The notes under the pieces are model-generated. The model saw only the letters and a program-made list of their open reading frames with translations. It ran no database searches and was not told the origin of the DNA. Source: Sphingobium sp. KCTC 72723 (GTDB taxonomy: Bacteria; Pseudomonadota; Alphaproteobacteria; Sphingomonadales; Sphingomonadaceae). From it: DNA of 64,000 nucleotides. The stretch covers positions 4,186,001 to 4,250,000 of the forward strand of contig NZ_CP060388.1 of assembly GCF_014280435.1 (NCBI RefSeq), given 5' to 3'. Shown here piece after piece: positions 1 through 64,000 of the stretch. The position numbers were made by a program, and so were the translations under genes. The stretch's first letter is position 1. The number at the start of each line of letters is the position of its first letter.

Positions 1-276
1 GAACGCCAGCTGCGCGGCGTGGCCGTGGGGATGCCCGCCAAGGTCACGTCCGACCTGTATGGCAGCGACGTCGTCTATCATGGCAAGGTCGTGGGCTTTG
101 CCGGTGGCACCGGATCGTCGCTGTCGCTGATCCCGGCGCAGAATGCGACCGGCAACTGGATCAAGGTGGTGCAACGGGTGCCGCTGCGCATCGCGCTGGA
201 CCCCAAGGAACTGGCGGCCCATCCGCTGCGTGTCGGCCTGTCGATGGAGGTCGAGATCGACCTTTCGGCCAAATAG
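1..276 (+). CDS. EmrA/HlyD-family efflux adaptor, C-terminal part
   Basis: The reading frame is open from the first base, so this is the 3' end of a gene starting outside the window. About 91 residues remain. The stretch LIPAQNATGNWIKVVQRVP is typical of the beta-barrel region of EmrA-type membrane-fusion proteins, which sit in the periplasm and link an inner-membrane pump to an outer-membrane channel. It ends 15 bases before a DHA2-family exporter gene, the usual emrA-emrB order. Family call is firm; the exported substrate cannot be told. Confidence 0.85.
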   Translation, partial: ERQLRGVAVGMPAKVTSDLYGSDVVYHGKVVGFAGGTGSSLSLIPAQNATGNWIKVVQRVPLRIALDPKELAAHPLRVGLSMEVEIDLSAK

Positions 277-291
277 AGGACGACTGGCGAC

Positions 292-1821
292 ATGAGCGGC
301 GCGGACGATATTTTCTCGCGGCTGTCGCCGCGGACCCGGACATTGGCGGGACTTGTGCTGGCCATGAGCAATTTCATGGTCGTGCTGGACCTGACCATCG
401 CCAATGTGTCGGTGCCGCATATCGCAGGCAATCTGGGCATATCGCCCGATCAGGGGACGTGGATCATCACGTCCTACGCCGTTGCCGAGGCGATCTGCGT
501 GCCGCTCACCGGCTGGCTGGCGCAACGCTTTGGCGTGGTGAAGATGTTCACTTGGTCGATGGTCGGCTTTGGCCTGTTTTCCGTGCTGTGCGGCCTGTCC
601 ATGTCGCTGACCATGCTGGTCGCCTGCCGCATTGGCCAGGGGCTGTGCGGCGGGCCGATCATGCCGATGTCGCAAACGCTGATGCTGCGCATCTTTCCCC
701 CCGAACAGAGGGGACGGGCGATGGGGCTGTGGGCGATGACCACGCTGCTCGGCCCGGCGATGGGACCGATCATCGGCGGTTACATCAGCGACAACTGGTC
801 CTGGCACTGGATATTCTTCATCAACCTGCCGATCGCGGTCGTGTGCGTATTTGCGGCACAAGCGCTGCTGCGTCCGGTGGAAACCGAAACGGCGCGCGTG
901 CCGATCGACCGGATGGGGCTGTTCCTGCTGATATTCTGGATCGGCTGTTTGCAGATCATGCTGGACATCGGGCGCGACCATGACTGGTTTGCCGATCCGC
1001 TGATCGTCATATTAGCGTTGCTGGCGGCGATTGGTTTTGCTGCGTTCATCATCTGGGAACTGACGGAAAAGCATCCGATCGTGGATCTGCGGGTGTTCCG
1101 TCATATCGGCTATACGTCGGGCGTATTCACGCTGGCGCTCTGTTTTGGTGCCTATTTCGCCGGCATCGTCGTCATTCCCCAATGGTTGCAGACGTCGCAG
1201 GGCTATACCGCGACATGGGCGGGCATGTTGACGGCGATGACTGCCGTGGCGGCGCTGATGGCGGCGCCGGTCGCGGCAAAGATGATGGCGAAAACCGACC
1301 CGCGCCTGATGATTTCGGGGGCCGTCGCCTGGCTGGGCCTCATGACGCTGTGGCGCGCGCAATGGACCAGCGGGATCGATTTCTGGTCGATGGCCGCGCC
1401 GCAATTCATTCAGGGCTTTGCCATGCCCTTTTTCATGATTCCGCTGACGACGCTGACGCTGGGATCTGTCGAGCCGGATGAAACCGCGTCTGCGGCAGGG
1501 TTACAGAATTTCCTGCGCACCATGGCAATTGCGGTGTCCACATCGCTGGTCCTGACCGGCTGGGGCGATGCGCAGCGTGTGTCGCGCAACGACCTTGCCG
1601 CCAATTTGCAGCCCACCGATACGCTGTCGACGCTGGCGGCAATGGGCTTTTCGCCGGAACGCGCGCGGCAGATGATTTCCAATATCGTCGAACAGGAAGC
1701 GATCGTGATGGCGGTCGATCATATCTTCCTGATATCGGCAGCGGTGTCCTTCTTTGCCGCAGCGATCGTGTGGCTCGCGCCGCGCCCAAGGGCAAACGTG
1801 GACACGTCCGCCGCGCATTGA
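292..1821 (+). CDS. emrB: DHA2-family (EmrB/QacA) MFS drug exporter
   Basis: A 509-residue, very hydrophobic protein with the spacing of about 14 membrane helices, which is normal for DHA2 exporters. The N-terminal part carries the typical FMVVLDLTIANVSVPHIAG helix 1 and the TWIITSYAVAEAICVPLTGW stretch of the second segment. It should be the proton-driven inner-membrane pump working with the EmrA-type adaptor encoded just upstream (15-base gap, probably one operon). An unlinked TolC-type channel would be needed. Substrates may be hydrophobic drugs or fatty acids; this is inference from the family. Confidence 0.9.
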   Translation: MSGADDIFSRLSPRTRTLAGLVLAMSNFMVVLDLTIANVSVPHIAGNLGISPDQGTWIITSYAVAEAICVPLTGWLAQRFGVVKMFTWSMVGFGLFSVLCGLSMSLTMLVACRIGQGLCGGPIMPMSQTLMLRIFPPEQRGRAMGLWAMTTLLGPAMGPIIGGYISDNWSWHWIFFINLPIAVVCVFAAQALLRPVETETARVPIDRMGLFLLIFWIGCLQIMLDIGRDHDWFADPLIVILALLAAIGFAAFIIWELTEKHPIVDLRVFRHIGYTSGVFTLALCFGAYFAGIVVIPQWLQTSQGYTATWAGMLTAMTAVAALMAAPVAAKMMAKTDPRLMISGAVAWLGLMTLWRAQWTSGIDFWSMAAPQFIQGFAMPFFMIPLTTLTLGSVEPDETASAAGLQNFLRTMAIAVSTSLVLTGWGDAQRVSRNDLAANLQPTDTLSTLAAMGFSPERARQMISNIVEQEAIVMAVDHIFLISAAVSFFAAAIVWLAPRPRANVDTSAAH

Positions 1822-1894
1822 GCGCTGCGGGTGCCTTCCGCCAATTGACGCGGCGCAGCATCACGGCCACCTAGGGGCGCGAAGGGGCGGGACA

Positions 1895-2476
1895 ATGCGA
1901 ATCGTCATCATCGATGACAGCGGCCTGCGTGCGAGTGTCCTGGAGGAAGGGCTGCGCGACGCGGGTTATGACGATATTCATATCGTGCCGCCGCGCGGCG
2001 GGTTCGTCGCGCGGTTGGAACGCATGGCCCCCGATGTCGTGCTGATGGACCTGGGCAGCCCCAGCCGCGACACGCTGGAAGAAATGTTGTCGGTCAGCCG
2101 TGCGCTCGCCCGGCCGATCGCCATGTTCGTGGACCAGTCCGACGACGCGATGATCGGCGCGGCGATCGACGCGGGCGTATCTGCCTATGTCGTCGATGGT
2201 CTGCGCAAGGAACGGGTCAAGCCCGTGCTGGAACTGGCGGTGCGCCGCTTCAATGCCTTTGCCAAGATGCAAAGCGAACTGGACGAGGCGCGCACGGCCT
2301 TGTCCGATCGCAAGGTCATAGACCGGGCCAAGTCCATCCTGATGAATCAGCGCGCTTTGTCGGAACAGGATGCCTATGCGCTGTTGCGGTCCGCCGCGAT
2401 GAACCAGGGCAAGAGGATCGTGGAGGTCGCACAGGCACTGATTACCGCCAGCGACCTGCTGGGAGGAGGATTATGA
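1895..2476 (+). CDS. nasT: NasT, ANTAR-domain transcription antiterminator for nitrate assimilation
   Basis: A 193-residue protein. Residues 1-120 form a receiver-like domain beginning MRIVIIDDSG, with an aspartate at position 52 (LMDLG) where response regulators are phosphorylated. Residues about 130-185 (DRKVIDRAKSILMNQ...) are an ANTAR RNA-binding domain. The ATG at 1895 was chosen because the fold starts there; the upstream extension of the open frame is not protein-like. It overlaps nasS by ATGA. In known NasS-NasT systems NasS holds NasT inactive until nitrate binds, then NasT prevents termination in leader RNAs. Two candidate leaders lie downstream, at 3746-3870 and 6517-6648. Confidence 0.92.
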   Translation: MRIVIIDDSGLRASVLEEGLRDAGYDDIHIVPPRGGFVARLERMAPDVVLMDLGSPSRDTLEEMLSVSRALARPIAMFVDQSDDAMIGAAIDAGVSAYVVDGLRKERVKPVLELAVRRFNAFAKMQSELDEARTALSDRKVIDRAKSILMNQRALSEQDAYALLRSAAMNQGKRIVEVAQALITASDLLGGGL

Positions 2477-3687
2477 CGACGAGCCTGCGTATCGCCTTCC
2501 TGCCGTTGACCGATGCGGCCGTGCTGGTCGCCGCGCGCGAACGCGGTTTTGCGGAGGAAGAAGGCATCGCCCTAGACTTGGTGCGCACCACCAGTTGGGC
2601 GACGTTGCGCGACCGGCTGGTCTATGGTCAGGTGCAGGCCGCCCATATGCTGGCCCCGCTGGCGGTTGCGGTGACGCTGGGGCTGAGCCAGCAGCCTGCG
2701 CCGCTGGCCGCGCCCTACAAACTCAACGTCAACGGCAACATGCTGGTGATGGCGTGCGAATTTGCCCGCGCGCTGGACCCGAACCTTGTCAGTCGTCTGG
2801 CCGATCCGCTGGGGACCGCGCATGATTTTGCCGCCGCCATCGGCCTGTGGCGGCGCAAGCCGGTAATTGGCGTCGTCCACCGTTTTTCCAGCCATGCCGT
2901 CATGCTGCGTTACTGGCTGGCGAGCGCGGGTATCGATCCCGACCGGGACGTGGTGCTGCGCGTGCTGCCGCCGTCGCTGACGGTGGAAGCGATGCGAGGC
3001 GGGGAGATTGACGGTTTCATCGCGGGCGAACCGTGGGGCAGCGCTGCGGTCGAGGCGGGACTGGCCGAAACTGTGGCGATCGGCGAACGCATCTGGCAGC
3101 GCGGGGTGGAAAAAATACTGGCCTTCCGTGAGGCGTGGATGGAGGAAAATCCCGATACGGTCGACCGGCTGCTGCGCGCGCTGGCGCGGGCGGCGACATG
3201 GTGCGACGACCCGGCCCATCATGGCGATCTGGCCGACCTGCTCGCCCGGCCCGATTATGTCGATCAGCCTGCCGACATCATCCTGCGCGCCCTGTCGGGT
3301 GGCATAGTGGCGCGAGCGGGCGAAGCGCCGATTCCCAATCCCGATTTTCTGCTGTTCGCGCGCGAAGCCACGCCCTTTCCGTGGCGCAGCCAGGCATTGT
3401 GGATCTATTCGCAACTGGTGCGCTGGAACATGGTCGATCATGACCCGGCGACCGCCGCGAAAGCGGCTGCGGTGTTCCGGCCCGACATTTTCCGCCGGGC
3501 GCTGGTGAATAGCGACATGGCCATGCCGGGCGCCAGCATGAAAGTGGAAGGGGCGCTGGGTTCTCCCCTGGCGGTGGGATCGCGCCGGGGCGAATTGACG
3601 CTGGGACCGGACCGATTCTTCGACGGGCGCATGTTCGACCCGGAACGGATCGAGGAGTTTCTTGCTTCCTTTCCGCCGCTGCGTTGA
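2473..3687 (+). CDS. nasS: NasS, cytoplasmic nitrate sensor of the NrtA/CmpA-like fold
   Basis: A 404-residue protein related to the periplasmic nitrate/bicarbonate-binding proteins NrtA and CmpA. It begins MTTSLRIAFLPLTDAAVLVA with no signal peptide, which is the mark of NasS rather than of a transporter subunit. It overlaps nasT by four bases (ATGA), so the two are translationally coupled. Known role: it binds nitrate or nitrite and releases NasT for antitermination. There are no permease or ATPase genes next to it, supporting the sensor reading over an ABC transport role. Confidence 0.9.
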   Translation: MTTSLRIAFLPLTDAAVLVAARERGFAEEEGIALDLVRTTSWATLRDRLVYGQVQAAHMLAPLAVAVTLGLSQQPAPLAAPYKLNVNGNMLVMACEFARALDPNLVSRLADPLGTAHDFAAAIGLWRRKPVIGVVHRFSSHAVMLRYWLASAGIDPDRDVVLRVLPPSLTVEAMRGGEIDGFIAGEPWGSAAVEAGLAETVAIGERIWQRGVEKILAFREAWMEENPDTVDRLLRALARAATWCDDPAHHGDLADLLARPDYVDQPADIILRALSGGIVARAGEAPIPNPDFLLFAREATPFPWRSQALWIYSQLVRWNMVDHDPATAAKAAAVFRPDIFRRALVNSDMAMPGASMKVEGALGSPLAVGSRRGELTLGPDRFFDGRMFDPERIEEFLASFPPLR

Positions 3688-3708
3688 AAAAGCCGTGAAA
3701 ATTGTGCC

Positions 3709-3737
3709 TTGCAACATGATGCGATTCGCGGGATAAA
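3709..3737 (+). promoter_or_regulatory. putative sigma70-type promoter of the nitrate transporter transcript
   Basis: TTGCAA at 3709-3714 and GATAAA at 3732-3737 are separated by 17 bases; each matches the consensus at four of six positions. Initiation would fall near 3744, directly in front of the first leader hairpin (3746). The same spacing recurs before the nirB leader. This is a visual call. Confidence 0.45.
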
Positions 3738-3745
3738 GGCATTGT

Positions 3746-3870
3746 CGCGCGATGAAGCGCGTTTATACGGATGTGCGTTCCCAAGGGCGGGACTGCCATC
3801 CCCATCCACATCGCAGCAAAGCCGCTGACCGGACATGCCATAGGGCGTCGTCCGGCCTGCGGCTTTTTTT
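3746..3870 (+). promoter_or_regulatory. ANTAR-type antitermination leader upstream of the nitrate transporter
   Basis: Three hairpins in order. The first is CGCGC/GCGCG (3746-3750, 3757-3761) with six-base loop GATGAA. The second is GCGTTCCC/GGGACTGC (3775-3782, 3789-3796, one mismatch, one G-T pair) with six-base loop AAGGGC. The third is a terminator: AAAGCCGC (3818-3825) pairs with GCGGCTTT (3859-3866), with an inner CCGGAC/GTCCGG stem and a run of seven T at 3864-3870. Paired hexaloop hairpins with A at loop position 1 and G at position 4 are the known ANTAR target; loop two fits, loop one has G at both positions 1 and 4. The leader starts 59 bases after nasS. Confidence 0.75.
3818..3870 (+). 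terminator. regulated intrinsic terminator before the nitrate transporter gene
   Basis: An 8-base outer stem (AAAGCCGC with GCGGCTTT), a 6-base inner stem (CCGGAC with GTCCGG) and a seven-T run, ending 31 bases before the transporter ATG. A strong terminator in front of a gene only makes sense if it is conditionally read through. Confidence 0.85.
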
Positions 3871-3901
3871 CGTGTCCAATTCCGTTTTCTGGGGACGTAT
3901 C

Positions 3902-5146
3902 ATGGCAACTGCTTATTGGGATCGCGACAAGGAGGGTGAGCAGCCCGCCGTCGCGACCAGCTTCTGGAAGGCCGGCCACACGCCGACCCTTATCGCCGCT
4001 TTTCTCTATTTCGACCTTGCCTTCATGGTGTGGGTCTTGCTGGGGCCGCTTGCCCCGATGATTGCCACCACGCTGGCGCTGACCCCGGCCGAAAAGGGGC
4101 TGATGGTCGCCACGCCGACGCTGATGGGCGCGCTGCTGCGCGTGGTCAACGGCCTGCTGGTCGACCGTATCGGCCCGAAATTGTCGGGCGCGATCAGCCA
4201 GGTGATCGTCATCGTCGGCTTGTTCACGGCCTGGATGATGGGCGTCAGCAGCTTTGAAGGCACGCTGGCGCTGGGCGTCGTGCTGGGCTTTGCGGGGGCA
4301 AGCTTTGCCATCGCGCTGCCGCTGGCCAGCCGCTGGTATCCGCCCGAACATCAGGGCAAGGCAATGGGCCTGGCCGGTATGGGCAATAGCGGCACGGTAT
4401 TGGCGTCGCTGTTCGCCCCGGTGCTGGCCAAGCTGTTCGGCTGGAACGCGGTGCTGGGCCTGGCCTGCATCCCGCTGTCGATCGTGTTCGTGGTCTATAT
4501 GATCATGGCGAAGGACGCGCCCAATGCGCCAGCACCAAAGAAGATCGTCGATTATTTTCAACCGCTTAAACAAGCCGATGCCTGGCTGCTCATGGCCTTT
4601 TACGCCGTCACCTTCGGCGGTTTCGTCGGGCTGGCCGCTTCGCTGCCCATCTACTTCACAGACCAGTTCGGCCTGACGCCGATCGTGGCGGGGTACTGCA
4701 CCGCAGGCTGCGTGTTCGCCGGGTCGCTGGTCCGTCCGATGGGCGGGGCGCTGGCCGACAAGATCGGCGGCGTGAAAGCGTTGATGATCGTCTACATCAT
4801 TGCCGCCATCGCGCTGGCCGGGGTCGCTTATGCCACCACCCTGCCTGCGGCGCTGGGCCTGTTCGTCCTTGCCATGCTGGCGCTCGGCACGGGCAATGGT
4901 TCGGTGTTCCAACTGGTGCCGCAGCGGTTTCAGGCCGAAATCGGCGTGATGACCGGGCTGGTCGGCATGGCTGGCGGCATTGGCGGCTTCTACCTTGCCA
5001 GTTCGCTGGGCTTTGCCAAGCAGCTGACCGGCAGCTTTTCCGCCGGGTTCCTGATCTTTGCCGGGCTTTCGGTGCTGGCCTTCGTCGGCGTCGCGCTGGT
5101 CAAGGCCCGCTGGCGCGCAACCTGGACCACGGGCGCACGCATCTGA
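3902..5146 (+). CDS. narK: NarK/NasA-type MFS nitrate/nitrite transporter
   Basis: A 414-residue, 12-helix membrane protein. Two glycine-rich stretches, GMGNSGTVLASLFAP and GTGNGSVFQLVPQRF, are the nitrate signatures of the NNP family; they line the anion path in NarK. The ATG at 3902 is used because the frame upstream runs through the leader terminator and is not coding. Its position after nasTS and before nirBD and nasA points to assimilatory nitrate uptake. Transcription probably depends on NasT reading through the terminator at 3818-3870. A nitrite/nitrate exchanger role is also possible. Confidence 0.9.
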   Translation: MATAYWDRDKEGEQPAVATSFWKAGHTPTLIAAFLYFDLAFMVWVLLGPLAPMIATTLALTPAEKGLMVATPTLMGALLRVVNGLLVDRIGPKLSGAISQVIVIVGLFTAWMMGVSSFEGTLALGVVLGFAGASFAIALPLASRWYPPEHQGKAMGLAGMGNSGTVLASLFAPVLAKLFGWNAVLGLACIPLSIVFVVYMIMAKDAPNAPAPKKIVDYFQPLKQADAWLLMAFYAVTFGGFVGLAASLPIYFTDQFGLTPIVAGYCTAGCVFAGSLVRPMGGALADKIGGVKALMIVYIIAAIALAGVAYATTLPAALGLFVLAMLALGTGNGSVFQLVPQRFQAEIGVMTGLVGMAGGIGGFYLASSLGFAKQLTGSFSAGFLIFAGLSVLAFVGVALVKARWRATWTTGARI

Positions 5147-5169
5147 TTTGACGAGTTTGGAGGGGCGGG

Positions 5170-5195
5170 GGCGGACCTTCCCAAGGAAGGCCGCC
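5170..5195 (+). terminator. intercistronic hairpin between transporter and porin
   Basis: GGCGG-A-CCTTCC (5170-5181), loop CAA, then GGAAGGCCGCC (5185-5195): an 11-pair stem with one bulged A. There is no T run, only TCCTT, so it may be a weak terminator or an RNA-stabilising hairpin that lowers or protects expression within the operon. Confidence 0.5.
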
Positions 5196-5238
5196 TCCTT
5201 AACAGTGTCGCAACATCATCCAGGGGGGATGAATTTCC

Positions 5239-6459
5239 ATGAAATATATGATCGCAACGGCGGCCACATTGGCCGTCGCAGGGAACGCCATGCCTGCTGC
5301 ACATGCTCAGGACATCGTCCTCAAGCCCGTCGCCGAAGCCCGGCTGCGCTACGAACAGGCCGACCAGAAGGGGCTGGCGAGCGAGCAGTCCGACGCGCTG
5401 ACCGTGCGCGCCCGTGCTGGCCTGACCGCCAGCAGCGGCGCGCTGTCGGCGACCGTGGTGGGGCAGGGGACGCTTGCGGTCATCGACAAATATTATGACG
5501 GCCTGAATGGCGCTGCGACTCGGCCGATCGTTGCCGATCCTGAAAATATCGCGCTCTACATCGCCCAGCTGCAATATAAGACCAAGACACTGACACTCAC
5601 CGGCGGGCGGCAGAAAATCGCGCTGGATGACGAACGCTTCGTCGGCAATGTCGCCTTCCGTGACAACGGCCAGACGTTCGACGCGGTGCGCGCCGAACTG
5701 ACCCCGGCCAAGGGGCTGAAGGTGGACCTGTCCTACGCCTGGAGCGTGCGCACCATCTGGGGTTTTCAGGGCAAAAATGCGCGGCAGCAGGCGGTGAGCG
5801 GCGACAATATCTTCGCTAACCTGTCCTACGTCACGCCCATCGGCGCGCTGACCGGCTTTGCCTATCTCGTCGATCAGGATGAAGCCGCGATGCAGGGCTT
5901 TCGCATGTCCAGCCAGACCTATGGCGTGCGGCTGGCAGGCGCGCGTCCGCTGTCGAAGGTGGCGAAGCTCAGCTACCAGCTCAGCTATGCGCGCCAGTCG
6001 GACTATCACCGCAATCCCAACGATTACAGCGCCGACTATTGGCTGGCCGACGCGACGCTGGACGTGAAGGGATGGAAGCTCAACGCAGGCTATGAAGTGC
6101 TGGGCGCGAGTCGGGGTGCCGCTCTCACCAGTTTTCAGACGCCGCTCGGCACCAATTTCAAGTTTCAGGGCTGGGCCGACAAGTTTCTGATCACCCCTGC
6201 CAATGGCATCCGCGACCTGTATGTCGGCGGCGGTTATGGCTGGAAACAGCTGGGTCCGCTGTCGGGCGTGGCGTTGATGGCGACCTGGCATCGCTTCGAC
6301 AGCGACCGGCTGGACCAGCATTATGGCAATGAGATCAACCTTATCGCATCGGCGAAGGTGAAAAAGACGGCCCTGTCCGTCCGCTACGCCCGTTATGATG
6401 CCAAGGTGACGGCGACCGACACTCACAAACTGTGGATTCAGGCCGACTGGGCCTATTGA
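5239..6459 (+). CDS. outer-membrane porin-like protein (alginate-export/Alginate_exp type fold)
   Basis: A 406-residue protein with a cleavable signal peptide (MKYMIATAATLAVAGNAMPA, cleavage near AHA-QD). The mature part has alternating polar/hydrophobic strands, aromatic girdles and ends HKLWIQADWAY, as in outer-membrane beta barrels. It resembles the alginate-export porin family often found in sphingomonad nutrient clusters. Placed between the nitrate transporter and nirB, it probably lets nitrate or nitrite through the outer membrane; that substrate is inferred from context only. Shine-Dalgarno-like AGGGGG lies just upstream. Confidence 0.75.
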   Translation: MKYMIATAATLAVAGNAMPAAHAQDIVLKPVAEARLRYEQADQKGLASEQSDALTVRARAGLTASSGALSATVVGQGTLAVIDKYYDGLNGAATRPIVADPENIALYIAQLQYKTKTLTLTGGRQKIALDDERFVGNVAFRDNGQTFDAVRAELTPAKGLKVDLSYAWSVRTIWGFQGKNARQQAVSGDNIFANLSYVTPIGALTGFAYLVDQDEAAMQGFRMSSQTYGVRLAGARPLSKVAKLSYQLSYARQSDYHRNPNDYSADYWLADATLDVKGWKLNAGYEVLGASRGAALTSFQTPLGTNFKFQGWADKFLITPANGIRDLYVGGGYGWKQLGPLSGVALMATWHRFDSDRLDQHYGNEINLIASAKVKKTALSVRYARYDAKVTATDTHKLWIQADWAY

Positions 6460-6468
6460 TCGACCGCG

Positions 6469-6502
6469 AACGGAATCGCTTGAGCGTGTCGGCGATTCCG
6501 TT
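6469..6502. promoter_or_regulatory. 11-base inverted repeat over the nirB promoter (possible operator)
   Basis: AACGGAATCGC at 6469-6479 is repeated as its exact reverse complement GCGATTCCGTT at 6492-6502. The arms flank the candidate -35 box (6480-6485) and the right arm fills the spacer up to the -10 box (6503-6508). It could be a regulator site or the terminator of the porin gene; the placement over a promoter favours a site. Confidence 0.5.
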
Positions 6503-6508
6503 TATGGT
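6480..6508 (+). promoter_or_regulatory. putative sigma70-type promoter of the nirB transcript
   Basis: TTGAGC (6480-6485) and TATGGT (6503-6508) are spaced by 17 bases, each four of six to consensus. Start of transcription would fall near 6515, again immediately before the first leader hairpin, mirroring the layout at 3709-3746. Confidence 0.45.
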
Positions 6509-6516
6509 GCAATGCA

Positions 6517-6648
6517 AGAGGACAGAGTTGTCCTTCCAACCATAGCCAATATGATCCAGGGACGGGTCGTTGCGGCACTTATGATGGCAAAGCCGCCATC
6601 CTGACTTCCGGTTCTAACCGGGGGTCAGGATGGCGGCTTTTTTGTTTT
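6517..6648 (+). promoter_or_regulatory. ANTAR-type antitermination leader upstream of nirB
   Basis: First hairpin: AGGAC/GTCCT (6519-6523, 6530-6534) with six-base loop AGAGTT. Second hairpin: ATGATCC/GGGTCGT (6551-6557, 6564-6570, two G-T pairs) with six-base loop AGGGAC. Both loops have A at position 1 and G at position 4, the known ANTAR recognition pattern. A 17-pair perfect terminator stem with a T run follows at 6589-6648. Spacing of all parts is close to the leader at 3746-3870. Known biology of NasT/NasR makes this a very likely NasT target. Confidence 0.85.
6589..6648 (+). terminator. 17-bp regulated terminator before nirB
   Basis: Bases 6589-6605 (AAAGCCGCCATCCTGAC) pair perfectly with 6624-6640, with a small CCGG/CCGG hairpin inside the loop (6608-6621), followed by T-rich 6638-6648. 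It ends 15 bases before the nirB ATG. An in-frame ATG inside this stem (6630) is not the start codon. Confidence 0.9.
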
Positions 6649-6662
6649 CTGGAGTGACGAGG

Positions 6663-9185
6663 ATGGAATTTCAGGACGGAGTGAGTCCGGTGACGGACAG
6701 CGGGGACGACATCCTCGTACCGATGGACGATGTGCGCGAGCATCTGGTCGTGGTCGGCAACGGCATGGCCGGGTGCCGCGCGGTGGAAGAATTGCTGGCG
6801 CGCGACGCTGGACGCTACCGCGTCACCATCTTCGGCGCGGAACCGCATGTGAACTATAACCGCATCATGCTGTCGCCGGTGCTGGCGGGCGAAAAAACGT
6901 TCGATGACATCGTCATCAACGACCGCGCCTGGTATGCCGACAATGACATCGAACTGATCGTCGCGGACCCGGTGACCGCCATCGACCGCGCAGCCAAGAG
7001 CGTCACTGCCAATAGCGGCCGCACCGTGCATTATGACAAGCTGCTGATCGCCACAGGGTCCGACCCGTTCATCATCCCGGTGCCGGGCAAGGATCTGCCC
7101 GGCGTCATCAGCTTCCGCGACATGCAGGATGTCGACACGATGCTGGCGGCGGCTGAGGCTGGCAAAACGGCGGGAGGCGGCAGCGCCGTCGTGATCGGCG
7201 GCGGCCTGCTGGGGCTGGAAGCGGCGCACGGGCTGACGTTGCGCGGCATGAAGGTCACCGTCATCCACCTGATGGACACGCTGATGGAACGTCAGCTGGA
7301 CGAAGCGGCAGGCTGGCTGCTCAAGAGCGCGCTGGAAGCACGCGGCCAGACGATCCTGACCGGCGCGAACACTGCCGAAATCTTTGGGCAAGGCAAGGTC
7401 GAGGGCGTTCGTTTGAAGGATGGCCGCGAAATCCCCGCCAGTCTGGTCGTGATGGCCGTGGGCATCCGCCCGTCCACTGCGCTGGCGCGCGAAGCGGGGC
7501 TGGCGGTCAATCGCGGCATCCAGGTCGACGATCATATGGTCACCAGCGACGTTGACGTGCTGGCGGTCGGCGAATGTGTCGAACATGACGGCAATGTCTA
7601 CGGCCTGGTCGCGCCGCTGTGGGACATGTGCCGCAGCCTGGCCGATGGCCTGACCGACCGGCACACAGGCTATAAGGGCAGCGTGACCTCCACCAAGCTC
7701 AAGGTTGCGGGTCTGGACGTGTTTTCCGCCGGCGATTTCTCCGGCGGCGAAGGGTGCGAGGATATCGTGCTGCGCGACGCTTCGCGCGGCGTCTACAAGC
7801 GCGTAGTCGTCAAGGACGATCGCGTCATCGGCGCGGTGCTGTATGGCGATACCGCTGACGGTGGCTGGTATTTCGACCTTCTGAAAAAGGATGAGGATGT
7901 CGCCGACATTCGCGACCTGCTGATCTTTGGCCAGTCCTTCGCCTCTGGAGGAGGCGTGATGGACCCTAAGGCGGCCGTTGCAGCGCTCTCGGACGATGCC
8001 GAGATTTGCGGCTGCAACGGCGTGAGCAAGGGGCAGGTCGTCGCCTGCATCGAAAAGGGCGCGTGCAGCCTGGACGCGGTGCGCGCGGGCTGCAAGGCTT
8101 CGGCCAGCTGCGGCAGCTGCACGGGGCTGGTCGAAAATATCCTGGCGCTGACGCTGGGCGACGATGTCCAGTCCGGGCCGAAGACGATGTGCAAATGCAC
8201 CAGCTTTGGCCATGACGATGTGCGCCGCGAAATCGTGGCGCAGGACATGCGTTCCATCCCCGAAGTGATGCAGAAACTGCACTGGTCCACGCCCGACGGC
8301 TGTTCTTCATGCCGGCCTGCGCTCAATTACTATCTGCTCTGCGCGCTGCCCGGCGTCTATGTCGACGATCAGCAGAGCCGCTTCGTCAACGAACGGATGC
8401 ACGCCAATATCCAGAAGGACGGCACCTATTCGGTCGTTCCGCGCATGTGGGGCGGCCTGACCAACCCGCGCGAATTGCGGGCGATTGCCGACGTGGTCGA
8501 AAAATATGACGCGCCGATGGTGAAGGTCACCGGCGGCCAGCGGCTCGACATTTTCGGCATCAAGAAGGAAGATCTGCCTGCCGTCTGGGCGGATCTCAAT
8601 GCGGCGGGCATGGTATCCGGCCACGCCTATGGCAAGTCGCTGCGCACCGTCAAAACCTGCGTCGGGTCCGAATGGTGCCGCTTTGGCACGCAGGATTCGA
8701 CGGGCCTTGGCGTCAAGACCGAGCGGATGACCTGGGGGTCGTGGATGCCGCACAAGTTCAAGATCGCGGTGTCGGGCTGCCCGCGCAATTGCGCGGAAGC
8801 CACGATCAAGGATTTCGGCATCGTGTGCGTCGATTCGGGCTATGAACTCCATGTCGGCGGCAATGGCGGCATTCATGTCCGCGTCACCGATTTCCTGTGC
8901 AAGGTATCTACTGAGCAGGAAGCGCTCGATTACTGCGCCGCCTTCACGCAGCTTTACCGCGAGGAAGCCCGCTATTTGGAGCGCACCGCGCCTTGGATCG
9001 AACGGGTAGGGGTCGATTATGTCAAAGCCCGGATCGCGGACGATGACGCAGGCCGCGAAGCGCTGCGCGCCCGTTTCCTCTATTCGCAAAGTTTCAGCCA
9101 GGACGACCCGTGGGCGCAGCGCGCCGCCGGTGCCGAAACCGAGCTGCACCAGCATCTCCAGCCCATCTCCATCGCTGCGGAGTGA
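6663..9185 (+). CDS. nirB: NirB, assimilatory NADH-nitrite reductase large subunit
   Basis: An 840-residue cytoplasmic flavo-hemoprotein that reduces nitrite to ammonium with NADH. In order: FAD-binding Rossmann motif (VVVGNGMAG, about residue 30), NAD-binding VIGGGLLGLEAAHG (about 180), two cysteine-rich [2Fe-2S] BFD-like segments (CGCNGVSKGQVVACIEKGAC and CKCTSFGHDDV, with CxxC partners), then the siroheme/[4Fe-4S] domain with CVGSEWCRFG and SGCPRNCAEA. The ATG at 6663 lies after the leader terminator; an internal ATG at 6723 is an alternative nearer the E. coli start. nirD follows after 5 bases. Confidence 0.95.
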   Translation: MEFQDGVSPVTDSGDDILVPMDDVREHLVVVGNGMAGCRAVEELLARDAGRYRVTIFGAEPHVNYNRIMLSPVLAGEKTFDDIVINDRAWYADNDIELIVADPVTAIDRAAKSVTANSGRTVHYDKLLIATGSDPFIIPVPGKDLPGVISFRDMQDVDTMLAAAEAGKTAGGGSAVVIGGGLLGLEAAHGLTLRGMKVTVIHLMDTLMERQLDEAAGWLLKSALEARGQTILTGANTAEIFGQGKVEGVRLKDGREIPASLVVMAVGIRPSTALAREAGLAVNRGIQVDDHMVTSDVDVLAVGECVEHDGNVYGLVAPLWDMCRSLADGLTDRHTGYKGSVTSTKLKVAGLDVFSAGDFSGGEGCEDIVLRDASRGVYKRVVVKDDRVIGAVLYGDTADGGWYFDLLKKDEDVADIRDLLIFGQSFASGGGVMDPKAAVAALSDDAEICGCNGVSKGQVVACIEKGACSLDAVRAGCKASASCGSCTGLVENILALTLGDDVQSGPKTMCKCTSFGHDDVRREIVAQDMRSIPEVMQKLHWSTPDGCSSCRPALNYYLLCALPGVYVDDQQSRFVNERMHANIQKDGTYSVVPRMWGGLTNPRELRAIADVVEKYDAPMVKVTGGQRLDIFGIKKEDLPAVWADLNAAGMVSGHAYGKSLRTVKTCVGSEWCRFGTQDSTGLGVKTERMTWGSWMPHKFKIAVSGCPRNCAEATIKDFGIVCVDSGYELHVGGNGGIHVRVTDFLCKVSTEQEALDYCAAFTQLYREEARYLERTAPWIERVGVDYVKARIADDDAGREALRARFLYSQSFSQDDPWAQRAAGAETELHQHLQPISIAAE

Positions 9186-9190
9186 ATGAC

Positions 9191-9526
9191 ATGACCGACT
9201 GGATCGACATCGGCACATTGGCCGACATTCCCCAACGCGGCGCGCGCACCGTCCATATCGGCGGCGAAAAGGAAATCGCCGTTTTCCGCACCGGCGACGA
9301 CCATGTGTTCGCGCTGATCAACGAATGCCCGCACAAGAAAGGGCCGCTGAGCCAGGGCATCGTCCATGGCCACAACGTCGCCTGCCCGCTGCACAACTGG
9401 AACATCGCGCTGAAAACCGGGGAGGCGCAGGGCGAGGATAAAGGCTGCACCCCCACGATCGCGGTGAAACAGGAAGATGGCCGCATCCTGATCGCCCGGC
9501 CTGTTTCGATGAAGGATGCGGCGTGA
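9191..9526 (+). CDS. nirD: NirD, nitrite reductase small subunit with Rieske centre
   Basis: A 111-residue protein of the NirD/Rieske family. The ligands C46-P-H48 and C65-P-L-H68 are all present, so this version should bind a Rieske [2Fe-2S] cluster, unlike E. coli NirD. It partners NirB. The ATG at 9191 lies 5 bases after the nirB stop; the longer open frame upstream overlaps nirB and is not used. Confidence 0.93.
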   Translation: MTDWIDIGTLADIPQRGARTVHIGGEKEIAVFRTGDDHVFALINECPHKKGPLSQGIVHGHNVACPLHNWNIALKTGEAQGEDKGCTPTIAVKQEDGRILIARPVSMKDAA

Positions 9527-9541
9527 GGAAGCACAACCAAA

Positions 9542-9644
9542 AGCCCCTCCCCTTCAGGGGAGGGGTTGGGGTGGGGGCGTGCCTGAGACGCTGCGCCCGA
9601 TGGATAGCCCCCACCCCCGTCCCCTCCCCTGAAGGGGAGGGGCT
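9542..9644. repeat. large GC-rich inverted repeat between nirD and nasA
   Basis: Left arm 9542-9565 and right arm 9621-9644 are exact reverse complements (24 bases, built from CCCCTCCCCT and AGGGGAGGGG). Each arm is itself a palindrome around TTCA/TGAA. Related blocks occur at 19549-19675 and 52624-52680. The right arm contains the only purine-rich ribosome-binding sequence for nasA. Confidence 0.85.
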
Positions 9645-9647
9645 ATA

Positions 9648-12257
9648 ATGGCCGAACCTATCCGCACCACCTGCGCCTATTGCGGCGTCGGCTGCGGCAT
9701 CGCGGCGACGCCGACCGGCAGCCGCGCCGTGACGATCAGGGGCGACGAAGCGCATCCGGCCAACGCCGGAAAGCTGTGTTCCAAAGGCACGCATCTGGGC
9801 GAGACGGTGGGCCTTGAAGGCCGTTTGCTCCATCCCATGATCGGCGACAAGCGCGCCAGTTGGGACAAGGCGCTCGATCTTGTGGCCAAACGTTTCCGCG
9901 AAACCATCGCCAGACATGGTCCCGACAGTGTCGCCTTCTACGTCTCCGGCCAATTGCTGACCGAAGATTATTATGTCGCCAACAAGCTGATGAAGGGCTT
10001 TATCGGGTCGGCCAATATCGACACCAACAGCCGCCTGTGCATGTCGAGCGCAGTCGCGGGCCACAACCGGGCCTTTGGTGAGGATGTCGTTCCCGCCAGC
10101 TATGACGATCTGGACGAAGCGGACCTCATCGTGCTGGTCGGGTCCAACACCGCCTGGTGCCACCCGATCGTCTATCAGCGAATCCAGGCCGCCCGCGCCA
10201 CGCGCGGCACGAAACTGGTGGTGATCGACCCGCGCCGCACCGAAACCTGCGAAGGCGCGGACCTGCATCTGGCGCTGAGGCCCGGCAGCGACGTCGCGCT
10301 GATGAACGGGCTGCTCGCCTGGATGGATCAGGCGGGGCAACTGGACGCGGATTTCATGGCGCGCAGCGTCAACGCGCCCGACGGCTTCTGGGACCATATC
10401 CGCACCGGCCATGACCTGTGGACGACGGCCAAGGCGTGCGATCTGCCGCCCGCCATGCTTCAGCAATTTTACGAACTGTTCGCTGCGAACCCGCGCACCG
10501 TCACGATGTTCAGCCAAGGCATCAACCAGTCGATTCGCGGCACCGATCAGGTCAATGCGATCATCAACGTCCACCTCGCCACCGGCCGCATCGGCAAGCC
10601 GGGTGCCGCGCCCTTTTCGATCACGGGTCAGCCCAACGCCATGGGCGGGCGCGAAGTCGGTGGCCTTGCGTCCACGCTGGCGGCGCATATGGATTTTGCG
10701 CCGGACAATGTCGCGCGCGTCGGCCGCTTCTGGGCCGCGCCGACCATGGCGACCAGGCCGGGGCTGAAGGCCGTCGACCTGTTTCGCGCGATCAACGAAG
10801 GGCGGATCAAGGCGCTGTGGGTGATGGCGACCAACCCCGCCGTTTCGCTGCCCGACGCCAATCGCGTCCGCGAAGCGCTGGAAAGCTGCCCCTTCGTCGT
10901 CGTGTCGGACGTGATGGCCACCACCGACACCGCCGTCCACGCCCATGTCCGCCTGCCCGCCGCGGCATGGGGCGAAAAGGACGGCACCGTTACCAACTCG
11001 GATCGCACGATCAGCCGCCAGCGCGCGCTGCTGCCGCTGCCTGCCGAAGCGAAACCCGACTGGTGGATCGTGACGGAAGTCGCGCGGCGCATGGGGTTTC
11101 GCAATGCTTTCGCTTATGATCGGCCCGCCGACATCTGGCGCGAACATGCGCGCCTGACTGCTTATCAGAATGACGGCGCGCGGCTGCTGAACCTGCGCGG
11201 TCAGGCGACCATGGGCAACGAAGCCTATGACGCGATGGAACCGTTCCGCTGGGGCGACACGCCCTTCGCCGATGGGCGTTTTTCGACTCCCGATGGCAAG
11301 GCGCGGCTGCTGCCGGTCAGCCAGATGGATGTTCAGGCACCGCTGCGCGACTGGCCGATGACGCTGAACACCGGGCGCTATCGCGACCAGTGGCATACGA
11401 TGACTCGCACCGGCCTGTCGCCCAAACTGGCGCGCCATCGCGAGGAACCGCTGGTCGAAATCCATCCCGCCGACGCCGCCGCGCTCGGTATCGCCGATGG
11501 CGATCTGGCCCGCGTCGCCACGCCGCAGGGCGAAAGCCTGTTCCGGGCGGCGATCAGCACTGGCCAGCGCGTTGGTGAAATATTCACCCCGATCCACTGG
11601 ACAGACCAGCAATCGAGCGGGGGGCGCACGGGCTTGCTGCCCCGCCCGTTGGTCGATCCCCATTCGGGTCAGCCGGGCTTCAAATCCACGCCCGTTCGCG
11701 TCGAAAAAGTCGCTACCGAATGGAAAGGCTTCCTCATCCTGCGCGGCGACGAACCCGTGCGCGTGCCATGCCTGTGGGCCACCCGCATCACCGTACCGGG
11801 CGGCGCGCTGTATGAAGTGGCGGGCAATGGCGATGCGGCGCGGCTGGAAGCCTGCCTGCCCAAGGGTGAGCGCGTAGAGGCGATCGACCAGACGCGCGGT
11901 ACGCGCCGCGTCGCGATCATCCGCGACGGCAAGCTGGCGGGCGTGCTGATCGTCACCCGCACCGGCATATTGCCGACCCGCGACTGGCTGATCGGCCAGT
12001 TGGCGGTCGAAAGCGTCGGTGCATCGGTGCTGGCGGCACGTGGGCCGGGCAATCAGCCGGATAAGGGCGCAATCATCTGCGTCTGTTTCGACATCGGTTT
12101 GAACACTATCGTCGCCGCCATCCGCAGCCAGCAACTGGTGGACGTGCCTGCCATCGGTGCAGCCCTTGGCGCAGGGACCAATTGCGGTTCCTGCCGCCCC
12201 GCACTTGCCAACATCCTTGCCCAGACTCGACAGGAGACGCTCCATGCAGCCGAATGA
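9648..12257 (+). CDS. nasA: assimilatory nitrate reductase, molybdopterin catalytic subunit
   Basis: An 869-residue cytoplasmic enzyme reducing nitrate to nitrite. The N-terminal [4Fe-4S] ligands are C9, C12, C16 and C44 (TTCAYCGVGC, KLCSKG). The Mo-bisMGD body follows (STLAAHMDFAPDNV and SDVMATTDTAVHAHVRLPAA regions), then the C-terminal molybdopterin-binding domain. Residues about 810-865 carry an extra BFD-type [2Fe-2S] domain (CVCFDIGLN, TNCGSCRPAL), as in Klebsiella NasA. No separate NasC-type electron-transfer subunit is seen nearby. The cobA gene overlaps its end by 14 bases. Confidence 0.93.
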   Translation: MAEPIRTTCAYCGVGCGIAATPTGSRAVTIRGDEAHPANAGKLCSKGTHLGETVGLEGRLLHPMIGDKRASWDKALDLVAKRFRETIARHGPDSVAFYVSGQLLTEDYYVANKLMKGFIGSANIDTNSRLCMSSAVAGHNRAFGEDVVPASYDDLDEADLIVLVGSNTAWCHPIVYQRIQAARATRGTKLVVIDPRRTETCEGADLHLALRPGSDVALMNGLLAWMDQAGQLDADFMARSVNAPDGFWDHIRTGHDLWTTAKACDLPPAMLQQFYELFAANPRTVTMFSQGINQSIRGTDQVNAIINVHLATGRIGKPGAAPFSITGQPNAMGGREVGGLASTLAAHMDFAPDNVARVGRFWAAPTMATRPGLKAVDLFRAINEGRIKALWVMATNPAVSLPDANRVREALESCPFVVVSDVMATTDTAVHAHVRLPAAAWGEKDGTVTNSDRTISRQRALLPLPAEAKPDWWIVTEVARRMGFRNAFAYDRPADIWREHARLTAYQNDGARLLNLRGQATMGNEAYDAMEPFRWGDTPFADGRFSTPDGKARLLPVSQMDVQAPLRDWPMTLNTGRYRDQWHTMTRTGLSPKLARHREEPLVEIHPADAAALGIADGDLARVATPQGESLFRAAISTGQRVGEIFTPIHWTDQQSSGGRTGLLPRPLVDPHSGQPGFKSTPVRVEKVATEWKGFLILRGDEPVRVPCLWATRITVPGGALYEVAGNGDAARLEACLPKGERVEAIDQTRGTRRVAIIRDGKLAGVLIVTRTGILPTRDWLIGQLAVESVGASVLAARGPGNQPDKGAIICVCFDIGLNTIVAAIRSQQLVDVPAIGAALGAGTNCGSCRPALANILAQTRQETLHAAE

Positions 12258-13026
12258 ACTGATCGCGCGCGGCGAAGTCTGGCTGGTCGGCGCGGGGCCG
12301 GGTGACCCGGATCTGCTGACGCGCAAGGCGGAAAAGCTGATCTGCGCTGCCGACATCGTCTTTTACGATGCGCTGGTCGGGCCGGGCGTGCTGGACCTTA
12401 TCCCCGATGACGTCGAGCGAGTGAGTGTGGGCAAGCGTTCGGGCCGCCACAGCAAGCAGCAGGAAAGCATCAACGATCTGTTGCTGGCCGCCGCGCGCGC
12501 GGGCAAGCGCGTCGTCCGGCTGAAGGGTGGCGATCCGTCGATCTTTGGTCGTTCGGCGGAGGAAATGGATCATCTGGGCGAAGGCGGCGTGCGCGTGCGC
12601 ATCTGCCCCGGCATCACTACGGCCAGCGCGGCGGCGGCCAGCGGCCACGCCTCGCTCACTCTGCGCGGCAAGGCGCGCGGGCTGACGCTGGTGACGGCGC
12701 ATCTGAAAGCGGGCGAACCGCTCAAGCTGGACTGGGACGCACTGGCCCGGCCCGGCGGCACGCTGGGCATCTATATGGGCCGCGCGGCGGCAGGCGAAAT
12801 CGCGCGCAGCCTGATCGGTGCGGGGCGTGACCCCGAAACCCCGGTGATGGTCGCGGTCAACGTCTCGCTGCCCGGCGAACGCCTCATCCGGGGCAAGTTG
12901 TCGGCGCTCGCTTTTCTGGTCCAGACGATCAGCGACGAAGACCCGACGCTATTGCTGATCGGCGAAGCGGTCGCAGGCAATGGCGTTCCAGTGGAAGTTG
13001 CGGCGCGCGTGGCCGCGACGGTTTGA
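12244..13026 (+). CDS. cobA: uroporphyrinogen-III C-methyltransferase (SUMT)
   Basis: A 260-residue SAM-dependent methyltransferase making precorrin-2, the precursor of siroheme for NirB. Motifs: VWLVGAGPGDPDLLT near the N-terminus, VRLKGGDPSIFGR, and CPGITTASAAAA. It is a stand-alone SUMT without the CysG oxidase/ferrochelatase domain, so the later siroheme steps must be encoded elsewhere. Translationally coupled to nasA by overlap, which ties it to nitrite reduction rather than to cobalamin synthesis. Confidence 0.9.
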   Translation: MQPNELIARGEVWLVGAGPGDPDLLTRKAEKLICAADIVFYDALVGPGVLDLIPDDVERVSVGKRSGRHSKQQESINDLLLAAARAGKRVVRLKGGDPSIFGRSAEEMDHLGEGGVRVRICPGITTASAAAASGHASLTLRGKARGLTLVTAHLKAGEPLKLDWDALARPGGTLGIYMGRAAAGEIARSLIGAGRDPETPVMVAVNVSLPGERLIRGKLSALAFLVQTISDEDPTLLLIGEAVAGNGVPVEVAARVAATV

Positions 13027-13035
13027 TCCAGCGAA

Positions 13036-13557
13036 TCACAACCCCGCCAGATCCTCCGGCCGGTTGATATTGGGCAGTATCAGCCCCGGCATATCCACCA
13101 CGCGCGCGCCGATCCGATCGACAAAGCCCCGGATCGAACGATTATTCTCCTCCGCCAGCTGCGCGTCCAGCACATCGGCCAGCGTCACTGGCCACCAGCC
13201 CAGCAAAGGCTGACCTTTAAGGATCGCTGCCTCTGCGCCGATCAGCGCCACGGGCAGATCCGCCGGATAGAGCGGCATGTCGCATCCGTTGGTCAGCACC
13301 CCGGCAAAACCTTCCGCGCGCGCATGATGCAGCGCAGCGTTCAATCCCCCCAATGGTCCCAAGTCCGGCGCGGGCCGATCTGCCAGGCCACCCTCACGCC
13401 CGCAAATCACGATGCTTGCGACATGCGGCGCAAGTCCTGCCACCGCATGGTCGATCAGCGTCCGCCCGTCCGGCATCACCGCCAGCGCTTTGTCGCTGCC
13501 AAAGCGGCGCGATCGTCCACCGGCCAGCACCGCGCCCAATATCCCTGACCCTGCCAT
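13036..13557 (-). CDS. mobA: MobA, molybdenum cofactor guanylyltransferase
   Basis: About 173 residues beginning MAGSGILGAVLAGGRSRRFG, the GxxxRxxG nucleotidyltransferase loop followed by DKAL. It attaches GMP to molybdopterin to give the MGD cofactor needed by NasA and by the molybdoenzyme at 41.2-43.5 kb. Convergent with cobA (9 bases apart). A start 12 residues further upstream (13593) is possible; the chosen one begins close to the conserved loop. Confidence 0.88.
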   Translation of the reverse strand: MAGSGILGAVLAGGRSRRFGSDKALAVMPDGRTLIDHAVAGLAPHVASIVICGREGGLADRPAPDLGPLGGLNAALHHARAEGFAGVLTNGCDMPLYPADLPVALIGAEAAILKGQPLLGWWPVTLADVLDAQLAEENNRSIRGFVDRIGARVVDMPGLILPNINRPEDLAGL

Positions 13558-13700
13558 ATCGCCCCGCACATGAATGTCCCAAGCCGATAGCATATGAGTG
13601 TCATGGTCACCCCCGTCAAAAAGCGTGCCGGACCTGCATGGCATTGCGTTGCGGCACGCCGGGCCATAGGGTCGCTTCATGCCCGCAGCGCCGCCGATCC

Positions 13701-13719
13701 TGTCCGTTACCTTCGGACA
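13701..13719. promoter_or_regulatory. short inverted repeat before fdhD
   Basis: TGTCCG (13701-13706) and CGGACA (13714-13719) form a 6-base dyad with a 7-base centre, in the space between the divergent mobA and fdhD starts, 9 bases before the preferred fdhD GTG. Function unknown. Confidence 0.3.
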
Positions 13720-13728
13720 CCCCACATC

Positions 13729-14523
13729 GTGACGCACCATTCGCCCGATGTCCCCTTCACTCGCCTGACCCCGGACGGTCAGGCCGATCCGGTCGCCCGC
13801 GCGTTGGCGCAGGAAGTGCCGATCGCGGTCGAGTTTAACGGCGTCGGCTATGCGGTGTTGATGGCGACCCCGCATGATATTGGCGATCTCGTGCTGGGCT
13901 TCGCGCTGGCCGACCGGCTGATCGGACCGGACGACGCGCCCTTCGCCGTCGATGTCCATGATACCGGGCAGGGGATGGTCGCGCGCGCCACGCTGCCTGC
14001 CGACCGGACCGATGGTCTGCTGGACCGGGTGCGGCACCGCCTGTCGGAATCGGGGTGCGGCCTGTGCGGCGTTGAAAATCTGGAACAGGCGATGCGCCCG
14101 CTGCCGCCCGTTACGGCGCAATCACGCGCAGAACCCGCCGCCATTTTCCGTGCGCTGGGTGAACTGGCTGCGCACCAGCCGCTTAACGCTGCCACCGGCG
14201 CGGCCCATGTCGCGGCTTATGTCGGCGCGGACGGGACGATCGGCTGCGCGCGCGAAGATGTCGGGCGGCACAATGCTTTCGACAAGCTGATCGGGGCGAT
14301 GAAACGCGCAGGCACCGACTGGGACGGTGGCTTTGCCTTGCTGTCGTCGCGCTGTTCCTATGAACTGGTGGAAAAAGCGGTGCTGAGCGGATGCCCGCTG
14401 CTCGTCACCATTTCCGCGCCCACCGCGCTGGCAGCCCAGCGTGCGGAACAGGCCGGGCTGCCGCTGGTCGTGCTGGCCCGGCCCGACGCGCTGTTGCATC
14501 ATGGCAACGCTTTGCGGCCTTAG
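13729..14523 (+). CDS. fdhD: FdhD, sulfurtransferase for formate dehydrogenase-type Mo cofactor
   Basis: A 264-residue protein with the catalytic CxxC loop (SGCGLCGVENLEQAM) and the conserved GCAREDVGRHNAFDKLIGA segment of FdhD. Known role: passes sulfur from IscS to the Mo-bisMGD cofactor. I prefer the GTG at 13729, because the 45 extra residues from the ATG at 13594 are arginine-rich and unlike the family. Likely clients are the FdhF/YdeP-like enzyme at 41.2 kb and possibly NasA. Confidence 0.88.
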   Translation: MTHHSPDVPFTRLTPDGQADPVARALAQEVPIAVEFNGVGYAVLMATPHDIGDLVLGFALADRLIGPDDAPFAVDVHDTGQGMVARATLPADRTDGLLDRVRHRLSESGCGLCGVENLEQAMRPLPPVTAQSRAEPAAIFRALGELAAHQPLNAATGAAHVAAYVGADGTIGCAREDVGRHNAFDKLIGAMKRAGTDWDGGFALLSSRCSYELVEKAVLSGCPLLVTISAPTALAAQRAEQAGLPLVVLARPDALLHHGNALRP

Positions 14524-14607
14524 CGACACGGGCGGCTTGGCACCGCTCCACCTTTCCCCTAGAGCGCGCGGCGCAGGGGCGGTTCATCGTCCTTGCAATA
14601 GATCGCG

Positions 14608-14805
14608 CCGGTGCCTCGCAAGAGGCTGAAAACGGGAATGTGGTGCGGGCGGGAAACTGCCCTATTCCACGGCTGTCCCTGCAACTGTAAGCGGTGAGCG
14701 CGATGCACAGAGGGTTTCAAAGACCCGGTCACTGAACCTTTTGGGTTCGGGAAGGCTTGTGCATCGCCGCTATGACCCGCGAGCCAGGAGACCTGCCGGC
14801 GTCTG
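14608..14805 (+). ncRNA. cobalamin (AdoCbl) riboswitch
   Basis: The conserved B12 box GAGCCAGGAGACCTGCC is at 14781-14797. Upstream are the other core pieces in order: the GGTGCCTCGCAAGAGGCTGA start (14610 on), GGGAA, and GCAACTGTAAGCGGTGAG near 14680. It sits about 180 bases before btuB and should lower BtuB production when cobalamin is plentiful. Exact ends are approximate. Confidence 0.95.
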
Positions 14806-14987
14806 GTCGCTCTTGCCCTGATCCAGGGGATGGTCATGGCACGGTGGTTTTCCGTCGAGCGACGCTATGCGGCCGGGGCCGCATCGTGCCGTGCGGCGGG
14901 GGGTGGCGTCATCCTGCATCGCGGCGCGACCGTTGCGAAACGGACGCCCCGGCCTTGAAGTCGCACATGACGCTCAGGGCTATTATC

Positions 14988-16823
14988 ATGGTAAAAACAG
15001 GGATTTCTCTTCTCGCGCTGCTGGCGGCCACGCCTGCTTTGGCACAGGATGACAATATCGTCGTCACCGCGTCGGGCATTGCCCAATCGCGCGACGAAGT
15101 CGGCCAGGCAATCACCATCATCGATGCAAAGACGATCGACACGCGGCAGGCGGTCGATGTGGTCGATCTGCTGGCGACCACGCCGGGGGTCCGCTTCAAC
15201 CGCAATGGTTCCACTGGCGGCGTGACCGGCGTGTCGCTGCGCGGCGCGGAAACGACGCAGACGCTGGTGCTGATCGACGGGGTCAAGGTCAACGACCCCA
15301 GCGGCATTGGTGACGGCTATGATTTCGGCCATTTGCTGACCGGCAATATCCGCCGGATCGAAGTGCTGCGCGGCTCCAACTCGGTCGTGCATGGCAGCCA
15401 GGCGATCGGCGGCGTGGTCAACATCATGACCGGCGTGCCGGCGGAAGGTTTCGGGGCCAACGCCTCGGTCGATTATGGCTATAGCGATACGCTGAACGCG
15501 AAAGCAGATGTGTCTGGCACCAGCGGCATGGCGTCGGGCGGCATTGGCGCAGCCTATTTTCGCACCGATGGCATTTCGTCGGCTGTGGGTGGCACGGAAA
15601 AGGACGGCTATGAAAATATCGCCACCAATGCCCGGCTGAAACTGGCGTTCAGCGACGCGCTGAGCCTCGATCTGCGCGGCTATTATATCCATGCTGACCT
15701 CGACTATGACAGCTTCTTCGGCGCGCCTGCCGACAGCAGCGACGTGTCGAAAATGGACCAATATGTCGGCTATGCGGGCCTCAACCTTGCCCTGCTCGAC
15801 GGTCGCCTGACCAGCCGCGCGGCGGTGACTTACTTGCGCAACGACCGCGACTATTATTTCGTGCGCGGCACCGACGCGGATTATGGCTATTCCGGCACCA
15901 ACCTGCGCTTTGAATATGAAGGCGTATATGCCCCGGTCGATCAGGCCAAGCTGGTGTTCGGCTATGAACATGAGCGCCCCGATTACGACTTCTTCGGTTT
16001 CGGCAGTACGTCGTCGGCGAAGATCAATATCGACAGCGTCTATGCGCTGGCGATCGTCAAGCCCTTGACTGGCCTGTCCGTCACTGGCGGCGTGCGCCAT
16101 GACGACCATAGCCAGTTCGGCGGCGCAACCACGTTCGGTGCGAACGCCAACTACACGCCCAATGCGGGCGCGACCAATGTGCGATTAAGCTATGGCGAAG
16201 GGTTCAAGGCACCCTCGCTCTATCAGCTTTACGACACATTCAGCGGCAACAGCGCGCTGCGCCCCGAACGATCGAAAAGCTACGACATCGGCTTCGACCA
16301 GAGCCTGGACGGGGAGCGGGCGATCCTGTCGGTCACGGCGTTCCTGCGCAACACCACTGACCAGATCAATTACGACAATGCGACCTTCAGCTACAGCAAC
16401 CTCGACCGCACCCGTGCCAAGGGCGTGGAAGCGAGCATTGCGCTGAAGCCCGTGGACGCGCTGACCGTGACCGGCAGCTATAGCTATGTCGATGCGCGCG
16501 ATCGGTCGGGTGGGGCTACGGATGGCAACCTCCTGCCGCGCCGCGCGGTCAACGCGGTCAGCGTCTCGGCAGACTATGTCTGGTCCTTCGGCCTGTCCAC
16601 CGGCGCGACGCTGACTATGGTGGGCGACAGCTTCGACAATGCCGCCAACACCCGCCGCCTCGACGGCTATGCGCTGGCGGGCCTGCGTGCCGCGTTGTCG
16701 CTGGGCGAGCATCTGGAAGTCTATGGCCGCATCGACAATCTGTTCGATGAAGCCTACGCCACCGCCTATGGCTATGGCGTTTATGGCCGCTCCGCCTTTG
16801 GCGGCGTGCGTGTCCGCTTCTGA
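14988..16823 (+). CDS. btuB: TonB-dependent vitamin B12 receptor BtuB
   Basis: About 611 residues with a signal peptide (MVKTGISLLALLAATPALAQ), a TonB-box-like DNIVVTASG at the mature N-terminus, a plug domain (VSLRGAETTQTLVLIDGVKV, GSNSVVHGSQAIGGVVNIMT) and a barrel ending in phenylalanine (GGVRVRF). It imports cobalamin across the outer membrane with TonB energy. Control by the riboswitch at 14608-14805 confirms the substrate. An ATG seven codons upstream (14967) is an alternative start. Confidence 0.93.
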   Translation: MVKTGISLLALLAATPALAQDDNIVVTASGIAQSRDEVGQAITIIDAKTIDTRQAVDVVDLLATTPGVRFNRNGSTGGVTGVSLRGAETTQTLVLIDGVKVNDPSGIGDGYDFGHLLTGNIRRIEVLRGSNSVVHGSQAIGGVVNIMTGVPAEGFGANASVDYGYSDTLNAKADVSGTSGMASGGIGAAYFRTDGISSAVGGTEKDGYENIATNARLKLAFSDALSLDLRGYYIHADLDYDSFFGAPADSSDVSKMDQYVGYAGLNLALLDGRLTSRAAVTYLRNDRDYYFVRGTDADYGYSGTNLRFEYEGVYAPVDQAKLVFGYEHERPDYDFFGFGSTSSAKINIDSVYALAIVKPLTGLSVTGGVRHDDHSQFGGATTFGANANYTPNAGATNVRLSYGEGFKAPSLYQLYDTFSGNSALRPERSKSYDIGFDQSLDGERAILSVTAFLRNTTDQINYDNATFSYSNLDRTRAKGVEASIALKPVDALTVTGSYSYVDARDRSGGATDGNLLPRRAVNAVSVSADYVWSFGLSTGATLTMVGDSFDNAANTRRLDGYALAGLRAALSLGEHLEVYGRIDNLFDEAYATAYGYGVYGRSAFGGVRVRF

Positions 16824-16836
16824 CGGGGGACAAGGG

Positions 16837-16859
16837 GGGACGGGCGCGCAGCCCGTCCC
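16837..16859. terminator. hairpin between convergent btuB and btuF
   Basis: GGGACGGGC, loop GCGCA, GCCCGTCCC: a perfect 9-base stem lying in the 37-base gap between the two stops. There is only a short TTC after it, so it is a weak bidirectional terminator candidate. Confidence 0.5.
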
Positions 16860-16860
16860 T

Positions 16861-17664
16861 TCACTTATGCGCGTTCAACCGCGCAATGATACCCTGCGCC
16901 GCCTGCACATAGGCCGGGCCGCCACATACGGTCCAGCTTTGCGGCACGCTGATGCGCGGCACGGATTTCAGCGCGGGATGCTGGAGCATCTCGGTCCCCT
17001 GATCGACCACCGCCACGCTGCCGCTTTCGACGATCAGCCAGTCGGGCCGCGCCGCGACCATCGCCTCCAGCGGCACCTGCGCCAGCGCGGGCTTGCCCAA
17101 TTTGCCTGCCAGATTCACAAGGCCCACCCGGCGCATCAGGTCGTCGACCAGCGTGCCGGTGCCGGTCATATAGCCGCGCCGCTGATAATAGGCCGCTACC
17201 CCGCCACGCTTCGCTTTTGGCAGCGCTGCCAGATCGCGGTTCATCCGCGCGATCAGCCGCTCGCCGCGCTCAGGATGCCCCACCGCCCGCGCGACCTGCC
17301 GTATCTGATCGAGGATCGCGCTATAGCTGTCCGCACTGGCCAGCCCCAGCATGGTCCATTGCCCCGGCGGCGCGCCCGCGACCCTGTTCGGCCCGATGGG
17401 ATAGCCCAATATCAGGTCGGGCCGGATCGCCAGCACCTCCTCCGAAGCGCGCCGCAGCACGCGAAGCCCAAGTGCAGCCTCTGCCGCCGCCGACAATTCG
17501 GGATCGCGCGCATTGCTGCTGAGTGCCGCAATCTGCCCCTTGTCCGCCAGCGCGATCAGATACTGGTCGGCACAGACATTGAGCGACACGATCCGGCGTG
17601 GCGCAGCATGGGCCGCGCTGGTGAGTGTCAGGGCGGCCGCTGCAAGGGTCAGGAAACGGGTCAT
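16861..17664 (-). CDS. btuF: BtuF-like cobalamin ABC transporter substrate-binding protein
   Basis: A 267-residue periplasmic protein with signal peptide MTRFLTLAAAALTLTSAAHA and the start RRIVSLNVCADQYLIALADK typical of the BtuF/FepB helical-backbone binding fold. It should hand cobalamin to BtuCD. It is divergent from btuC, and the 119-base gap contains an extragenic palindrome. Confidence 0.87.
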   Translation of the reverse strand: MTRFLTLAAAALTLTSAAHAAPRRIVSLNVCADQYLIALADKGQIAALSSNARDPELSAAAEAALGLRVLRRASEEVLAIRPDLILGYPIGPNRVAGAPPGQWTMLGLASADSYSAILDQIRQVARAVGHPERGERLIARMNRDLAALPKAKRGGVAAYYQRRGYMTGTGTLVDDLMRRVGLVNLAGKLGKPALAQVPLEAMVAARPDWLIVESGSVAVVDQGTEMLQHPALKSVPRISVPQSWTVCGGPAYVQAAQGIIARLNAHK

Positions 17665-17689
17665 GGAGCCTGTCTGTTAGCACGTCATG

Positions 17690-17749
17690 TTCTTGCGAAG
17701 GCAGGAATCCAGTCCCACCGTCAGAACTGGGTTCCTGCCTTCGCAGGAA
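17690..17749. repeat. extragenic inverted repeat between btuF and btuC
   Basis: Left arm 17690-17713 contains GCGAAGGCAGGAATCCAGT; right arm 17726-17749 contains ACTGGGTTCCTGCCTTCGC. The arms are near-perfect complements. It lies between divergent start codons, so it must overlap or separate their promoters. Confidence 0.8.
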
Positions 17750-17783
17750 CACCCTGCTTTGCCAACCGCCAAGGCGCTCACAA

Positions 17784-18779
17784 ATGACCGTCCGCCGCCA
17801 TCCTCTCCTCATCCCCGCGCTGCTCCTCATTCTGCTCGTCGCGGCACTGGGGTCGGTGCTGCTGGGCGCTGTCGCGATCAGCCCGGCGCGCATCCTTGCC
17901 GTCCTGACCGGCGGCGGAGACGATATCGCGCGCGCCATCATCCTGGACCTGCGCCTGCCGCGCCTGCTGCTGGGCCTCATCGTCGGAGCCATGCTGGGCC
18001 TGTCGGGTGCGGCGTTGCAGGGCTATCTGCGCAATCCACTCGCCGAACCCTCGGTGCTGGGTGCATCCAATGCAGCGGCGCTGGGCGCGGTGTGTGCGCT
18101 CTATTATGGCATCAGCGCGCTTCACCCGCTCGTCCTGCCGATGCTCGCCATCACATCTGCGCTCGTCGCCATTGCTGCCCTGTTCCTGCTGGCCGGATCT
18201 TCGGAAAGCCCGCTCACCTTGATCCTCGCCGGAATCGCGGTCGGCACGCTCGCGGGCGCGGGGATCAGCCTGTCGCTCAACCTGTCGCCCAATCCCTTCG
18301 CCGCGATGGAAATCATGAGCTGGCTGATGGGCAGCCTGGAAAACCGCAGCTATGTCCATGTCGCTGTCGCATTGCCCTGCGTCGCGATCGGCGCGGCGCT
18401 GCTGCTGGCCGACGGGCGGACGCTCGACGCCCTGACATTGGGGGAGGAAGGCGCGCAGGCGCTGGGCGTCAATCTCAATGCCGCGCGTTGGCGGATGATG
18501 CTGGGCGTCGCGATCGGCGTGGGCGGGGCGGTGGCGGTGTCGGGCGCGATCGGCTTTGTTGGCCTGATCGTCCCGCATATCGTCCGCCCGCTGACCGATC
18601 GCTCGCCCTCCGCCGTGCTGCTCCCCTCGCTGATCGGCGGGGCGGCGCTGCTGACACTGGCGGATGTTGGCGTGCGGTTGATCCCCACCGCCAATGAACT
18701 CAAGCTGGGCGTCGTTACCGCGCTGCTGGGCGTGCCGATATTCCTCATGCATCTGATGCGGGAGCGGCGGCTATGGTGA
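17784..18779 (+). CDS. btuC: BtuC/FecCD-type ABC permease
   Basis: A 331-residue inner-membrane permease of the FecCD family with the usual ten helices. Typical stretches are RLPRLLLGLIVGAMLGLSGA and GAIGFVGLIVPHIVRP, the latter being the conserved ATPase-coupling loop. Start ATG at 17784 begins the first membrane helix. It overlaps the ATPase gene by seven bases. Neighbours with the riboswitch and btuB make cobalamin the substrate rather than iron. Confidence 0.88.
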   Translation: MTVRRHPLLIPALLLILLVAALGSVLLGAVAISPARILAVLTGGGDDIARAIILDLRLPRLLLGLIVGAMLGLSGAALQGYLRNPLAEPSVLGASNAAALGAVCALYYGISALHPLVLPMLAITSALVAIAALFLLAGSSESPLTLILAGIAVGTLAGAGISLSLNLSPNPFAAMEIMSWLMGSLENRSYVHVAVALPCVAIGAALLLADGRTLDALTLGEEGAQALGVNLNAARWRMMLGVAIGVGGAVAVSGAIGFVGLIVPHIVRPLTDRSPSAVLLPSLIGGAALLTLADVGVRLIPTANELKLGVVTALLGVPIFLMHLMRERRLW

Positions 18780-19561
18780 GCATCAGCGCGCAAAGCCTGT
18801 CGGTTCGCCTTGGCCGCCATGCAGCGGTGCAGGCCGTTGATTTGATGCTGGAGCCGGGCCAACTGGTCGGCATCATCGGACCCAATGGCGCGGGCAAATC
18901 CACATTGATCCGGGCGATGCTGGGGCTGGCCAAGCCGCAGGCTGGCCGGGTGCTGATCGATGGGCAGGACGTGTCCCGGCTCGACCGGCGCAGCATCGCG
19001 CGCGCCATCGCCTATCTGCCGCAGGGGCAGACGCTCCACTGGCCGCTGGCCGTCGAACGGCTGGTCGCGCTGGGCCGCCTGCCGCATCTGGGACCGCTAT
19101 CGCGCCTGGCGCCTGCTGACGAAACCGCCGTTGAAGCCGCCATGACTCGCGCCGATGTGGCGCATCTCAAAGGTCGGATCGCCACCGAATTGTCGGGCGG
19201 GGAGAGGGCGCGGGTGTTGCTGGCGCGCGCGCTGGCCGTGGGCGCGCGCGGCCTGATCGCCGACGAACCGCTCGCCGCGCTGGACCCCGGCCACCAGATC
19301 GACGTGATGGACCTGTTGCGCGAAGAAGCCCGCAGCGGCGCGCTGGTCGTCACCGTGTTGCACGACCTGGGCATGGCGGCGCGCTGGTGCGACCGGCTCG
19401 TGCTGATGGATCGCGGCGCGCTGGTCGCTGACGGCGCGCCGCTCGACGTGCTGACCGCCGACCGGCTGGCCAGCGTCTATGGCATCACTGCCTGCATCGA
19501 TCCGGGCAATGGCTGGCCCCTCATCCTGCCGACCGGGCGCATCAAAAATCCTCCCCTGTAA
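18773..19561 (+). CDS. btuD: BtuD/FecE-type ABC ATPase
   Basis: A 262-residue ATPase: Walker A GPNGAGKST, signature LSGGERARVLLARAL, Walker B GLIADEP, switch histidine VLHDLGMAARW. It overlaps btuC at ATGGTGA, so translation is coupled. It energises the BtuF-BtuC import path. Confidence 0.9.
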   Translation: MVSISAQSLSVRLGRHAAVQAVDLMLEPGQLVGIIGPNGAGKSTLIRAMLGLAKPQAGRVLIDGQDVSRLDRRSIARAIAYLPQGQTLHWPLAVERLVALGRLPHLGPLSRLAPADETAVEAAMTRADVAHLKGRIATELSGGERARVLLARALAVGARGLIADEPLAALDPGHQIDVMDLLREEARSGALVVTVLHDLGMAARWCDRLVLMDRGALVADGAPLDVLTADRLASVYGITACIDPGNGWPLILPTGRIKNPPL

Positions 19562-19675
19562 GGAGAGGGGGACCGTTCGCGCAGCGAATGGTGGAGGGGT
19601 GTCATGCTATCGAGAGTGCGACACCACTCCGTCTGCCCTGCGGCCAGCCACCTCCCCTTGCAGGGGAGGATTGGA
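19549..19675. repeat. extragenic repeat block between btuD and the LpoA-like gene
   Basis: Two G/C-run palindromes (CCTCCCCTGTAAGGAGAGGG near 19550 and CTCCCCTTGCAGGGGAGGA near 19650) flank a segment with GGTGGAGGGGTGTC. The same pieces occur in inverse orientation at 52624-52680 and a relative at 9542-9644, so this is a dispersed family. Confidence 0.75.
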
Positions 19676-19677
19676 CA

Positions 19678-20883
19678 CTATTCCCCAAAGCCCTTTGGCG
19701 CAGGTGCCACGACCGTCACCGTGCCAGCGCCCACTTCCGACACTTCCAGCGCCCGTTCGGCCACTCCGTTACGGCCAAAGCGGAACGCGCCGTCGATCCC
19801 CGAAAAACCGCCGCCATCGCGCAGCCGCGTAGCGGGGAAGGGGGTGCCGGGCTTCCAGTCGCGCGCGATTCGCACGGTCAGCAGCACCGCGTCATAGCCC
19901 AGCGACGACAGGCGAAATGGCGTGCTGCCATAGCGCGCGCGATATTTGCCCGCCAACTGGCCATAGAGCGTGTCCGAAACGCTGGCGAACCATGCCCCGC
20001 GCAGCACCGGGCTGGCGGCCAGCGTGCCTTCGGTATTCCACAATTCGGTGCCGAGCAGCCGCGCCGTCGCGCCGCCATTTTTCCGCACGATCGGCGCGAC
20101 CTGCAACGCCACCTTGCCACTGTCGGCGATCAGGACCGCGTCATAACTGGACGCGGCCTGCAATTTTTTCACCGCTGCCGTGATCGACGCCGGGCTGCGG
20201 TCGAACGTCTGGAGCGATACGACCGTGCCGCCCGCCTGCTCCACCGCGCGCAACATCGCATTGCCCGCCCGCTCGCCATAGGTGCCACGCGGCACCAGCG
20301 CGGCGAACTGGCTCAGTCCCTTTTCCCGCGCAAAGCCCACGACCCGTTCGATCGACTGGTTGGGGTTATAACCCATGATGTAAACGCTGCCGCCTGCAAC
20401 GCCGGTGTCGTTGGAAAAGCTGATGACAGGCACATTGGCGCGCGCGGCGATTGGCCCGATCACGCGCGCATCCTCCGCCAGCAACGGTCCCAATATCAGG
20501 CGGTTACCCTCCGTCAACGCCCGGTTCGCCGCTGCCGCTGCGCCCAGCGCGGTGTCGTAAGTGGTGATGCGTACCTTGTCCGTTTTGGTGTCCATCAATG
20601 CCAGTGTGGTCGCGTTGGCGATCGACTGACCCACGCCCGCATTGGGTCCGCTCATTGGCACCAGCAAGGCGACACGATGGCGCAAGGTGTCGGTGGGCAG
20701 CCCTTCGCTGACTTGCGGTCCGGTCGGCTGGACGGGTCCGGTGGGCGTGGTCGGTGCCGGTCCCTTTGGCACGATGGATTGACAGGCGGCCAGCAGCAGC
20801 GTGCCTGCCGCAAGCACAATGCGCGCGCCGCGCTTTAGCGAAGCGAACAAGTCCGCTTGCGGGATGGCATCCGTCTCTGTCAT
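19678..20883 (-). CDS. LpoA/YraM-like penicillin-binding-protein activator lipoprotein
   Basis: A 401-residue lipoprotein with lipobox LLAAC (cysteine about 34) and a type I periplasmic-binding fold (Peripla_BP_6-like: VALLVPMSGPNAGVGQSIAN). The neighbours rsmI and yraN match E. coli rsmI-lpoA-yraN, supporting an LpoA-type role in activating peptidoglycan synthase from the outer membrane. Here it is divergent from rsmI, with only 11 bases between the start codons. Confidence 0.75.
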   Translation of the reverse strand: MTETDAIPQADLFASLKRGARIVLAAGTLLLAACQSIVPKGPAPTTPTGPVQPTGPQVSEGLPTDTLRHRVALLVPMSGPNAGVGQSIANATTLALMDTKTDKVRITTYDTALGAAAAANRALTEGNRLILGPLLAEDARVIGPIAARANVPVISFSNDTGVAGGSVYIMGYNPNQSIERVVGFAREKGLSQFAALVPRGTYGERAGNAMLRAVEQAGGTVVSLQTFDRSPASITAAVKKLQAASSYDAVLIADSGKVALQVAPIVRKNGGATARLLGTELWNTEGTLAASPVLRGAWFASVSDTLYGQLAGKYRARYGSTPFRLSSLGYDAVLLTVRIARDWKPGTPFPATRLRDGGGFSGIDGAFRFGRNGVAERALEVSEVGAGTVTVVAPAPKGFGE

Positions 20884-20894
20884 CTGGCGTCCTT

Positions 20895-21737
20895 ATGGAA
20901 ACTCAATCATCGGGTCTTGAACCTGGGCTTTACATCGTCGCGGGGCCGATCGGCAACCTTGGTGACCTTACGCCGCGCGCGGCGGAAATTTTGCGGCTGG
21001 CCGATGTGGTCGCCGTGGAAGATACACGGGTCAGCGCGCGCCTGTTGCGCCATGCCGGGTCGGATCGGCCGATGGTCCCCTATCATGATCATAGCGCTGA
21101 CCATGTCCGCAACCGGCTGGTCGAGCGGATGGCGGGCGAATCGGTCGCACTCCTGTCGGATGCTGGCACCCCACTGATTTCCGATCCGGGCTACAAGCTG
21201 GTGCGGGATGCGCGCGCGGCGGGGCGCAGCATCACGACTCTGCCCGGACCCAGCGCGGCGATCGCGGCGCTGACGCTGTCGGGCCTGCCGACCGACCGTT
21301 TCCTGTTCATGGGTTTTCTGCCCAGCAAGGCGAAGGCGCGCGGCGACGCGCTGGACGAAGTGGCGGGTCTGCGCGCCACGCTGGTCTTTTACGAAAGCGG
21401 CCCGCGCCTGTCGGAAAGCCTGTCGTCTATGGCCGCGCATCTGGGTGACCGGGACGCTGCCGTCAGCCGGGAAATCAGCAAGACGTTCGAGGAAACGGCG
21501 ACCGGCACGCTGCTTGAGCTGTCCGCCCGTTACGCCGACGCCCCGCCCAGGGGCGAAATTGTCGTCACCGTCGGCCCGCCCGGCGAAGCGCCGCCCGCCA
21601 GCGCGGAAGATGCCGACGCTGCGCTGATCGAAGCCATGACGCGCCTGCCCGTGTCGAAAGCGGCGGGGGAGGTCGCCAAGAAACTGGGTCTGGACCGGCG
21701 CACGCTTTACGACCGGGCGATGGACCTGAAGGGGTGA
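20895..21737 (+). CDS. rsmI: RsmI, 16S rRNA C1402 2'-O-ribose methyltransferase
   Basis: A 280-residue tetrapyrrole-methylase-fold enzyme with VAGPIGNLGDLTPRA and LLSDAGTPLISDPG. The start ATG at 20895 fits the family N-terminus; the longer frame overlaps the divergent lipoprotein gene. Its TGA overlaps the GTG start of yraN. Confidence 0.92.
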   Translation: METQSSGLEPGLYIVAGPIGNLGDLTPRAAEILRLADVVAVEDTRVSARLLRHAGSDRPMVPYHDHSADHVRNRLVERMAGESVALLSDAGTPLISDPGYKLVRDARAAGRSITTLPGPSAAIAALTLSGLPTDRFLFMGFLPSKAKARGDALDEVAGLRATLVFYESGPRLSESLSSMAAHLGDRDAAVSREISKTFEETATGTLLELSARYADAPPRGEIVVTVGPPGEAPPASAEDADAALIEAMTRLPVSKAAGEVAKKLGLDRRTLYDRAMDLKG

Positions 21738-22087
21738 CGCGCGCGCAGGCGGAAAGGAAGGGACGTCAGGCCGAACGCATTGCCGGCTGGTGGCTGCGGC
21801 TCAAAGGCTGGCAGATTATCGGACGACGGATGCGCACCCCGGCGGGCGAAGTCGATCTGGTCGCCCGGCGCGGCGCGATGATCGCTTTTGTCGAGGTGAA
21901 GGCGCGCGCCACCGCAGCAGAGCTTGACCTGGCCATCGACGAACGGCGGCTGGCCCGCGTCGCGGCGGCGGCGGAAATTCTCTGGTATGATCTCGCCAAA
22001 CCGGGCGACGACATGCGAATCGACGTCATCCTCCTTGCGCCGGGGCGTGCGCCACGCCATCTGGCGAACGTCTGGCATGGGGGATAA
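21734..22087 (+). CDS. yraN: YraN/UPF0102 putative nuclease
   Basis: A 117-residue protein with the restriction-endonuclease-like core GEVDLVARRG...FVEVKAR (Asp, Glu-x-Lys). GTG start at 21734 overlaps the rsmI stop. Exact substrate is not known; conserved rsmI-yraN linkage suggests a nucleic-acid housekeeping role. Confidence 0.87.
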   Translation: MTRAQAERKGRQAERIAGWWLRLKGWQIIGRRMRTPAGEVDLVARRGAMIAFVEVKARATAAELDLAIDERRLARVAAAAEILWYDLAKPGDDMRIDVILLAPGRAPRHLANVWHGG

Positions 22088-22116
22088 CGGCCCCTTCCGC
22101 CCCCAAAGGAAGAAGG

Positions 22117-23097
22117 ATGAGCATGACCACCCTCAACCCCCTGACCGTCGCTGTGCAGATGGACCCGATGGAGGGCATTGGCATTGCGGGCGATTCGACC
22201 TTCCACATCATGCTGGCGGGGCAGGCGCGCGGGCATCGCCTCTACCATTATCTCGCCAACGACCTGACTTTCCGCGATGGCCGCGTGCTGGCGAAGGCGC
22301 ATCCGGTCAAGGTGCAGAAGGTGCCGGGCGACCATTTCGCCTTCGGCCCGGCGGAAATGATCGACCTTGGCCGCGACGTCGATGTCGTGCTGATGCGGCA
22401 GGATCCGCCCTTTGATTTAAGCTACATCACCGCCACCCACCTGCTCGAACGGGTGCAGGAAGAAACGCTGGTGGTGAATGATCCCGCCAGCGTCCGCAAC
22501 GCGCCCGAAAAATTGTTCGTGCTGGATTATGCCCGCTTCATGCCGCCCACCATGATCACGCGCGATCTGGCCGAAGTGCGCAGTTTCCTGGCCGAACATG
22601 GCGAAATCGTCGTCAAGCCGCTCTACGGCAATGGGGGCGTCGCCGTGTTTCATGTCGATGCGAAAGGATCGAACCTGTCGTCGCTCGTGGAACTCTTCAA
22701 GGCGTCATGGGTCGAGCCTTTCATGGTGCAGGCATTCATCCCCGGCGTCGCGGAAGGCGACAAGCGTATCGTGCTGGTGGATGGCGATGTCGCAGGCGCA
22801 GTGAACCGCATCCCCGGCGCGGGCGAAATCCGCTCCAACCTGGCCGTCGGCGGATCGGCGGCAAAGACACAACTGACCGACAAGGAACGCGAAATCTGCG
22901 CCGCGCTCGGCCCGGAACTCAAGCGACGCGGCCTGTTGTTCGTGGGTATCGACGTGATCGGCGGCGAATGGCTGACCGAAATCAATGTAACTTCGCCCAC
23001 CGGCATCGTGTCGATCGACGCTTTCGACGGCACCGACACCGGCGGCCTGATCTGGGACGCGATCGACGCCCGGCTGGCGGCACGGGCAGCGGCCTGA
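22117..23097 (+). CDS. gshB: GshB, glutathione synthetase
   Basis: A 326-residue ATP-grasp enzyme joining gamma-glutamylcysteine and glycine. Motifs: VAVQMDPMEGI at the N-terminus, VLMRQDPPFDLSYITATHLL, VVKPLYGNGGVAVF, and the C-terminal EINVTSPTGI. Length matches the proteobacterial family (about 315). Two in-frame ATGs (22117, 22123) follow the Shine-Dalgarno AAGGAAGAAGG. Confidence 0.94.
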   Translation: MSMTTLNPLTVAVQMDPMEGIGIAGDSTFHIMLAGQARGHRLYHYLANDLTFRDGRVLAKAHPVKVQKVPGDHFAFGPAEMIDLGRDVDVVLMRQDPPFDLSYITATHLLERVQEETLVVNDPASVRNAPEKLFVLDYARFMPPTMITRDLAEVRSFLAEHGEIVVKPLYGNGGVAVFHVDAKGSNLSSLVELFKASWVEPFMVQAFIPGVAEGDKRIVLVDGDVAGAVNRIPGAGEIRSNLAVGGSAAKTQLTDKEREICAALGPELKRRGLLFVGIDVIGGEWLTEINVTSPTGIVSIDAFDGTDTGGLIWDAIDARLAARAAA

Positions 23098-23112
23098 CCC
23101 CCATGCCCCACC

Positions 23113-23197
23113 CCCGTCATCCCGGCGCAGGCCGGGATCTCCCTTTTCTTTGGGACCTGAAATGCAGGCGAGATGCCCGCCTGCGCGGGGATGACGG
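23113..23197. repeat. extragenic inverted repeat between gshB and dedA
   Basis: CCGTCATCCCGGCGCAGG (from 23114) with GCCGGGATCTC is mirrored by GAGATGCCCGCCTGCGCGGG...ATGACGG ending at 23197. About 28 bases per arm, imperfect. It belongs to the same family as the units at 63660-63837. Confidence 0.8.
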
Positions 23198-23209
23198 AGC
23201 GTTGAACCC

Positions 23210-23809
23210 ATGACGGACTGGGTTCTCCGCCTGATCGACGCGGGTGGCTATTGGGGCATATTCGCGCTGATGGTGCTGGAAAATGTCTTTCCGCCGATCC
23301 CGTCCGAACTCATCATGGGCATTGGTGGCATCCGCGTGGGTCAGGGGCGGATGGCGATGGAGTGGCTGCTCGTCGCCGGGACGATCGGCACTACCGTCGG
23401 CAATTATTTCTGGTATCTGGTCGGGCATATATTGGGCTTTGGCCGGTTGAAACCGCTGGTGGATCGCTTTGGCCGCTGGGCGACGCTGGAATGGCGCGAT
23501 GTCGAGGCGCTGGACCGGCTGTTCGGCAAATATGGCCAGATCGTCGTCTTCGTGTTCCGCTTCATGCCCGCGCTACGCACCATGATCTCGCTGCCCGCCG
23601 GCCTGTTCCGCATGGGTCATATCCGCTTTCTCGCCTGGACGGCGGGCGGGGCGCTGATCTGGAACATATTGCTGGCTTATGCGGGCGTTATTTTGGGTAA
23701 GAATTTTCAGGACATCGACCGCTATGTCGGTCCGGCCGCGACGGCCTGCGTCGTGGGCGCGATACTGATCTACCTGTGGCGGCTGGCGACCTGGCGACCC
23801 AAGGGTTAA
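23210..23809 (+). CDS. DedA-family membrane protein
   Basis: A 199-residue inner-membrane protein with the VTT/DedA pattern: FPPIPSELIMGIGG early, then FGRWATLEWRDVEALDRLFG, and RFMPALRTMISLPAGLFRM. The conserved proline and arginines of half-helices are visible. The family is linked to lipid-carrier (undecaprenyl phosphate) recycling and proton-motive-force upkeep; the precise substrate here is not inferable. Confidence 0.87.
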   Translation: MTDWVLRLIDAGGYWGIFALMVLENVFPPIPSELIMGIGGIRVGQGRMAMEWLLVAGTIGTTVGNYFWYLVGHILGFGRLKPLVDRFGRWATLEWRDVEALDRLFGKYGQIVVFVFRFMPALRTMISLPAGLFRMGHIRFLAWTAGGALIWNILLAYAGVILGKNFQDIDRYVGPAATACVVGAILIYLWRLATWRPKG

Positions 23810-24078
23810 AACGGCACCTTAACGCCCACCATCACCCGTTTCGACGTCGTGCCATTGCCAAAGCTCTGGCTTTCGACATGGACATTCCCCTTCACATTGC
23901 CGAACAGACGGAACTCCGCGCGGCCCAGCGGTGGCTCGATGCCGACAGGCTCCCGCTCGATCCGCTGGCTCTGCTTGCGCGCCGTCACGACGATGGCGTC
24001 GGGCGGCGCGGCGGGACGCACCGTGCGCAGGTCGAAATCGGCAGGCACGCCTTGCAGGGCCAGGATGAGACGCAGCAT
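23806..24078 (-). CDS. small hypothetical exported protein
   Basis: A 90-residue ORF with a short hydrophobic start (MLRLILALQGVPADFDLRT), a PDAIVVTARKQSQR segment and a strand-like end VMVGVKVPF. Codon use resembles its neighbours. It ends 4 bases inside the convergent DedA gene and starts 42 bases after xerC's stop on the same strand. I do not recognise a family. Likely a small cell-envelope protein common in sphingomonads. Confidence 0.55.
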   Translation of the reverse strand: MLRLILALQGVPADFDLRTVRPAAPPDAIVVTARKQSQRIEREPVGIEPPLGRAEFRLFGNVKGNVHVESQSFGNGTTSKRVMVGVKVPF

Positions 24079-24120
24079 GGCGACAGGCTGGCGCGCAATT
24101 ACGGCATCATGATGACGCGG

Positions 24121-25014
24121 TCAGGCGCGCGGATGCGCGGCGCGATAGACGTCCATCAGGTGGGCTGCGTCCACCTGCGTATAGACTTGGGTGGACGACA
24201 GGCTGGCATGGCCCAGCAATTCCTGCAACGACCGCAAATCCGCCCCGCGCCCCAGCAGATGCGTCGCAAAGCTGTGGCGTAACGCATGGGGCGTCGTCCG
24301 ATCCGACAGGCCCAGCCGCCCGCGCGCACCCTGCACCGCGCGGCGAATCAGCGCAGGCGATAATGGTCCGCCCCGCGCGCCGCGAAACAACGGCTGGTTG
24401 CGCGCCTGTGGATGGGGGCATTGCTCGACATAGGCCAGCATCGCGTCGCGCACCTGCGGCAGCAGCGGGACCATCCGCGTCTTGTTGCGCTTGCCCGTTA
24501 CCCGCAGCACATCGCCCAGCGGCAGCACGTCACCCTGCAACCCCATCGCTTCGCCAATGCGCAGCCCCGCGCCATAAAGCAGCAGCAGCACTGCCCAATC
24601 GCGCGCGCCGATCCACGGCTCGCGCGCGCCCTCGGCAATGTCCTGCGCCAGCGCCACGACTTCATCAGGCGAAATGGGTCGGGGCAGGCCACGCTTGACC
24701 CGTGGGCCTTTCAACTGCGGGATCGCCGCATCCTCTCCCCCGCAAAAGCGCAAAAACCCGCGCACGGCAGACAATTCCCGTGCCGCCGACAGATTGCCGA
24801 TGCCATCCATCCGCCGCGCCGTCAGAAACGCGCGCAGGTCCGCCTGTTCCAGCTTTGCCAGCCGCGCCGCATCGGCGACTTGCCCATGATGTTCGGTCAG
24901 AAAGGCCTGCAACCGCTCCGCCGTGGCGACATAAGCCCGCACCGTATGAGTCGAGCGCCGCCGGTCGAGCGCCAGATGCGCGCGCCAGCGTTCGATAAGG
25001 TCGGATGCAGCCAT
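24121..25014 (-). CDS. xerC: XerC, tyrosine site-specific recombinase
   Basis: A 297-residue recombinase. N-terminal SAM-like DNA-binding domain (STHTVRAYVATAERLQAFL), then the catalytic domain with LYGAGLRIGEAMGL (Arg), GKRNKTRMVPL (Lys), HALRHSFATHLL (His-x-x-Arg), LGHASLSSTQVY (His) and the nucleophile Tyr in TQVYTQV. It resolves chromosome dimers at dif with XerD. Size and lack of island genes point to the housekeeping enzyme rather than an integron or phage integrase. Confidence 0.88.
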   Translation of the reverse strand: MAASDLIERWRAHLALDRRRSTHTVRAYVATAERLQAFLTEHHGQVADAARLAKLEQADLRAFLTARRMDGIGNLSAARELSAVRGFLRFCGGEDAAIPQLKGPRVKRGLPRPISPDEVVALAQDIAEGAREPWIGARDWAVLLLLYGAGLRIGEAMGLQGDVLPLGDVLRVTGKRNKTRMVPLLPQVRDAMLAYVEQCPHPQARNQPLFRGARGGPLSPALIRRAVQGARGRLGLSDRTTPHALRHSFATHLLGRGADLRSLQELLGHASLSSTQVYTQVDAAHLMDVYRAAHPRA

Positions 25015-25086
25015 ATCCCCGGTCTAGAGCAGGACGGAGGCCGATGGAATCCCTCCCGCCCTTGAAATCCAGCCGGAAAGTGGCAC

Positions 25087-25974
25087 ATGGACCTTATGGC
25101 ACTCCCTTTCGATCCGGCCGATCTGCCGACCGGCATAGCGATGCCGCTGTCTCCACTGGTGGCGCGGGTGCTGGCACCCAATCCATCGCCCTTTACCTAT
25201 ACCGGCACGCAAACCTATCTGGCCGGGGCGCACGATGTCGCAGTGATCGACCCCGGCCCGGACGATCCGGCGCATCTGGCCGCGCTGACTGCCGCCATCG
25301 CTGGCCGTCCGGTCGTCGCGATCCTCTGCACCCACACCCACCGCGACCACAGCCCCGCCGCGCGCCCCTTGAGCGACGCAACCGGCGCGCCGATCATCGG
25401 TTGCGCGCCGCTGACGCTGGACGATGACGGCCCGCGTGCCGACGCCGCGTTCGATGCGGCCTATCGCCCCGACCGGGTGCTGGGCGATGGCGACCGGGTG
25501 AGCGGGCAGGGCTGGACGCTGGAAGCCGTCACGACGCCCGGCCACACCTCCAACCACCTCTGCTTCGCCCTTTCGCAAGAACAGGCGTTGTTCACGGGCG
25601 ATCATGTCATGGGCTGGTCCACCAGCGTCATTTCGCCCCCCGATGGCGACATGAGCGCCTATATGCGCTCCATGCAGCGGCTGCTCGACCGGGACGACTA
25701 CGTCTATTACCCCGCCCATGGCGAACCGATCGACAATCCCCAGCGGCTGGTGCGCGGCATGATGGGTCATCGCAAGCAGCGGGAGGGGCAGATATTGCGC
25801 TTCCTCGAACGCAACGGCACCAGCGCCATCCCCGACATGGTCGCCGAAATGTACAAGGGCGTCGATCCGCGCCTGCACCCGGCCGCCGGGCGCTCGGTGC
25901 TGGCGCATCTCATTGATCTCGACGGGCGGGGCATCGCCGCGCCGCAGCCGGACGGACGATGGCAGATCGCCTGA
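25087..25974 (+). CDS. MBL-fold metallo-hydrolase (LACTB2-like)
   Basis: A 295-residue metallo-beta-lactamase-fold protein. The metal-binding motif THTHRDHSPAA and the later TTPGHTSNHLCF and FTGDHVMGWS supply the histidines and aspartates. A C-terminal winged-helix-like tail (residues 220-295) matches the LACTB2-type endoribonuclease/hydrolase group. Its stop lies inside the next gene (16-base overlap), so the pair is co-translated. An ATG at 25096 is an alternative start. Confidence 0.85.
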   Translation: MDLMALPFDPADLPTGIAMPLSPLVARVLAPNPSPFTYTGTQTYLAGAHDVAVIDPGPDDPAHLAALTAAIAGRPVVAILCTHTHRDHSPAARPLSDATGAPIIGCAPLTLDDDGPRADAAFDAAYRPDRVLGDGDRVSGQGWTLEAVTTPGHTSNHLCFALSQEQALFTGDHVMGWSTSVISPPDGDMSAYMRSMQRLLDRDDYVYYPAHGEPIDNPQRLVRGMMGHRKQREGQILRFLERNGTSAIPDMVAEMYKGVDPRLHPAAGRSVLAHLIDLDGRGIAAPQPDGRWQIA

Positions 25975-26678
25975 AACGCTACGCCGGGCCGGTGGCCGTC
26001 GCGCTGCTGATCCTGATCGTCGGCGGCGCGATGCTGGTCGGCTGGCAGCGCTATAATCGCGACTATGTCGTCAGCGTGGAGGATGACGGGTCCGCCGTGA
26101 CCAAGGTGATCGCCGCGCGCATCGCCGGGACCAGCAGCCTCAAAGTGTCGGAAATGTCCGGCACCATACAAAGCACGGCGCAGGACGTGCGCGGCTTTGG
26201 CCTGCTCAAATCCGACCAGTTGGTGAAAATGCCCTTCACGGTCGATTATTTCGTGGACGTCAGCCGCCTGTCCGCAAGCGATCTGGAATGGAATCCGCAG
26301 ACCCGCACCCTCATCGTCCATGCGCCCGACGTTGCGCCGGGCCGCCCCAATGTCGATGAAAGCCGCCGCACGCTGGTTCGCACCGGCGGGCTGTTCGTGA
26401 CCCGGCAGGCGGGCGAGGCACTTAACCGCCGCGTGTCCGCCCATGCGCAACAGCGCGCGCAGGCCACCGCGCGCGCGCCCGAACGCATGGCGCAGGCGCG
26501 CGATTATGGCCGTGCGGCGATCGGCCGGCTGATGGCCGCCCCGCTCGCCGCCGCCGGATTTGGCGACGCGCAGGTGGTCGTCACCTTTCCGCCAGAACGC
26601 ACCGCCCGCAACGGCGAACAATGGGACGTGACCACGCCGCTGAACGAGGTACTGGCCAACACGCCGCCACAGCGTTAG
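25959..26678 (+). CDS. DUF4230-type membrane-anchored protein
   Basis: A 239-residue protein with one N-terminal membrane helix (PVAVALLILIVGGAMLVGW) and an extracytoplasmic domain containing VDYFVDVSRLSASDLEW and TLIVHAPDVAPG, the pattern of DUF4230. Function unknown. Overlaps the MBL gene by 16 bases. Confidence 0.75.
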   Translation: MADRLKRYAGPVAVALLILIVGGAMLVGWQRYNRDYVVSVEDDGSAVTKVIAARIAGTSSLKVSEMSGTIQSTAQDVRGFGLLKSDQLVKMPFTVDYFVDVSRLSASDLEWNPQTRTLIVHAPDVAPGRPNVDESRRTLVRTGGLFVTRQAGEALNRRVSAHAQQRAQATARAPERMAQARDYGRAAIGRLMAAPLAAAGFGDAQVVVTFPPERTARNGEQWDVTTPLNEVLANTPPQR

Positions 26679-26709
26679 GGCGCAGTCGAGGACCGAGGAG
26701 TTACAGGGT

Positions 26710-27696
26710 ATGAACGCTATCACCGGCATCCCGCAGGGTACGGACCTGCGCGCGGAAATCGATCGGCTGCGCAAGGAACGCAACGCCGTCATCCTTGGTC
26801 ATTATTACCAAAGCCCGGAAATTCAGGATCTGTCCGATTTCGTCGGCGATTCGCTTGAACTGTCGCGCAAAGCGGCGGAAACCGACGCTGACGTCATTGC
26901 CTTTTGCGGCGTGCGCTTCATGGCCGAAACCGCCAAGATATTGTCGCCCGACAAGATCGTCATCCTGCCCGACATGGACGCCGGATGCAGCCTGGAAGAC
27001 TCCTGCCCCCCCGCCCAGTTCAAGGCGTTTCGCGAAGCCCACCCGGACCATATCGCCTTGAGCTACATCAACTGCTCGGCCGAAGTGAAGGCGCTGTCCG
27101 ACATCATCGTGACGTCCTCGTCCGCCGAAAAGATCCTGTCGCAAATCCCCAAGGACCAGAAGATCATTTTCGGTCCCGACAAGCATCTGGGCGGCTATCT
27201 CAAGCGCAAGCTGGGCCGCGACATGCTGTTGTGGCCGGGCGTGTGCATCGTGCATGAAGCCTTCAGCGAGACCGAATTGCTGAAACTGAAACTGCTGCAC
27301 CCCGACGCGCCGATCGCCGCCCACCCCGAATGTCCGCCCTATATCGTCGATCATGCCGACTATGTCGGATCGACCAGCGGCATCCTCGACTTTGCCAAGA
27401 CGATGCCCGGCGACACGCTGATCGTTGCCACCGAACCGCATATCATCCACCAGATGGAAAAGGCGGTCCCGCACAAGCATTTCATCGGCGCGCCCGGCGC
27501 GGACGGCAACTGCAACTGCAACATCTGCCCCTATATGGCGCTCAACACGATGGAAAAGCTGTATATTTCCCTGCGCGACTTGCAGCCCCGCATTGAAATG
27601 AACGAAACCCTGCGCCTCGCCGCAAAAAAGAGCCTCGACCGGATGCTGGAAATGGCCAGCGGCACGGTAGGGCAGGGGGATGTCGGCGCGCGATGA
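26710..27696 (+). CDS. nadA: NadA, quinolinate synthase
   Basis: A 328-residue [4Fe-4S] enzyme that condenses iminoaspartate with dihydroxyacetone phosphate. Motifs: LGHYYQSPEIQDLSDFVGDS, and cluster cysteines in SYINCSAEVK, HPECPPYIVDHADYVGSTSG and NCNCNICPYMALN. Its last bases overlap the nadC start by four (ATGA). The usual partner nadB (aspartate oxidase) is not next to it. Confidence 0.94.
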   Translation: MNAITGIPQGTDLRAEIDRLRKERNAVILGHYYQSPEIQDLSDFVGDSLELSRKAAETDADVIAFCGVRFMAETAKILSPDKIVILPDMDAGCSLEDSCPPAQFKAFREAHPDHIALSYINCSAEVKALSDIIVTSSSAEKILSQIPKDQKIIFGPDKHLGGYLKRKLGRDMLLWPGVCIVHEAFSETELLKLKLLHPDAPIAAHPECPPYIVDHADYVGSTSGILDFAKTMPGDTLIVATEPHIIHQMEKAVPHKHFIGAPGADGNCNCNICPYMALNTMEKLYISLRDLQPRIEMNETLRLAAKKSLDRMLEMASGTVGQGDVGAR

Positions 27697-28556
27697 CTGT
27701 CTCGTCCCCTGCCTTCAGTCTGGCCGGTTTCGACCTTGCCACCTTCGTAGCCGCCACGCTGGCGGAGGATCTGGGACCGGACAATCGCGACGTCACCAGT
27801 GAGGCGGTGATTCCCGCCGATGCGATCTTCGACGGAGTGATGGACAGCCGGGACACAGTGACGCTGGCCGGACTGCCGATCGCGGCGGCTTTCTTCCGCG
27901 CGCTCGACCCCGATGTGGAAATCGCACTGCTGGCCCAGGATGGCGATCGGGTGGCGGCGGGGACCGACATCCTGCGCATCCGGGGCAAGGCCCGCGCGAT
28001 GCTGACGGCGGAACGGTCCGCGCTCAACACCGTCCAGCATCTGACGGGCATAGCCACCATGGCGCGCGCCTATGTCGACGCCATCGCCGGGACCGGCGCG
28101 ACATTGCTGGATACGCGCAAGACTATTCCGGGCCTGCGCATCCTTGAAAAATACGCCACCCGCATGGGCGGCGCGACCAATCACCGCATGGGGCTTTGGG
28201 ATGCGGCGATGATCAAGGATAATCATGTTGCCGTCGCCGGATCGGTGGAGGAAGCCGTGCGCCGCGCCGTCGCCGCCGGGGTCGCCAGCATCATCGTGGA
28301 AGTCGACCGGATCGACCAGATCGAACCCGCGCTGGCCGCTGGCGCAACCCATTTGCTGCTCGACAATATGGACGCGGCCACACTGCGCGGCGCGGTCACA
28401 CTGGTTGGCGGGCGCGTGCCGACCGAAGCGTCGGGCGGCGTCACGCTCGACACCATCCGGGCAAAGGCGGAAACCGGCGTCACCTATATCAGCGTCGGCC
28501 GCCTGACCCAGTCGGCCCCTGCCGCCGACATCGGATTGGATTTCGCTTATGCATAA
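27693..28556 (+). CDS. nadC: NadC, nicotinate-nucleotide pyrophosphorylase
   Basis: A 287-residue enzyme converting quinolinate and PRPP to nicotinate mononucleotide. Motifs: LAEDLGPDNRDVTSEAVIP, ERSALNTVQHLTGIAT, LLDTRKTIPGLR, MGLWDAAMIKDNH, EASGGVTLDTI. Translationally coupled to nadA; its end overlaps the RNase T2 gene by eight bases. Confidence 0.94.
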   Translation: MTVSSPAFSLAGFDLATFVAATLAEDLGPDNRDVTSEAVIPADAIFDGVMDSRDTVTLAGLPIAAAFFRALDPDVEIALLAQDGDRVAAGTDILRIRGKARAMLTAERSALNTVQHLTGIATMARAYVDAIAGTGATLLDTRKTIPGLRILEKYATRMGGATNHRMGLWDAAMIKDNHVAVAGSVEEAVRRAVAAGVASIIVEVDRIDQIEPALAAGATHLLLDNMDAATLRGAVTLVGGRVPTEASGGVTLDTIRAKAETGVTYISVGRLTQSAPAADIGLDFAYA

Positions 28557-29256
28557 GTTGCTGGCTGCTTTGCTGTTGATCGCTGCGCCCGGCACGGCGC
28601 TGGCGCAGGCGAACCAATGCCGCTTGCCCGCGATGATCGCGCGTCCGCATGTGGAGGGACCAACTGTCGACGATCCCAAGCGTATCCTGCCGATCGGCTA
28701 TTACACGCTCGCGGTCAGCTGGACGCCGCAATATTGCAAGACGTCGCGCGGCGGCGCGCGCGATGCGCTCCAGTGTCGATCGGACAATGATTTCGCCTTC
28801 ACCCTGCATGGCCTGTGGCCCGACGGATATGGCAGGGAATGGCCGCAATATTGCAAGCCGTCCGGCCTGCTGCCGCGCAAGGTGATCCGCGATCATCTGT
28901 GCGCGACGCCGTCTGTCCAACTGATCCAGCATGAATGGGAAAAACACGGCACCTGTATGCCGACGACCCCGACCAGATTTTTCGCCCTGTCGCGCCAGCT
29001 TTATTCCGCGCTGCGCTACCCGGACATGGCGGCGCTGGCGCAGCGGCCGACCCTGTCGGCTGGAGATTTCAGAGCGGCTTTCGCGGCACGAAATAAGGGC
29101 ATGGTCGCGGACGGCCTGCGCCTGAACGTCACACGCGACGGCGCGCTCAGCGAAGTGTGGATCTGTATGGATCGCAAATATCGCTACATCGCCTGTCCGC
29201 CGCAGCAGGGCGGAGTCGCGAACCGCGCGCAATTGCGGATCGAACCGCCGCGCTGA
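28549..29256 (+). CDS. secreted RNase T2-family ribonuclease
   Basis: A 235-residue protein with signal peptide MHKLLAALLLIAAPGTALA and both catalytic segments: CAS I FTLHGLWPDG and CAS II HEWEKHGTC. It should cut single-stranded RNA in the periplasm through a 2',3'-cyclic phosphate. The start overlaps the nadC stop, so it may be expressed from the nad operon, perhaps to recover nucleotides. Confidence 0.9.
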   Translation: MHKLLAALLLIAAPGTALAQANQCRLPAMIARPHVEGPTVDDPKRILPIGYYTLAVSWTPQYCKTSRGGARDALQCRSDNDFAFTLHGLWPDGYGREWPQYCKPSGLLPRKVIRDHLCATPSVQLIQHEWEKHGTCMPTTPTRFFALSRQLYSALRYPDMAALAQRPTLSAGDFRAAFAARNKGMVADGLRLNVTRDGALSEVWICMDRKYRYIACPPQQGGVANRAQLRIEPPR

Positions 29257-29258
29257 TC

Positions 29259-29681
29259 CTACCCGTCGATCATCGCGGTCGACGGATGATGCCGGTCCAG
29301 ATGCCTGCGGATGATGCGCAGGTTGCGCGTGTTGGAGCGGAAGGCGAAATCGAAAATATCCCCGGCGAAGGGTATCGCCCCGACCAGCGTATCGACCCCG
29401 ACATTGGCGGCCATGCGCGTCAGTTGCCATTTCGACATGCCAAGGTTGCGGGCTTCCCACACCATCCACGCGCCCATCGACGCGGTGGCCAGGTCGCCGA
29501 TGACCGGGATCAGCCCGACGATCGTGTCCAGCCCGACCCGGCGGTTGATGCCGGGAATGACGAACAACCCTTCCAGCAATTGTTCCATCGCTTCGATCCG
29601 GCGGCGGACGGACGCTGCGTCGCGGCCCATGCCGGGTATCGCGCGCGCGGCGGCTTCGAACTGGTTGGGTGAAATCGCCAT
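29259..29681 (-). CDS. DUF4112 membrane protein
   Basis: A 140-residue protein with the DUF4112 pattern: FVIPGINRRVGLDTIVGLIP, then GMSKWQLTRMAANVGVDTLV, VGAIPFAGDIFDFAFRSN, and NLRIIRRHLDRH. Two hydrophobic segments suggest membrane association. Function unknown. It ends 2 bases from the convergent RNase T2 stop. Confidence 0.83.
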   Translation of the reverse strand: MAISPNQFEAAARAIPGMGRDAASVRRRIEAMEQLLEGLFVIPGINRRVGLDTIVGLIPVIGDLATASMGAWMVWEARNLGMSKWQLTRMAANVGVDTLVGAIPFAGDIFDFAFRSNTRNLRIIRRHLDRHHPSTAMIDG

Positions 29682-29706
29682 GGGGCTTGTCGTCTCCTTG
29701 CACCCT

Positions 29707-31203
29707 TCACTTGGTGTCGCGCAGCAGCCGGTTCAATGGGTGGCGTGCGCGGGGGGAGGGCAGGAAGCCGTTGAGCCGCCGCGACACCAGCGACCAGCGG
29801 ATCGGCGTGCCAAGCGGAATATAGCCATTATGCGCCATCATCAGCGCTTCGGCGTCCGCAATGCGGGCGCTGCGTTCATCGGCTGAACTGGCCAGGCTGG
29901 CGGCCTGCAACTGCGCATCGGCTTCCCGGCTGCAATGGACTTTGCGCGCGCACCCGATGCGGCCCAGATACCAGAGCGCGCTGTCATAGGCGGCCACTTC
30001 ATCGACCATCCTAAGGTCGGCCTGCGCGCGCATATCGACCCGAACGGCCACCAGTCCGATCGCCGCCAGATCGCGCCGCACCAGCCCGAACAGCAAGGTC
30101 GCGCCCGGTCCCTTGGGCAGGGCAATGCGGATCGGGGGCGGCGCACCATTCGCTTCGCGCCAACGGGCCACGGCATCGGCAGCCTGCACCCGCCGTTCGG
30201 GCAGCGGCAGCGCCGCCCATTCCGCCACGCTTGGCGGGCGCGGCAGGTCCATCTGGTCCGGCACGATCCGTTCGCTCGTCGCCCATCCGCCCAGCGGCAG
30301 GAAGGGGGGCAACTGGCTGCGGTCGATCGCCATGTTGATCGCCGCGCGCACGCTCGCATCGTCGATCAGCGGGCCGTCCCCCGTCACTGCCAGCCCGAAC
30401 AATCCCTGCACCGGGTCGGCGCGCACGGCATTGCGCTCTACCCCGGCAGGGACCAGCAGCGGAAGATCGGTAAAGCGCCCGCCCAGCACTAATGCCGCGC
30501 CACCCTGCTGAAACCGCACGATCGCCATCGCCGCCCGTTCGGCCCGCAATACGCGCAGGTCGCGTGGCGGCGTCGCTTCGTCCTCGCCATCGGCACCGCC
30601 CGGCTGATCGGCTGGCGTCAGCATGACGGCGCTGCCCTGTCGCGTGCGCCGGTACGGACCCGTGCCGCCTTCGCGGGTCAGCACCGCCATTTGCGGCTGC
30701 GCCAGCATCTGGAGCAGATAGGGGCGGGCGGCGGCCAGTTTGATTTCGATCACTTCGCCCGTCATCGGCACCACCGTCTGCACTGCATCGAGCGGCCCGT
30801 CGGGGTCCAGCCGACGCAACGCCGCGATCCGCGCCGTCAGCATCCGGGCGACATCGGTCGCCGTGACGCGCGTGCCATTGCCCCAGAATGCACGGCGGAT
30901 GCGGAAGATATAGCTGCGCCCGTCATCCTCGACGATCCAGCGCTGGGCCAGGGCAGGCAATATGTCGCCACTGGCGTCGAACGCGACCAGCCCCTGCGCG
31001 GTGGCTTCCAATATCAGCTTCGCCCCCGGATCGGGCAGGTTCTGCAACGGTCGCGCCAGATCGTCGGCATCGCCGACCACGCTGACCGCCACTGGCCCGC
31101 TCGCTTCGCCCGAACAGCCCGAAAGTGCCGCGCAACAGGCCATCATCGCCGCAAGGGCAAGGCGATGGAAGCGCCGGGAAGAAGGATGGGAAGCAGCTAT
31201 CAC
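29707..31203 (-). CDS. peptide/solute-binding lipoprotein (SBP_bac_5 type)
   Basis: A 498-residue protein with lipoprotein signal (CAALSGC lipobox near residue 29) and the extracellular solute-binding family 5 layout: ILPALAQRWIVEDDGRSYIF, FWGNGTRVTATDVARML, and DASVRAAINMAIDRSQLPPF. This family feeds dipeptide/oligopeptide ABC importers, but no permease or ATPase lies nearby, so it is an orphan or acts with a distant transporter. Cluster-mate of DUF4112 on the same strand (25-base gap). Confidence 0.8.
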   Translation of the reverse strand: MIAASHPSSRRFHRLALAAMMACCAALSGCSGEASGPVAVSVVGDADDLARPLQNLPDPGAKLILEATAQGLVAFDASGDILPALAQRWIVEDDGRSYIFRIRRAFWGNGTRVTATDVARMLTARIAALRRLDPDGPLDAVQTVVPMTGEVIEIKLAAARPYLLQMLAQPQMAVLTREGGTGPYRRTRQGSAVMLTPADQPGGADGEDEATPPRDLRVLRAERAAMAIVRFQQGGAALVLGGRFTDLPLLVPAGVERNAVRADPVQGLFGLAVTGDGPLIDDASVRAAINMAIDRSQLPPFLPLGGWATSERIVPDQMDLPRPPSVAEWAALPLPERRVQAADAVARWREANGAPPPIRIALPKGPGATLLFGLVRRDLAAIGLVAVRVDMRAQADLRMVDEVAAYDSALWYLGRIGCARKVHCSREADAQLQAASLASSADERSARIADAEALMMAHNGYIPLGTPIRWSLVSRRLNGFLPSPRARHPLNRLLRDTK

Positions 31204-31275
31204 GGGACCGTCACCCTAGCCTGCCATGCTGCCACCGCCAACCATGATGGCATCATCATCCGCAATAGGAAAAAC

Positions 31276-31289
31276 GTCATAAAAATGAC
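31276..31289. promoter_or_regulatory. inverted repeat upstream of the OprP-like porin
   Basis: GTCAT-AAAA-ATGAC, a perfect 5-base dyad in an A/T-rich stretch 66 bases before the porin ATG. GTCAT is part of the Pho-box half-site; only a suggestion of phosphate control. Confidence 0.35.
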
Positions 31290-31354
31290 TTATATACTAC
31301 GCCATATTGTAACTTGATGGTCATATTGGCGACCCGGAAACACCGGGGACATAT

Positions 31355-32767
31355 ATGACACCGCAATCTCGACTCGCCGCCGGCACTGCGCTGGCCCTGT
31401 TGCTGGCGCCGCTTCCGGTCGCTGCGCAGGCCATGGACGCGGCGGAGGCAGAGGCTTTGCGCGCGCAGGTCGCGGCTCTGAAGGCGCAGGTAGACCGGCT
31501 GGAAGCACGGTTGAACAACACGCCACCCACTGTCTCTGTCGCTGTCGCCAAAACGGAACAAGCCGCTGAAACGACAGCGGTTTCCCCGGCCAAAGTCGCG
31601 CAGGCAAAACCGGCGGGCGACACCGCAATCAACTGGAAGGGCGGACCTGTATTCACCAGGGGCGCGGCCAGTTTCCACGTCAAGGGTCGCATCCAATATG
31701 ATGCTGGCCTGCTCATGACCCCGGCCAGCGTGAACGACCGGGCCAAGGGCTATGGCAATGAATTGCGCCGCCTGCGGCTGGGCGGGGAAGGGCAGTTGGG
31801 CGGCGGATTCGGCTACAAGCTGGAACTGGAGCTGTCGGACAATGTCTCCGATCTGGTCGACACGTTCATCACCTATGAAAAGGGCAAGTGGCTCGTCACG
31901 CTGGGCAATCACAATGCCTTCCAGTCGCTCGACGAACTGATCGGCGACACTGGCGGTTCGGTGATGGAACGCGCCGCCTTTACCGACGCTTTCGGGTTTG
32001 AACGGCGTCTGGGCCTGTCCGCCCAATATCGTTCCGGCATCCTGCTGGCGCAGGCGGGCATCTTCTCCGACAGCGCCGATTCGCTGACCAATGCGTCGGA
32101 CGGTGCCAATGGTGGCGACGAAAATAACAGCTATGGCGTCGATGGCCGCATCGTGCTGGCCCCCAAATTCGGCGCGACCCAGCTTCATTTCGGCGCATCG
32201 GCCCATTGGCGTGACTTTCAGCGCCTGTCCGAAACGCCCCAGCGCTACCGCCAGCGCGCCTATCTCCACACCGGCAACAGCCGCTTTCTGGCGACGCCCA
32301 ACATCCCGGCGGATGGCGAAAGCCATTATGGCGTCGAACTGGCTGGCACTCGCGGTCCGCTCTGGTGGGCGGGGGAAGGGCATTGGCTGCGCGTGTCGCG
32401 TCCCGGCCTGTCGGACCCCACTTTCTTCGGCGGCTATGGCGAAGTGGGCTATGTGTTCACCGGCGAAACGCGCGGATACAAGAACGGCATATTAGGCACC
32501 GTCAAACCCGCCCGCCCAATGGGCAGCGGCGGCTGGGGCGCGTTGCAGGCGACGGTGCGCTACGACTATCTGAACATGAACGACAAGGGCATCGTCGGCG
32601 GCACCCAGAACGCCGTCATTGCTGCGCTGGTGTGGACGCCGATCGAAAATCTGCGCTTCAACATCAATTACGGCCATCTCGACTATACCAACGCGGCGAT
32701 CCTGGCCGGTACGAAGCGGGACTATGGCGTCGATGTCGTGGGCTGGCGCGCGGAACTGGATTTCTGA
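31355..32767 (+). CDS. OprO/OprP-type phosphate-selective porin
   Basis: A 470-residue outer-membrane protein. Signal peptide to about residue 25 (ALLLAPLPVAAQA), then a short coiled coil (AEALRAQVAALKAQVDRLEA) for trimerisation, then a 16-strand-type barrel (FHVKGRIQYDAGLL, RLRLGGEGQLGGGFGYKLE) ending in phenylalanine (WRAELDF). This is the OprO_P family, usually taking up phosphate or polyphosphate. Convergent with chvG, 4 bases apart. Confidence 0.87.
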   Translation: MTPQSRLAAGTALALLLAPLPVAAQAMDAAEAEALRAQVAALKAQVDRLEARLNNTPPTVSVAVAKTEQAAETTAVSPAKVAQAKPAGDTAINWKGGPVFTRGAASFHVKGRIQYDAGLLMTPASVNDRAKGYGNELRRLRLGGEGQLGGGFGYKLELELSDNVSDLVDTFITYEKGKWLVTLGNHNAFQSLDELIGDTGGSVMERAAFTDAFGFERRLGLSAQYRSGILLAQAGIFSDSADSLTNASDGANGGDENNSYGVDGRIVLAPKFGATQLHFGASAHWRDFQRLSETPQRYRQRAYLHTGNSRFLATPNIPADGESHYGVELAGTRGPLWWAGEGHWLRVSRPGLSDPTFFGGYGEVGYVFTGETRGYKNGILGTVKPARPMGSGGWGALQATVRYDYLNMNDKGIVGGTQNAVIAALVWTPIENLRFNINYGHLDYTNAAILAGTKRDYGVDVVGWRAELDF

Positions 32768-32771
32768 CGGT

Positions 32772-34367
32772 TCACTCCGAAACCATCCCCGGATCGCGCG
32801 CCACCGCCATTGGCAGGTGCAGGATGAAGCACGCCCCGCTCAGATCATCCTGGCGGTCGGCGATGCTGATCCGGCCCTGATGCCCGTCGATGATCGAACG
32901 GGCGATGGCGAGGCCAAGGCCCGAATGCTTACCGAAACTCTCGCCCTCCGGCCGCACGCTGTGGAACCGGCGGAACACATGTTCGCGCTCTGATTCGGGG
33001 ACGCCTGGCCCTTCATCCTCGACGCTGACCAGCACCTGATCGTCCGCCACCGTCGCCACGATCCGCACCAGCCCGCCTTCGGGGGAGAAGGATATGGCAT
33101 TGTCGATAAGGTTGTCGAGGACGCGGATCAGCCGCCCTTCCTCGCCCAGCACCACCGCCACATCCTTGCGCGGGCGGGCAAAGGCCAGACGCACGCCACG
33201 CGGCACCCCGCGCGCTTCCCGTGCGATCACCATCTTTTCGATCAGCAGGCCAAGGTCGATCGGCTCGAACCGGGTGCGGGAAAGCTCCGCGTCTACGCGC
33301 GACGCTTCGGCAATATCAGTGACCAGCCGGTCGAGTCTGCGCACATCATCCTGCGCGATCGCCATCAACTGCGCGCGCAGGTCCGGCCGATCCACCCGGT
33401 CCAGCGCCTCTATGGCCGACCGCAGCGATGCGATCGGGTTCTTCAATTCATGGCTGACATCGGCGGCGAACGCATCGGTCGCGTCGATCCGCTGGCGCAG
33501 GGCATGGCTCATGTCCGATAGCGCGCGCGCCAGCATACCGATTTCGTCGCGCCGTTCGGGCAGGCGCGGCACCGTCACTTCGCGCGCGCGGCCCAGCCGC
33601 ACCCGCACGGCGGCGCGCGCCAGTCGCTGGAGCGGCTGGACGATGGTCCGCGCCAGAAACAGCGATAGCAGCACCGACGCCAGCGCCGCCACGCCCAGCA
33701 CCATGCCCAGGCGCAGCCGCTCCGCCCTGACCGTGCGTGTGATGTCGCGAGCATTTTCGGTCGCGAACAGGCTGGTGCCGTCGCGCATCATGACGGCGGC
33801 GGATATGACGATCGTGCGGTCGGGGGCATATCGGTTCACGGCCTGCGGTCGCCCGGTCTTGCGCGCCATCAGCAGTTCGGGCCACGCTTCGGCGCGATCG
33901 ACCGTCGGTTCTGTGAAATTGGGCGGCCGGTCGGCGGACACGACCCGGTCCATCGCCTTGTCCAGAAAGCGCGCGACATGGCGCTGCCACCCTTCTTCCG
34001 AAGGCAGGCGCAGGCGATAGCGCGGCGCGTTCATCGCAAAACTGTCGGACAGGCGATGGCCATCGGGTGCATAGCGCCGCACCCGGTCGCCGGTCTGGCG
34101 CGCATAGGCCGCGATCAGCGCGCCCTGCCGGTCGGTCCGCGCATTATCCAGGCCGATCGCCAGCAGTTTCAGCTCGCGCGCCGACTGTTCCAGCCGCGCG
34201 TCGATGATGCGCGTGCGATAGCTGTCGAGGTAGAAGAACCCCCCCGCCAGCAGCGCCAGCGCAAAGACGTTCACCGCCAGGATGCGCGGCGTCAGGCTGA
34301 TCCGGTTGGACCAGCGCAGCCGGGCGCCCGGCGCATCATTCCTCGGAGAATCGGTATCCGGCGCCAT
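32772..34367 (-). CDS. chvG: ChvG/ExoS-type sensor histidine kinase
   Basis: A 531-residue membrane kinase. First helix about residues 27-47, periplasmic sensor domain to about 218, second helix about 220-240, HAMP, then DHp with phospho-acceptor H306 ([20 protein letters not shown]) and ATPase motifs [30 protein letters not shown]. It pairs with ChvI; together they control envelope, acid and central-metabolism genes in alphaproteobacteria. Its start lies inside the end of chvI (32-base overlap). Confidence 0.9.
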
Positions 34368-35040
34368 AGAGTGTGTCGATCGCGTTAAAATCGGAATCTA
34401 CCTCGCGGAATTTGCGGCGCAGCCGCTTGATATGACTGTCGATCGTCCGGTCGTCGACATAGACATCATCCTGATAGGCGGTGTCCATCAACTGGTTGCG
34501 GTTCTTCACCACGCCGGGCCGCTGGGCCAGCGCCTCCAGGATCAGGAATTCGGTGACGGTCAGCGTCACATCCTCCCCCTTCCATTTTACCCGATGGCGC
34601 GCCGGATCCATTTCCAGCCGCCCCCGCACGATCGGGTCGGCAACCGGCTCGTCCGGCGCATCGGGCATCCGGCTGACTTCGGCCCGGCGCAGGATGGCGC
34701 GGATGCGGGCGATCAGCAGCCGTTGCGAGAAGGGCTTGGAAATATAATCGTCCGCCCCCATCGCCAGCCCCAGCGCCTCGTCCAGTTCATCGGCCTTGGA
34801 CGTCAGGAAAATGACCGGCATCGCGCTCTTTTCCCGCAACCGGCGCAACAGTTCCAGTCCGTCCATGCGCGGCATCTTGATGTCGAACACGGCCAGGTCG
34901 GCGGGATTGTCCAGCAACGCCTTGAGCGCGCCTTCGGGGTCGGAATAGACCCGCGTCATAAAGCCTTCGGTCTGGAGGGCGATCGACACGGACGTCAGGA
35001 TATTCTTGTCGTCATCCACCAAGGCGATGGTTGCGGTCAT
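34336..35040 (-). CDS. chvI: ChvI-type OmpR-family response regulator
   Basis: A 234-residue regulator: receiver domain with acceptor D53 ([13 protein letters not shown]) and conserved [20 protein letters not shown], then an OmpR winged helix with [18 protein letters not shown] and [17 protein letters not shown]. It is divergent from pckA, a conserved order in alphaproteobacteria, and overlaps chvG. Confidence 0.92.
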
Positions 35041-35325
35041 GCGGTGTCCCAGATGATCGTGAAAGCGTGGACCAGAGCGTTAGACGATGCCGTGGGCCGC
35101 CGCAAGGAAAGGGCAATGGTGGCGATCCACATGATCGTGCCGCCACCTGTCGGAATTCGGCACATATGCCAGATGACGGGGATTTGACGGTCCAATCGCA
35201 AAGCCTTATGCGATGTCCGTCAGCAACAAGGGACATCGCGCAACAGACAGCGGTGCCGGAGGAGCGGAACGCGCGCGACCATGGAAATGGCAGCGACGCG
35301 ACAACATCATATCAGGAGCAAAGGC

Positions 35326-36927
35326 GTGCAGGCCAAATCCTCAATCACCCTGGCCGATCAGGGCATTTCCACCCATGCCACCCAGTTCTGGAATATGGGC
35401 ACCGCGCAGCTTGTCGAAGCGGCGGTCCGCAATGGCGAGGGCATATTGTCCAAGGACGGCCCGTTGGTCGTCAAGACCGGCAAGCACACCGGCCGCAGCG
35501 CCAAGGACAAGTTCATCGTCCGCGATGCCGAAACCGAATCGACCGTCTGGTGGGGTTCCACCAACGTTGCGATGACGCCCGAACATTTCGCCGCGCTCAA
35601 GGCGGACTTTTTCAAGGCGCTGGGCGAAAAGGACACGCTCTATGTCGCCGACCTGTTCGGCGGGTCGCAGCCTGAACATCGCGTCAATGTGCGCGTCATC
35701 AACGAACGCGCTTGGCATAATCTGTTCATCCGCACGCTGCTGGTGCGTCCGGGCGCGGAAGAACAGGCCAGCTTTGCGCCGGAATATACCATCATCGACC
35801 TGCCCACGTTCAAGGCGGACCCGGCGCGTCATGGCTGCCGCAGCGAAACCGTGGTCGCGGTCAACTTCACCGAAAAGCTGATCCTGATCGGCGGCACCGC
35901 TTATGCCGGCGAAATGAAGAAGTCGGTATTCGGCATCCTCAACTATCTGTTGCCGATGAAGGGCGTGATGCCGATGCATTGTTCGGCCAATATCGGCGCG
36001 AATGGCGACACAGCCGTCTTCTTCGGCCTGTCTGGCACGGGCAAGACGACGCTGTCGGCCGACGCCAGCCGCACGCTGATCGGCGATGACGAACATGGCT
36101 GGTCGGACACGGCGGTCTTCAATTTCGAAGGCGGCTGCTATGCCAAGATGATCAACCTGTCGGCCGAGGCCGAACCGGAAATCTTCGCCACCACCAAGCG
36201 GTTCGGCACGGTGCTGGAAAATGTCGTGATCGACGAAGAAACGCGCACGATCGACCTGGACGACAACAGCCTGGCCGAAAACAGCCGGGGTTCCTATCCG
36301 ATCGACTTCATTCCCAACACTTCGGAGAAGAATCTGGGTCCGGTCCCGAAGAATATCATCTTCCTGACCGCTGACGCCTATGGCGTGCTGCCGCCGATCG
36401 CGCGGCTGACCCCGGAACAGGCGATGTATCACTTCCTGTCGGGCTATACCGCGCGCGTCGCAGGGACCGAAATCGGCGTGACCGAGCCGACCGCGACCTT
36501 CTCCACCTGCTTTGGCGCGCCGTTCATGCCGCGTCATCCCTCGGTCTATGGCAATCTGCTCAAGGAACGGATCAACAAGGGTGGCGTCACCTGCTGGCTG
36601 GTCAACACCGGCTGGGCGGGCGGCAAGGCGACGATGCCGGGCATCAAGCGGATGCCGATCAAGGTGACCCGCGCGCTGCTCAACGCCGCACTCGACGGCA
36701 GCCTGAACGCAGCGGAATTCCGCACCGATCCCAATTTCGGGTTCGAAGTGCCGGTCGCTGTGGCGGGTGTTGAGGACAAGATCCTCGACCCGCGCGCCAT
36801 GTGGGCGGACGCGAGCGCTTATGACGAAACGGCTGCGGTCCTCGTCAAGCAGTTCGTCGATAATTTCACGCAGTTCGAAGATCATGTCGATGAAGGCGTG
36901 CGCAGCGCGGCCCTGACGGCAGCCTGA
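35326..36927 (+). CDS. pckA: PckA, ATP-dependent phosphoenolpyruvate carboxykinase
   Basis: A 533-residue gluconeogenic enzyme turning oxaloacetate into PEP. Motifs: [33 protein letters not shown], the kinase loop [16 protein letters not shown], and the metal site [21 protein letters not shown] choose the GTG at 35326 because AGGAG sits 8 bases upstream and the length then fits the family (about 535); an ATG at 35281 is the alternative. A strong terminator follows. Confidence 0.93.
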
Positions 36928-36947
36928 TTGCGGTAAAATCAACTTTT

Positions 36948-36983
36948 AGGGCCGGGGAGAGCGATCTCCCCGGCCCTTTTTTT
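36948..36983 (+). terminator. intrinsic terminator of pckA
   Basis: AGGGCCGGGGAGA, loop GCGA, TCTCCCCGGCCCT (13-base perfect stem) followed by a run of T ending at 36983. Confidence 0.95.
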
Positions 36984-37052
36984 GCGCCAATTCTTTTGAT
37001 GGATGCGTAACGATGCTATGCTGCGCGCTGACCTTTAGTGGGAGTAGCGGGC

Positions 37053-37364
37053 ATGTTTGGTGATATGATCGGTAAATTGGGTGGTCTGGAAACGATCGCG
37101 GCGCAAATCGGGATGACGCCCGAACAGATGCAGGGTCTGATGACCGAGATCAGCGGCAAGATCGGTTCGGGCGAAACCAGCGTCGCGGCGCTTGCCGAAA
37201 CCGCCGCCGCCCATGGCGTGTCCGCTGACAAGTTGCAGGAATTGCTGGGCCAGTTCGGTGGACCCGAAGCGATATTGGGCAAGCTGGGCGGCATGTTCGA
37301 TCGGGACGGCGACGGTAATCCGATGAACGAACTGGGCGGCATCGCCAAGGGTCTGTTCGGCTGA
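37053..37364 (+). CDS. small hypothetical protein with an EF-hand-like loop
   Basis: A 103-residue, mostly helical protein, rich in glycine and alanine, beginning MFGDMIGKLGGLETIAAQIG. Near the C-terminus DRDGDGNPMNELGG resembles a calcium-binding loop (D-x-D-G-D-G-x). No signal peptide. ATG 37053 follows GGGAGTAGCGGGC. Not recognised beyond the motif; its place between pckA and fpr gives no clear hint. Confidence 0.7.
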   Translation: MFGDMIGKLGGLETIAAQIGMTPEQMQGLMTEISGKIGSGETSVAALAETAAAHGVSADKLQELLGQFGGPEAILGKLGGMFDRDGDGNPMNELGGIAKGLFG

Positions 37365-37531
37365 AGGTTCAGGGACGCCGGCAACGGCGTCCTTTTGCCT
37401 GCACAAGATTTTTTCGCCTTGCCTTCATGCTGCGTTGGCTCCATTCGCGTAACAGATTAGTTATTGCGAACGATACGCAACTGGCGCGACCTCTGATGGT
37501 GGACGCCGATGGATTGGCAAGGAAGAAGGTC

Positions 37532-38350
37532 TTGAACGACGTGACGATCGAAAAGCCGGTGCTGGAACCGACGGGCGCCCTTTCCGTGGAAACCGTGCTG
37601 TCGGTGCGCCACTGGAACGAACATCTGTTCAGCTTCCGCATTTCCCGCCCCGCCAGCTTCCGTTTCCGGTCGGGCGAATTTGTCATGATCGGCCTGAAGG
37701 GCGACAATGGCAAACCGCTGCTGCGCGCCTATTCGGTTGCGAGTCCTTCGTGGGACGAGGAACTGGAGTTTCTCTCGATCAAGGTGCAGGATGGTCCCCT
37801 GACCTCGCGGCTCCAGCTGATCGAACCGGGCGACCAGATTTACCTTGGTCGCAAGCCGACCGGCACGCTGGTCACCGACGCGCTGCTGCCGGGCAAGCGG
37901 CTGTTCATGCTGTCGACCGGCACGGGCCTTGCCCCTTTCCTCAGCCTGTCGCGCGACCCGGACGTGTATGAATTTTACGAACAGGTCGTCGCCGTCCATT
38001 CGGTCCGCCGTGTCAGCGACCTGGCGTTTCGTGACGAACTGTCAACCAAGCTGGCGGAAGATCCGCTGGTGGCCGAACAGGCCGCGACCCAGTTTCACTA
38101 TGTGCCGACCGTGACTCGCGAACCTTTCGACGGCAACACCGCGCGCATCGACAAGCTGGTCGAAAGCGGCACCTTGTTCGAAGGCGTGCCGGGCGCGGCG
38201 AAATTCGACCCCGAAACTGACCGGATCATGATGTGCGGCAGCATGGAAATGATCAAGCAGTTCGCTGCCTGGTTCGAGGAAAACGGCTTCACCGAAGGCT
38301 CCAACGCCGCGCCGGGCCAGTTCGTGATCGAACGCGCTTTCGTGGGCTAA
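37532..38350 (+). CDS. fpr: Fpr, ferredoxin/flavodoxin-NADP+ reductase
   Basis: An FAD enzyme with RPASFRFRSGEFVMIGL, the FAD-binding RAYSVASPSW, and NADP-binding FMLSTGTGLAPFLSL; C-terminal FVIERAFVG as in bacterial type-II FNRs. I favour a TTG start at 37532, with Shine-Dalgarno GGAAGAAGG at 37521-37529, giving 272 residues, the size of the Rhodobacter enzyme. The ATG at 37496 is the alternative (284 residues). Supplies reduced ferredoxin or balances NADPH under oxidative stress. Confidence 0.88.
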   Translation: MNDVTIEKPVLEPTGALSVETVLSVRHWNEHLFSFRISRPASFRFRSGEFVMIGLKGDNGKPLLRAYSVASPSWDEELEFLSIKVQDGPLTSRLQLIEPGDQIYLGRKPTGTLVTDALLPGKRLFMLSTGTGLAPFLSLSRDPDVYEFYEQVVAVHSVRRVSDLAFRDELSTKLAEDPLVAEQAATQFHYVPTVTREPFDGNTARIDKLVESGTLFEGVPGAAKFDPETDRIMMCGSMEMIKQFAAWFEENGFTEGSNAAPGQFVIERAFVG

Positions 38351-38374
38351 CCCCGGCCTGCCTTGAGACAATGA

Positions 38375-38407
38375 AGGGCCAGGAGAGCGATCTCCCGGCC
38401 CTTTTTT
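38375..38407 (+). terminator. intrinsic terminator of fpr
   Basis: AGGGCC-A-GGAGA, loop GCGA, TCTCC-C-GGCCCT with one A-C mismatch, then six T. It nearly copies the pckA terminator and also ends at the convergent DUF885 stop codon. Confidence 0.9.
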
Positions 38408-40244
38408 ATGCGCGCTGCCCCGCGACCCACGCCTCGACATTCTTCGCCAGTACCGTCATCGGCACCCCGCCGCCGCCAACCACCGCGTCGTTGAACCGGC
38501 GAAAATCGAAACGCGCACCCAGCGTCTCTTTCGCTGTCGCGCGCAGGCGGACGATTTCGCCATGGCCGACCTTATATCCGCACGCCTGCCCCGGCCATGC
38601 GCAGTAGCGATCGACCTCGGCCTGCACATCCTCGACGGTCGATCCGTTGGTAGTGGCGAACCAGTGGATCGCCTGTTCCCGCGTCCAGCGTTTGGCATGG
38701 AGGCCGGTGTCCACCACCAGTCGGCAGCAGCGATAGGCGATCGACTGGAGATAGCCTAGCTTGCCCGCGACATCGCCATCATAGGCACCCAGTTCGTCGC
38801 CCAATTGCTCGGCATAGAGCGCCCACCCCTCGCTATAGGCATTGAACGCCAGCAGCGAGCGGATGAGCGGTAGCTTGTAACTATATTCCCCCTGCCAGAT
38901 ATGGCCCGGTATCCCCTCATGATAACAAAGCGTCGGCAGGCTGTAGCGCGGCCAGATGCCGGTATCGCGCAGGTTGATATAATAATTGCCCGGCGTCGAT
39001 CCGTCGATCGACCCTGCGCCCGCATAAGCGCCCGGTGCGCCTGCCTCAATCTCCACCGGCACACGCTTGACCACCAGTTTGGCCGGCACCAGCGTCGCAA
39101 AGGCGCGGGGCAGGCGCGTGCGGATGTCGGCCAGCCGCCCGTCAATGAACGACAAGATCTGCTGCCGCCCCTCGTCCGTGTTGGGGAACAGGTAGCGCGG
39201 ATCCTTGCCCATCGCGGTCATGCGCTCGCCGACCGTTCCCTGCGTCATGCCCAGCCCCTTGAGCAGGCCATCCATCTGCCCCTGCAACGCCGCCAGCTGC
39301 TCCATGCCCAGCCGGTGAACCTCGTCCGGGGTCATCATCGTCGTCGTCCCGGCTTTCAACGCCCAGGCATAATAGGCATCCCCCTGCGGCAGCTTCCAGA
39401 CGCCAGCATCCATGGTGGCACCGCCGCGCTGGCGGCGCAGCTCGGCGGCCTGCCGCTCCAGCGCCGGGGCCACGGCATCGCGCACGATTCGCTGCGCCTT
39501 CGCCCCATAGTCGCCGGACATGTCCTTTGTCCGCCGCGCGATGGATGCGACCGGCACCCACTGGTCGATGGGTTGCGCCCGCACCATGTCGATCTGGCGC
39601 AGCATCTTGTCGAGCAGGAAGGCAGGCGCGACGACACCGATCCCGGCGTCATGTTTCAACCGTTGCGTTTCGCCATCCAGATTGGCGGCATAGGCGTTCA
39701 GGCGGGCCAGATAGGCGTCGGCATCGGCGGGGGCGGCAATGCCATGGTTGCTGTCGAGGAAATCGGGCGTTTCGACGAATGCGCCGGTATTCTGCGCCAC
39801 CGCATAGGGCGAATTGCGGTAGGACCAGTTGCTGTTCATGATCGCCATGTCGCCGAACGGAAAGGCAAAGCCTTCTGCCGCCAGTTCATGCGCGGTCCGC
39901 GCTACATCGACATTGGTGCGCGTGACCGGCGATAGCGGGCCAAGGTCGACTGCACGCAATTTGGCCAGCCTGTCGCGCACATGCACGGCGGTCTGCGCCT
40001 GTCCGGCCGGGCTTTTGTTGCCAAGCCGGTTTTTGAGCGCGGCGCGCGGTCCCGTGTCGATGCCAAGGCCGCTGGCGCTTTCGGGGGCATCGTTCAGCAT
40101 CTGCTCCGCCATGTCGGCCAGCATCGCTTCGGCCTGCGCATCGGGAGCCGCCATATTGAGGGCTTGGGCCGCGCGCGCGGGTAGCGCGGTCAGGCCGATG
40201 GCAGATGCACCAGCGGTCAGAATAGTGCGGCGCGTGATGGTCAT
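38406..40244 (-). CDS. DUF885-family exported hydrolase-like protein
   Basis: A 612-residue protein with a twin-arginine signal (MTITRRTILTAGASAIGLTA...ARA). The C-terminal part carries YHEGIPGHIWQGEYS, a His-Glu-x-x-x-His zinc-peptidase-like motif of DUF885, and SEGWALYAEQLGDELGAY. Likely a periplasmic metallopeptidase-like enzyme of unknown substrate. The start at 40244 is chosen for the Tat signal; the longer frame is not protein-like. Confidence 0.82.
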   Translation of the reverse strand: MTITRRTILTAGASAIGLTALPARAAQALNMAAPDAQAEAMLADMAEQMLNDAPESASGLGIDTGPRAALKNRLGNKSPAGQAQTAVHVRDRLAKLRAVDLGPLSPVTRTNVDVARTAHELAAEGFAFPFGDMAIMNSNWSYRNSPYAVAQNTGAFVETPDFLDSNHGIAAPADADAYLARLNAYAANLDGETQRLKHDAGIGVVAPAFLLDKMLRQIDMVRAQPIDQWVPVASIARRTKDMSGDYGAKAQRIVRDAVAPALERQAAELRRQRGGATMDAGVWKLPQGDAYYAWALKAGTTTMMTPDEVHRLGMEQLAALQGQMDGLLKGLGMTQGTVGERMTAMGKDPRYLFPNTDEGRQQILSFIDGRLADIRTRLPRAFATLVPAKLVVKRVPVEIEAGAPGAYAGAGSIDGSTPGNYYINLRDTGIWPRYSLPTLCYHEGIPGHIWQGEYSYKLPLIRSLLAFNAYSEGWALYAEQLGDELGAYDGDVAGKLGYLQSIAYRCCRLVVDTGLHAKRWTREQAIHWFATTNGSTVEDVQAEVDRYCAWPGQACGYKVGHGEIVRLRATAKETLGARFDFRRFNDAVVGGGGVPMTVLAKNVEAWVAGQRA

Positions 40245-40385
40245 GGAATGGCTCTCCGGCGGACTGATCCTGCCCGACTTGGCATAAATTTGCGAGCGCC
40301 GACATGGCAATTTCCATGTTGGCGGGGCTTCACCTGTTGCGCGCTTCCTGTCACGGAGGGGCCAGTCGATAATGGAGAGTCCGTC

Positions 40386-41204
40386 ATGATACATCTGCGC
40401 CATGCCCGTTCGCTGCTGTTCCTGCCCGCCTCCAACGCGCGGGCGATCGCCAAGGCGCGGACGCTGTCATGCGACATGGTGATACTGGATCTGGAAGATG
40501 CCGTGGCGGATGATGCGAAGGAGGCGGCGCGCGCAAACGCCATCGCCGCACTGGCTGAGGGCTTTGGCTCCCGCATCGCGGCGGCGCGGATCAATGTGGA
40601 AGGCACCCCGTGGCATGGCGCGGAAATGGTGGCGCTAAAAGGCAGTGCGGCCGACTATGTCGTGTTGCCCAAGGTCGAGCATCCCAAACAGGTGCGCGAT
40701 GTGTTCAGCGTGGCGCAAAAGCCGGTGATCGCGATGATAGAAAGCGCGCGCGGCGTGCTGGCCGCGGCGGACATTGCAGCGACGGAAGGGTGCGCGGCCC
40801 TGTTCATGGGCAATAACGACCTGCGCAAGGATCTGAACATTCCTGCGTCGGCCGGGCGCGAAGGACTGGCCTTTGCAATGCAGTCGGTGGTGCTGGCGGC
40901 ACGGGCGGCGGGACTGGCCGTGTTCGATGGGGTGTATAACCGGCTGGGCGACGCGCCGGGGCTGGCGGACGAGTGCCGGGATGGTCATGCGCTGGGTTTC
41001 GATGGCAAGACGCTGATCCACCCCAACCAGATCGCGGTCGCCAATGATGCCTTCGGCCCGGACGCGCAGGCGCTGGACGACGCTCGTCGGCTGATCGCAG
41101 CCGCAACCGGAGGGGCGGAACGGTTCGAAGGCGCGATGATCGAAACCATGCATGTCGAGCAAGCCCGCGCGCTGATTGCCCGTGCGCACGCTGTGGGAGC
41201 TTAG
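40386..41204 (+). CDS. HpcH/HpaI aldolase, CitE-like acyl-CoA lyase
   Basis: A 272-residue (TIM-barrel) protein related to citrate lyase beta subunit. Motifs: SLLFLPASNARAIAKA, MVILDLEDAVADDAKEAAR, FVVLPKVEHP-like metal region, MIESARGVLAA, and GFDGKTLIHPNQI. Candidate reactions are malyl-CoA or citramalyl-CoA cleavage; no citDF partners are present, so it is a free-standing CitE-like lyase. Divergent from the DUF885 gene. Confidence 0.85.
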   Translation: MIHLRHARSLLFLPASNARAIAKARTLSCDMVILDLEDAVADDAKEAARANAIAALAEGFGSRIAAARINVEGTPWHGAEMVALKGSAADYVVLPKVEHPKQVRDVFSVAQKPVIAMIESARGVLAAADIAATEGCAALFMGNNDLRKDLNIPASAGREGLAFAMQSVVLAARAAGLAVFDGVYNRLGDAPGLADECRDGHALGFDGKTLIHPNQIAVANDAFGPDAQALDDARRLIAAATGGAERFEGAMIETMHVEQARALIARAHAVGA

Positions 41205-41236
41205 CCAATGGGCAGGCGGCGCTGTCACCGGGGCAT

Positions 41237-43522
41237 CTAGGCATGGCGCACCATGGTCACGCGCACTGACTTGTAGGACGGAGTGCCGCTCGCGCGATCA
41301 TAGTTCTCCAGCGGCACTAGGCAGTTCGCCTCTGGATAATAGGCCGCAAGCGACCCCCGCGCGATGGCATGGGCGACAACGGTATAGCCTGTCAGCGACC
41401 GCCCCGGCCCGGCATGGATATCTACGCTGTCGCCATGCGCCAGCCCCAGCTCAGCCAGATCTGCCTCATGAGCGAAGATCACGTCCCGGCGGCCGGTAAT
41501 GCCGCGATAGCGGTCGTTCATGCCGTAGATGGTGGTATTATACTGGTCATGGCTGCGGATCGTGGTGAGGAGCAGCGCACCTGCTTCGCCCGACGCGCCG
41601 GTTAGTGGATGGACCAGGAAATGGGCTTTGCCCGATGGCGTGTTCCACTTACGCTCCGATGCGCCGACCGTAAGGCGAAAGCCGCCTTTCTGCCGCACAC
41701 GCAGGTTGAAGTCGCGAAAATCGGGAAACACCGCTTCGATGGCATCCCGAATGCGGTCATAGTCGGCGACCAGCCAGTCCCAGTCGATGTCGCTGTCGGG
41801 AAGGGCCGCCTTGGCGATGCCTGCGACGATGGCTGGTTCTGATCTGAGTTCCGGCCCGGCAGCTTTGAGCATACCGCGTGAGGCATGGACCATCGACATG
41901 CTGTCTTCGACCGTGATCCATTGCTCGCCCTCCGCCTGCTCGTCCAGTTCGGTGCGGCCAAGGCAGGGCAGCACGATGCTTTCCCTGGCGAGGAGCAGGC
42001 AGGTGCGATTGAATTTGGTCAGTATGTTGACTGACAGGTCCAGCTTGCGGAATGCCTCGAAACAGGCATCCGGGTCGGGCATGGCGATGGCAAGGTTACC
42101 GCCGAGCGAAATGCACGCCTTCGATCGCCCCTCCCGCATCGCCTGGAGCGATTCCACTGCGGCATGGCCATGGGCGCGGGGGCTGGTGATGCCGAATCGG
42201 GCGTCGATCCGCGCCAGCATCGCCTCGCCCGGAGTCTCCGTGATGCCGACCGTCCGGTCGCCCTGCACATTGCTGTGCCCCCGGAGAGGACAGATGCCCG
42301 CACCCGGCTTGCCCATATTCCCGCGCAGCAGCAAGAGGTTGGCCAGCTGCTGCACATTGGCCGTGCCATTCTCATGCTGGGTGATGCCCATGCCATAGCA
42401 GAGGATGACCCGTTCGGAGCTCCAGTAGGTTTCGGCCATGCTCTCGATCGCTTCGCGCGTAAGGCCGGAGCGACGGATGATCTCGTCCCATCCGGTCGCC
42501 TCTATGTCCGCACGCAGCTCCGTGATGCCCAGCGTATGTTCGGCAATGAACGCCCGGTCGAGCAGGCCCGGCCCGCCAGCAGCCAGGTCGACCGTATCGG
42601 CCGCGAACAGCGCCTTCATCATGCCTTTCAGCATAGCGCTGTCGCCGCCGACGCGGACCTGATGATAGGCCGAGGCGAGCTGGGTGGAACTGGACGACAG
42701 CATCTCGGTCGGATGCTGCGGCGATTTGAACCGTTCCAGCCCCCGTTCCTTCATCGGATTGGCGACGACGATCGATGCACCCCGGCGCGCGGCAGCGCTG
42801 AGCGTCGAGAGCATACGCGGATGGTTCGTGCCGGGATTATGGCCGATGCAGAAGATCGCATCTGCATGGTCGAAATCTTCAAGCGTTACCGTGCCTTTGC
42901 CAATGCCGATGGATTTGGGCAGGCCCACGCTGGTTCCCTCGTGACACATGTTCGAACAGTCAGGGAAATTGTTCGTGCCATAGGCGCGTGCCATCAACTG
43001 ATAGAGGAATGCCGCTTCGTTCGATGCCCGGCCCGAACAATAGAATTCGGCCTGATTGGGATCGTCCAGCGCCCGCAAACCTGCCCCGATGCGCGCAAAT
43101 GCCTCATCCCATCCGATTGGCACGAAATGGTCGCTGTCCCGGTCATAGCGCAGGGGATGGGTAAGGCGCCCGGCATCCTCCAACTGGTGGTCGCTCCATT
43201 CCCACAGCGACGTGGCACTATGCCGGGCGAAGAAATCGCTATCGACGCGCTTGGCTGTGGCCTCCCAGGTGACGGCCTTGGCGCCGTTCTCGCAAAATTC
43301 AAAGGAGGATGTCTTGGCCGGATCCGGCCAGGCACATCCTGGACAATCGAAGCCGGTGGGCTGGTTCATCTTGAGAAGTGCGCGCGTATCGGTGGAGGCA
43401 CCCATCTGGTCCCTTATGGCAACAGCAACGGCCTTCAGCGCACCCCAGCCGCCTGCCGGACCGTCATATGGCTCGACGCCGGGCACCTGCGCGCAGCCTG
43501 CGTCAATGCTATCCTCGCTCAT
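41237..43522 (-). CDS. FdhF/YdeP-family molybdopterin oxidoreductase
   Basis: A 761-residue protein. It has the family marks GFDCPGCAWPDP (residues about 60) and NNFPDCSNMCHEGTS, the Mo-binding MLSTLSAAARRGASIVVANP and a C-terminal molybdopterin domain (GRRDVIFAHEADLAELGLAHG). No selenocysteine codon occurs in frame. The ATG at 43522 has a strong Shine-Dalgarno (AAAGGAGG). The group includes E. coli YdeP, linked to acid resistance, and putative formate dehydrogenases; no beta or gamma subunit is nearby. FdhD and MobA at 13-14.5 kb are likely maturation factors. Confidence 0.83.
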   Translation of the reverse strand: MSEDSIDAGCAQVPGVEPYDGPAGGWGALKAVAVAIRDQMGASTDTRALLKMNQPTGFDCPGCAWPDPAKTSSFEFCENGAKAVTWEATAKRVDSDFFARHSATSLWEWSDHQLEDAGRLTHPLRYDRDSDHFVPIGWDEAFARIGAGLRALDDPNQAEFYCSGRASNEAAFLYQLMARAYGTNNFPDCSNMCHEGTSVGLPKSIGIGKGTVTLEDFDHADAIFCIGHNPGTNHPRMLSTLSAAARRGASIVVANPMKERGLERFKSPQHPTEMLSSSSTQLASAYHQVRVGGDSAMLKGMMKALFAADTVDLAAGGPGLLDRAFIAEHTLGITELRADIEATGWDEIIRRSGLTREAIESMAETYWSSERVILCYGMGITQHENGTANVQQLANLLLLRGNMGKPGAGICPLRGHSNVQGDRTVGITETPGEAMLARIDARFGITSPRAHGHAAVESLQAMREGRSKACISLGGNLAIAMPDPDACFEAFRKLDLSVNILTKFNRTCLLLARESIVLPCLGRTELDEQAEGEQWITVEDSMSMVHASRGMLKAAGPELRSEPAIVAGIAKAALPDSDIDWDWLVADYDRIRDAIEAVFPDFRDFNLRVRQKGGFRLTVGASERKWNTPSGKAHFLVHPLTGASGEAGALLLTTIRSHDQYNTTIYGMNDRYRGITGRRDVIFAHEADLAELGLAHGDSVDIHAGPGRSLTGYTVVAHAIARGSLAAYYPEANCLVPLENYDRASGTPSYKSVRVTMVRHA

Positions 43523-43611
43523 GCCTGCCTCCTTTGGGTATGCCTTTTTCTGGCACCCATCACATTGGGAGAATGATGGATAGATGTTTTCCATCATAAA
43601 GCGCTGAAATA

Positions 43612-44112
43612 TTGCGCCACTATGAGCGCTCTAGCGACGGCGAGGAACGCGTCTTCAACCGGCGGTTCCTGCCCGCACAGCGCAATATCGTCCTGGTCGG
43701 CGGCACAGGCACCGGCAAGACCCATCTGGCCATCGCCATCACCGCCAACGTTGTGCGCTCCGGCGCCCGAGGCCGATACTCCAACCCGGTCGATCTGGTG
43801 ATCCGCCTCGAAGAGGAGGCCAGGATCGGCAAGAGTGGCGCTCTCGCCGCCCAGCTATTCCGTCTCGATCTCATCGTGCTCGATGAACTGGGCTATCTGC
43901 CGTTCGCTCGATCAGGCGGCCAGTTGCTGTTCCACCTGATCAGCAAACTCTATGAGCAGACCAGCGTCATCATCACCACCAACCTCTCCTTTGGCGAGTG
44001 GCCCACCGTGTTTGGCGATCCCACCCTTAGCGGGTCGGCAGCGGGACTCCCATCCATCGTATCACAGGCTTTTCTCAACTCCTTCAGTCGCCATTCGGAA
44101 CGATCAGGATGA
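43612..44112 (+). pseudogene. IS21-family istB helper ATPase, 5'- and 3'-truncated
   Basis: The piece FLPAQRNIVLVGGTGTGKTH (Walker A) through VLDELGYLPFARSGGQLLFH and TSVIITTNLSFGEWPTVFGD is clearly IstB. The usual 80-90 N-terminal residues are missing. Similarity stops after VFGDPTL (near 44030), where the normal MTTALLDRLTHHC tail is replaced by unrelated sequence. No istA transposase is visible. This is a dead remnant in the gap between the molybdoenzyme and rlmJ. Confidence 0.85.
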
Positions 44113-45015
44113 CCCGATTTGATCGCGACCTGAAGCGCGGCGATTCCCCCTTTGGGTGAAGGAAGGATGGGATGAGGGTTTATCCGAATCGCGCAACCAA
44201 CCGGATATGATCTCGCCCTTATGCCCTTCGGGCGCTAACGCCGCGCGCAGAGCTTCTAACAGTGGCGGCAGTGTCTGCGTGAAAGCATAGGGCGGATTGA
44301 CGATATAGAGGCCTGCGCCGTTATAGATGCCGGGTTGCTCGCTATCGTATAGCCAATGCTCCACCACCAGCAATTTCGGGATGTCGAGCTTGCGTAGCTG
44401 CGCCTTCCATTGCCGATGCGTGGCGCGCTCTTTCAGCGGATACCAGATCACCGTCACGCCATGCGCCCATTTGCGGTGAGCGGCAGCGAGGGTGGCGGTG
44501 ATGCGCGCGCGTTCGTCGGTCTGCTCATAAGGCGGATCGACCACCACAACGCCGCGCGCGGCTCGGGGCGGCACCATAGCCAGCCAAAGTTCGTAGGCGT
44601 CGCGTTCATGCACGGCCGCGCGGGTTCCCCGCATCACGCCGCGCAGAATGCCAGCGTCTTCCGGGTGCTTTTCGTTGAGGATCAGGAAATCCTGCGGACG
44701 CAAAAGCTGCGTTAGAAACTGCGGCGAGCCGGGGTAAAGCTGCGGCTCGCCACCCACATTCACTGCCTGCACGGCGGCGCGATAGTCGTCCAGCAAGGGG
44801 TTCGGGTCGGCAAACGCCCGCAGCACGCCCTGCGTCGCTTCGCCAGTGCGTTGGGCTTCGTCGCCGCCAAGGTCGTACAGCCCGCAGCCGGCATGGGTGT
44901 CGATGAGAGTCAGCGCGCCTTGCTTGTGCTGCAAGGCCCGCACCAAGGCGATTAGGAGGCTGTGCTTCACGACATCCGCACTATTGCCAGCATGAAAGGA
45001 ATGGCGATAATTCAT
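44104..45015 (-). CDS. rlmJ: RlmJ, 23S rRNA A2030 N6-methyltransferase
   Basis: A 303-residue enzyme starting MNYRHSFHAGNSADVVKHSL, with the catalytic VVVDPPYEQ motif and DTHAGCGLYDL in the SAM site. E. coli RlmJ has 280 residues; this one has about 23 extra at the C-terminus (after GEIISGWLRD) which run into the istB remnant. The insertion may have replaced the native stop. Confidence 0.9.
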   Translation of the reverse strand: MNYRHSFHAGNSADVVKHSLLIALVRALQHKQGALTLIDTHAGCGLYDLGGDEAQRTGEATQGVLRAFADPNPLLDDYRAAVQAVNVGGEPQLYPGSPQFLTQLLRPQDFLILNEKHPEDAGILRGVMRGTRAAVHERDAYELWLAMVPPRAARGVVVVDPPYEQTDERARITATLAAAHRKWAHGVTVIWYPLKERATHRQWKAQLRKLDIPKLLVVEHWLYDSEQPGIYNGAGLYIVNPPYAFTQTLPPLLEALRAALAPEGHKGEIISGWLRDSDKPSSHPSFTQRGNRRASGRDQIGSS

Positions 45016-45292
45016 TGTGTCTCAAGATTCTAACGATAGGCATTTACACGAGCAGCTGGACCTTCTGCAAAGCAAAGCTATGACCGCGGCGGGGTTGCCG
45101 GGCGCCAAGGTCGAGTACTAAGCGAAGGAACCAATCTGGCGGTCGCATAGAGTAGTACGGAAATCGACCCTTCACAGACGCTCCGAGCCAGATTTTTCGA
45201 TCCCCAGCTGCAAACGGTCCACTTTTCAGGCGGCTGTCGGCAACTCGCGACCAACTCAAGTCGTTCCCCGACCAGTGCGCTCATGGCTCCTC
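45016..45292. other. 277-base gap between rlmJ and the LysR gene
   Basis: No gene recognised. Short frames on the minus strand (45044-45259) are poor in codon pattern and resemble nothing I know. It should hold the rlmJ promoter, since rlmJ reads leftward from 45015. Confidence 0.4.
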
Positions 45293-46207
45293 TTAACTGG
45301 AATCCGTCATTGCCAAAGCACCTTCGATCGCGTGCGTGATGAATTCCACAACGCTGACAAACTGCCGCCCGGCATTCCGGCTCGCCTTGCGCGAAGAAAA
45401 CAGGATGTCGAGTACCGGCGCAGCGCCGCTGAGCCGCCAGCCTCGCAGCTGGCCTGCCGCGACTGCCTCAAAGACATATCTCTCCGGCAGAAGCGCATAT
45501 CCAATGTCCGACTGCACCAGTTCCTTGATGAGACGCGTCGAGTCCGCTTCCATCTGGACGTCCAGGTTTAGCCCGCTCCGCTGCGCCGCATCGTTGATCG
45601 CAGCCCTGATACCCAAATGATGGGATGGAATGATCAATGGCAGCGCAAGAGCCTCTTCGATACCAACGGAGGAGCCCGAAGGTGCTTCAATACCAGGCGG
45701 GCCAACCAACATGAAAGGCAGGGACAGGAGTTTCTGCTCGATGAGAAGATCGTTACGGGAAACCTCTTCGAGAACGGCGAAGTCGATCATGCCGCGGCCC
45801 AGCCAATCTCCCAGCCCACCGGTCGGTCCCTCGACCAGTCGGAAGCAGATTTCGGGAAAGGCGGAGCGCAGCTGGAGCGCCAGTGACCGACCGATGAGAT
45901 CGGCGATGCTGGGAGGCAGGCCAAGAGCAAGATGCGCCGCCCCGCGCGAGGGCCCAGAACGTATTCCCTGAATCGCCAATTCCAGTTCGCGCAGCGGCGC
46001 GGCGACAGAGGCATGCAACCTTTCACCGTCACTAGTGAGGCGCATTCCTCGCGCCGTGCGCTCGAACAGGGGCACGCCCAATTCCTCCTCCAGCAAGCGC
46101 ATTTGTCGACTGAGCGCAGACTGGGCCACCCGCACCATGCCCGCTGCGCGTGTCAGCGAACCATCCTCGGCAATCCGCACGAAGTAGCTGAGCCGTCTGA
46201 TTTCCAT
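45293..46207 (-). CDS. LysR-type transcriptional regulator
   Basis: A 304-residue regulator. N-terminal helix-turn-helix: MEIRRLSYFVRIAEDGSLTR then AQSALSRQMRLLEEELGVPL. C-terminal inducer-binding domain residues about 90-300. Divergent from the SDR-SnoaL-MDR operon (115 bases apart), the usual LysR-target layout, so it probably controls that operon in response to a substrate or metabolite. Start at 46207 chosen from the conserved N-terminus. Confidence 0.88.
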   Translation of the reverse strand: MEIRRLSYFVRIAEDGSLTRAAGMVRVAQSALSRQMRLLEEELGVPLFERTARGMRLTSDGERLHASVAAPLRELELAIQGIRSGPSRGAAHLALGLPPSIADLIGRSLALQLRSAFPEICFRLVEGPTGGLGDWLGRGMIDFAVLEEVSRNDLLIEQKLLSLPFMLVGPPGIEAPSGSSVGIEEALALPLIIPSHHLGIRAAINDAAQRSGLNLDVQMEADSTRLIKELVQSDIGYALLPERYVFEAVAAGQLRGWRLSGAAPVLDILFSSRKASRNAGRQFVSVVEFITHAIEGALAMTDSS

Positions 46208-46322
46208 GAGCCGCCCTTCCAACCTATCCATTTCTGATATGACAGTACGCGAAAATTGTAATGGCGGCATAGCCGGTAATTCTTCATCTACACGTCGGCA
46301 CATGAAGATGCAGGAGCGGGAT

Positions 46323-47129
46323 ATGGGAATATACGAGAAGTATGGACCGTGGGCTTTGATCGCAGGAGCATCGGAGGGAACCGGGGCAGCCTTTGCCCAT
46401 CGCCTCGCATCCGAGGGGCTGAAGATCATCCTGATCGCCCGCCGCGAGCAACCGCTGGCAGCACTGGCGGTCGAATTGCAGGCCGCCTATGGCACCGAAA
46501 CCCTTACGGCCTCTATCGATCTCGCTGCTCCGGACGCCATCGAAAAGATTGCGGCGGTCGCAGAAAGCCGCGAAGTGGGCTTGTATATCAGCAACGCGGG
46601 CGGTGATCCGAATGGCACCGCCTTTTTCGAGACGGATATCAAGGCGTGGACGGATTTGGTCGCGCGCAACGTGGTCGCGGTAATGCAGGCGTCCCATCTA
46701 CTCGGTGCCAAGATGCGCGAGCGCAAGCGTGGGGGAATCATTCTCGTCGGGTCCGGTGCCTGTTATGGCGGCGCGTCGGGGTTGGGAGTCTATTCTGGCA
46801 GCAAGGCGTTCGACCTGTGCTTTGGCGAAGGGCTTTGGGCCGAATTGCGACGCCATGACGTCGATGTGCTGAACCTGATCCTGGGCCGCACCGATACGCC
46901 GGAATTTCGCCGATGGCTTGAAAGTCGCGGCGCGCCGATGCCCAGCGATGTCGCAACGGCCGCAGATGTGGCCCGCGTCGGATTGGAACGACTGCCATAT
47001 GGACCCGTGCATAACTGGGGTCTTGAGGATGACGATGCGGGGCGTGTGCCGCAATCGGCCGCTGCAAGGCGAAACCGCATTCTTGCCATGGAAGCGGCAA
47101 TGCAAAACTTGAGGCCCGCTCAAGGATGA
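46323..47129 (+). CDS. short-chain dehydrogenase/reductase
   Basis: A 268-residue SDR: NAD(P) site GASEGTGAAFAHRLASEG, structural NAG-type SNAGGD, catalytic Ser in GSGACYGG and YSGSKAF (Tyr-x-x-x-Lys). Its last bases overlap the next gene (ATGA). Oxidises or reduces an alcohol/ketone; the substrate is not clear but genes following suggest a small catabolic path. Confidence 0.87.
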   Translation: MGIYEKYGPWALIAGASEGTGAAFAHRLASEGLKIILIARREQPLAALAVELQAAYGTETLTASIDLAAPDAIEKIAAVAESREVGLYISNAGGDPNGTAFFETDIKAWTDLVARNVVAVMQASHLLGAKMRERKRGGIILVGSGACYGGASGLGVYSGSKAFDLCFGEGLWAELRRHDVDVLNLILGRTDTPEFRRWLESRGAPMPSDVATAADVARVGLERLPYGPVHNWGLEDDDAGRVPQSAAARRNRILAMEAAMQNLRPAQG

Positions 47130-47635
47130 CCCGTTCCGATCCGAACGACAGGCAAGCGATCGCTGACCTGATCCATATCTATTGCCGGTCCGTGGACAGG
47201 CTGGACGTTCCGCTGGGTCACAGCATCTGGCACGAAGAGGCGACCGCCGATTATGGCGCGAGTTTTCATCAGGGGCCGGGAAAAGCCGTGATCGACAAGA
47301 TATGTGCCTCCCATCGCGGTCTGCTCGCTCATTCCCACCAGATCAGTAACATCCTCATCACGCTCGACGGCGACCGGGCCGGGAGCGAGGCCTATTGCAC
47401 CGCAACCCTGCGGATGCAGCGCGGCGAGACACTTATGCAGATGAGCGTTTGGACCCGCTATGTCGATCGCTGGTCGTTCCGGGATGGGCGCTGGGGCCTC
47501 GATCATCGCATCGCGATCCGCGACTTCGACGAGACCCGGCCCGTGACTGCAATGAGCCAGGCTGACATGGGCAGTCGTGACCGGAGCGATCCATCCTACG
47601 CGGCGCTCAACCTAAACGAACAGGATAGACCATGA
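47126..47635 (+). CDS. SnoaL/NTF2-like protein (SnoaL_4 type)
   Basis: A 169-residue cone-fold protein: DRQAIADLIHIYCRSVDRLD at the start is typical of SnoaL-like dehydratase/isomerase or ring-hydroxylating-dioxygenase-beta-like folds; a tryptophan-rich core (YVDRWSFRDGRWGLDHRIA) follows. Overlaps both neighbours by four bases, so it belongs to the same operon. Confidence 0.82.
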   Translation: MTRSDPNDRQAIADLIHIYCRSVDRLDVPLGHSIWHEEATADYGASFHQGPGKAVIDKICASHRGLLAHSHQISNILITLDGDRAGSEAYCTATLRMQRGETLMQMSVWTRYVDRWSFRDGRWGLDHRIAIRDFDETRPVTAMSQADMGSRDRSDPSYAALNLNEQDRP

Positions 47636-48666
47636 AAGCAGCCTATATTCAGAACGGCAGCGTTCATGTGGGCGAGATGCCCGATCCGGTGCCCGGCAAG
47701 GGCCAGGCGCTTGTGCGCACCCATAGCTGCGGGATGTGCGCTTCAGAGGCGCATTTCCTCCATTCTGGCGAGACTATCATCGGTTTGTCGAAAGTGCATG
47801 GCGGACCCTATGCAGGTCTCGACTTCAACCGTCCGTTCGTCCCCGGACATGAATATGTCGGTGGGGTCATCGACTATGGTCCAGGCAGCAAGCGCACGGT
47901 GAAAGTCGGCAGGAAGGTCACCTCCATTCCGATCATGCGGCAGTCTGGTGCCCATGCCATCGTCGGCTTCAGCCACGACTGCCCAGGCGGCTTTGGCGAG
48001 TACATGTTGCTGGACGAAGACATGATGCTCGAAGTCCCCGGCGACTTGGACGACGATCTCGCGGCGATGACCGAACCGCTTGCGGTGGGTCTGGAACATG
48101 CGCGGCGGGGGCGGCCCGACAAGGACGATGTCGTTCTGGTGCTGGGCTGCGGTGCGATCGGCCTTGGCGTCATTGCGGGTTTGAAGCTGATGGGTATCGC
48201 ACCGATCGTCGCCGCCGATTTCCATCAAGAGCGGCGCTCCCTGGCCATTGCAATGGGCGCAGATATTGTCATCGATCCGCGCGAGCTGTCCCCTTATGGG
48301 CGGCTTCCAGATCTCGGCGACCGTCGGGCGAACCTCATCTACGAATGCGTCGGCCAGCCTGGGCTTTTGCAACAGGTCATTACCGGCGTCGGCTTTGGGG
48401 CTCGGATCGTGATGGGTGGCTATTGCATGGAGCCGGAACAGCTCCTCGTCTTTGCAGCGCAGAACAAGCGGCTCAACATCCAGTTCGCGGGCGGTGAAGA
48501 GCCGGAGGACATGGAACTCGCGTTGCGCGCGATCGCAGACGGGCGGATCGATGTACGCCCTTGGTTGGGAACGCGCATCGGGCTGAACGACGTGAGGGCT
48601 GCAATGGCCGACATGTCCAATCCACTGTCACCGATCCGGACAGTGGTCGATCCACGCGGGTTGTAG
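47632..48666 (+). CDS. zinc-dependent alcohol dehydrogenase (MDR family)
   Basis: A 344-residue medium-chain dehydrogenase. Catalytic zinc ligands Cys in SCGMCASEAH, His-Glu in PGHEYVGGV; NAD site VLGCGAIGLGVIAG. The four-cysteine structural zinc loop is absent, as in several MDR subfamilies. Last gene of the operon. With SDR and SnoaL it may degrade an aromatic or terpenoid side chain; inference only. Confidence 0.85.
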   Translation: MKAAYIQNGSVHVGEMPDPVPGKGQALVRTHSCGMCASEAHFLHSGETIIGLSKVHGGPYAGLDFNRPFVPGHEYVGGVIDYGPGSKRTVKVGRKVTSIPIMRQSGAHAIVGFSHDCPGGFGEYMLLDEDMMLEVPGDLDDDLAAMTEPLAVGLEHARRGRPDKDDVVLVLGCGAIGLGVIAGLKLMGIAPIVAADFHQERRSLAIAMGADIVIDPRELSPYGRLPDLGDRRANLIYECVGQPGLLQQVITGVGFGARIVMGGYCMEPEQLLVFAAQNKRLNIQFAGGEEPEDMELALRAIADGRIDVRPWLGTRIGLNDVRAAMADMSNPLSPIRTVVDPRGL

Positions 48667-49509
48667 AACCGGCCTTGGTGGCGATCGATCCGGCGATTGT
48701 CACCGTCCACCGTGCGAGTGTCACGCGGCAACTCCGGAGACTCATCGCGCTAGAACCGGGGTTTCGGCGGGAAAGATAACAGACGGTGATAAGGGTTCGA
48801 ATTATCAGCGCGAATTGGGGCGCCTGCGCCCCACAGGAGCGCATGAGAAGCGATCGACAGGGTCGCCGCCCAAAAAATGCCCGCTCCAAACAAAAATAGC
48901 CATCAGTCACCACAATCTTGAAACGTAGAAATGTCGCCGACCCCGCCAATGTTGACCCTTTGTCGCCGTTCAGCCGCCAATTTTTCTCTTCTACTAGGTC
49001 TGTCTGCTTAACCATTCCAGAGGCCCAAATTGGTCGCAAGCTGCCGATCCGCTATGAGGCGCTGAGGGGAGATAAGCGGACGTAGGCGGCTTGCACCTAC
49101 AGCCATTCGCGTTGTCATGCTTTCCTCGTCGATGAGCACAGGCAGCAAGAATCCGAATTCACGAATCGAGGCTTCCAGCGCGACCAGTTGCTTTTCTGGA
49201 TGACGGCGAGGGTTGTTGGCGTAGCGCAAGAGCGCGCCAGGCGCGCGATGCTCGATGGGGCCTAGCTGGCGTTCGAGAGACGCCAACTGGTATGGAAAGG
49301 CGCAATCACTGCTGCAGGTTTGGACGTCTTGTTGCTTTCACAGCGGTAGCGGAGAGCTTTCCCATGCCACCAATTCTCCAACATTCTTTCCCACATTTCC
49401 AATCGGTCACCGGTGGACGGGCAGGGATGCAAGTGGATGCGAATCACGCTGAAAGCCACAGAAATGCTGGGCTTTCGTGATTCGGAACGGATGTGTAAGG
49501 AAAAGTTGG
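48667..49509. other. 843-base low-content region with decayed genes
   Basis: Apart from the ParB-like fragment at 49008-49286 no gene is supported. The base pattern is less GC-rich (for example AAAAAATGCCCGCTCC near 48870) than the core. Together with istB and the flanking tRNA this looks like the eroded edge of an integrated element. Confidence 0.5.
49008..49286 (-). pseudogene. ParB-N/DNA-methylase-associated domain fragment
   Basis: A 92-residue frame with LLRYANNPRRHPEKQLVALE and ASIREFGFLLPVLIDEE, the start of the ParB-like nuclease domain seen in phage/island DNA methyltransferases. After LIDEE the sequence loses the expected GHGRxxAA motif and drifts, so it is frameshifted or truncated. 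Confidence 0.6.
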
Positions 49510-49600
49510 TGGCGGAGCGGCAGGGATTCGAACCCTGGATACGCTTTTGGCGTATACTCACTTTCCAGGCGAGCGCCTTCGACCACTCGGCCACCGCTCC
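49510..49600 (-). tRNA. tRNA-Ser (GGA anticodon)
   Basis: Read on the minus strand: acceptor GGAGCGG (49600-49594) pairs with CCGCTCC (49520-49514); D-arm GTGGCCGAGTGG; anticodon loop CTGGAAA, so anticodon GGA; a long variable arm (TATACGCC AAAA GCGTATC) as in tRNA-Ser; T arm GGGTTCGAATCCC; encoded G-CCA end at 49513-49510. About 91 bases. Confidence 0.97.
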
Positions 49601-49699
49601 GCATTGCTCTGGAAGTCCGGCTCCCTATCGCGGCAAGAACGGATAGGCAAGGGGGATGGGGCGCTTTACTTTGTTCTGCTTCGCCTGTCTGATGGCGGC

Positions 49700-50605
49700 A
49701 TGATCCGATCCCTTGGCTCCGTGCTGTTCGCTTCCCTGCTGACCCCCGCCGCTCTGGCGTCCGATCCGCCGGTGACGCCGTCCGCCGTCGTGGCGCAGGC
49801 ACCGGCGAGCGCGTGGCGGGTGATTGCGGCGGATGACTTGCTGGTCATGACGATCGGGGGTGGCAAGCGGGTGGTCATTCAACTGGCACCCGCCTTTGGT
49901 CCGCGCCATGTCGGCAATATCCGGGCGCTGGCGAAGGCGCATTGGTGGGACGGGACCAGCATCAACCGGGTGCAGGACAATTATGTCGTGCAATGGGGCG
50001 ACGTGACCGAGAAGAAGCCGCTGCCGCCTGGCCTGTCGCCCACCAGTCCCGCCGATTATGTCCGGTCGATCGCCAATGTGCGGCTGGCCGTGACGCCCTT
50101 GCCCCATGCCGATCCTTATGCGCCCGCGACTGGCTTTGTCGATGGCTGGCCGGTGGCGATGGATGGCGACGGGGCGTGGTTGCCGCATTGCTATGGCTTT
50201 GTCGGGGTAGGGCGCAACACTTCGCCGGACGCGGGGACAGGGGCGGAGCTTTATACGGTGATCGGGCAGGCACCGCGCCAGCTGGATCGCAACATCGCGG
50301 TGGTGGGCCGGGTGATCGAGGGGATGGCGCATCTGACCAGCCTGCCGCGCGGTTCGGGGGATCTGGGCTTTTATACTGCGGACGAGAAAACCGTGCCGAT
50401 CCTGTCGGTGCGGCTGGCGAGCGACATGGCCGAAAAGATGCGGCCCCGCTATGAAGTGATGGATGTCGGGTCGGCCAGCTTTGCCGAGTATCTGCGGTTG
50501 AGGGCCAACCGTAAGGATGATTTCTACGATCGTCCGGCGGGCGGGGTGGACCTGTGCAATGCGCCGGTTCCCATCAGGCCAATCTCCGTCAAACCAGCCC
50601 CCTGA
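49700..50605 (+). CDS. cyclophilin-type peptidyl-prolyl isomerase, exported
   Basis: A 301-residue protein with a signal peptide (SLGSVLFASLLTPAALA). Region VIQLAPAFGPRHVGNIRALA and DGTSINRVQDNYVVQWGD shows a divergent cyclophilin fold. Likely assists folding of envelope proteins. ATG at 49700; ends 17 bases into the convergent lrp gene. Confidence 0.83.
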   Translation: MIRSLGSVLFASLLTPAALASDPPVTPSAVVAQAPASAWRVIAADDLLVMTIGGGKRVVIQLAPAFGPRHVGNIRALAKAHWWDGTSINRVQDNYVVQWGDVTEKKPLPPGLSPTSPADYVRSIANVRLAVTPLPHADPYAPATGFVDGWPVAMDGDGAWLPHCYGFVGVGRNTSPDAGTGAELYTVIGQAPRQLDRNIAVVGRVIEGMAHLTSLPRGSGDLGFYTADEKTVPILSVRLASDMAEKMRPRYEVMDVGSASFAEYLRLRANRKDDFYDRPAGGVDLCNAPVPIRPISVKPAP

Positions 50606-51062
50606 TGCCGCGCAGGCGATAGCCGCGCCAGTCGCGGATACGGCGGATGGCAAAGCTGGTGCGGATCGCCGAAACGCCGGGCAGGCGGGCGAGGCAATCG
50701 CGATGGATGGCGTCGAACCCTTTCAGGTCGGCGGCGGCGACGCGCAGCATATAGTCGGCATGGCCTGCCATCAGGTGACATTCCAGTATCTCCGGGAAGT
50801 CGGCCACGGCGGTTTCGAAACGGTCCATCGCTTCGCGGCTCTGGCTGGTCAGCGAGATTTCCACGAAGGCCAGCAGGTCGAGGCCAAGCGCGGCGGGATC
50901 GAGCCGGGCGGCGTAGCCGGTGATGACGCCGCTATCCTCCAATGCCTTGATGCGGCGGTGGCAGGCGGAGGGGGAGAGGCCGATAACTTCGCTAAGTTCG
51001 CCCATGGACGGCTGCGAGTTGGATTGTAGCGCTTCGATGATGGCGATGTCGAACCGATCCAT
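50589..51062 (-). CDS. Lrp/AsnC-family transcriptional regulator
   Basis: A 157-residue protein: N-terminal HTH (IGLSPSACHRRIKALEDSGVI) and C-terminal RAM-type ligand-binding domain (ILECHLMAGHADYMLRVAAA). Divergent from alanine dehydrogenase, so it is the probable alanine-sensing activator of ald, by analogy to AldR-type regulators. Confidence 0.88.
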   Translation of the reverse strand: MDRFDIAIIEALQSNSQPSMGELSEVIGLSPSACHRRIKALEDSGVITGYAARLDPAALGLDLLAFVEISLTSQSREAMDRFETAVADFPEILECHLMAGHADYMLRVAAADLKGFDAIHRDCLARLPGVSAIRTSFAIRRIRDWRGYRLRGIRGLV

Positions 51063-51070
51063 GCAAGAAA

Positions 51071-51098
51071 ATCCCGTTTAATCCGATAAGTTCGGGAT
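51071..51098. promoter_or_regulatory. dyad in the lrp-ald intergenic region
   Basis: ATCCCG at 51071-51076 and CGGGAT at 51093-51098 form an inverted repeat with a 16-base A/T-rich centre; ATCCCG recurs at 51102-51107. A plausible Lrp-type binding region between the divergent starts. Confidence 0.45.
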
Positions 51099-51225
51099 AA
51101 CATCCCGCGGAGCCATGGCAAAGTCCGAAAATCAGGGAACATTCGCTGGTGGTTCCGCGCTATGTTCGCGTCACAAGGACGCGGGCAACGCGCCGCGCCA
51201 AAATTTGCTGTTTCGGAGAGTCATC

Positions 51226-52341
51226 ATGATCGTCGGCACCATCAAGGAAATCAAGAATCACGAATATCGCGTCGGCCTGACGCCCGAAAGCGTGCATGAA
51301 CTGACCGCCCATGGTCACACCGTGCTGGTCGAGACGGGCGCGGGCGAGGGGATCGGCGCGAGCGATGCTTTGTATGAGAAGGCCGGTGCGGAGATCGTCG
51401 CGACTGCCGCCGAAATCTTCGCCACCGCCGAAATGATCGTGAAGGTGAAGGAACCGCAGCCGGGCGAACGCGCGATGCTGCGCCCCGGCCAGATCCTCTA
51501 CACCTATCTGCATCTGGCCCCCGATCCCGACCAGACCCGCGACCTGATCGCGTCGGGCGCGACCTGCATCGCCTATGAGACTGTGACGGACGCGAGCGGC
51601 GGCCTGCCGCTGCTGAAACCCATGAGCCAAGTGGCGGGCCGCATGGCGATACAGGCGGGCGCGACCGCGCTGGAAAAGGCGCATGGCGGCCGCGGCGTAT
51701 TGCTGGGCGGGGTGCCGGGCGTGCTGCCCGCCAAGGTCGCGGTGATCGGCGGCGGGGTCGTTGGTTTCAACGCGGCGCAGATGGCGGCGGGCCTGGGCGC
51801 GGACGTCACCATTCTCGACCGCAGCCCCGAAGTGCTGGAAAAGCTGGGCATGTATTTCGAGGCGCGGGCCAAGACGCGCTTTTCCAACCGTGCCAACCTG
51901 GCCGAATGTGTGGCTGATGCCGATCTGGTGATCGGCGCGGTGCTGATCCCCGGCGCGGCGGCGCCCAAGCTGGTCAGCGCCGACATGCTGAAAACCATGA
52001 AGAAGGGCGCAGTGCTGGTCGACGTGGCGATCGATCAGGGCGGCTGTTTTGAAACCAGCCATGCGACCACCCATGCCGACCCGACCTATATCGTCGATGG
52101 CATCGTCCATTACTGTGTCGCCAACATGCCCGGCGCAGTCGCGCGCACCAGCACCTATGCGCTGAACAATGTCACGCTGCCCCATGCGTTGCGCATTGCC
52201 GAGATGGGCTGGAAGGGCGCATTGCGCGCCGACGAACATCTGCGCGCGGGCCTGAATGTATGGAATGGCAAAGTGACATATCGCGCGGTGGCCGAGGATC
52301 TGGGGCTGGATTATACGCCGGTGGAAGAAGCGATCGCGTAA
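51226..52341 (+). CDS. ald: Ald, alanine dehydrogenase
   Basis: A 371-residue NAD enzyme interconverting alanine and pyruvate plus ammonium. Motifs: [63 protein letters not shown]. Length is exactly typical (371). The ATG at 51226 fits the family start. Control by the adjacent Lrp-type regulator is likely. Confidence 0.94.
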
Positions 52342-52623
52342 AGGCGAGGCTGTGCCGATCCTCGCCTGCAAGGCGGGGCTATCGCATATGGAAATATCTC
52401 AAGTTTAATCGTCATGCTGAACTGGTTTAGCTGCGCTGGCCTGCGGCTCAGCATCCATTTCTCGTCTCTCGTCATGAACGGCGGTTTTTGAGGCATGATG
52501 GATCCTGAAATAAATTCAGGATGACGTTGTAGGGATGAGGAAAAGTAATATGCGATAGCTCTGTCCTGGCTGGGTAGATGGCAGATCGCAGCCCTGACGG
52601 AGAGGCATCGCCATCGCGATAGG

Positions 52624-52680
52624 GCGACACCCCTCCACCACCCGCTATGCGGGCGGTCCCCCTCCCCTTGCAGGGGAGGA
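52624..52680. repeat. dispersed extragenic repeat
   Basis: GACACCCCTCCACC then CCCGCTATGCGGGCGG and CTCCCCTTGCAGGGGAGGA. Same components in opposite orientation at 19549-19675. Confidence 0.75.
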
Positions 52681-52692
52681 ATGAAAAAATGC

Positions 52693-52724
52693 AACGGCGC
52701 CTGTCCCACCGGACCGGCGCCGTT
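52693..52724. terminator. hairpin after ald
   Basis: Nine-base perfect stem (AACGGCGCC with GGCGCCGTT), 14-base loop. Plus-strand tail is ATTATG, a weak T run; on the minus strand a TTTTTT follows. Could end ald transcripts poorly or serve the opposite strand. Confidence 0.4.
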
Positions 52725-52960
52725 ATTATGTCTGCGCCTCTCATCCTTTTGTCGGATGCAGGTGCGGATTCCCCGGCACCGTTCGTTTACCCGACCAAGA
52801 GTGCTGCACTTCACTCATTCAGATGGTCCGCCGAAGAGAGGCATTGGTTCAACGACATGCTCGATATTCCCCACCTCACCGCCTTGACCTGCACGGGCGA
52901 TCGCAACAGCATGGCCAAGGGCAAGGGCGATCGCCCGGCATCGGAACAGGGGGCGCAGTA

Positions 52961-53791
52961 ATGCACGGTGAACTCACGACCTGGCTGGTGCCGTTGATCT
53001 CCATGCTGGCGGCGGGCCTGTTCGCAGGCTTTGCGGCGGGTATTTTCGGCATTGGCGGCGGCTTCGTCGTCGTGCCTGCGCTGTTTGTCGTGCTGCCATT
53101 GCTGGGCGGCACGCCCGACGCGATCGCTCATGTCGCGATCGGCACGTCGGCGGCGACGATCATCGTCACGTCGATCCGGTCGCTGCTGGCCCATGCCAAG
53201 CGCGGCGCGGTGGAATTTGAGATACTGAAAACATGGGCGCCGTGGATCATTCTGGGCGATGGCGTGGGCGTATTGCTGGCGGGCCATGTCGATGGCGACA
53301 TTTTGACCATGATCTTTGCGGTCGGGGTGTTCCTGATGTCGCTCAATTTCCTGCTGCCCAAGATCGGCGACAAGGTCATCAGCGAGGATATGCCATCGGG
53401 CATCGCCCGTGTCGGCATTGCTGGCGGTCTGGGGACATTTTCCGCGCTGCTGGGTATTGGCGGCGGCACCATCGCCATCATGGTGATGACGCTGTGCGGC
53501 CGGTCGATCCACCGCGCAATTGCGACGGCTTCGGGTGTCGGCACGCTGATCGCCATTCCCAGTGCCATCGGTTTTGCGCTGATCGGTTTGAAGGAAACTG
53601 GCCTGCCATGGGGATCGCTGGGCTATGTCAATGTGCCTGCGACGCTGGCCATTGCGTCGATGTCGGTCCTGACGGCACCATTGGGCGTCGCAGTCGCTCA
53701 TGCGTTGCCGGCCAAGCCACTGAAAAAGATTTTCGGCGTCTATCTGATCGTCATTGCGGTCGTGATGTTCCGCAACGCGATCAAGATGTAA
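52961..53791 (+). CDS. TauE/SafE-family membrane transporter
   Basis: A 276-residue protein with about eight membrane helices and two repeats of the family motif (GIFGIGGGFVVVPALFVVLP and ALLGIGGGTIAIMVMTLCG). Members export sulfite or organosulfonates; substrate here unknown. ATG at 52961 overlaps an upstream TAA. Confidence 0.87.
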   Translation: MHGELTTWLVPLISMLAAGLFAGFAAGIFGIGGGFVVVPALFVVLPLLGGTPDAIAHVAIGTSAATIIVTSIRSLLAHAKRGAVEFEILKTWAPWIILGDGVGVLLAGHVDGDILTMIFAVGVFLMSLNFLLPKIGDKVISEDMPSGIARVGIAGGLGTFSALLGIGGGTIAIMVMTLCGRSIHRAIATASGVGTLIAIPSAIGFALIGLKETGLPWGSLGYVNVPATLAIASMSVLTAPLGVAVAHALPAKPLKKIFGVYLIVIAVVMFRNAIKM

Positions 53792-53834
53792 TCTGTGATG
53801 GGGGGCGGCGTCACTACGCCGCGCCGGTCATGAG

Positions 53835-53871
53835 AAAAGGGGGGATGGCGGTTCGCGCCATCCCCCTTTTT
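53835..53871. terminator. bidirectional terminator between TauE and the glycine-zipper gene
   Basis: AAAAGGGGGGATGGCG pairs with CGCCATCCCCCTTTTT around a GTTCG-type loop: strong stem with T runs for both directions, placed between convergent genes. Confidence 0.92.
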
Positions 53872-53875
53872 GCGT

Positions 53876-54214
53876 TCAGCATTTGGAGTTGCGGTCGATC
53901 GCCCGGCCAGCCAGTGCGCCTGCACCTGCGCCAACGATAGTGCCGGTGGCGCGTTCGCCGCGCGTATCGACGGCCCGGCCCAGCAATGCGCCCGCTACGC
54001 CACCCAGCAACAGCCCGGTGGTGCCGCCCGACTTGCGGCAGCGGTCGTTGCGATAGTCGCGGCGGTTGGCATAACGATCACCCCGGTCATAGTCGCCGCG
54101 ATATTCGCGATGGCCCCGGCGATCATGATCGCGGGCATAGGACGTTGCCGGAATGACGGCCGTCATGGTCGCGGCGGCGAGGGCGGTGGCCAAAATGGCT
54201 TTGCGGATCATCAT
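53876..54214 (-). CDS. glycine-zipper surface protein
   Basis: A 112-residue protein: signal peptide to about residue 27 (ATMTAVIPATSYA), an Arg/Asp/Tyr-rich linker (HREYRGDYDRGDRYANRRDY), then a glycine-zipper 2TM segment (GLLLGGVAGALLGRAVD and GTIVGAGAGALAGRAID). Resembles the 17-kDa surface-antigen/OmpA-anchor type. Probably an envelope protein. Confidence 0.78.
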   Translation of the reverse strand: MMIRKAILATALAAATMTAVIPATSYARDHDRRGHREYRGDYDRGDRYANRRDYRNDRCRKSGGTTGLLLGGVAGALLGRAVDTRGERATGTIVGAGAGALAGRAIDRNSKC

Positions 54215-54326
54215 GGTGTTTCTCCTCCAGATTCGAAAACTTGTGGAGGATGATATGGCAGGGCGGGCTTGTGCCTTTGCTGAACCGGACTGTTATCCCC
54301 GGTTCAGTATCGGGATTTGTCGCCCG

Positions 54327-55016
54327 TCAGCCGATGTCGGGCAGCGACCAGTCGATCGCGCCGCGACCGTGTGCCTTCAGAAAGGCGTTGGCCTGAGAAA
54401 AATGGCGGCATCCGTGGAAGCCATTATGGGCCGACAGGGGTGAGGGGTGGGCAGCTTTCAGCACCAGATGACGGGGTTGATCGACAAAGGCGGCCTTGCG
54501 CTGGGCATAGGCGCCCCAGAGCAGGAACACGACCGGCTGGTCCTGTTGCGCGACGGTGCGAATGATGGCGTCGGTGAAGATTTCCCAGCCCTTGCCCTGA
54601 TGCGATGCCGCGCGGCTCATTTCGACGGTCAGCACGCTGTTGAGCAGCAACACGCCCTGTTGCGCCCAATGTTCGAGGAAGCCGTGGCGCGGGCGGGGAA
54701 GGCCAAGGTCGCTTTCCAGTTCCTTGTAGATATTGACCAGCGATGGCGGGGTGCGCACGCCCGGCTGCACCGAAAAGCACAGGCCATGCGCCTGCCCTTC
54801 GCCATGATAGGGATCTTGCCCCAGGATCACGACTTTCACCTGGTCGAGCGGGGTCAGGTCGAGCGCGCGGAAATATTCGCTGCCCTTGGGGAAGATGCGT
54901 TTGCCCGCTGCCTTTTCCGATTCGAGAAAGCTTTTCAGCCCGGCCATGTGCGGGGCGGCGAACTGGTCGGCCAGCGCGATGCGCCAGCTTTCATGCAGTT
55001 TGATGGGGGCGGTCAT
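54327..55016 (-). CDS. ung: Ung, uracil-DNA glycosylase
   Basis: A 229-residue repair enzyme: catalytic [20 protein letters not shown] (Asp) and the [21 protein letters not shown] loop with the second catalytic His. Removes uracil from DNA. Family length matches E. coli (229). Confidence 0.95.
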
Positions 55017-55113
55017 GCTGTGCCTGATGGCCTGTGGGGTGGAGACGTGTCAACTGGCCGCGATTTCCGGTAAACACCCTTGCGCCGTGCGCGCGCTTTG
55101 GCGAGATAGTGCC

Positions 55114-56103
55114 ATGCCGTTTCTTCGTTCGATCAGCTATTTTGCCGCCCTTGGCCTGTTCCTTGCGCCGCTTCCCCATGCCGTGGCGTTCGGCCCGACC
55201 AAATCGGCGGTGCAGCAGACTGCCGAAACCCGGCTGATCGGGCAGTTTCAGCGCTTTGCGACCCTGACCGACGGGACCGTGGGCATCGTCGTGCGCGAAC
55301 TTGGCACCGGGGAGACGCTGTCGCTGAACGGGGACATGCTGTTCCCGATGGCCAGCGCCTATAAGGTCGCGGTGGCGGGCAAGATATTCGCGATGGTGGA
55401 TAGCGGCGCGCTGTCGCTGGAGGAGAAGGTGGCCGGGCCGGGCGGGATGCCGACCATCTATGGCCTGATCGACCTGATGCTGACACGCAGCGACAATGAC
55501 GCGACCGACGTGCTGGTGGCGCGGGCGGGTGGTCCGGCGGCCGTCAACGCCTGGGTCGCCGGACTGGGCGTGCGGGGGCTGCGCGTCGACAGCAATACTG
55601 CCGACCTGCTGTGGCGGGCGATGGGGCTGACGCCGCGTCCGGGTAATTTCAACCGCAATGTGGCAGCGGCCATGGCGGCCGATCCGGCGCTGCGCGAACG
55701 GGACGCGCGCGACACGCCCAACATCGCCTTTGCCCGCGATCCCCGCGACACGGCTACCCCCGCCGCGATGACGCAACTGATCACGGCGATCCGCACGGGC
55801 AAGGCGCTGTCGGGGCAAAGCACCGCGACGCTGCTGACCATCATGGAACGGTGCAAGACCGGCAAGGCGCGGCTGCCGGGCATGTTGCCGCCCGGCACGG
55901 TGGTGGCGCACAAGACCGGGTCGCTCAATGGCACGGGCAACGATACCGGGGTCGTCACGCTGCCCGATGGGCGGTTGTTTGCGATCACCGTGTTCGTGAT
56001 GCAGGACCATCGGGGCCATGTGGCGCGCGACCGCATCATGGCGGAGGCAGCGCGCGCGGCCTATGATTATTTTCTGTTTGCGCCCGATCGGGCCACGGCC
56101 TGA
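55114..56103 (+). CDS. class A beta-lactamase-like serine hydrolase
   Basis: A 329-residue exported protein (signal to about residue 25). It has SAYK (81-84), SDN (126-128), DTATPAAM (222-229) and KTG (267-269), the class A set. Counting back without gaps from DTATP, the position of catalytic Glu166 is Arg199, while the Asn170 equivalent (N203) is present. Loss of the general base suggests a weak or non-hydrolytic enzyme, or a peptidoglycan-related role; could still be a divergent lactamase with a different base. Confidence 0.8.
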   Translation: MPFLRSISYFAALGLFLAPLPHAVAFGPTKSAVQQTAETRLIGQFQRFATLTDGTVGIVVRELGTGETLSLNGDMLFPMASAYKVAVAGKIFAMVDSGALSLEEKVAGPGGMPTIYGLIDLMLTRSDNDATDVLVARAGGPAAVNAWVAGLGVRGLRVDSNTADLLWRAMGLTPRPGNFNRNVAAAMAADPALRERDARDTPNIAFARDPRDTATPAAMTQLITAIRTGKALSGQSTATLLTIMERCKTGKARLPGMLPPGTVVAHKTGSLNGTGNDTGVVTLPDGRLFAITVFVMQDHRGHVARDRIMAEAARAAYDYFLFAPDRATA

Positions 56104-56161
56104 CGCATCGGGCTTAACAGCGATCGGACATTTGGCTAAACGGAGGCTCCACAGGGAGAGG

Positions 56162-56530
56162 ATGACCGTGGCCATCACCCGATTTGCCGATTTCTGGCCT
56201 TATTATTTGCAGGAACATGCGCGGCCCGGCACGCGGGCGCTGCATTATGCGGGGACCAGCGTGGTCGTGCTGCTGCTGGCGGCGGCCCCTTTGGCCGGGC
56301 GGTGGTGGATGGCCGCCGCGCTGCCGCTGGCGGGTTATGGCTTTGCCTGGGCGGGTCATGGGCTGATCGAACGGAACCGGCCCGCGACATTCCGCTATCC
56401 GCTCTGGTCGCTGCGCGCCGATTTCGTGATGTGGCACCGTTTCCTGACCGGGCATATGCCGCGCGATCTGGCACGGGCGGGGGTGCGGGCCGATGGTACG
56501 GTCGATCCGGCGCGGCGCGTGCGCGGCTGA
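56162..56530 (+). CDS. DUF962/Mpo1-like membrane protein
   Basis: A 122-residue protein with two or three hydrophobic helices and the conserved HYAGT, GHGLIERNRPATFRYP and WSLRADFVMWHR motifs. Relatives include the iron-dependent 2-hydroxy-fatty-acid dioxygenase Mpo1. Here the histidines HxxxE are retained, so a lipid alpha-oxidation role is possible. Start ATG 56162 follows GGGAGAGG. Confidence 0.8.
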   Translation: MTVAITRFADFWPYYLQEHARPGTRALHYAGTSVVVLLLAAAPLAGRWWMAAALPLAGYGFAWAGHGLIERNRPATFRYPLWSLRADFVMWHRFLTGHMPRDLARAGVRADGTVDPARRVRG

Positions 56531-56569
56531 TCGCTTGACCGGACGGGCCGCTCTGCCACAAGAGGCGAC

Positions 56570-57634
56570 ATGGCTCTTACCGCTACATTTTCGCTGCCCG
56601 ATCGCGCGGCGCTGGCCGGGCGCTGGCAGGCGCTGGAGGCGCAGTCGGACGCGGCCTTTTTCCTGGGCTGGACATGGACCGGCAGCTGGATCGACAGCTA
56701 TGGCGTGCGGCCAGAATTGCTGGCGGTGAGCGATGCTGCGGGGCGCGATGTCGCGCTGGCGCTGGTGGGTCATGCGATGGTGCCGCGTTTGCTGGGGCGG
56801 GTGGCGACGCTCTGCCTCAACCAGTCGGGCGATGTGGCCGCGGACCGGCCCTATGTCGAATATAATGGCCTGATGGTCGCGCGGGGGCAGGATGACGCAG
56901 CCGCTGCTGCTGCCATGGCGGCATTGACCCGGCGGCGCGACTGGCGGGTGTTGCGACTGAGCGGGGTTGCGCCCGATTCGCCGCTGCTGGGCCTGGCTGC
57001 GCGGCGGGCAGTGCGGGTGGATGCTTCGCCCGTCTATCAGGTCGATCTGGACGCGGTGCGCGGCGCGGGGGGTGATTATCTGTCGCTGCTGAGCGCCAAT
57101 ACGCGCAGCCAGATTCGCCGCGCGATCAAGGATCATGGCGGGGCATTGCCCGATATCGCGCGGGCGGAGGCGGCGGATATCGCGCCTTGGCTGGCGGAGA
57201 TGGCGGCGCTGAACGGTGGACGCCATGCCGACAATGCTTGGGACGATGCGGGATTTCGCGGCTTCGTGGCGATGATCGTGGCGCGCGGGCTGGAAAGCGG
57301 GGCAGTGGACCTGTTGCGCTTTACCGATGCCGGTGGCGTCGTGGGGCTGCTGGTCAATTTCGTGCATCGTGGGCAGGCGCTCAATTACCAGTCTGCCTTT
57401 GCCGATCCGCGCACGGCCAAGGACAAGCCGGGCCTGCTGTGCCACACAGCGGCGGTCGCCCATTATGGCGGACGTGGCCTGACGCTCTATTCTTTGCTGG
57501 CGGGCAAGGACCGCTACAAGCAGAGCCTGTCCACGCGCGAGGAACAGCTGGAATGGTGGCAGCTGGAGCGATTTTCGCCCCGGCTGGAGGGGGAAGCGCT
57601 GTTGCGCCGGGTGCTTAAACGCCCGGTTGCGTGA
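56570..57634 (+). CDS. GNAT-fold acyltransferase, BioF2/CelD-like (PF13480 type)
   Basis: A 354-residue protein of the double-GNAT group that includes BioF2-like and FemAB-like enzymes. Marks: LSLLSANTRSQIRRAIKDHG in the middle and the C-terminal AHYGGRGLTLYSLLAGKDRYKQSL. Similar proteins transfer acyl or aminoacyl groups during envelope or polysaccharide synthesis. A second such protein lies at 58652-59782 on the other strand. Confidence 0.72.
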   Translation: MALTATFSLPDRAALAGRWQALEAQSDAAFFLGWTWTGSWIDSYGVRPELLAVSDAAGRDVALALVGHAMVPRLLGRVATLCLNQSGDVAADRPYVEYNGLMVARGQDDAAAAAAMAALTRRRDWRVLRLSGVAPDSPLLGLAARRAVRVDASPVYQVDLDAVRGAGGDYLSLLSANTRSQIRRAIKDHGGALPDIARAEAADIAPWLAEMAALNGGRHADNAWDDAGFRGFVAMIVARGLESGAVDLLRFTDAGGVVGLLVNFVHRGQALNYQSAFADPRTAKDKPGLLCHTAAVAHYGGRGLTLYSLLAGKDRYKQSLSTREEQLEWWQLERFSPRLEGEALLRRVLKRPVA

Positions 57635-57673
57635 GAGTTTGTCGCGAAATGCGCGAAAGAGCGCATTTCGGGT

Positions 57674-57753
57674 CCGCACCGGCCCTCTCCCCCACCCGGC
57701 CACCCAACGGCAGTATCATATGGGTGGCCGGGTGGGGGAGAGGGCCGGTGCGG
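57674..57753. repeat. 33-base perfect inverted repeat
   Basis: Left arm 57674-57706 (CCGCACCGGCCCTCTCCCCC...) and right arm 57721-57753 are exact complements around a 14-base loop (ACGGCAGTATCATA). The flanks (57634-57672 and 57754-57788) carry further imperfect complementary parts (GCGCATTTCG/GCGCATTCGAG, AGAGTTT/AGACTCT). It fills the gap between the convergent GNAT and cupin genes. No T run, so more a mobile palindrome than a plain terminator. Confidence 0.9.
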
Positions 57754-57785
57754 CCATGCGCCGTAAGGCGCATTCGAGAAAGACT

Positions 57786-58655
57786 CTAAACGTCCAGTTT
57801 GCGCATGATGCGATAGGCCAGCCGCCGGACGCCCTGCCGTTCGGGTGCCACGCTGATCGTGCCGACCGGCAGGCCGCGCCGCCGCAGCAGCGCGTTAAAA
57901 CTGTGCAGTTCCCCCTCCGCCACGCTGCGTTGCGATCGCCATGTCACGGACAGGCTGACCGAGACGGCGGGACCGTTGTGGACGAAATGGGGTGCCTTGA
58001 CCGGCACATGGATGGCGTCGCCGGGGACGAGCGGAAAGGCGGTGCCATGGCTGGCGAAACCGTCCTGCCACACCAGGTTGCGGTGGCCGCCGCCGTGAAA
58101 TTCCTCGCTCTTTTGCGCCGGGACCAGCGCTTCGTCATGGGCGGGAAACACGGTCATCACCTTGGTCCCCATGATCTGGAGCAGGATATTATGTTCCGGG
58201 TCCATATGAAATGGCGTGATGCTGCCCGGCGACGACAGGAAGATGAAGGCTTCGCGGTGGAGCATCGGCCCGGTGCTGGCGCGCACGATGGGATCGAGGT
58301 CGGCCAGCGCGGCATCAAGCAAGGCGGCATAGGCCGGATCGCGCTCGACATTTTTTAGCACCGCCCAGCTGCCGTTGGTGTCGATGGTGCGGATGGTTTC
58401 GCCCAGCGTCAGGCCGTTGGCCGGCGTATCTTCGGGGCGGACGCCCAGCGGCAGCTTGCCCAGATTATATTCCACGCTGGACGCGGGCATCCGTTCGGCC
58501 AGCACCGCCAGCGCGTCGAGGCAAAGCAAATCATGGCCGACAAGGGCGTGGGTGAGTTTCGCCGGCTGGTCGGGATAGGCGGCAGCGAAAGTCGTGCGCG
58601 CCGTGTCGGGAAAGATCGCGGCGGGATTATGCCGGATCGGGCTGTGGGCAGTCAT
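57786..58655 (-). CDS. cupin_8/JmjC-like Fe(II)/2-oxoglutarate oxygenase
   Basis: A 289-residue cupin-fold protein. ITPFHMDPEHNILLQIMGTK holds the HxD metal pair and HVPVKAPHFVHNG the distal histidine; FLSSPGSITP precedes it. This matches JmjC-type hydroxylases. Its ATG overlaps the stop of the upstream GNAT gene (four bases), so the two are coupled and may act on one substrate. Confidence 0.8.
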   Translation of the reverse strand: MTAHSPIRHNPAAIFPDTARTTFAAAYPDQPAKLTHALVGHDLLCLDALAVLAERMPASSVEYNLGKLPLGVRPEDTPANGLTLGETIRTIDTNGSWAVLKNVERDPAYAALLDAALADLDPIVRASTGPMLHREAFIFLSSPGSITPFHMDPEHNILLQIMGTKVMTVFPAHDEALVPAQKSEEFHGGGHRNLVWQDGFASHGTAFPLVPGDAIHVPVKAPHFVHNGPAVSVSLSVTWRSQRSVAEGELHSFNALLRRRGLPVGTISVAPERQGVRRLAYRIMRKLDV

Positions 58656-59782
58656 CCCTGTCCTTTCAGAAGGCTGGCAACGGATTCGACGCCATTGGCG
58701 ATGGCAAAGGCAGCGGCGCGCTGAACACGGGCCGGGCCGGACCCGTGCAATGCGATGCGATATTGCACGATGGTGCGCCGTTCCGCCCACAGGCTGTCGA
58801 TCATCGGATGATCGGGCGCGGCGCAACTGTCCATCCAGTCGATCGCGGGATCATCCTGCACCGCGTGAAGATTGGCGATTTCGATCAGCACGCCGGGCGA
58901 AAAGCGGCCCAGCGCTTCGTCGAACGCGATCTTGAAGGAGAAAGCGCCGGTGCCATGGCGGAAATTGGCCAGCATCGCGATCGCCCGGCCATCCAGGTCG
59001 ATGCGCAGCATGTGCAGCCGCCCGGCGTCGAACGCAGCGGCGCAGGCGGCGCGGAAGAAGGCAGCGTCGGCGGGCTTGCACGACAGGGCCGTGCCTTCGC
59101 GGCCCTTCCACCCCGATGCTTCGAGTGCCAAGAAATCCGCGCACCAGCGGGCCAGTTCGCCGCGATCGGCCAGCAGCCGGGTCTCCACCGTGCCGCTTTC
59201 GGCCAGGCGTTTTTGCAGGCGGCGCAATTCCTTGCGCTTTTTGGAACGGACATTGGTGTCCCAATAGGCGTCGGCGGACAGGCCCGACCGCAGCATCGCC
59301 CGGTCGTAACGGTGGATTTCGCGCCGTCCGCGCCGTTGTTCGACGCATAGTGCTTCCAGCGCGGCGGCGTTGGCCCCGGCTGCGTCCAGTCCCTGAAGAT
59401 GCAGGAAGCCGCGCGCCCAAGGCGCCGCATCCAGTTGGCCAAGCAGGCCGCGCCATGCCGCCACTTCCTGCCCGCGCGCGATCATCGGCGCGCTAAAGAA
59501 GCAATGATCGTGCATCCAGTTGGCAACGCAGCCGATGGGCAGGCGGCCATGGCGCGGTTGCACCATGATGGGCAGCAGGCCGATGACCGCGTCGCCCGCC
59601 CGTGCCTCGATCAGACGGACCGATCCTTCGTCGGCCAGATGGTCGATCGCCGCGCCCAGCATGTCGGGTGCGTAAAAAGCGTTGGATTCCGCCGCGTCAG
59701 CCGCCAGCGCGGCCCAGCGCGCACGCTGGGGCGGCCCCGGCAGGTGCGGGGCGGGGGGCGATGGATGCGATGCCATGTCCAT
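58652..59782 (-). CDS. second GNAT-fold (PF13480-type) acyltransferase
   Basis: A 376-residue protein: LSADAYWDTNVRSKKRKELR in the middle, GRFSPGVLIEIANLHAVQDD and WMDSCAAPDHPMIDSLWAER at the end, as in the BioF2-like/CelD group. Related to the 56570-57634 protein by fold but not closely similar. Coupled to the cupin_8 gene. Start may be 59782 or 59776. Confidence 0.72.
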   Translation of the reverse strand: MDMASHPSPPAPHLPGPPQRARWAALAADAAESNAFYAPDMLGAAIDHLADEGSVRLIEARAGDAVIGLLPIMVQPRHGRLPIGCVANWMHDHCFFSAPMIARGQEVAAWRGLLGQLDAAPWARGFLHLQGLDAAGANAAALEALCVEQRRGRREIHRYDRAMLRSGLSADAYWDTNVRSKKRKELRRLQKRLAESGTVETRLLADRGELARWCADFLALEASGWKGREGTALSCKPADAAFFRAACAAAFDAGRLHMLRIDLDGRAIAMLANFRHGTGAFSFKIAFDEALGRFSPGVLIEIANLHAVQDDPAIDWMDSCAAPDHPMIDSLWAERRTIVQYRIALHGSGPARVQRAAAFAIANGVESVASLLKGQG

Positions 59783-59934
59783 AGCGTTCGGGCATAGAAG
59801 GCAAAGATTAGGGAAAGCCTAAACATTGTCCGTCATGGAGCGGACAAGTCGGCGTGGCGCGGGGACAAGTCCCTTTACAAAGCCCGCCATATTGGTTGTG
59901 ACGCAATGGGCGATTTGCGGTTGGAGATTGTGGC

Positions 59935-60936
59935 ATGACGATATTGATCACCGGGGCGGCCGGCTTCATCGGCATGGCCGTTGCCGACCGGCTGATGGCG
60001 CAGGGTCATGCCGTCGTCGGCATCGACAATATGAACGATTATTATCCGGTGTCCCTCAAGCAGGCACGGCTGGACCGGCTGCGTGCCGCGCATGGCAAGC
60101 TGTTCACGTTCCACGAACTGGATTTTGCCGACATGGAGGCAGTGCAGCACGCGCTGGCCGATCAGGTGATCGAGGCGATCGTCCATCTGGGTGCGCAGGC
60201 GGGGGTCCGCTATTCGCTGATCAACCCGCACGCCTATGTCCGGTCGAACCTGGCGGGGCATGTCAACCTGCTGGAACTGGCGCGCGAACGGCGGGTGCGG
60301 CATCTGGTCTATGCGTCCTCCTCCTCCGTCTATGGCGGCAACGATACGCTGCCTTTCCGGGTAGAGGACCGGGCGGATCATCCGGTGTCGCTATACGCCG
60401 CAACCAAGCGCGCCGATGAACTGATGAGCGAAACCTATGCCCATCTGTTCCGCATCCCCATGACCGGGCTGCGTTTCTTCACTGTCTATGGCCCGTGGGG
60501 GCGGCCCGACATGGCGATGTGGATATTCACGTCGAAGATATTGGCAGGGCAGCCGATCCCGGTGTTCAACCATGGTCGGATGCAGCGCGACTTCACCTAT
60601 ATCGACGATATCGTGTCGGGCGTGGTCGGTTGCCTGGACCATCCTCCGGCCGATGATGGCGCGCCTAAGCCGGGTGGCAGCCGCGCGCCGCACCGGCTCT
60701 ACAATATCGGCAACAACCGGCCGGAGGAGTTGATGCACCTGATCGCCGTGCTGGAAGATGCGTTGGGGACCAAGGCGCAGATTGATTTTCAGCCGATGCA
60801 GCCGGGTGACGTTCCGGCCACTTTCGCCGACATCAGCGCAATTGCGCACGACATCGGTTTTGCCCCGACGACCGGAATAGAATCCGGCGTGCCGCGATTC
60901 GTCCAATGGTATCGCGACTATCACAAGAATGGATGA
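59935..60936 (+). CDS. NAD-dependent epimerase, UDP-glucuronate 4-epimerase-like
   Basis: A 333-residue extended SDR: GAAGFIGMAVADRLMAQGH, NDYYPVSLKQARLDRL, catalytic YAATKRADE and RFFTVYGPWGRPDMAMW. The wording NDYYPVSLKQARL is typical of UDP-glucuronate 4-epimerase, which makes UDP-galacturonate for capsule or lipopolysaccharide. Close to kdsD/kdsB. Confidence 0.86.
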   Translation: MTILITGAAGFIGMAVADRLMAQGHAVVGIDNMNDYYPVSLKQARLDRLRAAHGKLFTFHELDFADMEAVQHALADQVIEAIVHLGAQAGVRYSLINPHAYVRSNLAGHVNLLELARERRVRHLVYASSSSVYGGNDTLPFRVEDRADHPVSLYAATKRADELMSETYAHLFRIPMTGLRFFTVYGPWGRPDMAMWIFTSKILAGQPIPVFNHGRMQRDFTYIDDIVSGVVGCLDHPPADDGAPKPGGSRAPHRLYNIGNNRPEELMHLIAVLEDALGTKAQIDFQPMQPGDVPATFADISAIAHDIGFAPTTGIESGVPRFVQWYRDYHKNG

Positions 60937-61238
60937 AGTCCGTGTTGCGGCGCACAAGAAGCGCGGCAGGAAGGCGTAAAGGCGCGTCTTTGGCTTTGCG
61001 CCTGCTATCCCGACATTCGCGACGATGCGAAGCAATTGCACGTTGGAAACATTTCCGCACTTGCAAAATGGTTTGCCATAAGTAGCTGAAACAGCGTAGA
61101 CAGACGCCCGTGCTGGTTTGGTAAACTGGTTAAGGGGTCGCGGAACAAGGGACGTTACGACGCACCGTTTACGGTGCTTCGTCACCGTGCAAGGCAACCG
61201 GATATCCGGTGCTGGCGTGCGGAAAAAAGGGCAAGCGC
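60937..61238. other. 302-base gap before kdsD
   Basis: No gene seen. It carries a palindrome at 61157-61182 and a hairpin-forming stretch GGCGTAAAG...CTTTGCGCC around 60975-61010. Confidence 0.5.
61157..61182. promoter_or_regulatory. 26-base dyad upstream of kdsD (possible operator)
   Basis: ACGA-C-GCACCGT-TT-ACGGTGC-T-TCGT: eleven of twelve base pairs match around a TT centre. Lies 57 bases before the kdsD start. Confidence 0.5.
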
Positions 61239-62249
61239 GTGTCGACACTAGCATCGAAAATCGTCCCGTTCGGATCGGGGGGACGGATCATCCAAACTGC
61301 ATGTCGCAGCCTTTCCGTGGCGGCATCAGGTCTCAATGCGCTGGAAGCGCAATTTGCCGATCGCGATTTTTCCGCCACTTTCCTGCGTTTGATCGGCATA
61401 TTCATCAATGTGCGCGGCCGCGTGATCGTGACCGGCATCGGCAAGAGCGGCATCGTCGCGCGTAAGATGACGGCGACGCTGACCTCCACCGGCACGCCTG
61501 CCATTTTCCTGCATCCCGCCGACGCGGGGCATGGCGATCTGGGCATGGTGACGCCGGACGATGTCGTGTTGATGCTGTCCCATTCGGGCGAGTCCACCGA
61601 ACTTGGGCCGATCATCCAATATTGCAAGCGCTTCGCCATCCCGTTGCTGGCGATGACGGCGCAGGCCAACAGCACCGTGGCGACCGCTGCCGATGTGTGC
61701 ATGTTGATGCCCGACGTGCCGGAAGCCTGCCCCGCAACGATGGCCCCCACCACGTCCACCACGGTGCAGATGGCATTCGGCGATGCGCTGGCCATTTCGC
61801 TGATGGAAATGCGCGGATTTTCCGCCGATGATTTCCACAAATTCCATCCCAACGGCAAATTGGGCGCGCAACTGATCAAGGTGCGCGAATTGATGGCCAA
61901 GGGCGATGCTGTGCCAAGCGTGGGCGAGGAGGCTTCGCTGCTGGACGCGACCATCGAAATGACGCGCGCCCGGCTGGGCGGCACGGCGGTGGTCGATTCC
62001 ACCGGCGCGCTGATCGGCGCGTTCACGGACGGCGACCTGCGCCGTGCGGTGACGGGCAAGCAGAACCTGACCGAAGCGGTGGGCCGGTTCATGACGCCGA
62101 CGCCGCTGGCGGTCGGGCCGGAAGAACTGGCGCAGGAAGCGTTGCTGTTGATGCACGAACGCAATGTCATGCTGTTGTTCGTGTGCGATCGCGGGCGGCT
62201 GGTCGGGGCGGTCCATATGCATGATTTGTTGCACGCCGGGGTCGCCTGA
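61239..62249 (+). CDS. kdsD: KdsD/KpsF, D-arabinose-5-phosphate isomerase
   Basis: A 336-residue enzyme for the first step of Kdo synthesis. SIS domain about residues 40-175 (VTGIGKSGIVARKM, LSHSGESTELGPI) and two CBS domains (RELMAKGDAVPSV, GRFMTPTPLAVG). GTG start at 61239 with AAGGG upstream is preferred; GTG 61209 is also in frame. Confidence 0.9.
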   Translation: MSTLASKIVPFGSGGRIIQTACRSLSVAASGLNALEAQFADRDFSATFLRLIGIFINVRGRVIVTGIGKSGIVARKMTATLTSTGTPAIFLHPADAGHGDLGMVTPDDVVLMLSHSGESTELGPIIQYCKRFAIPLLAMTAQANSTVATAADVCMLMPDVPEACPATMAPTTSTTVQMAFGDALAISLMEMRGFSADDFHKFHPNGKLGAQLIKVRELMAKGDAVPSVGEEASLLDATIEMTRARLGGTAVVDSTGALIGAFTDGDLRRAVTGKQNLTEAVGRFMTPTPLAVGPEELAQEALLLMHERNVMLLFVCDRGRLVGAVHMHDLLHAGVA

Positions 62250-63055
62250 GCCTTCTGGTCGTCATTCCCGCGCGGGCCGGGTCGTCCCGCCTGCCGCGCA
62301 AGCCGCTGCGGTCGATCGCCGGGCGCACGCTGCTCCATCGCACCATTGCCATGGCACGCGCGGCCATTGGTGCGCGTGACGGCGTGGCGTTGACCGTAGC
62401 GACGGATGATGACGAAATTGCCGATCATGTTCGTGCGGTCGGGTGCGAGGCAGTGATGACCGACAGCGCGATTGCGACCGGGTCCGGGCGGGCGCTGGCC
62501 GCCGCGCTGGCGCAGGACGTCGTGCCGCAATTTATCGTGAATTTGCAGGGGGATTCGCCCTTTCAGCCGACCGGGGCGCTGGGGGCGGTGATCGCTGCGC
62601 TGGAAGCGGGCGCGCCAGTTGCGACGCCGGTGATCGCGCTCGACTGGCGCGCGCTCGATGCGTTGCGCGATCATAAGACGCGCTCGCCGTTCAGCGGCAC
62701 CACCTGCGCCCGCGCGCCCGATGGCAGGGCGCTGTGGTTTTCGAAAAACATCATTCCCGCGATTCGGGGCGAGGACGCCCTGCGCGCCAGCCAGCCACGG
62801 TCGCCGGTGTGGCGGCATGTCGGCCTTTATGGCTATGCGCTCGATGCGTTGCGCGCGTTCGAGGCAGCGCCGCCGACCGTGCTGGAGGAATTGGAGGGGC
62901 TGGAGCAGTTGCGGCTGCTGGAACTGGGCATCCCGGTGATGACGGTGCCGGTCGATCCGCCATCCTTCGATAGCAGCGGCATCGATACCGAGGCGGACAT
63001 TACCCGTGTCGAGGCGCTGATCGCGCTGCATGGCGACCCCACGCCGCCGCTGTGA
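62246..63055 (+). CDS. kdsB: KdsB, CMP-Kdo synthetase, probable CTG start
   Basis: From 62252 the frame reads LLVVIPARAGSSRLPRKPL, the canonical nucleotidyltransferase start, so the true N-terminus lies well upstream of the first ATG (62351). No ATG, GTG or TTG exists in frame between the upstream stop (62222-62224) and that motif; a CTG at 62246, overlapping the kdsD TGA, is the best candidate, giving 269 residues. The rest (LQGDSPFQP, TPVIALDW, WRHVGLYGYALDALRAF) is standard. CMP-Kdo is used to build lipopolysaccharide or capsule. Confidence 0.85.
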   Translation: MSLLVVIPARAGSSRLPRKPLRSIAGRTLLHRTIAMARAAIGARDGVALTVATDDDEIADHVRAVGCEAVMTDSAIATGSGRALAAALAQDVVPQFIVNLQGDSPFQPTGALGAVIAALEAGAPVATPVIALDWRALDALRDHKTRSPFSGTTCARAPDGRALWFSKNIIPAIRGEDALRASQPRSPVWRHVGLYGYALDALRAFEAAPPTVLEELEGLEQLRLLELGIPVMTVPVDPPSFDSSGIDTEADITRVEALIALHGDPTPPL

Positions 63056-63642
63056 TGCGCCGCATCTTCATCATTCGCCATGGCAATACATTTGCTCCCG
63101 GCGAGCCTGCGCGCCGGGTGGGCGCGCGCACCGACATTCCGCTGGTGGAAAGCGGGCGGGCGCAGGCGCAGCGGCTGGGCGCGTGGTTCGCGGGGGAGGG
63201 GGTGCCGGTCGCGCGGCTGCTGACCAGCCCGCTGCTGCGCGCGCGCGAAACGGCGCAGGCGATTGCGCAAGCGTGCGATCATGCGCCCGACGGCACGCGC
63301 GACTGGCTGGGCGAAATCGACCATGGGCCGGACGAGAATCGCGTCGAGGCCGATGTGGTCGCGCGGATCGGCGCGCAGGCGATTGCCGACTGGGACGAAC
63401 GCGGCATCGCGCCCGATGGCTGGCTGGTCGATGCCGATACCCGCATCGCGGCGTGGCGGGCGTTCTTTGCGGAGGATGGCACGGGCGCGGACCTGCTGGT
63501 GACGAGCAACGGCGCGGCGCGATTCGCGCTGCTGGCGGCGGGGCGGCCGCTGGCCTCGCTCAAGCTGCGGACCGGCGCGTTCGGGGAGCTGGTGGTGGAG
63601 AAGGGCGCGGTGCGGGTGGTGCGGTGGGACGTGCGGCCATAG
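63055..63642 (+). CDS. histidine phosphatase family protein
   Basis: A 195-residue protein with the phosphoglycerate-mutase-like RHG motif (IFIIRHGNTFAPG), LLTSPLLRARETAQAIA and LLVTSNGAARFALLAAG. In the last motif the usual second catalytic His (SHG) is replaced by Asn (SNG), which may alter activity. ATG at 63055 overlaps the kdsB stop by one base (TGATG). Confidence 0.82.
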   Translation: MRRIFIIRHGNTFAPGEPARRVGARTDIPLVESGRAQAQRLGAWFAGEGVPVARLLTSPLLRARETAQAIAQACDHAPDGTRDWLGEIDHGPDENRVEADVVARIGAQAIADWDERGIAPDGWLVDADTRIAAWRAFFAEDGTGADLLVTSNGAARFALLAAGRPLASLKLRTGAFGELVVEKGAVRVVRWDVRP

Positions 63643-63659
63643 GGGGGAGCGCTCTGACT

Positions 63660-63837
63660 CGTCATGCCAGCGCAGGCTGGCATCTCAGGCGGTAGCGTGC
63701 GCGCAATGCCTGTTCGCCCTTCTCAAGCCTCATCCTGCTATCGCCTGAGACCCCAGCTTTCGCTGGGGTAACGGTATAAGGGGTGGGGAGTGGACGCCCC
63801 CTCTCCGTCATGCCAGCGTAGGCTGGCATCTCAGGCG
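63660..63837. repeat. three-unit extragenic palindrome cluster
   Basis: Unit 1 at 63660-63691 and unit 3 at 63806-63837 differ by one base (CGTCATGCCAGCG then C/TAGGCTGG, ending CATCTCAGGCG). Unit 2 at 63742-63774 is an inverted relative (CGCCTGAGACCCCAGC...CTGGGGTAACGG). Same family as the repeat at 23113-23197. The cluster fills the gap before the GIY-YIG gene. Confidence 0.88.
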
Positions 63838-63857
63838 AAGGTGCGCAACAATAGGGC

Positions 63858-64000
63858 ATGGCGCGAGGCGGCTTCACTTACATCATGACCAATAAGGCAA
63901 GGGGCGTCCTGTATATCGGCGTCACGGCAGACCTTGCCGCGCGGGTCGAACAACATCGCACTGGCACGGGTTCTGCCTTCTGCAAGAAATATGGCCTGAC
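63858..64000 (+). CDS. GIY-YIG nuclease family protein, 5' part
   Basis: The first 47 codons are in the window: GGFTYIMTNKARGVLYIGVT contains the Y-I...Y-I-G core, then ARVEQHRTGTGSAFCKKYGL with the conserved Arg and His. It matches the roughly 100-residue UPF0213 type nuclease. The 3' end is outside. It is immediately preceded by three extragenic repeats. Confidence 0.85.
   Translation, partial: MARGGFTYIMTNKARGVLYIGVTADLAARVEQHRTGTGSAFCKKYGL

Follow-up and report, generated by a model that had tools for sequence, protein, structure and literature searches.

A probable NasT-dependent antitermination leader with three hexaloop hairpins before nirB in a sphingomonad nitrate cluster

The stretch before nirB in Sphingobium sp. 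KCTC 72723 is a real and conserved RNA leader that very probably has its own promoter and serves NasT-dependent transcription antitermination. It carries three hairpins with six-base loops, here called A, B and C, followed by a terminator with which hairpin C is mutually exclusive, and is the second of two such leaders in the nasT-nasS cluster (leader 2; leader 1 lies before narK). The extra hairpin A is its least familiar feature. The stretch of DNA that was analysed, referred to as the window, comprises 64,000 nucleotides (G000:C1:4186001-4250000) of a 4.43-Mb genome. All positions given are those of the window, and all features described lie on its + strand.

The order of the elements is nasT, nasS, leader 1, an MFS transporter gene, a porin-like gene, leader 2, nirB, nirD and a nitrate reductase gene. 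The product of nasT (1895..2476) is a receiver and ANTAR protein (Pfam ANTAR, 66.5 bits; Response_reg, 33.3 bits), and that of nasS (2473..3687) is an NMT1_2-type binding protein (NMT1_2, 221.3 bits), presumably the nitrate/nitrite sensor, a role taken from the known NasS family. By Pfam matches and gene order, they form a NasS-NasT pair, in which a receiver-like and ANTAR protein adjoins an NMT1/NrtA-like binding protein. Next come a narK/nasA-type MFS transporter gene (3902..5146; MFS_1, 141.7 bits), named from its context, an outer-membrane porin-like gene (5239..6459; Alginate_exp, 25.3 bits for a cut-off of 25.2), nirB for the nitrite reductase large subunit (6663..9185, ATG at 6663; NIR_SIR, Pyr_redox_2 and Fer2_BFD), nirD for the Rieske-type small subunit (9191..9526; Rieske_2, 56 bits) and the gene of an assimilatory-type nitrate reductase (9648..12257; Molybdopterin, 253.3 bits). 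The latter is followed by what we take, from gene order, to be a cobA-like gene. By eye, a CAA-triloop hairpin that is not ANTAR-like (CCTTCC-CAA-GGAAGG) was seen between the MFS and porin genes (5160-5205), and a long, REP-like, C/G-rich inverted repeat between nirD and the nitrate reductase gene (9541-9645). A Cobalamin riboswitch (14592-14814; 104.3 bits) lies 5' of an ORF (14757-16823) that resembles, by eye, a TonB-dependent receptor gene.

The only ANTAR match in the genome is nasT (one match), which provides the cognate ANTAR protein of an ANTAR-target RNA. Residues 2 to 183 of NasT align with EutV (6WSH) with an E-value of 1.9e-19. In our own numbering, with an offset of two, Tyr164, Met172, Lys143 and Lys147 of EutV correspond to Tyr161, Met169, Lys140 and Arg144 of NasT, so that Tyr, Met and Lys are kept at the reported RNA-contact positions of EutV.

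The region from 6440 to 6690 folds more stably than all 200 shuffles (z -7.06). An earlier note on this DNA had described two A1/G4 hairpins with six-base loops before nirB, and both were found: hairpin A at 6518..6535 (loop AGAGUU, 6524-6529) and hairpin B at 6551..6570 (loop AGGGAC, 6558-6563), closed by the C-G pairs C6523-G6530 and C6557-G6564, respectively. Neither overlaps the terminator, so that the view of them as the terminator-acting pair is not supported. The hairpin that excludes the terminator had been missed; it is the antitermination hairpin C at 6583..6600, GAUGGC[AAAGCC]GCCAUC, also an A1/G4 hexaloop, with C6588-G6595 as closing pair. Its loop and 3' arm belong to the 5' arm of the terminator (6589..6643; stem 6589-6612/6617-6640, T-run 6638-6643). 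A strong terminator is therefore present as the note had stated (-47.4 kcal/mol for 6587-6641), but its stem is of 24 bp rather than 17, and the T-run ends 19 nt rather than 15 bases from the nirB ATG (14 nt if the interrupted T-tract up to 6648, seen by eye, is counted).

Stepwise-length folding, which gives equilibria at fixed lengths and not kinetics, yielded a probability of hairpin C of 0.99-1.00 at RNA ends 6600-6628, of 0.22 at 6632 and of zero at 6636, the length at which the terminator replaces it. In the finished leader the terminator fold (-71.7 kcal/mol) is favoured over the fold holding C (-54.4 kcal/mol) by 17.3 kcal/mol, and any antitermination effect must therefore be kinetic or protein-driven. 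The linkers are 15 nt between A and B and 12 nt between B and C (34 and 31 nt from loop to loop). The latter fits both the 5-12 nt of the eut leaders and the 2-25 nt reported to be accepted in actinobacterial ANTAR-target RNAs, the former only the wider range. As only C shares bases with the terminator, B and C fit the published ANTAR pair better than A and B, with B as the upstream member. No Rfam family matched the leader at its gathering threshold, and at E <= 5 just two microRNA families appeared, far under their cut-offs.

Leader 1 shows the same order of elements. Hairpin A (3746..3761) has the G1/G4 loop GAUGAA, and hairpins B (3779..3792, loop AAGGGC) and C (3814..3827, loop AAAGCC) have A1/G4 loops; C is again exclusive with the terminator (stem 3818-3866, 3818..3869 with the T-run; -32.8 kcal/mol for 3816-3871). 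Leader 2 appears, as judged from the sequence, to be a second ANTAR-type antitermination unit beside leader 1, as had been proposed, and it is kept in relatives. Both leaders are preceded, at an equal offset, by a promoter-like block recognised by eye and made of a TTG element, a CGATTC motif beginning 13 nt from the start of that element and, after a spacer of 17 nt, a -10-like hexamer (TTGCAA, CGATTC and GATAAA at 3709..3737; TTGAGC, CGATTC and TATGGT at 6480..6508). The motif CGA[AT]TC was found in 49 of 106 leaders, hence under half of them, versus 114 of 2120 shuffles, and a common transcription factor may act at both blocks. In relatives, the promoter-like block often has an A-rich stretch resembling TGCnGCAnTGCAAAA upstream of it. 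An inverted repeat, AACGGAATCGC / GCGATTCCGTT, spans the block of leader 2 (6469-6503) and was also seen by eye in L033, not in L035.

Covariation was evaluated on an alignment (A1) of the 20 relatives' leader-2 sequences found in loci L032-L060, from which the window and the leader of L049, seen by eye, were left out. For the structure made of A, B and C, 90.9% of the cells pair, and both sides change in 10 of 18 pairs, namely 5 of 6 in A, 4 of 6 in B and one in C. The covariation score was 0.352 compared with 0.149 in shuffles (0/500), the structure having been drawn on one member sequence, which gives it an advantage over slid versions. The loop-closing pairs of A, B and C are C-G in 20/20 relatives. 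When the terminator replaces C, 95.8% of the cells pair and 12 of 24 pairs show double changes; in L044 and L054 the 5' arm of C, the shared arm and the 3' arm of the terminator change in concert. For leader 1, 12 close-clade sequences with a called hairpin A, the window apart (alignment A3), gave 98.7% paired cells (100% in helix A), double changes in 3 of 13 pairs and a score of 0.193 versus 0.137 (0/500).

A covariance model (R1) was built from the 20 relatives with the window held out; its calibration was short and its E-values are rough. It matched leader 2 at 6512-6643 with 108.6 bits (E 5.2e-22) and leader 1 at 3739-3869 with 38.6 bits (E 5.9e-7). At E <= 1e-3, R1 matched 37 of the 298 family genomes, 36 of which carry nasS; outside the 20 training genomes, 16 of 17 do so. 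The match in the single nasS-negative genome, G274, appeared on inspection by eye to be a chance hit in coding sequence. The next match after the nirB leader in the window's own genome (G000:C1:1899789; 25.2 bits, E 0.03) was rejected as a further leader: it is a terminator that follows a 329-aa ORF, and helix B is unpaired there. The whole-genome scan did not list leader 1, which direct searches found, so that it can miss weak leaders; since R1 also reaches few far-clade leaders, its hits are no census.

The loops themselves were counted in 92 loci (91 relatives' and the window), which hold 196 terminators outside mapped genes. These counts are descriptive and do not represent independent trials, because the loci are related. 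Of 146 hexaloop hairpins lying on the 5' arm of a terminator, 119 are A1/G4, as are 112 of 218 hexaloops in the 150 nt upstream of the 121 leaders identified in this way (G1/G4 in 32); pentaloops and heptaloops scored at the same positions gave 5 of 68 and 12 of 87, respectively. At 464-600 nt upstream of the leaders, A1/G4 fell outside the eight commonest classes among 95 hexaloops.

Taken as a NasT-dependent leader, the region before nirB would work as follows. Hairpins A, B and C would form one after another during transcription. When nitrate is absent, NasT would be held by NasS, C would yield, and its 3' arm would enter the 24-bp terminator, stopping transcription before nirB. In Paracoccus, nitrate or nitrite is described as separating NasS from NasT and setting NasT free (PMC3795266). 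In the presence of either, free NasT might dock on A and/or B, reach C and keep it closed until the polymerase has passed, allowing transcription of nirB, nirD and the nitrate reductase gene. Leader 1 would act likewise on narK and the porin gene.

We consider it a serious but somewhat less than even possibility that many NasT leaders are three-hairpin relays, in which A and B catch NasT and hand it to C as the polymerase moves. An ordinary two-hairpin ANTAR leader, in which only B and C act with NasT and A is a stem stabilising the 5' end or a decoy, has close to an even chance of being the correct description. It would account for the linkers, as the published range includes B-C and the 15 nt of A-B exceed that of eut, and for the position of A, which would sit within a few nucleotides of the presumed transcription start. 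A mere stabilising stem, however, needs no G4 hexaloop, and among the 39 hexaloop hairpins found in the region of A in the close clade (L032-L060, with the window), 30 have a purine at loop position 1 and G at position 4. In addition, A covaries as described and lies at a nearly constant distance from B in leader 2, of 33-37 nt between loops (29-33 nt in leader 1).

The clade survey of A, B and C, which omits 4 of the 121 leaders (L034, L046, L050 leader 1 and L085; in the first three the detector seems to have mistaken B for C), bears on both readings. Among close-clade sequences with a called B, A was called in 16 of 17 for leader 2 and 13 of 19 for leader 1 (21 and 23 leaders in total). In the far clade it is rare, being called in 7 of 39 leader-1 and none of 27 leader-2 sequences with B (41 and 28 leaders in total), and most leaders there show B and C alone, which speaks for the two-hairpin reading. 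The far-clade distances between the B and C loops are long (42-57 nt in 63 of the 66 leaders 1 and 2 with a called B) and, like the rarity of A there, count against the NasT-dependent leader set out above. The idea that long B-C spacers are folded, leaving a short effective path to C, was rejected: in the 73 leaders with a B-C distance of at least 40 nt, the unpaired mean was 7.8 versus 7.0 with shuffled flanks, although the flanks fold somewhat better (mean z -1.34; 36/73 below -1). The loop of A in leader 1 is G-initial in 9 of 13 sequences, mostly G1/G4, a further point for A being accessory. EutV is described as contacting G4, with A1 serving mainly to shape the loop (PMC8934654), so that G1 may be tolerated in loop A.

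Two hexaloops upstream of C also occur elsewhere. With a looser detector of 8-nt arms, whose counts are not comparable with those of the 9-nt detector used for the 92 loci, the 121 leaders and the 62 named loci below, 8 of 33 loci of other Alphaproteobacteria (L181, L185, L187, L190, L195, L198, L201 and L206; tally by eye) had two, the nearer at 19-31 nt, and 7 of 10 nirB leaders of the non-alphaproteobacterial family f177 had hexaloops 41-42 and 18 nt before C. The covariation in an alignment of the f177 leaders (A2; 8 distinct rows, L300 and L307 omitted of 11) was not above shuffles (score 0.076, reached by 96/500), and hairpin A in these leaders therefore rests on spacing and loops.

The distribution of the leaders bears on their relation to each other. 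Among the 298 family genomes, nasS was found in 91 (the window's own included) at 92 places; at each of the 91 outside the window, nasT lies directly upstream of nasS (91/91). ANTAR matches occur in 96 of these genomes, one each except for two in G011. We also compared 62 named loci, mostly of Sphingobium, Novosphingobium and Sphingomonas, with three Brevundimonas MAGs and others, a set that overlaps the family genomes. Of these, 56 yielded leader 1, 52 leader 2 and 47 both; L249, on a contig that stops after nasS, was the one locus with neither. The locus of Sphingobium sp. SYK-6 (L242) is among those with both. The comparison with other sphingomonads, proposed in the earlier note, thus shows the leader to be conserved. 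Among the 82 family loci bearing nirB (window included), leader 2 was detected in 49 and both leaders in 40. In 25 of the 33 without a detected leader 2, nirB lies within 60 bp of an upstream narK or porin gene, and leader 1 was detected in 15 of these 25 (tallies by eye); the other 8 include L049, in which leader 2 is visible by eye. As nirB adjoins the upstream gene in most loci without a detected leader 2, the leader follows the transcription unit. The usual layout, tallied by eye, is either one fused operon or two units each with a leader, a pattern that fits a single NasT gate recurring with every transcription unit.

The proposal that the two leaders gate uptake and reduction independently is improbable in this light. 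In its favour, narK and nirB are in separate transcription units, leaders precede other operons in some relatives, and the two leaders differ in loop A (GAUGAA and AGAGUU) and in terminator strength (-32.8 and -47.4 kcal/mol). Against it, both should answer to the same NasT, the single ANTAR protein of the genome, and to a single signal, and the promoter-like block is common to both, at an equal offset; the 25 loci in which nirB adjoins its upstream gene also speak against it. What is separate is the transcription unit and not the signal. Parallel induction of both units, perhaps with different thresholds, is likelier than independent control.

In some relatives, leaders were also seen before genes for an NrtA-like binding protein, a porin, a nitrate reductase with flavodoxin-type domains and an MCP-signal protein. 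About 4 kb into their loci, leader-like elements off the nas cluster are followed by genes for NrtA-like binding proteins (L164, L165 and L170), a porin (L168) or nitrate-reductase-like proteins (L169 and L171), that of L169 with flavodoxin and FAD/NAD domains. At L163:3753-4674 (genome G031, contig C26), an R1 leader-like element is followed, after some 200 nt, by a 225-aa ORF matching MCP-signal with 60.4 bits, and PilJ with 23.9 bits, below the cut-off of 26.6; nasS of this genome is on another contig (C14). NasT control of a chemotaxis-type protein is possible at this locus.

That the stem at 6589-6640 is a plain terminator of the porin gene and the upstream hairpins incidental is very improbable: it does lie downstream of that gene with a good T-run, and stems of this type are common, but the A1/G4 enrichment, the covariation of A and B, the promoter-like block between porin gene and stem, and the joint changes of the C and terminator arms in L044 and L054 all argue against it.

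The NasT-dependent leader proposed here may be compared with known systems. The eut leaders of Enterococcus faecalis, bound by EutV, likewise have A1/G4 hexaloops with the second hairpin overlapping an intrinsic terminator, and several leaders, four in eut, per ANTAR protein (PMC3369931, PMC8934654). They differ in having two hairpins with a linker of 5-12 nt, 24 nt from loop to loop in eutP (A29 to A53), whereas leader 2 has three, 34 and 31 nt apart; moreover, EutV is activated by phosphorylation (PMC3369931, PMC8934654), NasT presumably by release from NasS. A 14-nt linker impaired induction in eutP (PMC3369931, PMC8934654), and a linker extension of 20 nt abolished EutV antitermination (PMC8934654). 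The 15-nt A-B linker of leader 2, the long far-clade B-C distances and the single covarying pair of helix C thus weigh against the NasT-dependent reading. The Klebsiella nasF leader shares nitrate-responsive antitermination and a two-hairpin A1/G4 motif with a terminal C:G pair, but has two hairpins (P1P2), and its protein NasR itself senses nitrate (PMC7496416). The nasA system of Paracoccus denitrificans, under NasST, is similar in its upstream nasT-nasS genes, its leader hairpins and the binding of NasT to leader RNA, hairpin HI being required for expression and growth on nitrate; it has one leader, whose mutated hairpins HI and HII are not presented as A1/G4 hexaloops in the portions available, where a third hairpin goes unmentioned (PMC5424462, PMC3795266). 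In Pseudomonas, the leader NalA, according to a review, also provides NasT antitermination before nirBD, but from a reported sigma54-dependent promoter (PMC12830290). In Bradyrhizobium diazoefficiens, one NasT binds the nosR leader, and putative NasT hairpins lie in the nirA, coxS, narK and bjgb leaders; these leaders precede other genes, and narK-bjgb goes up, not down, without NasT (PMC6759348).

Several leaders under one NasT, and NasT acting before nirB, are thus already known. In the accessible parts of the open-licence literature (including PMC8164766) we did not find a NasT leader with three hexaloops; Romeo 2012, Wang 2012 and Nie 2024, outside that scope, may describe one. Judged on sequence grounds, leader 2 would be a known kind of switch, but with three putative protein-docking hairpins against two in the textbook version. 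Our results assign the antitermination step of nitrate clusters in sphingomonads to hairpin C and not to the two hairpins first noticed, and suggest one NasT gate repeated per transcription unit. If the relay is true, the recruitment hairpins would serve for tuning through their number and loop, with settings that vary from clade to clade and between the two leaders of one cluster. A dimer of an ANTAR protein seems to contact a single hairpin at a time, which raises the question of why two are needed (PMC8934654). Related leaders that have or lack a third A1/G4 hairpin offer a natural comparison for it; such two- and three-hexaloop leaders would, if the relay holds, test the 'hopping' model proposed for EutV.
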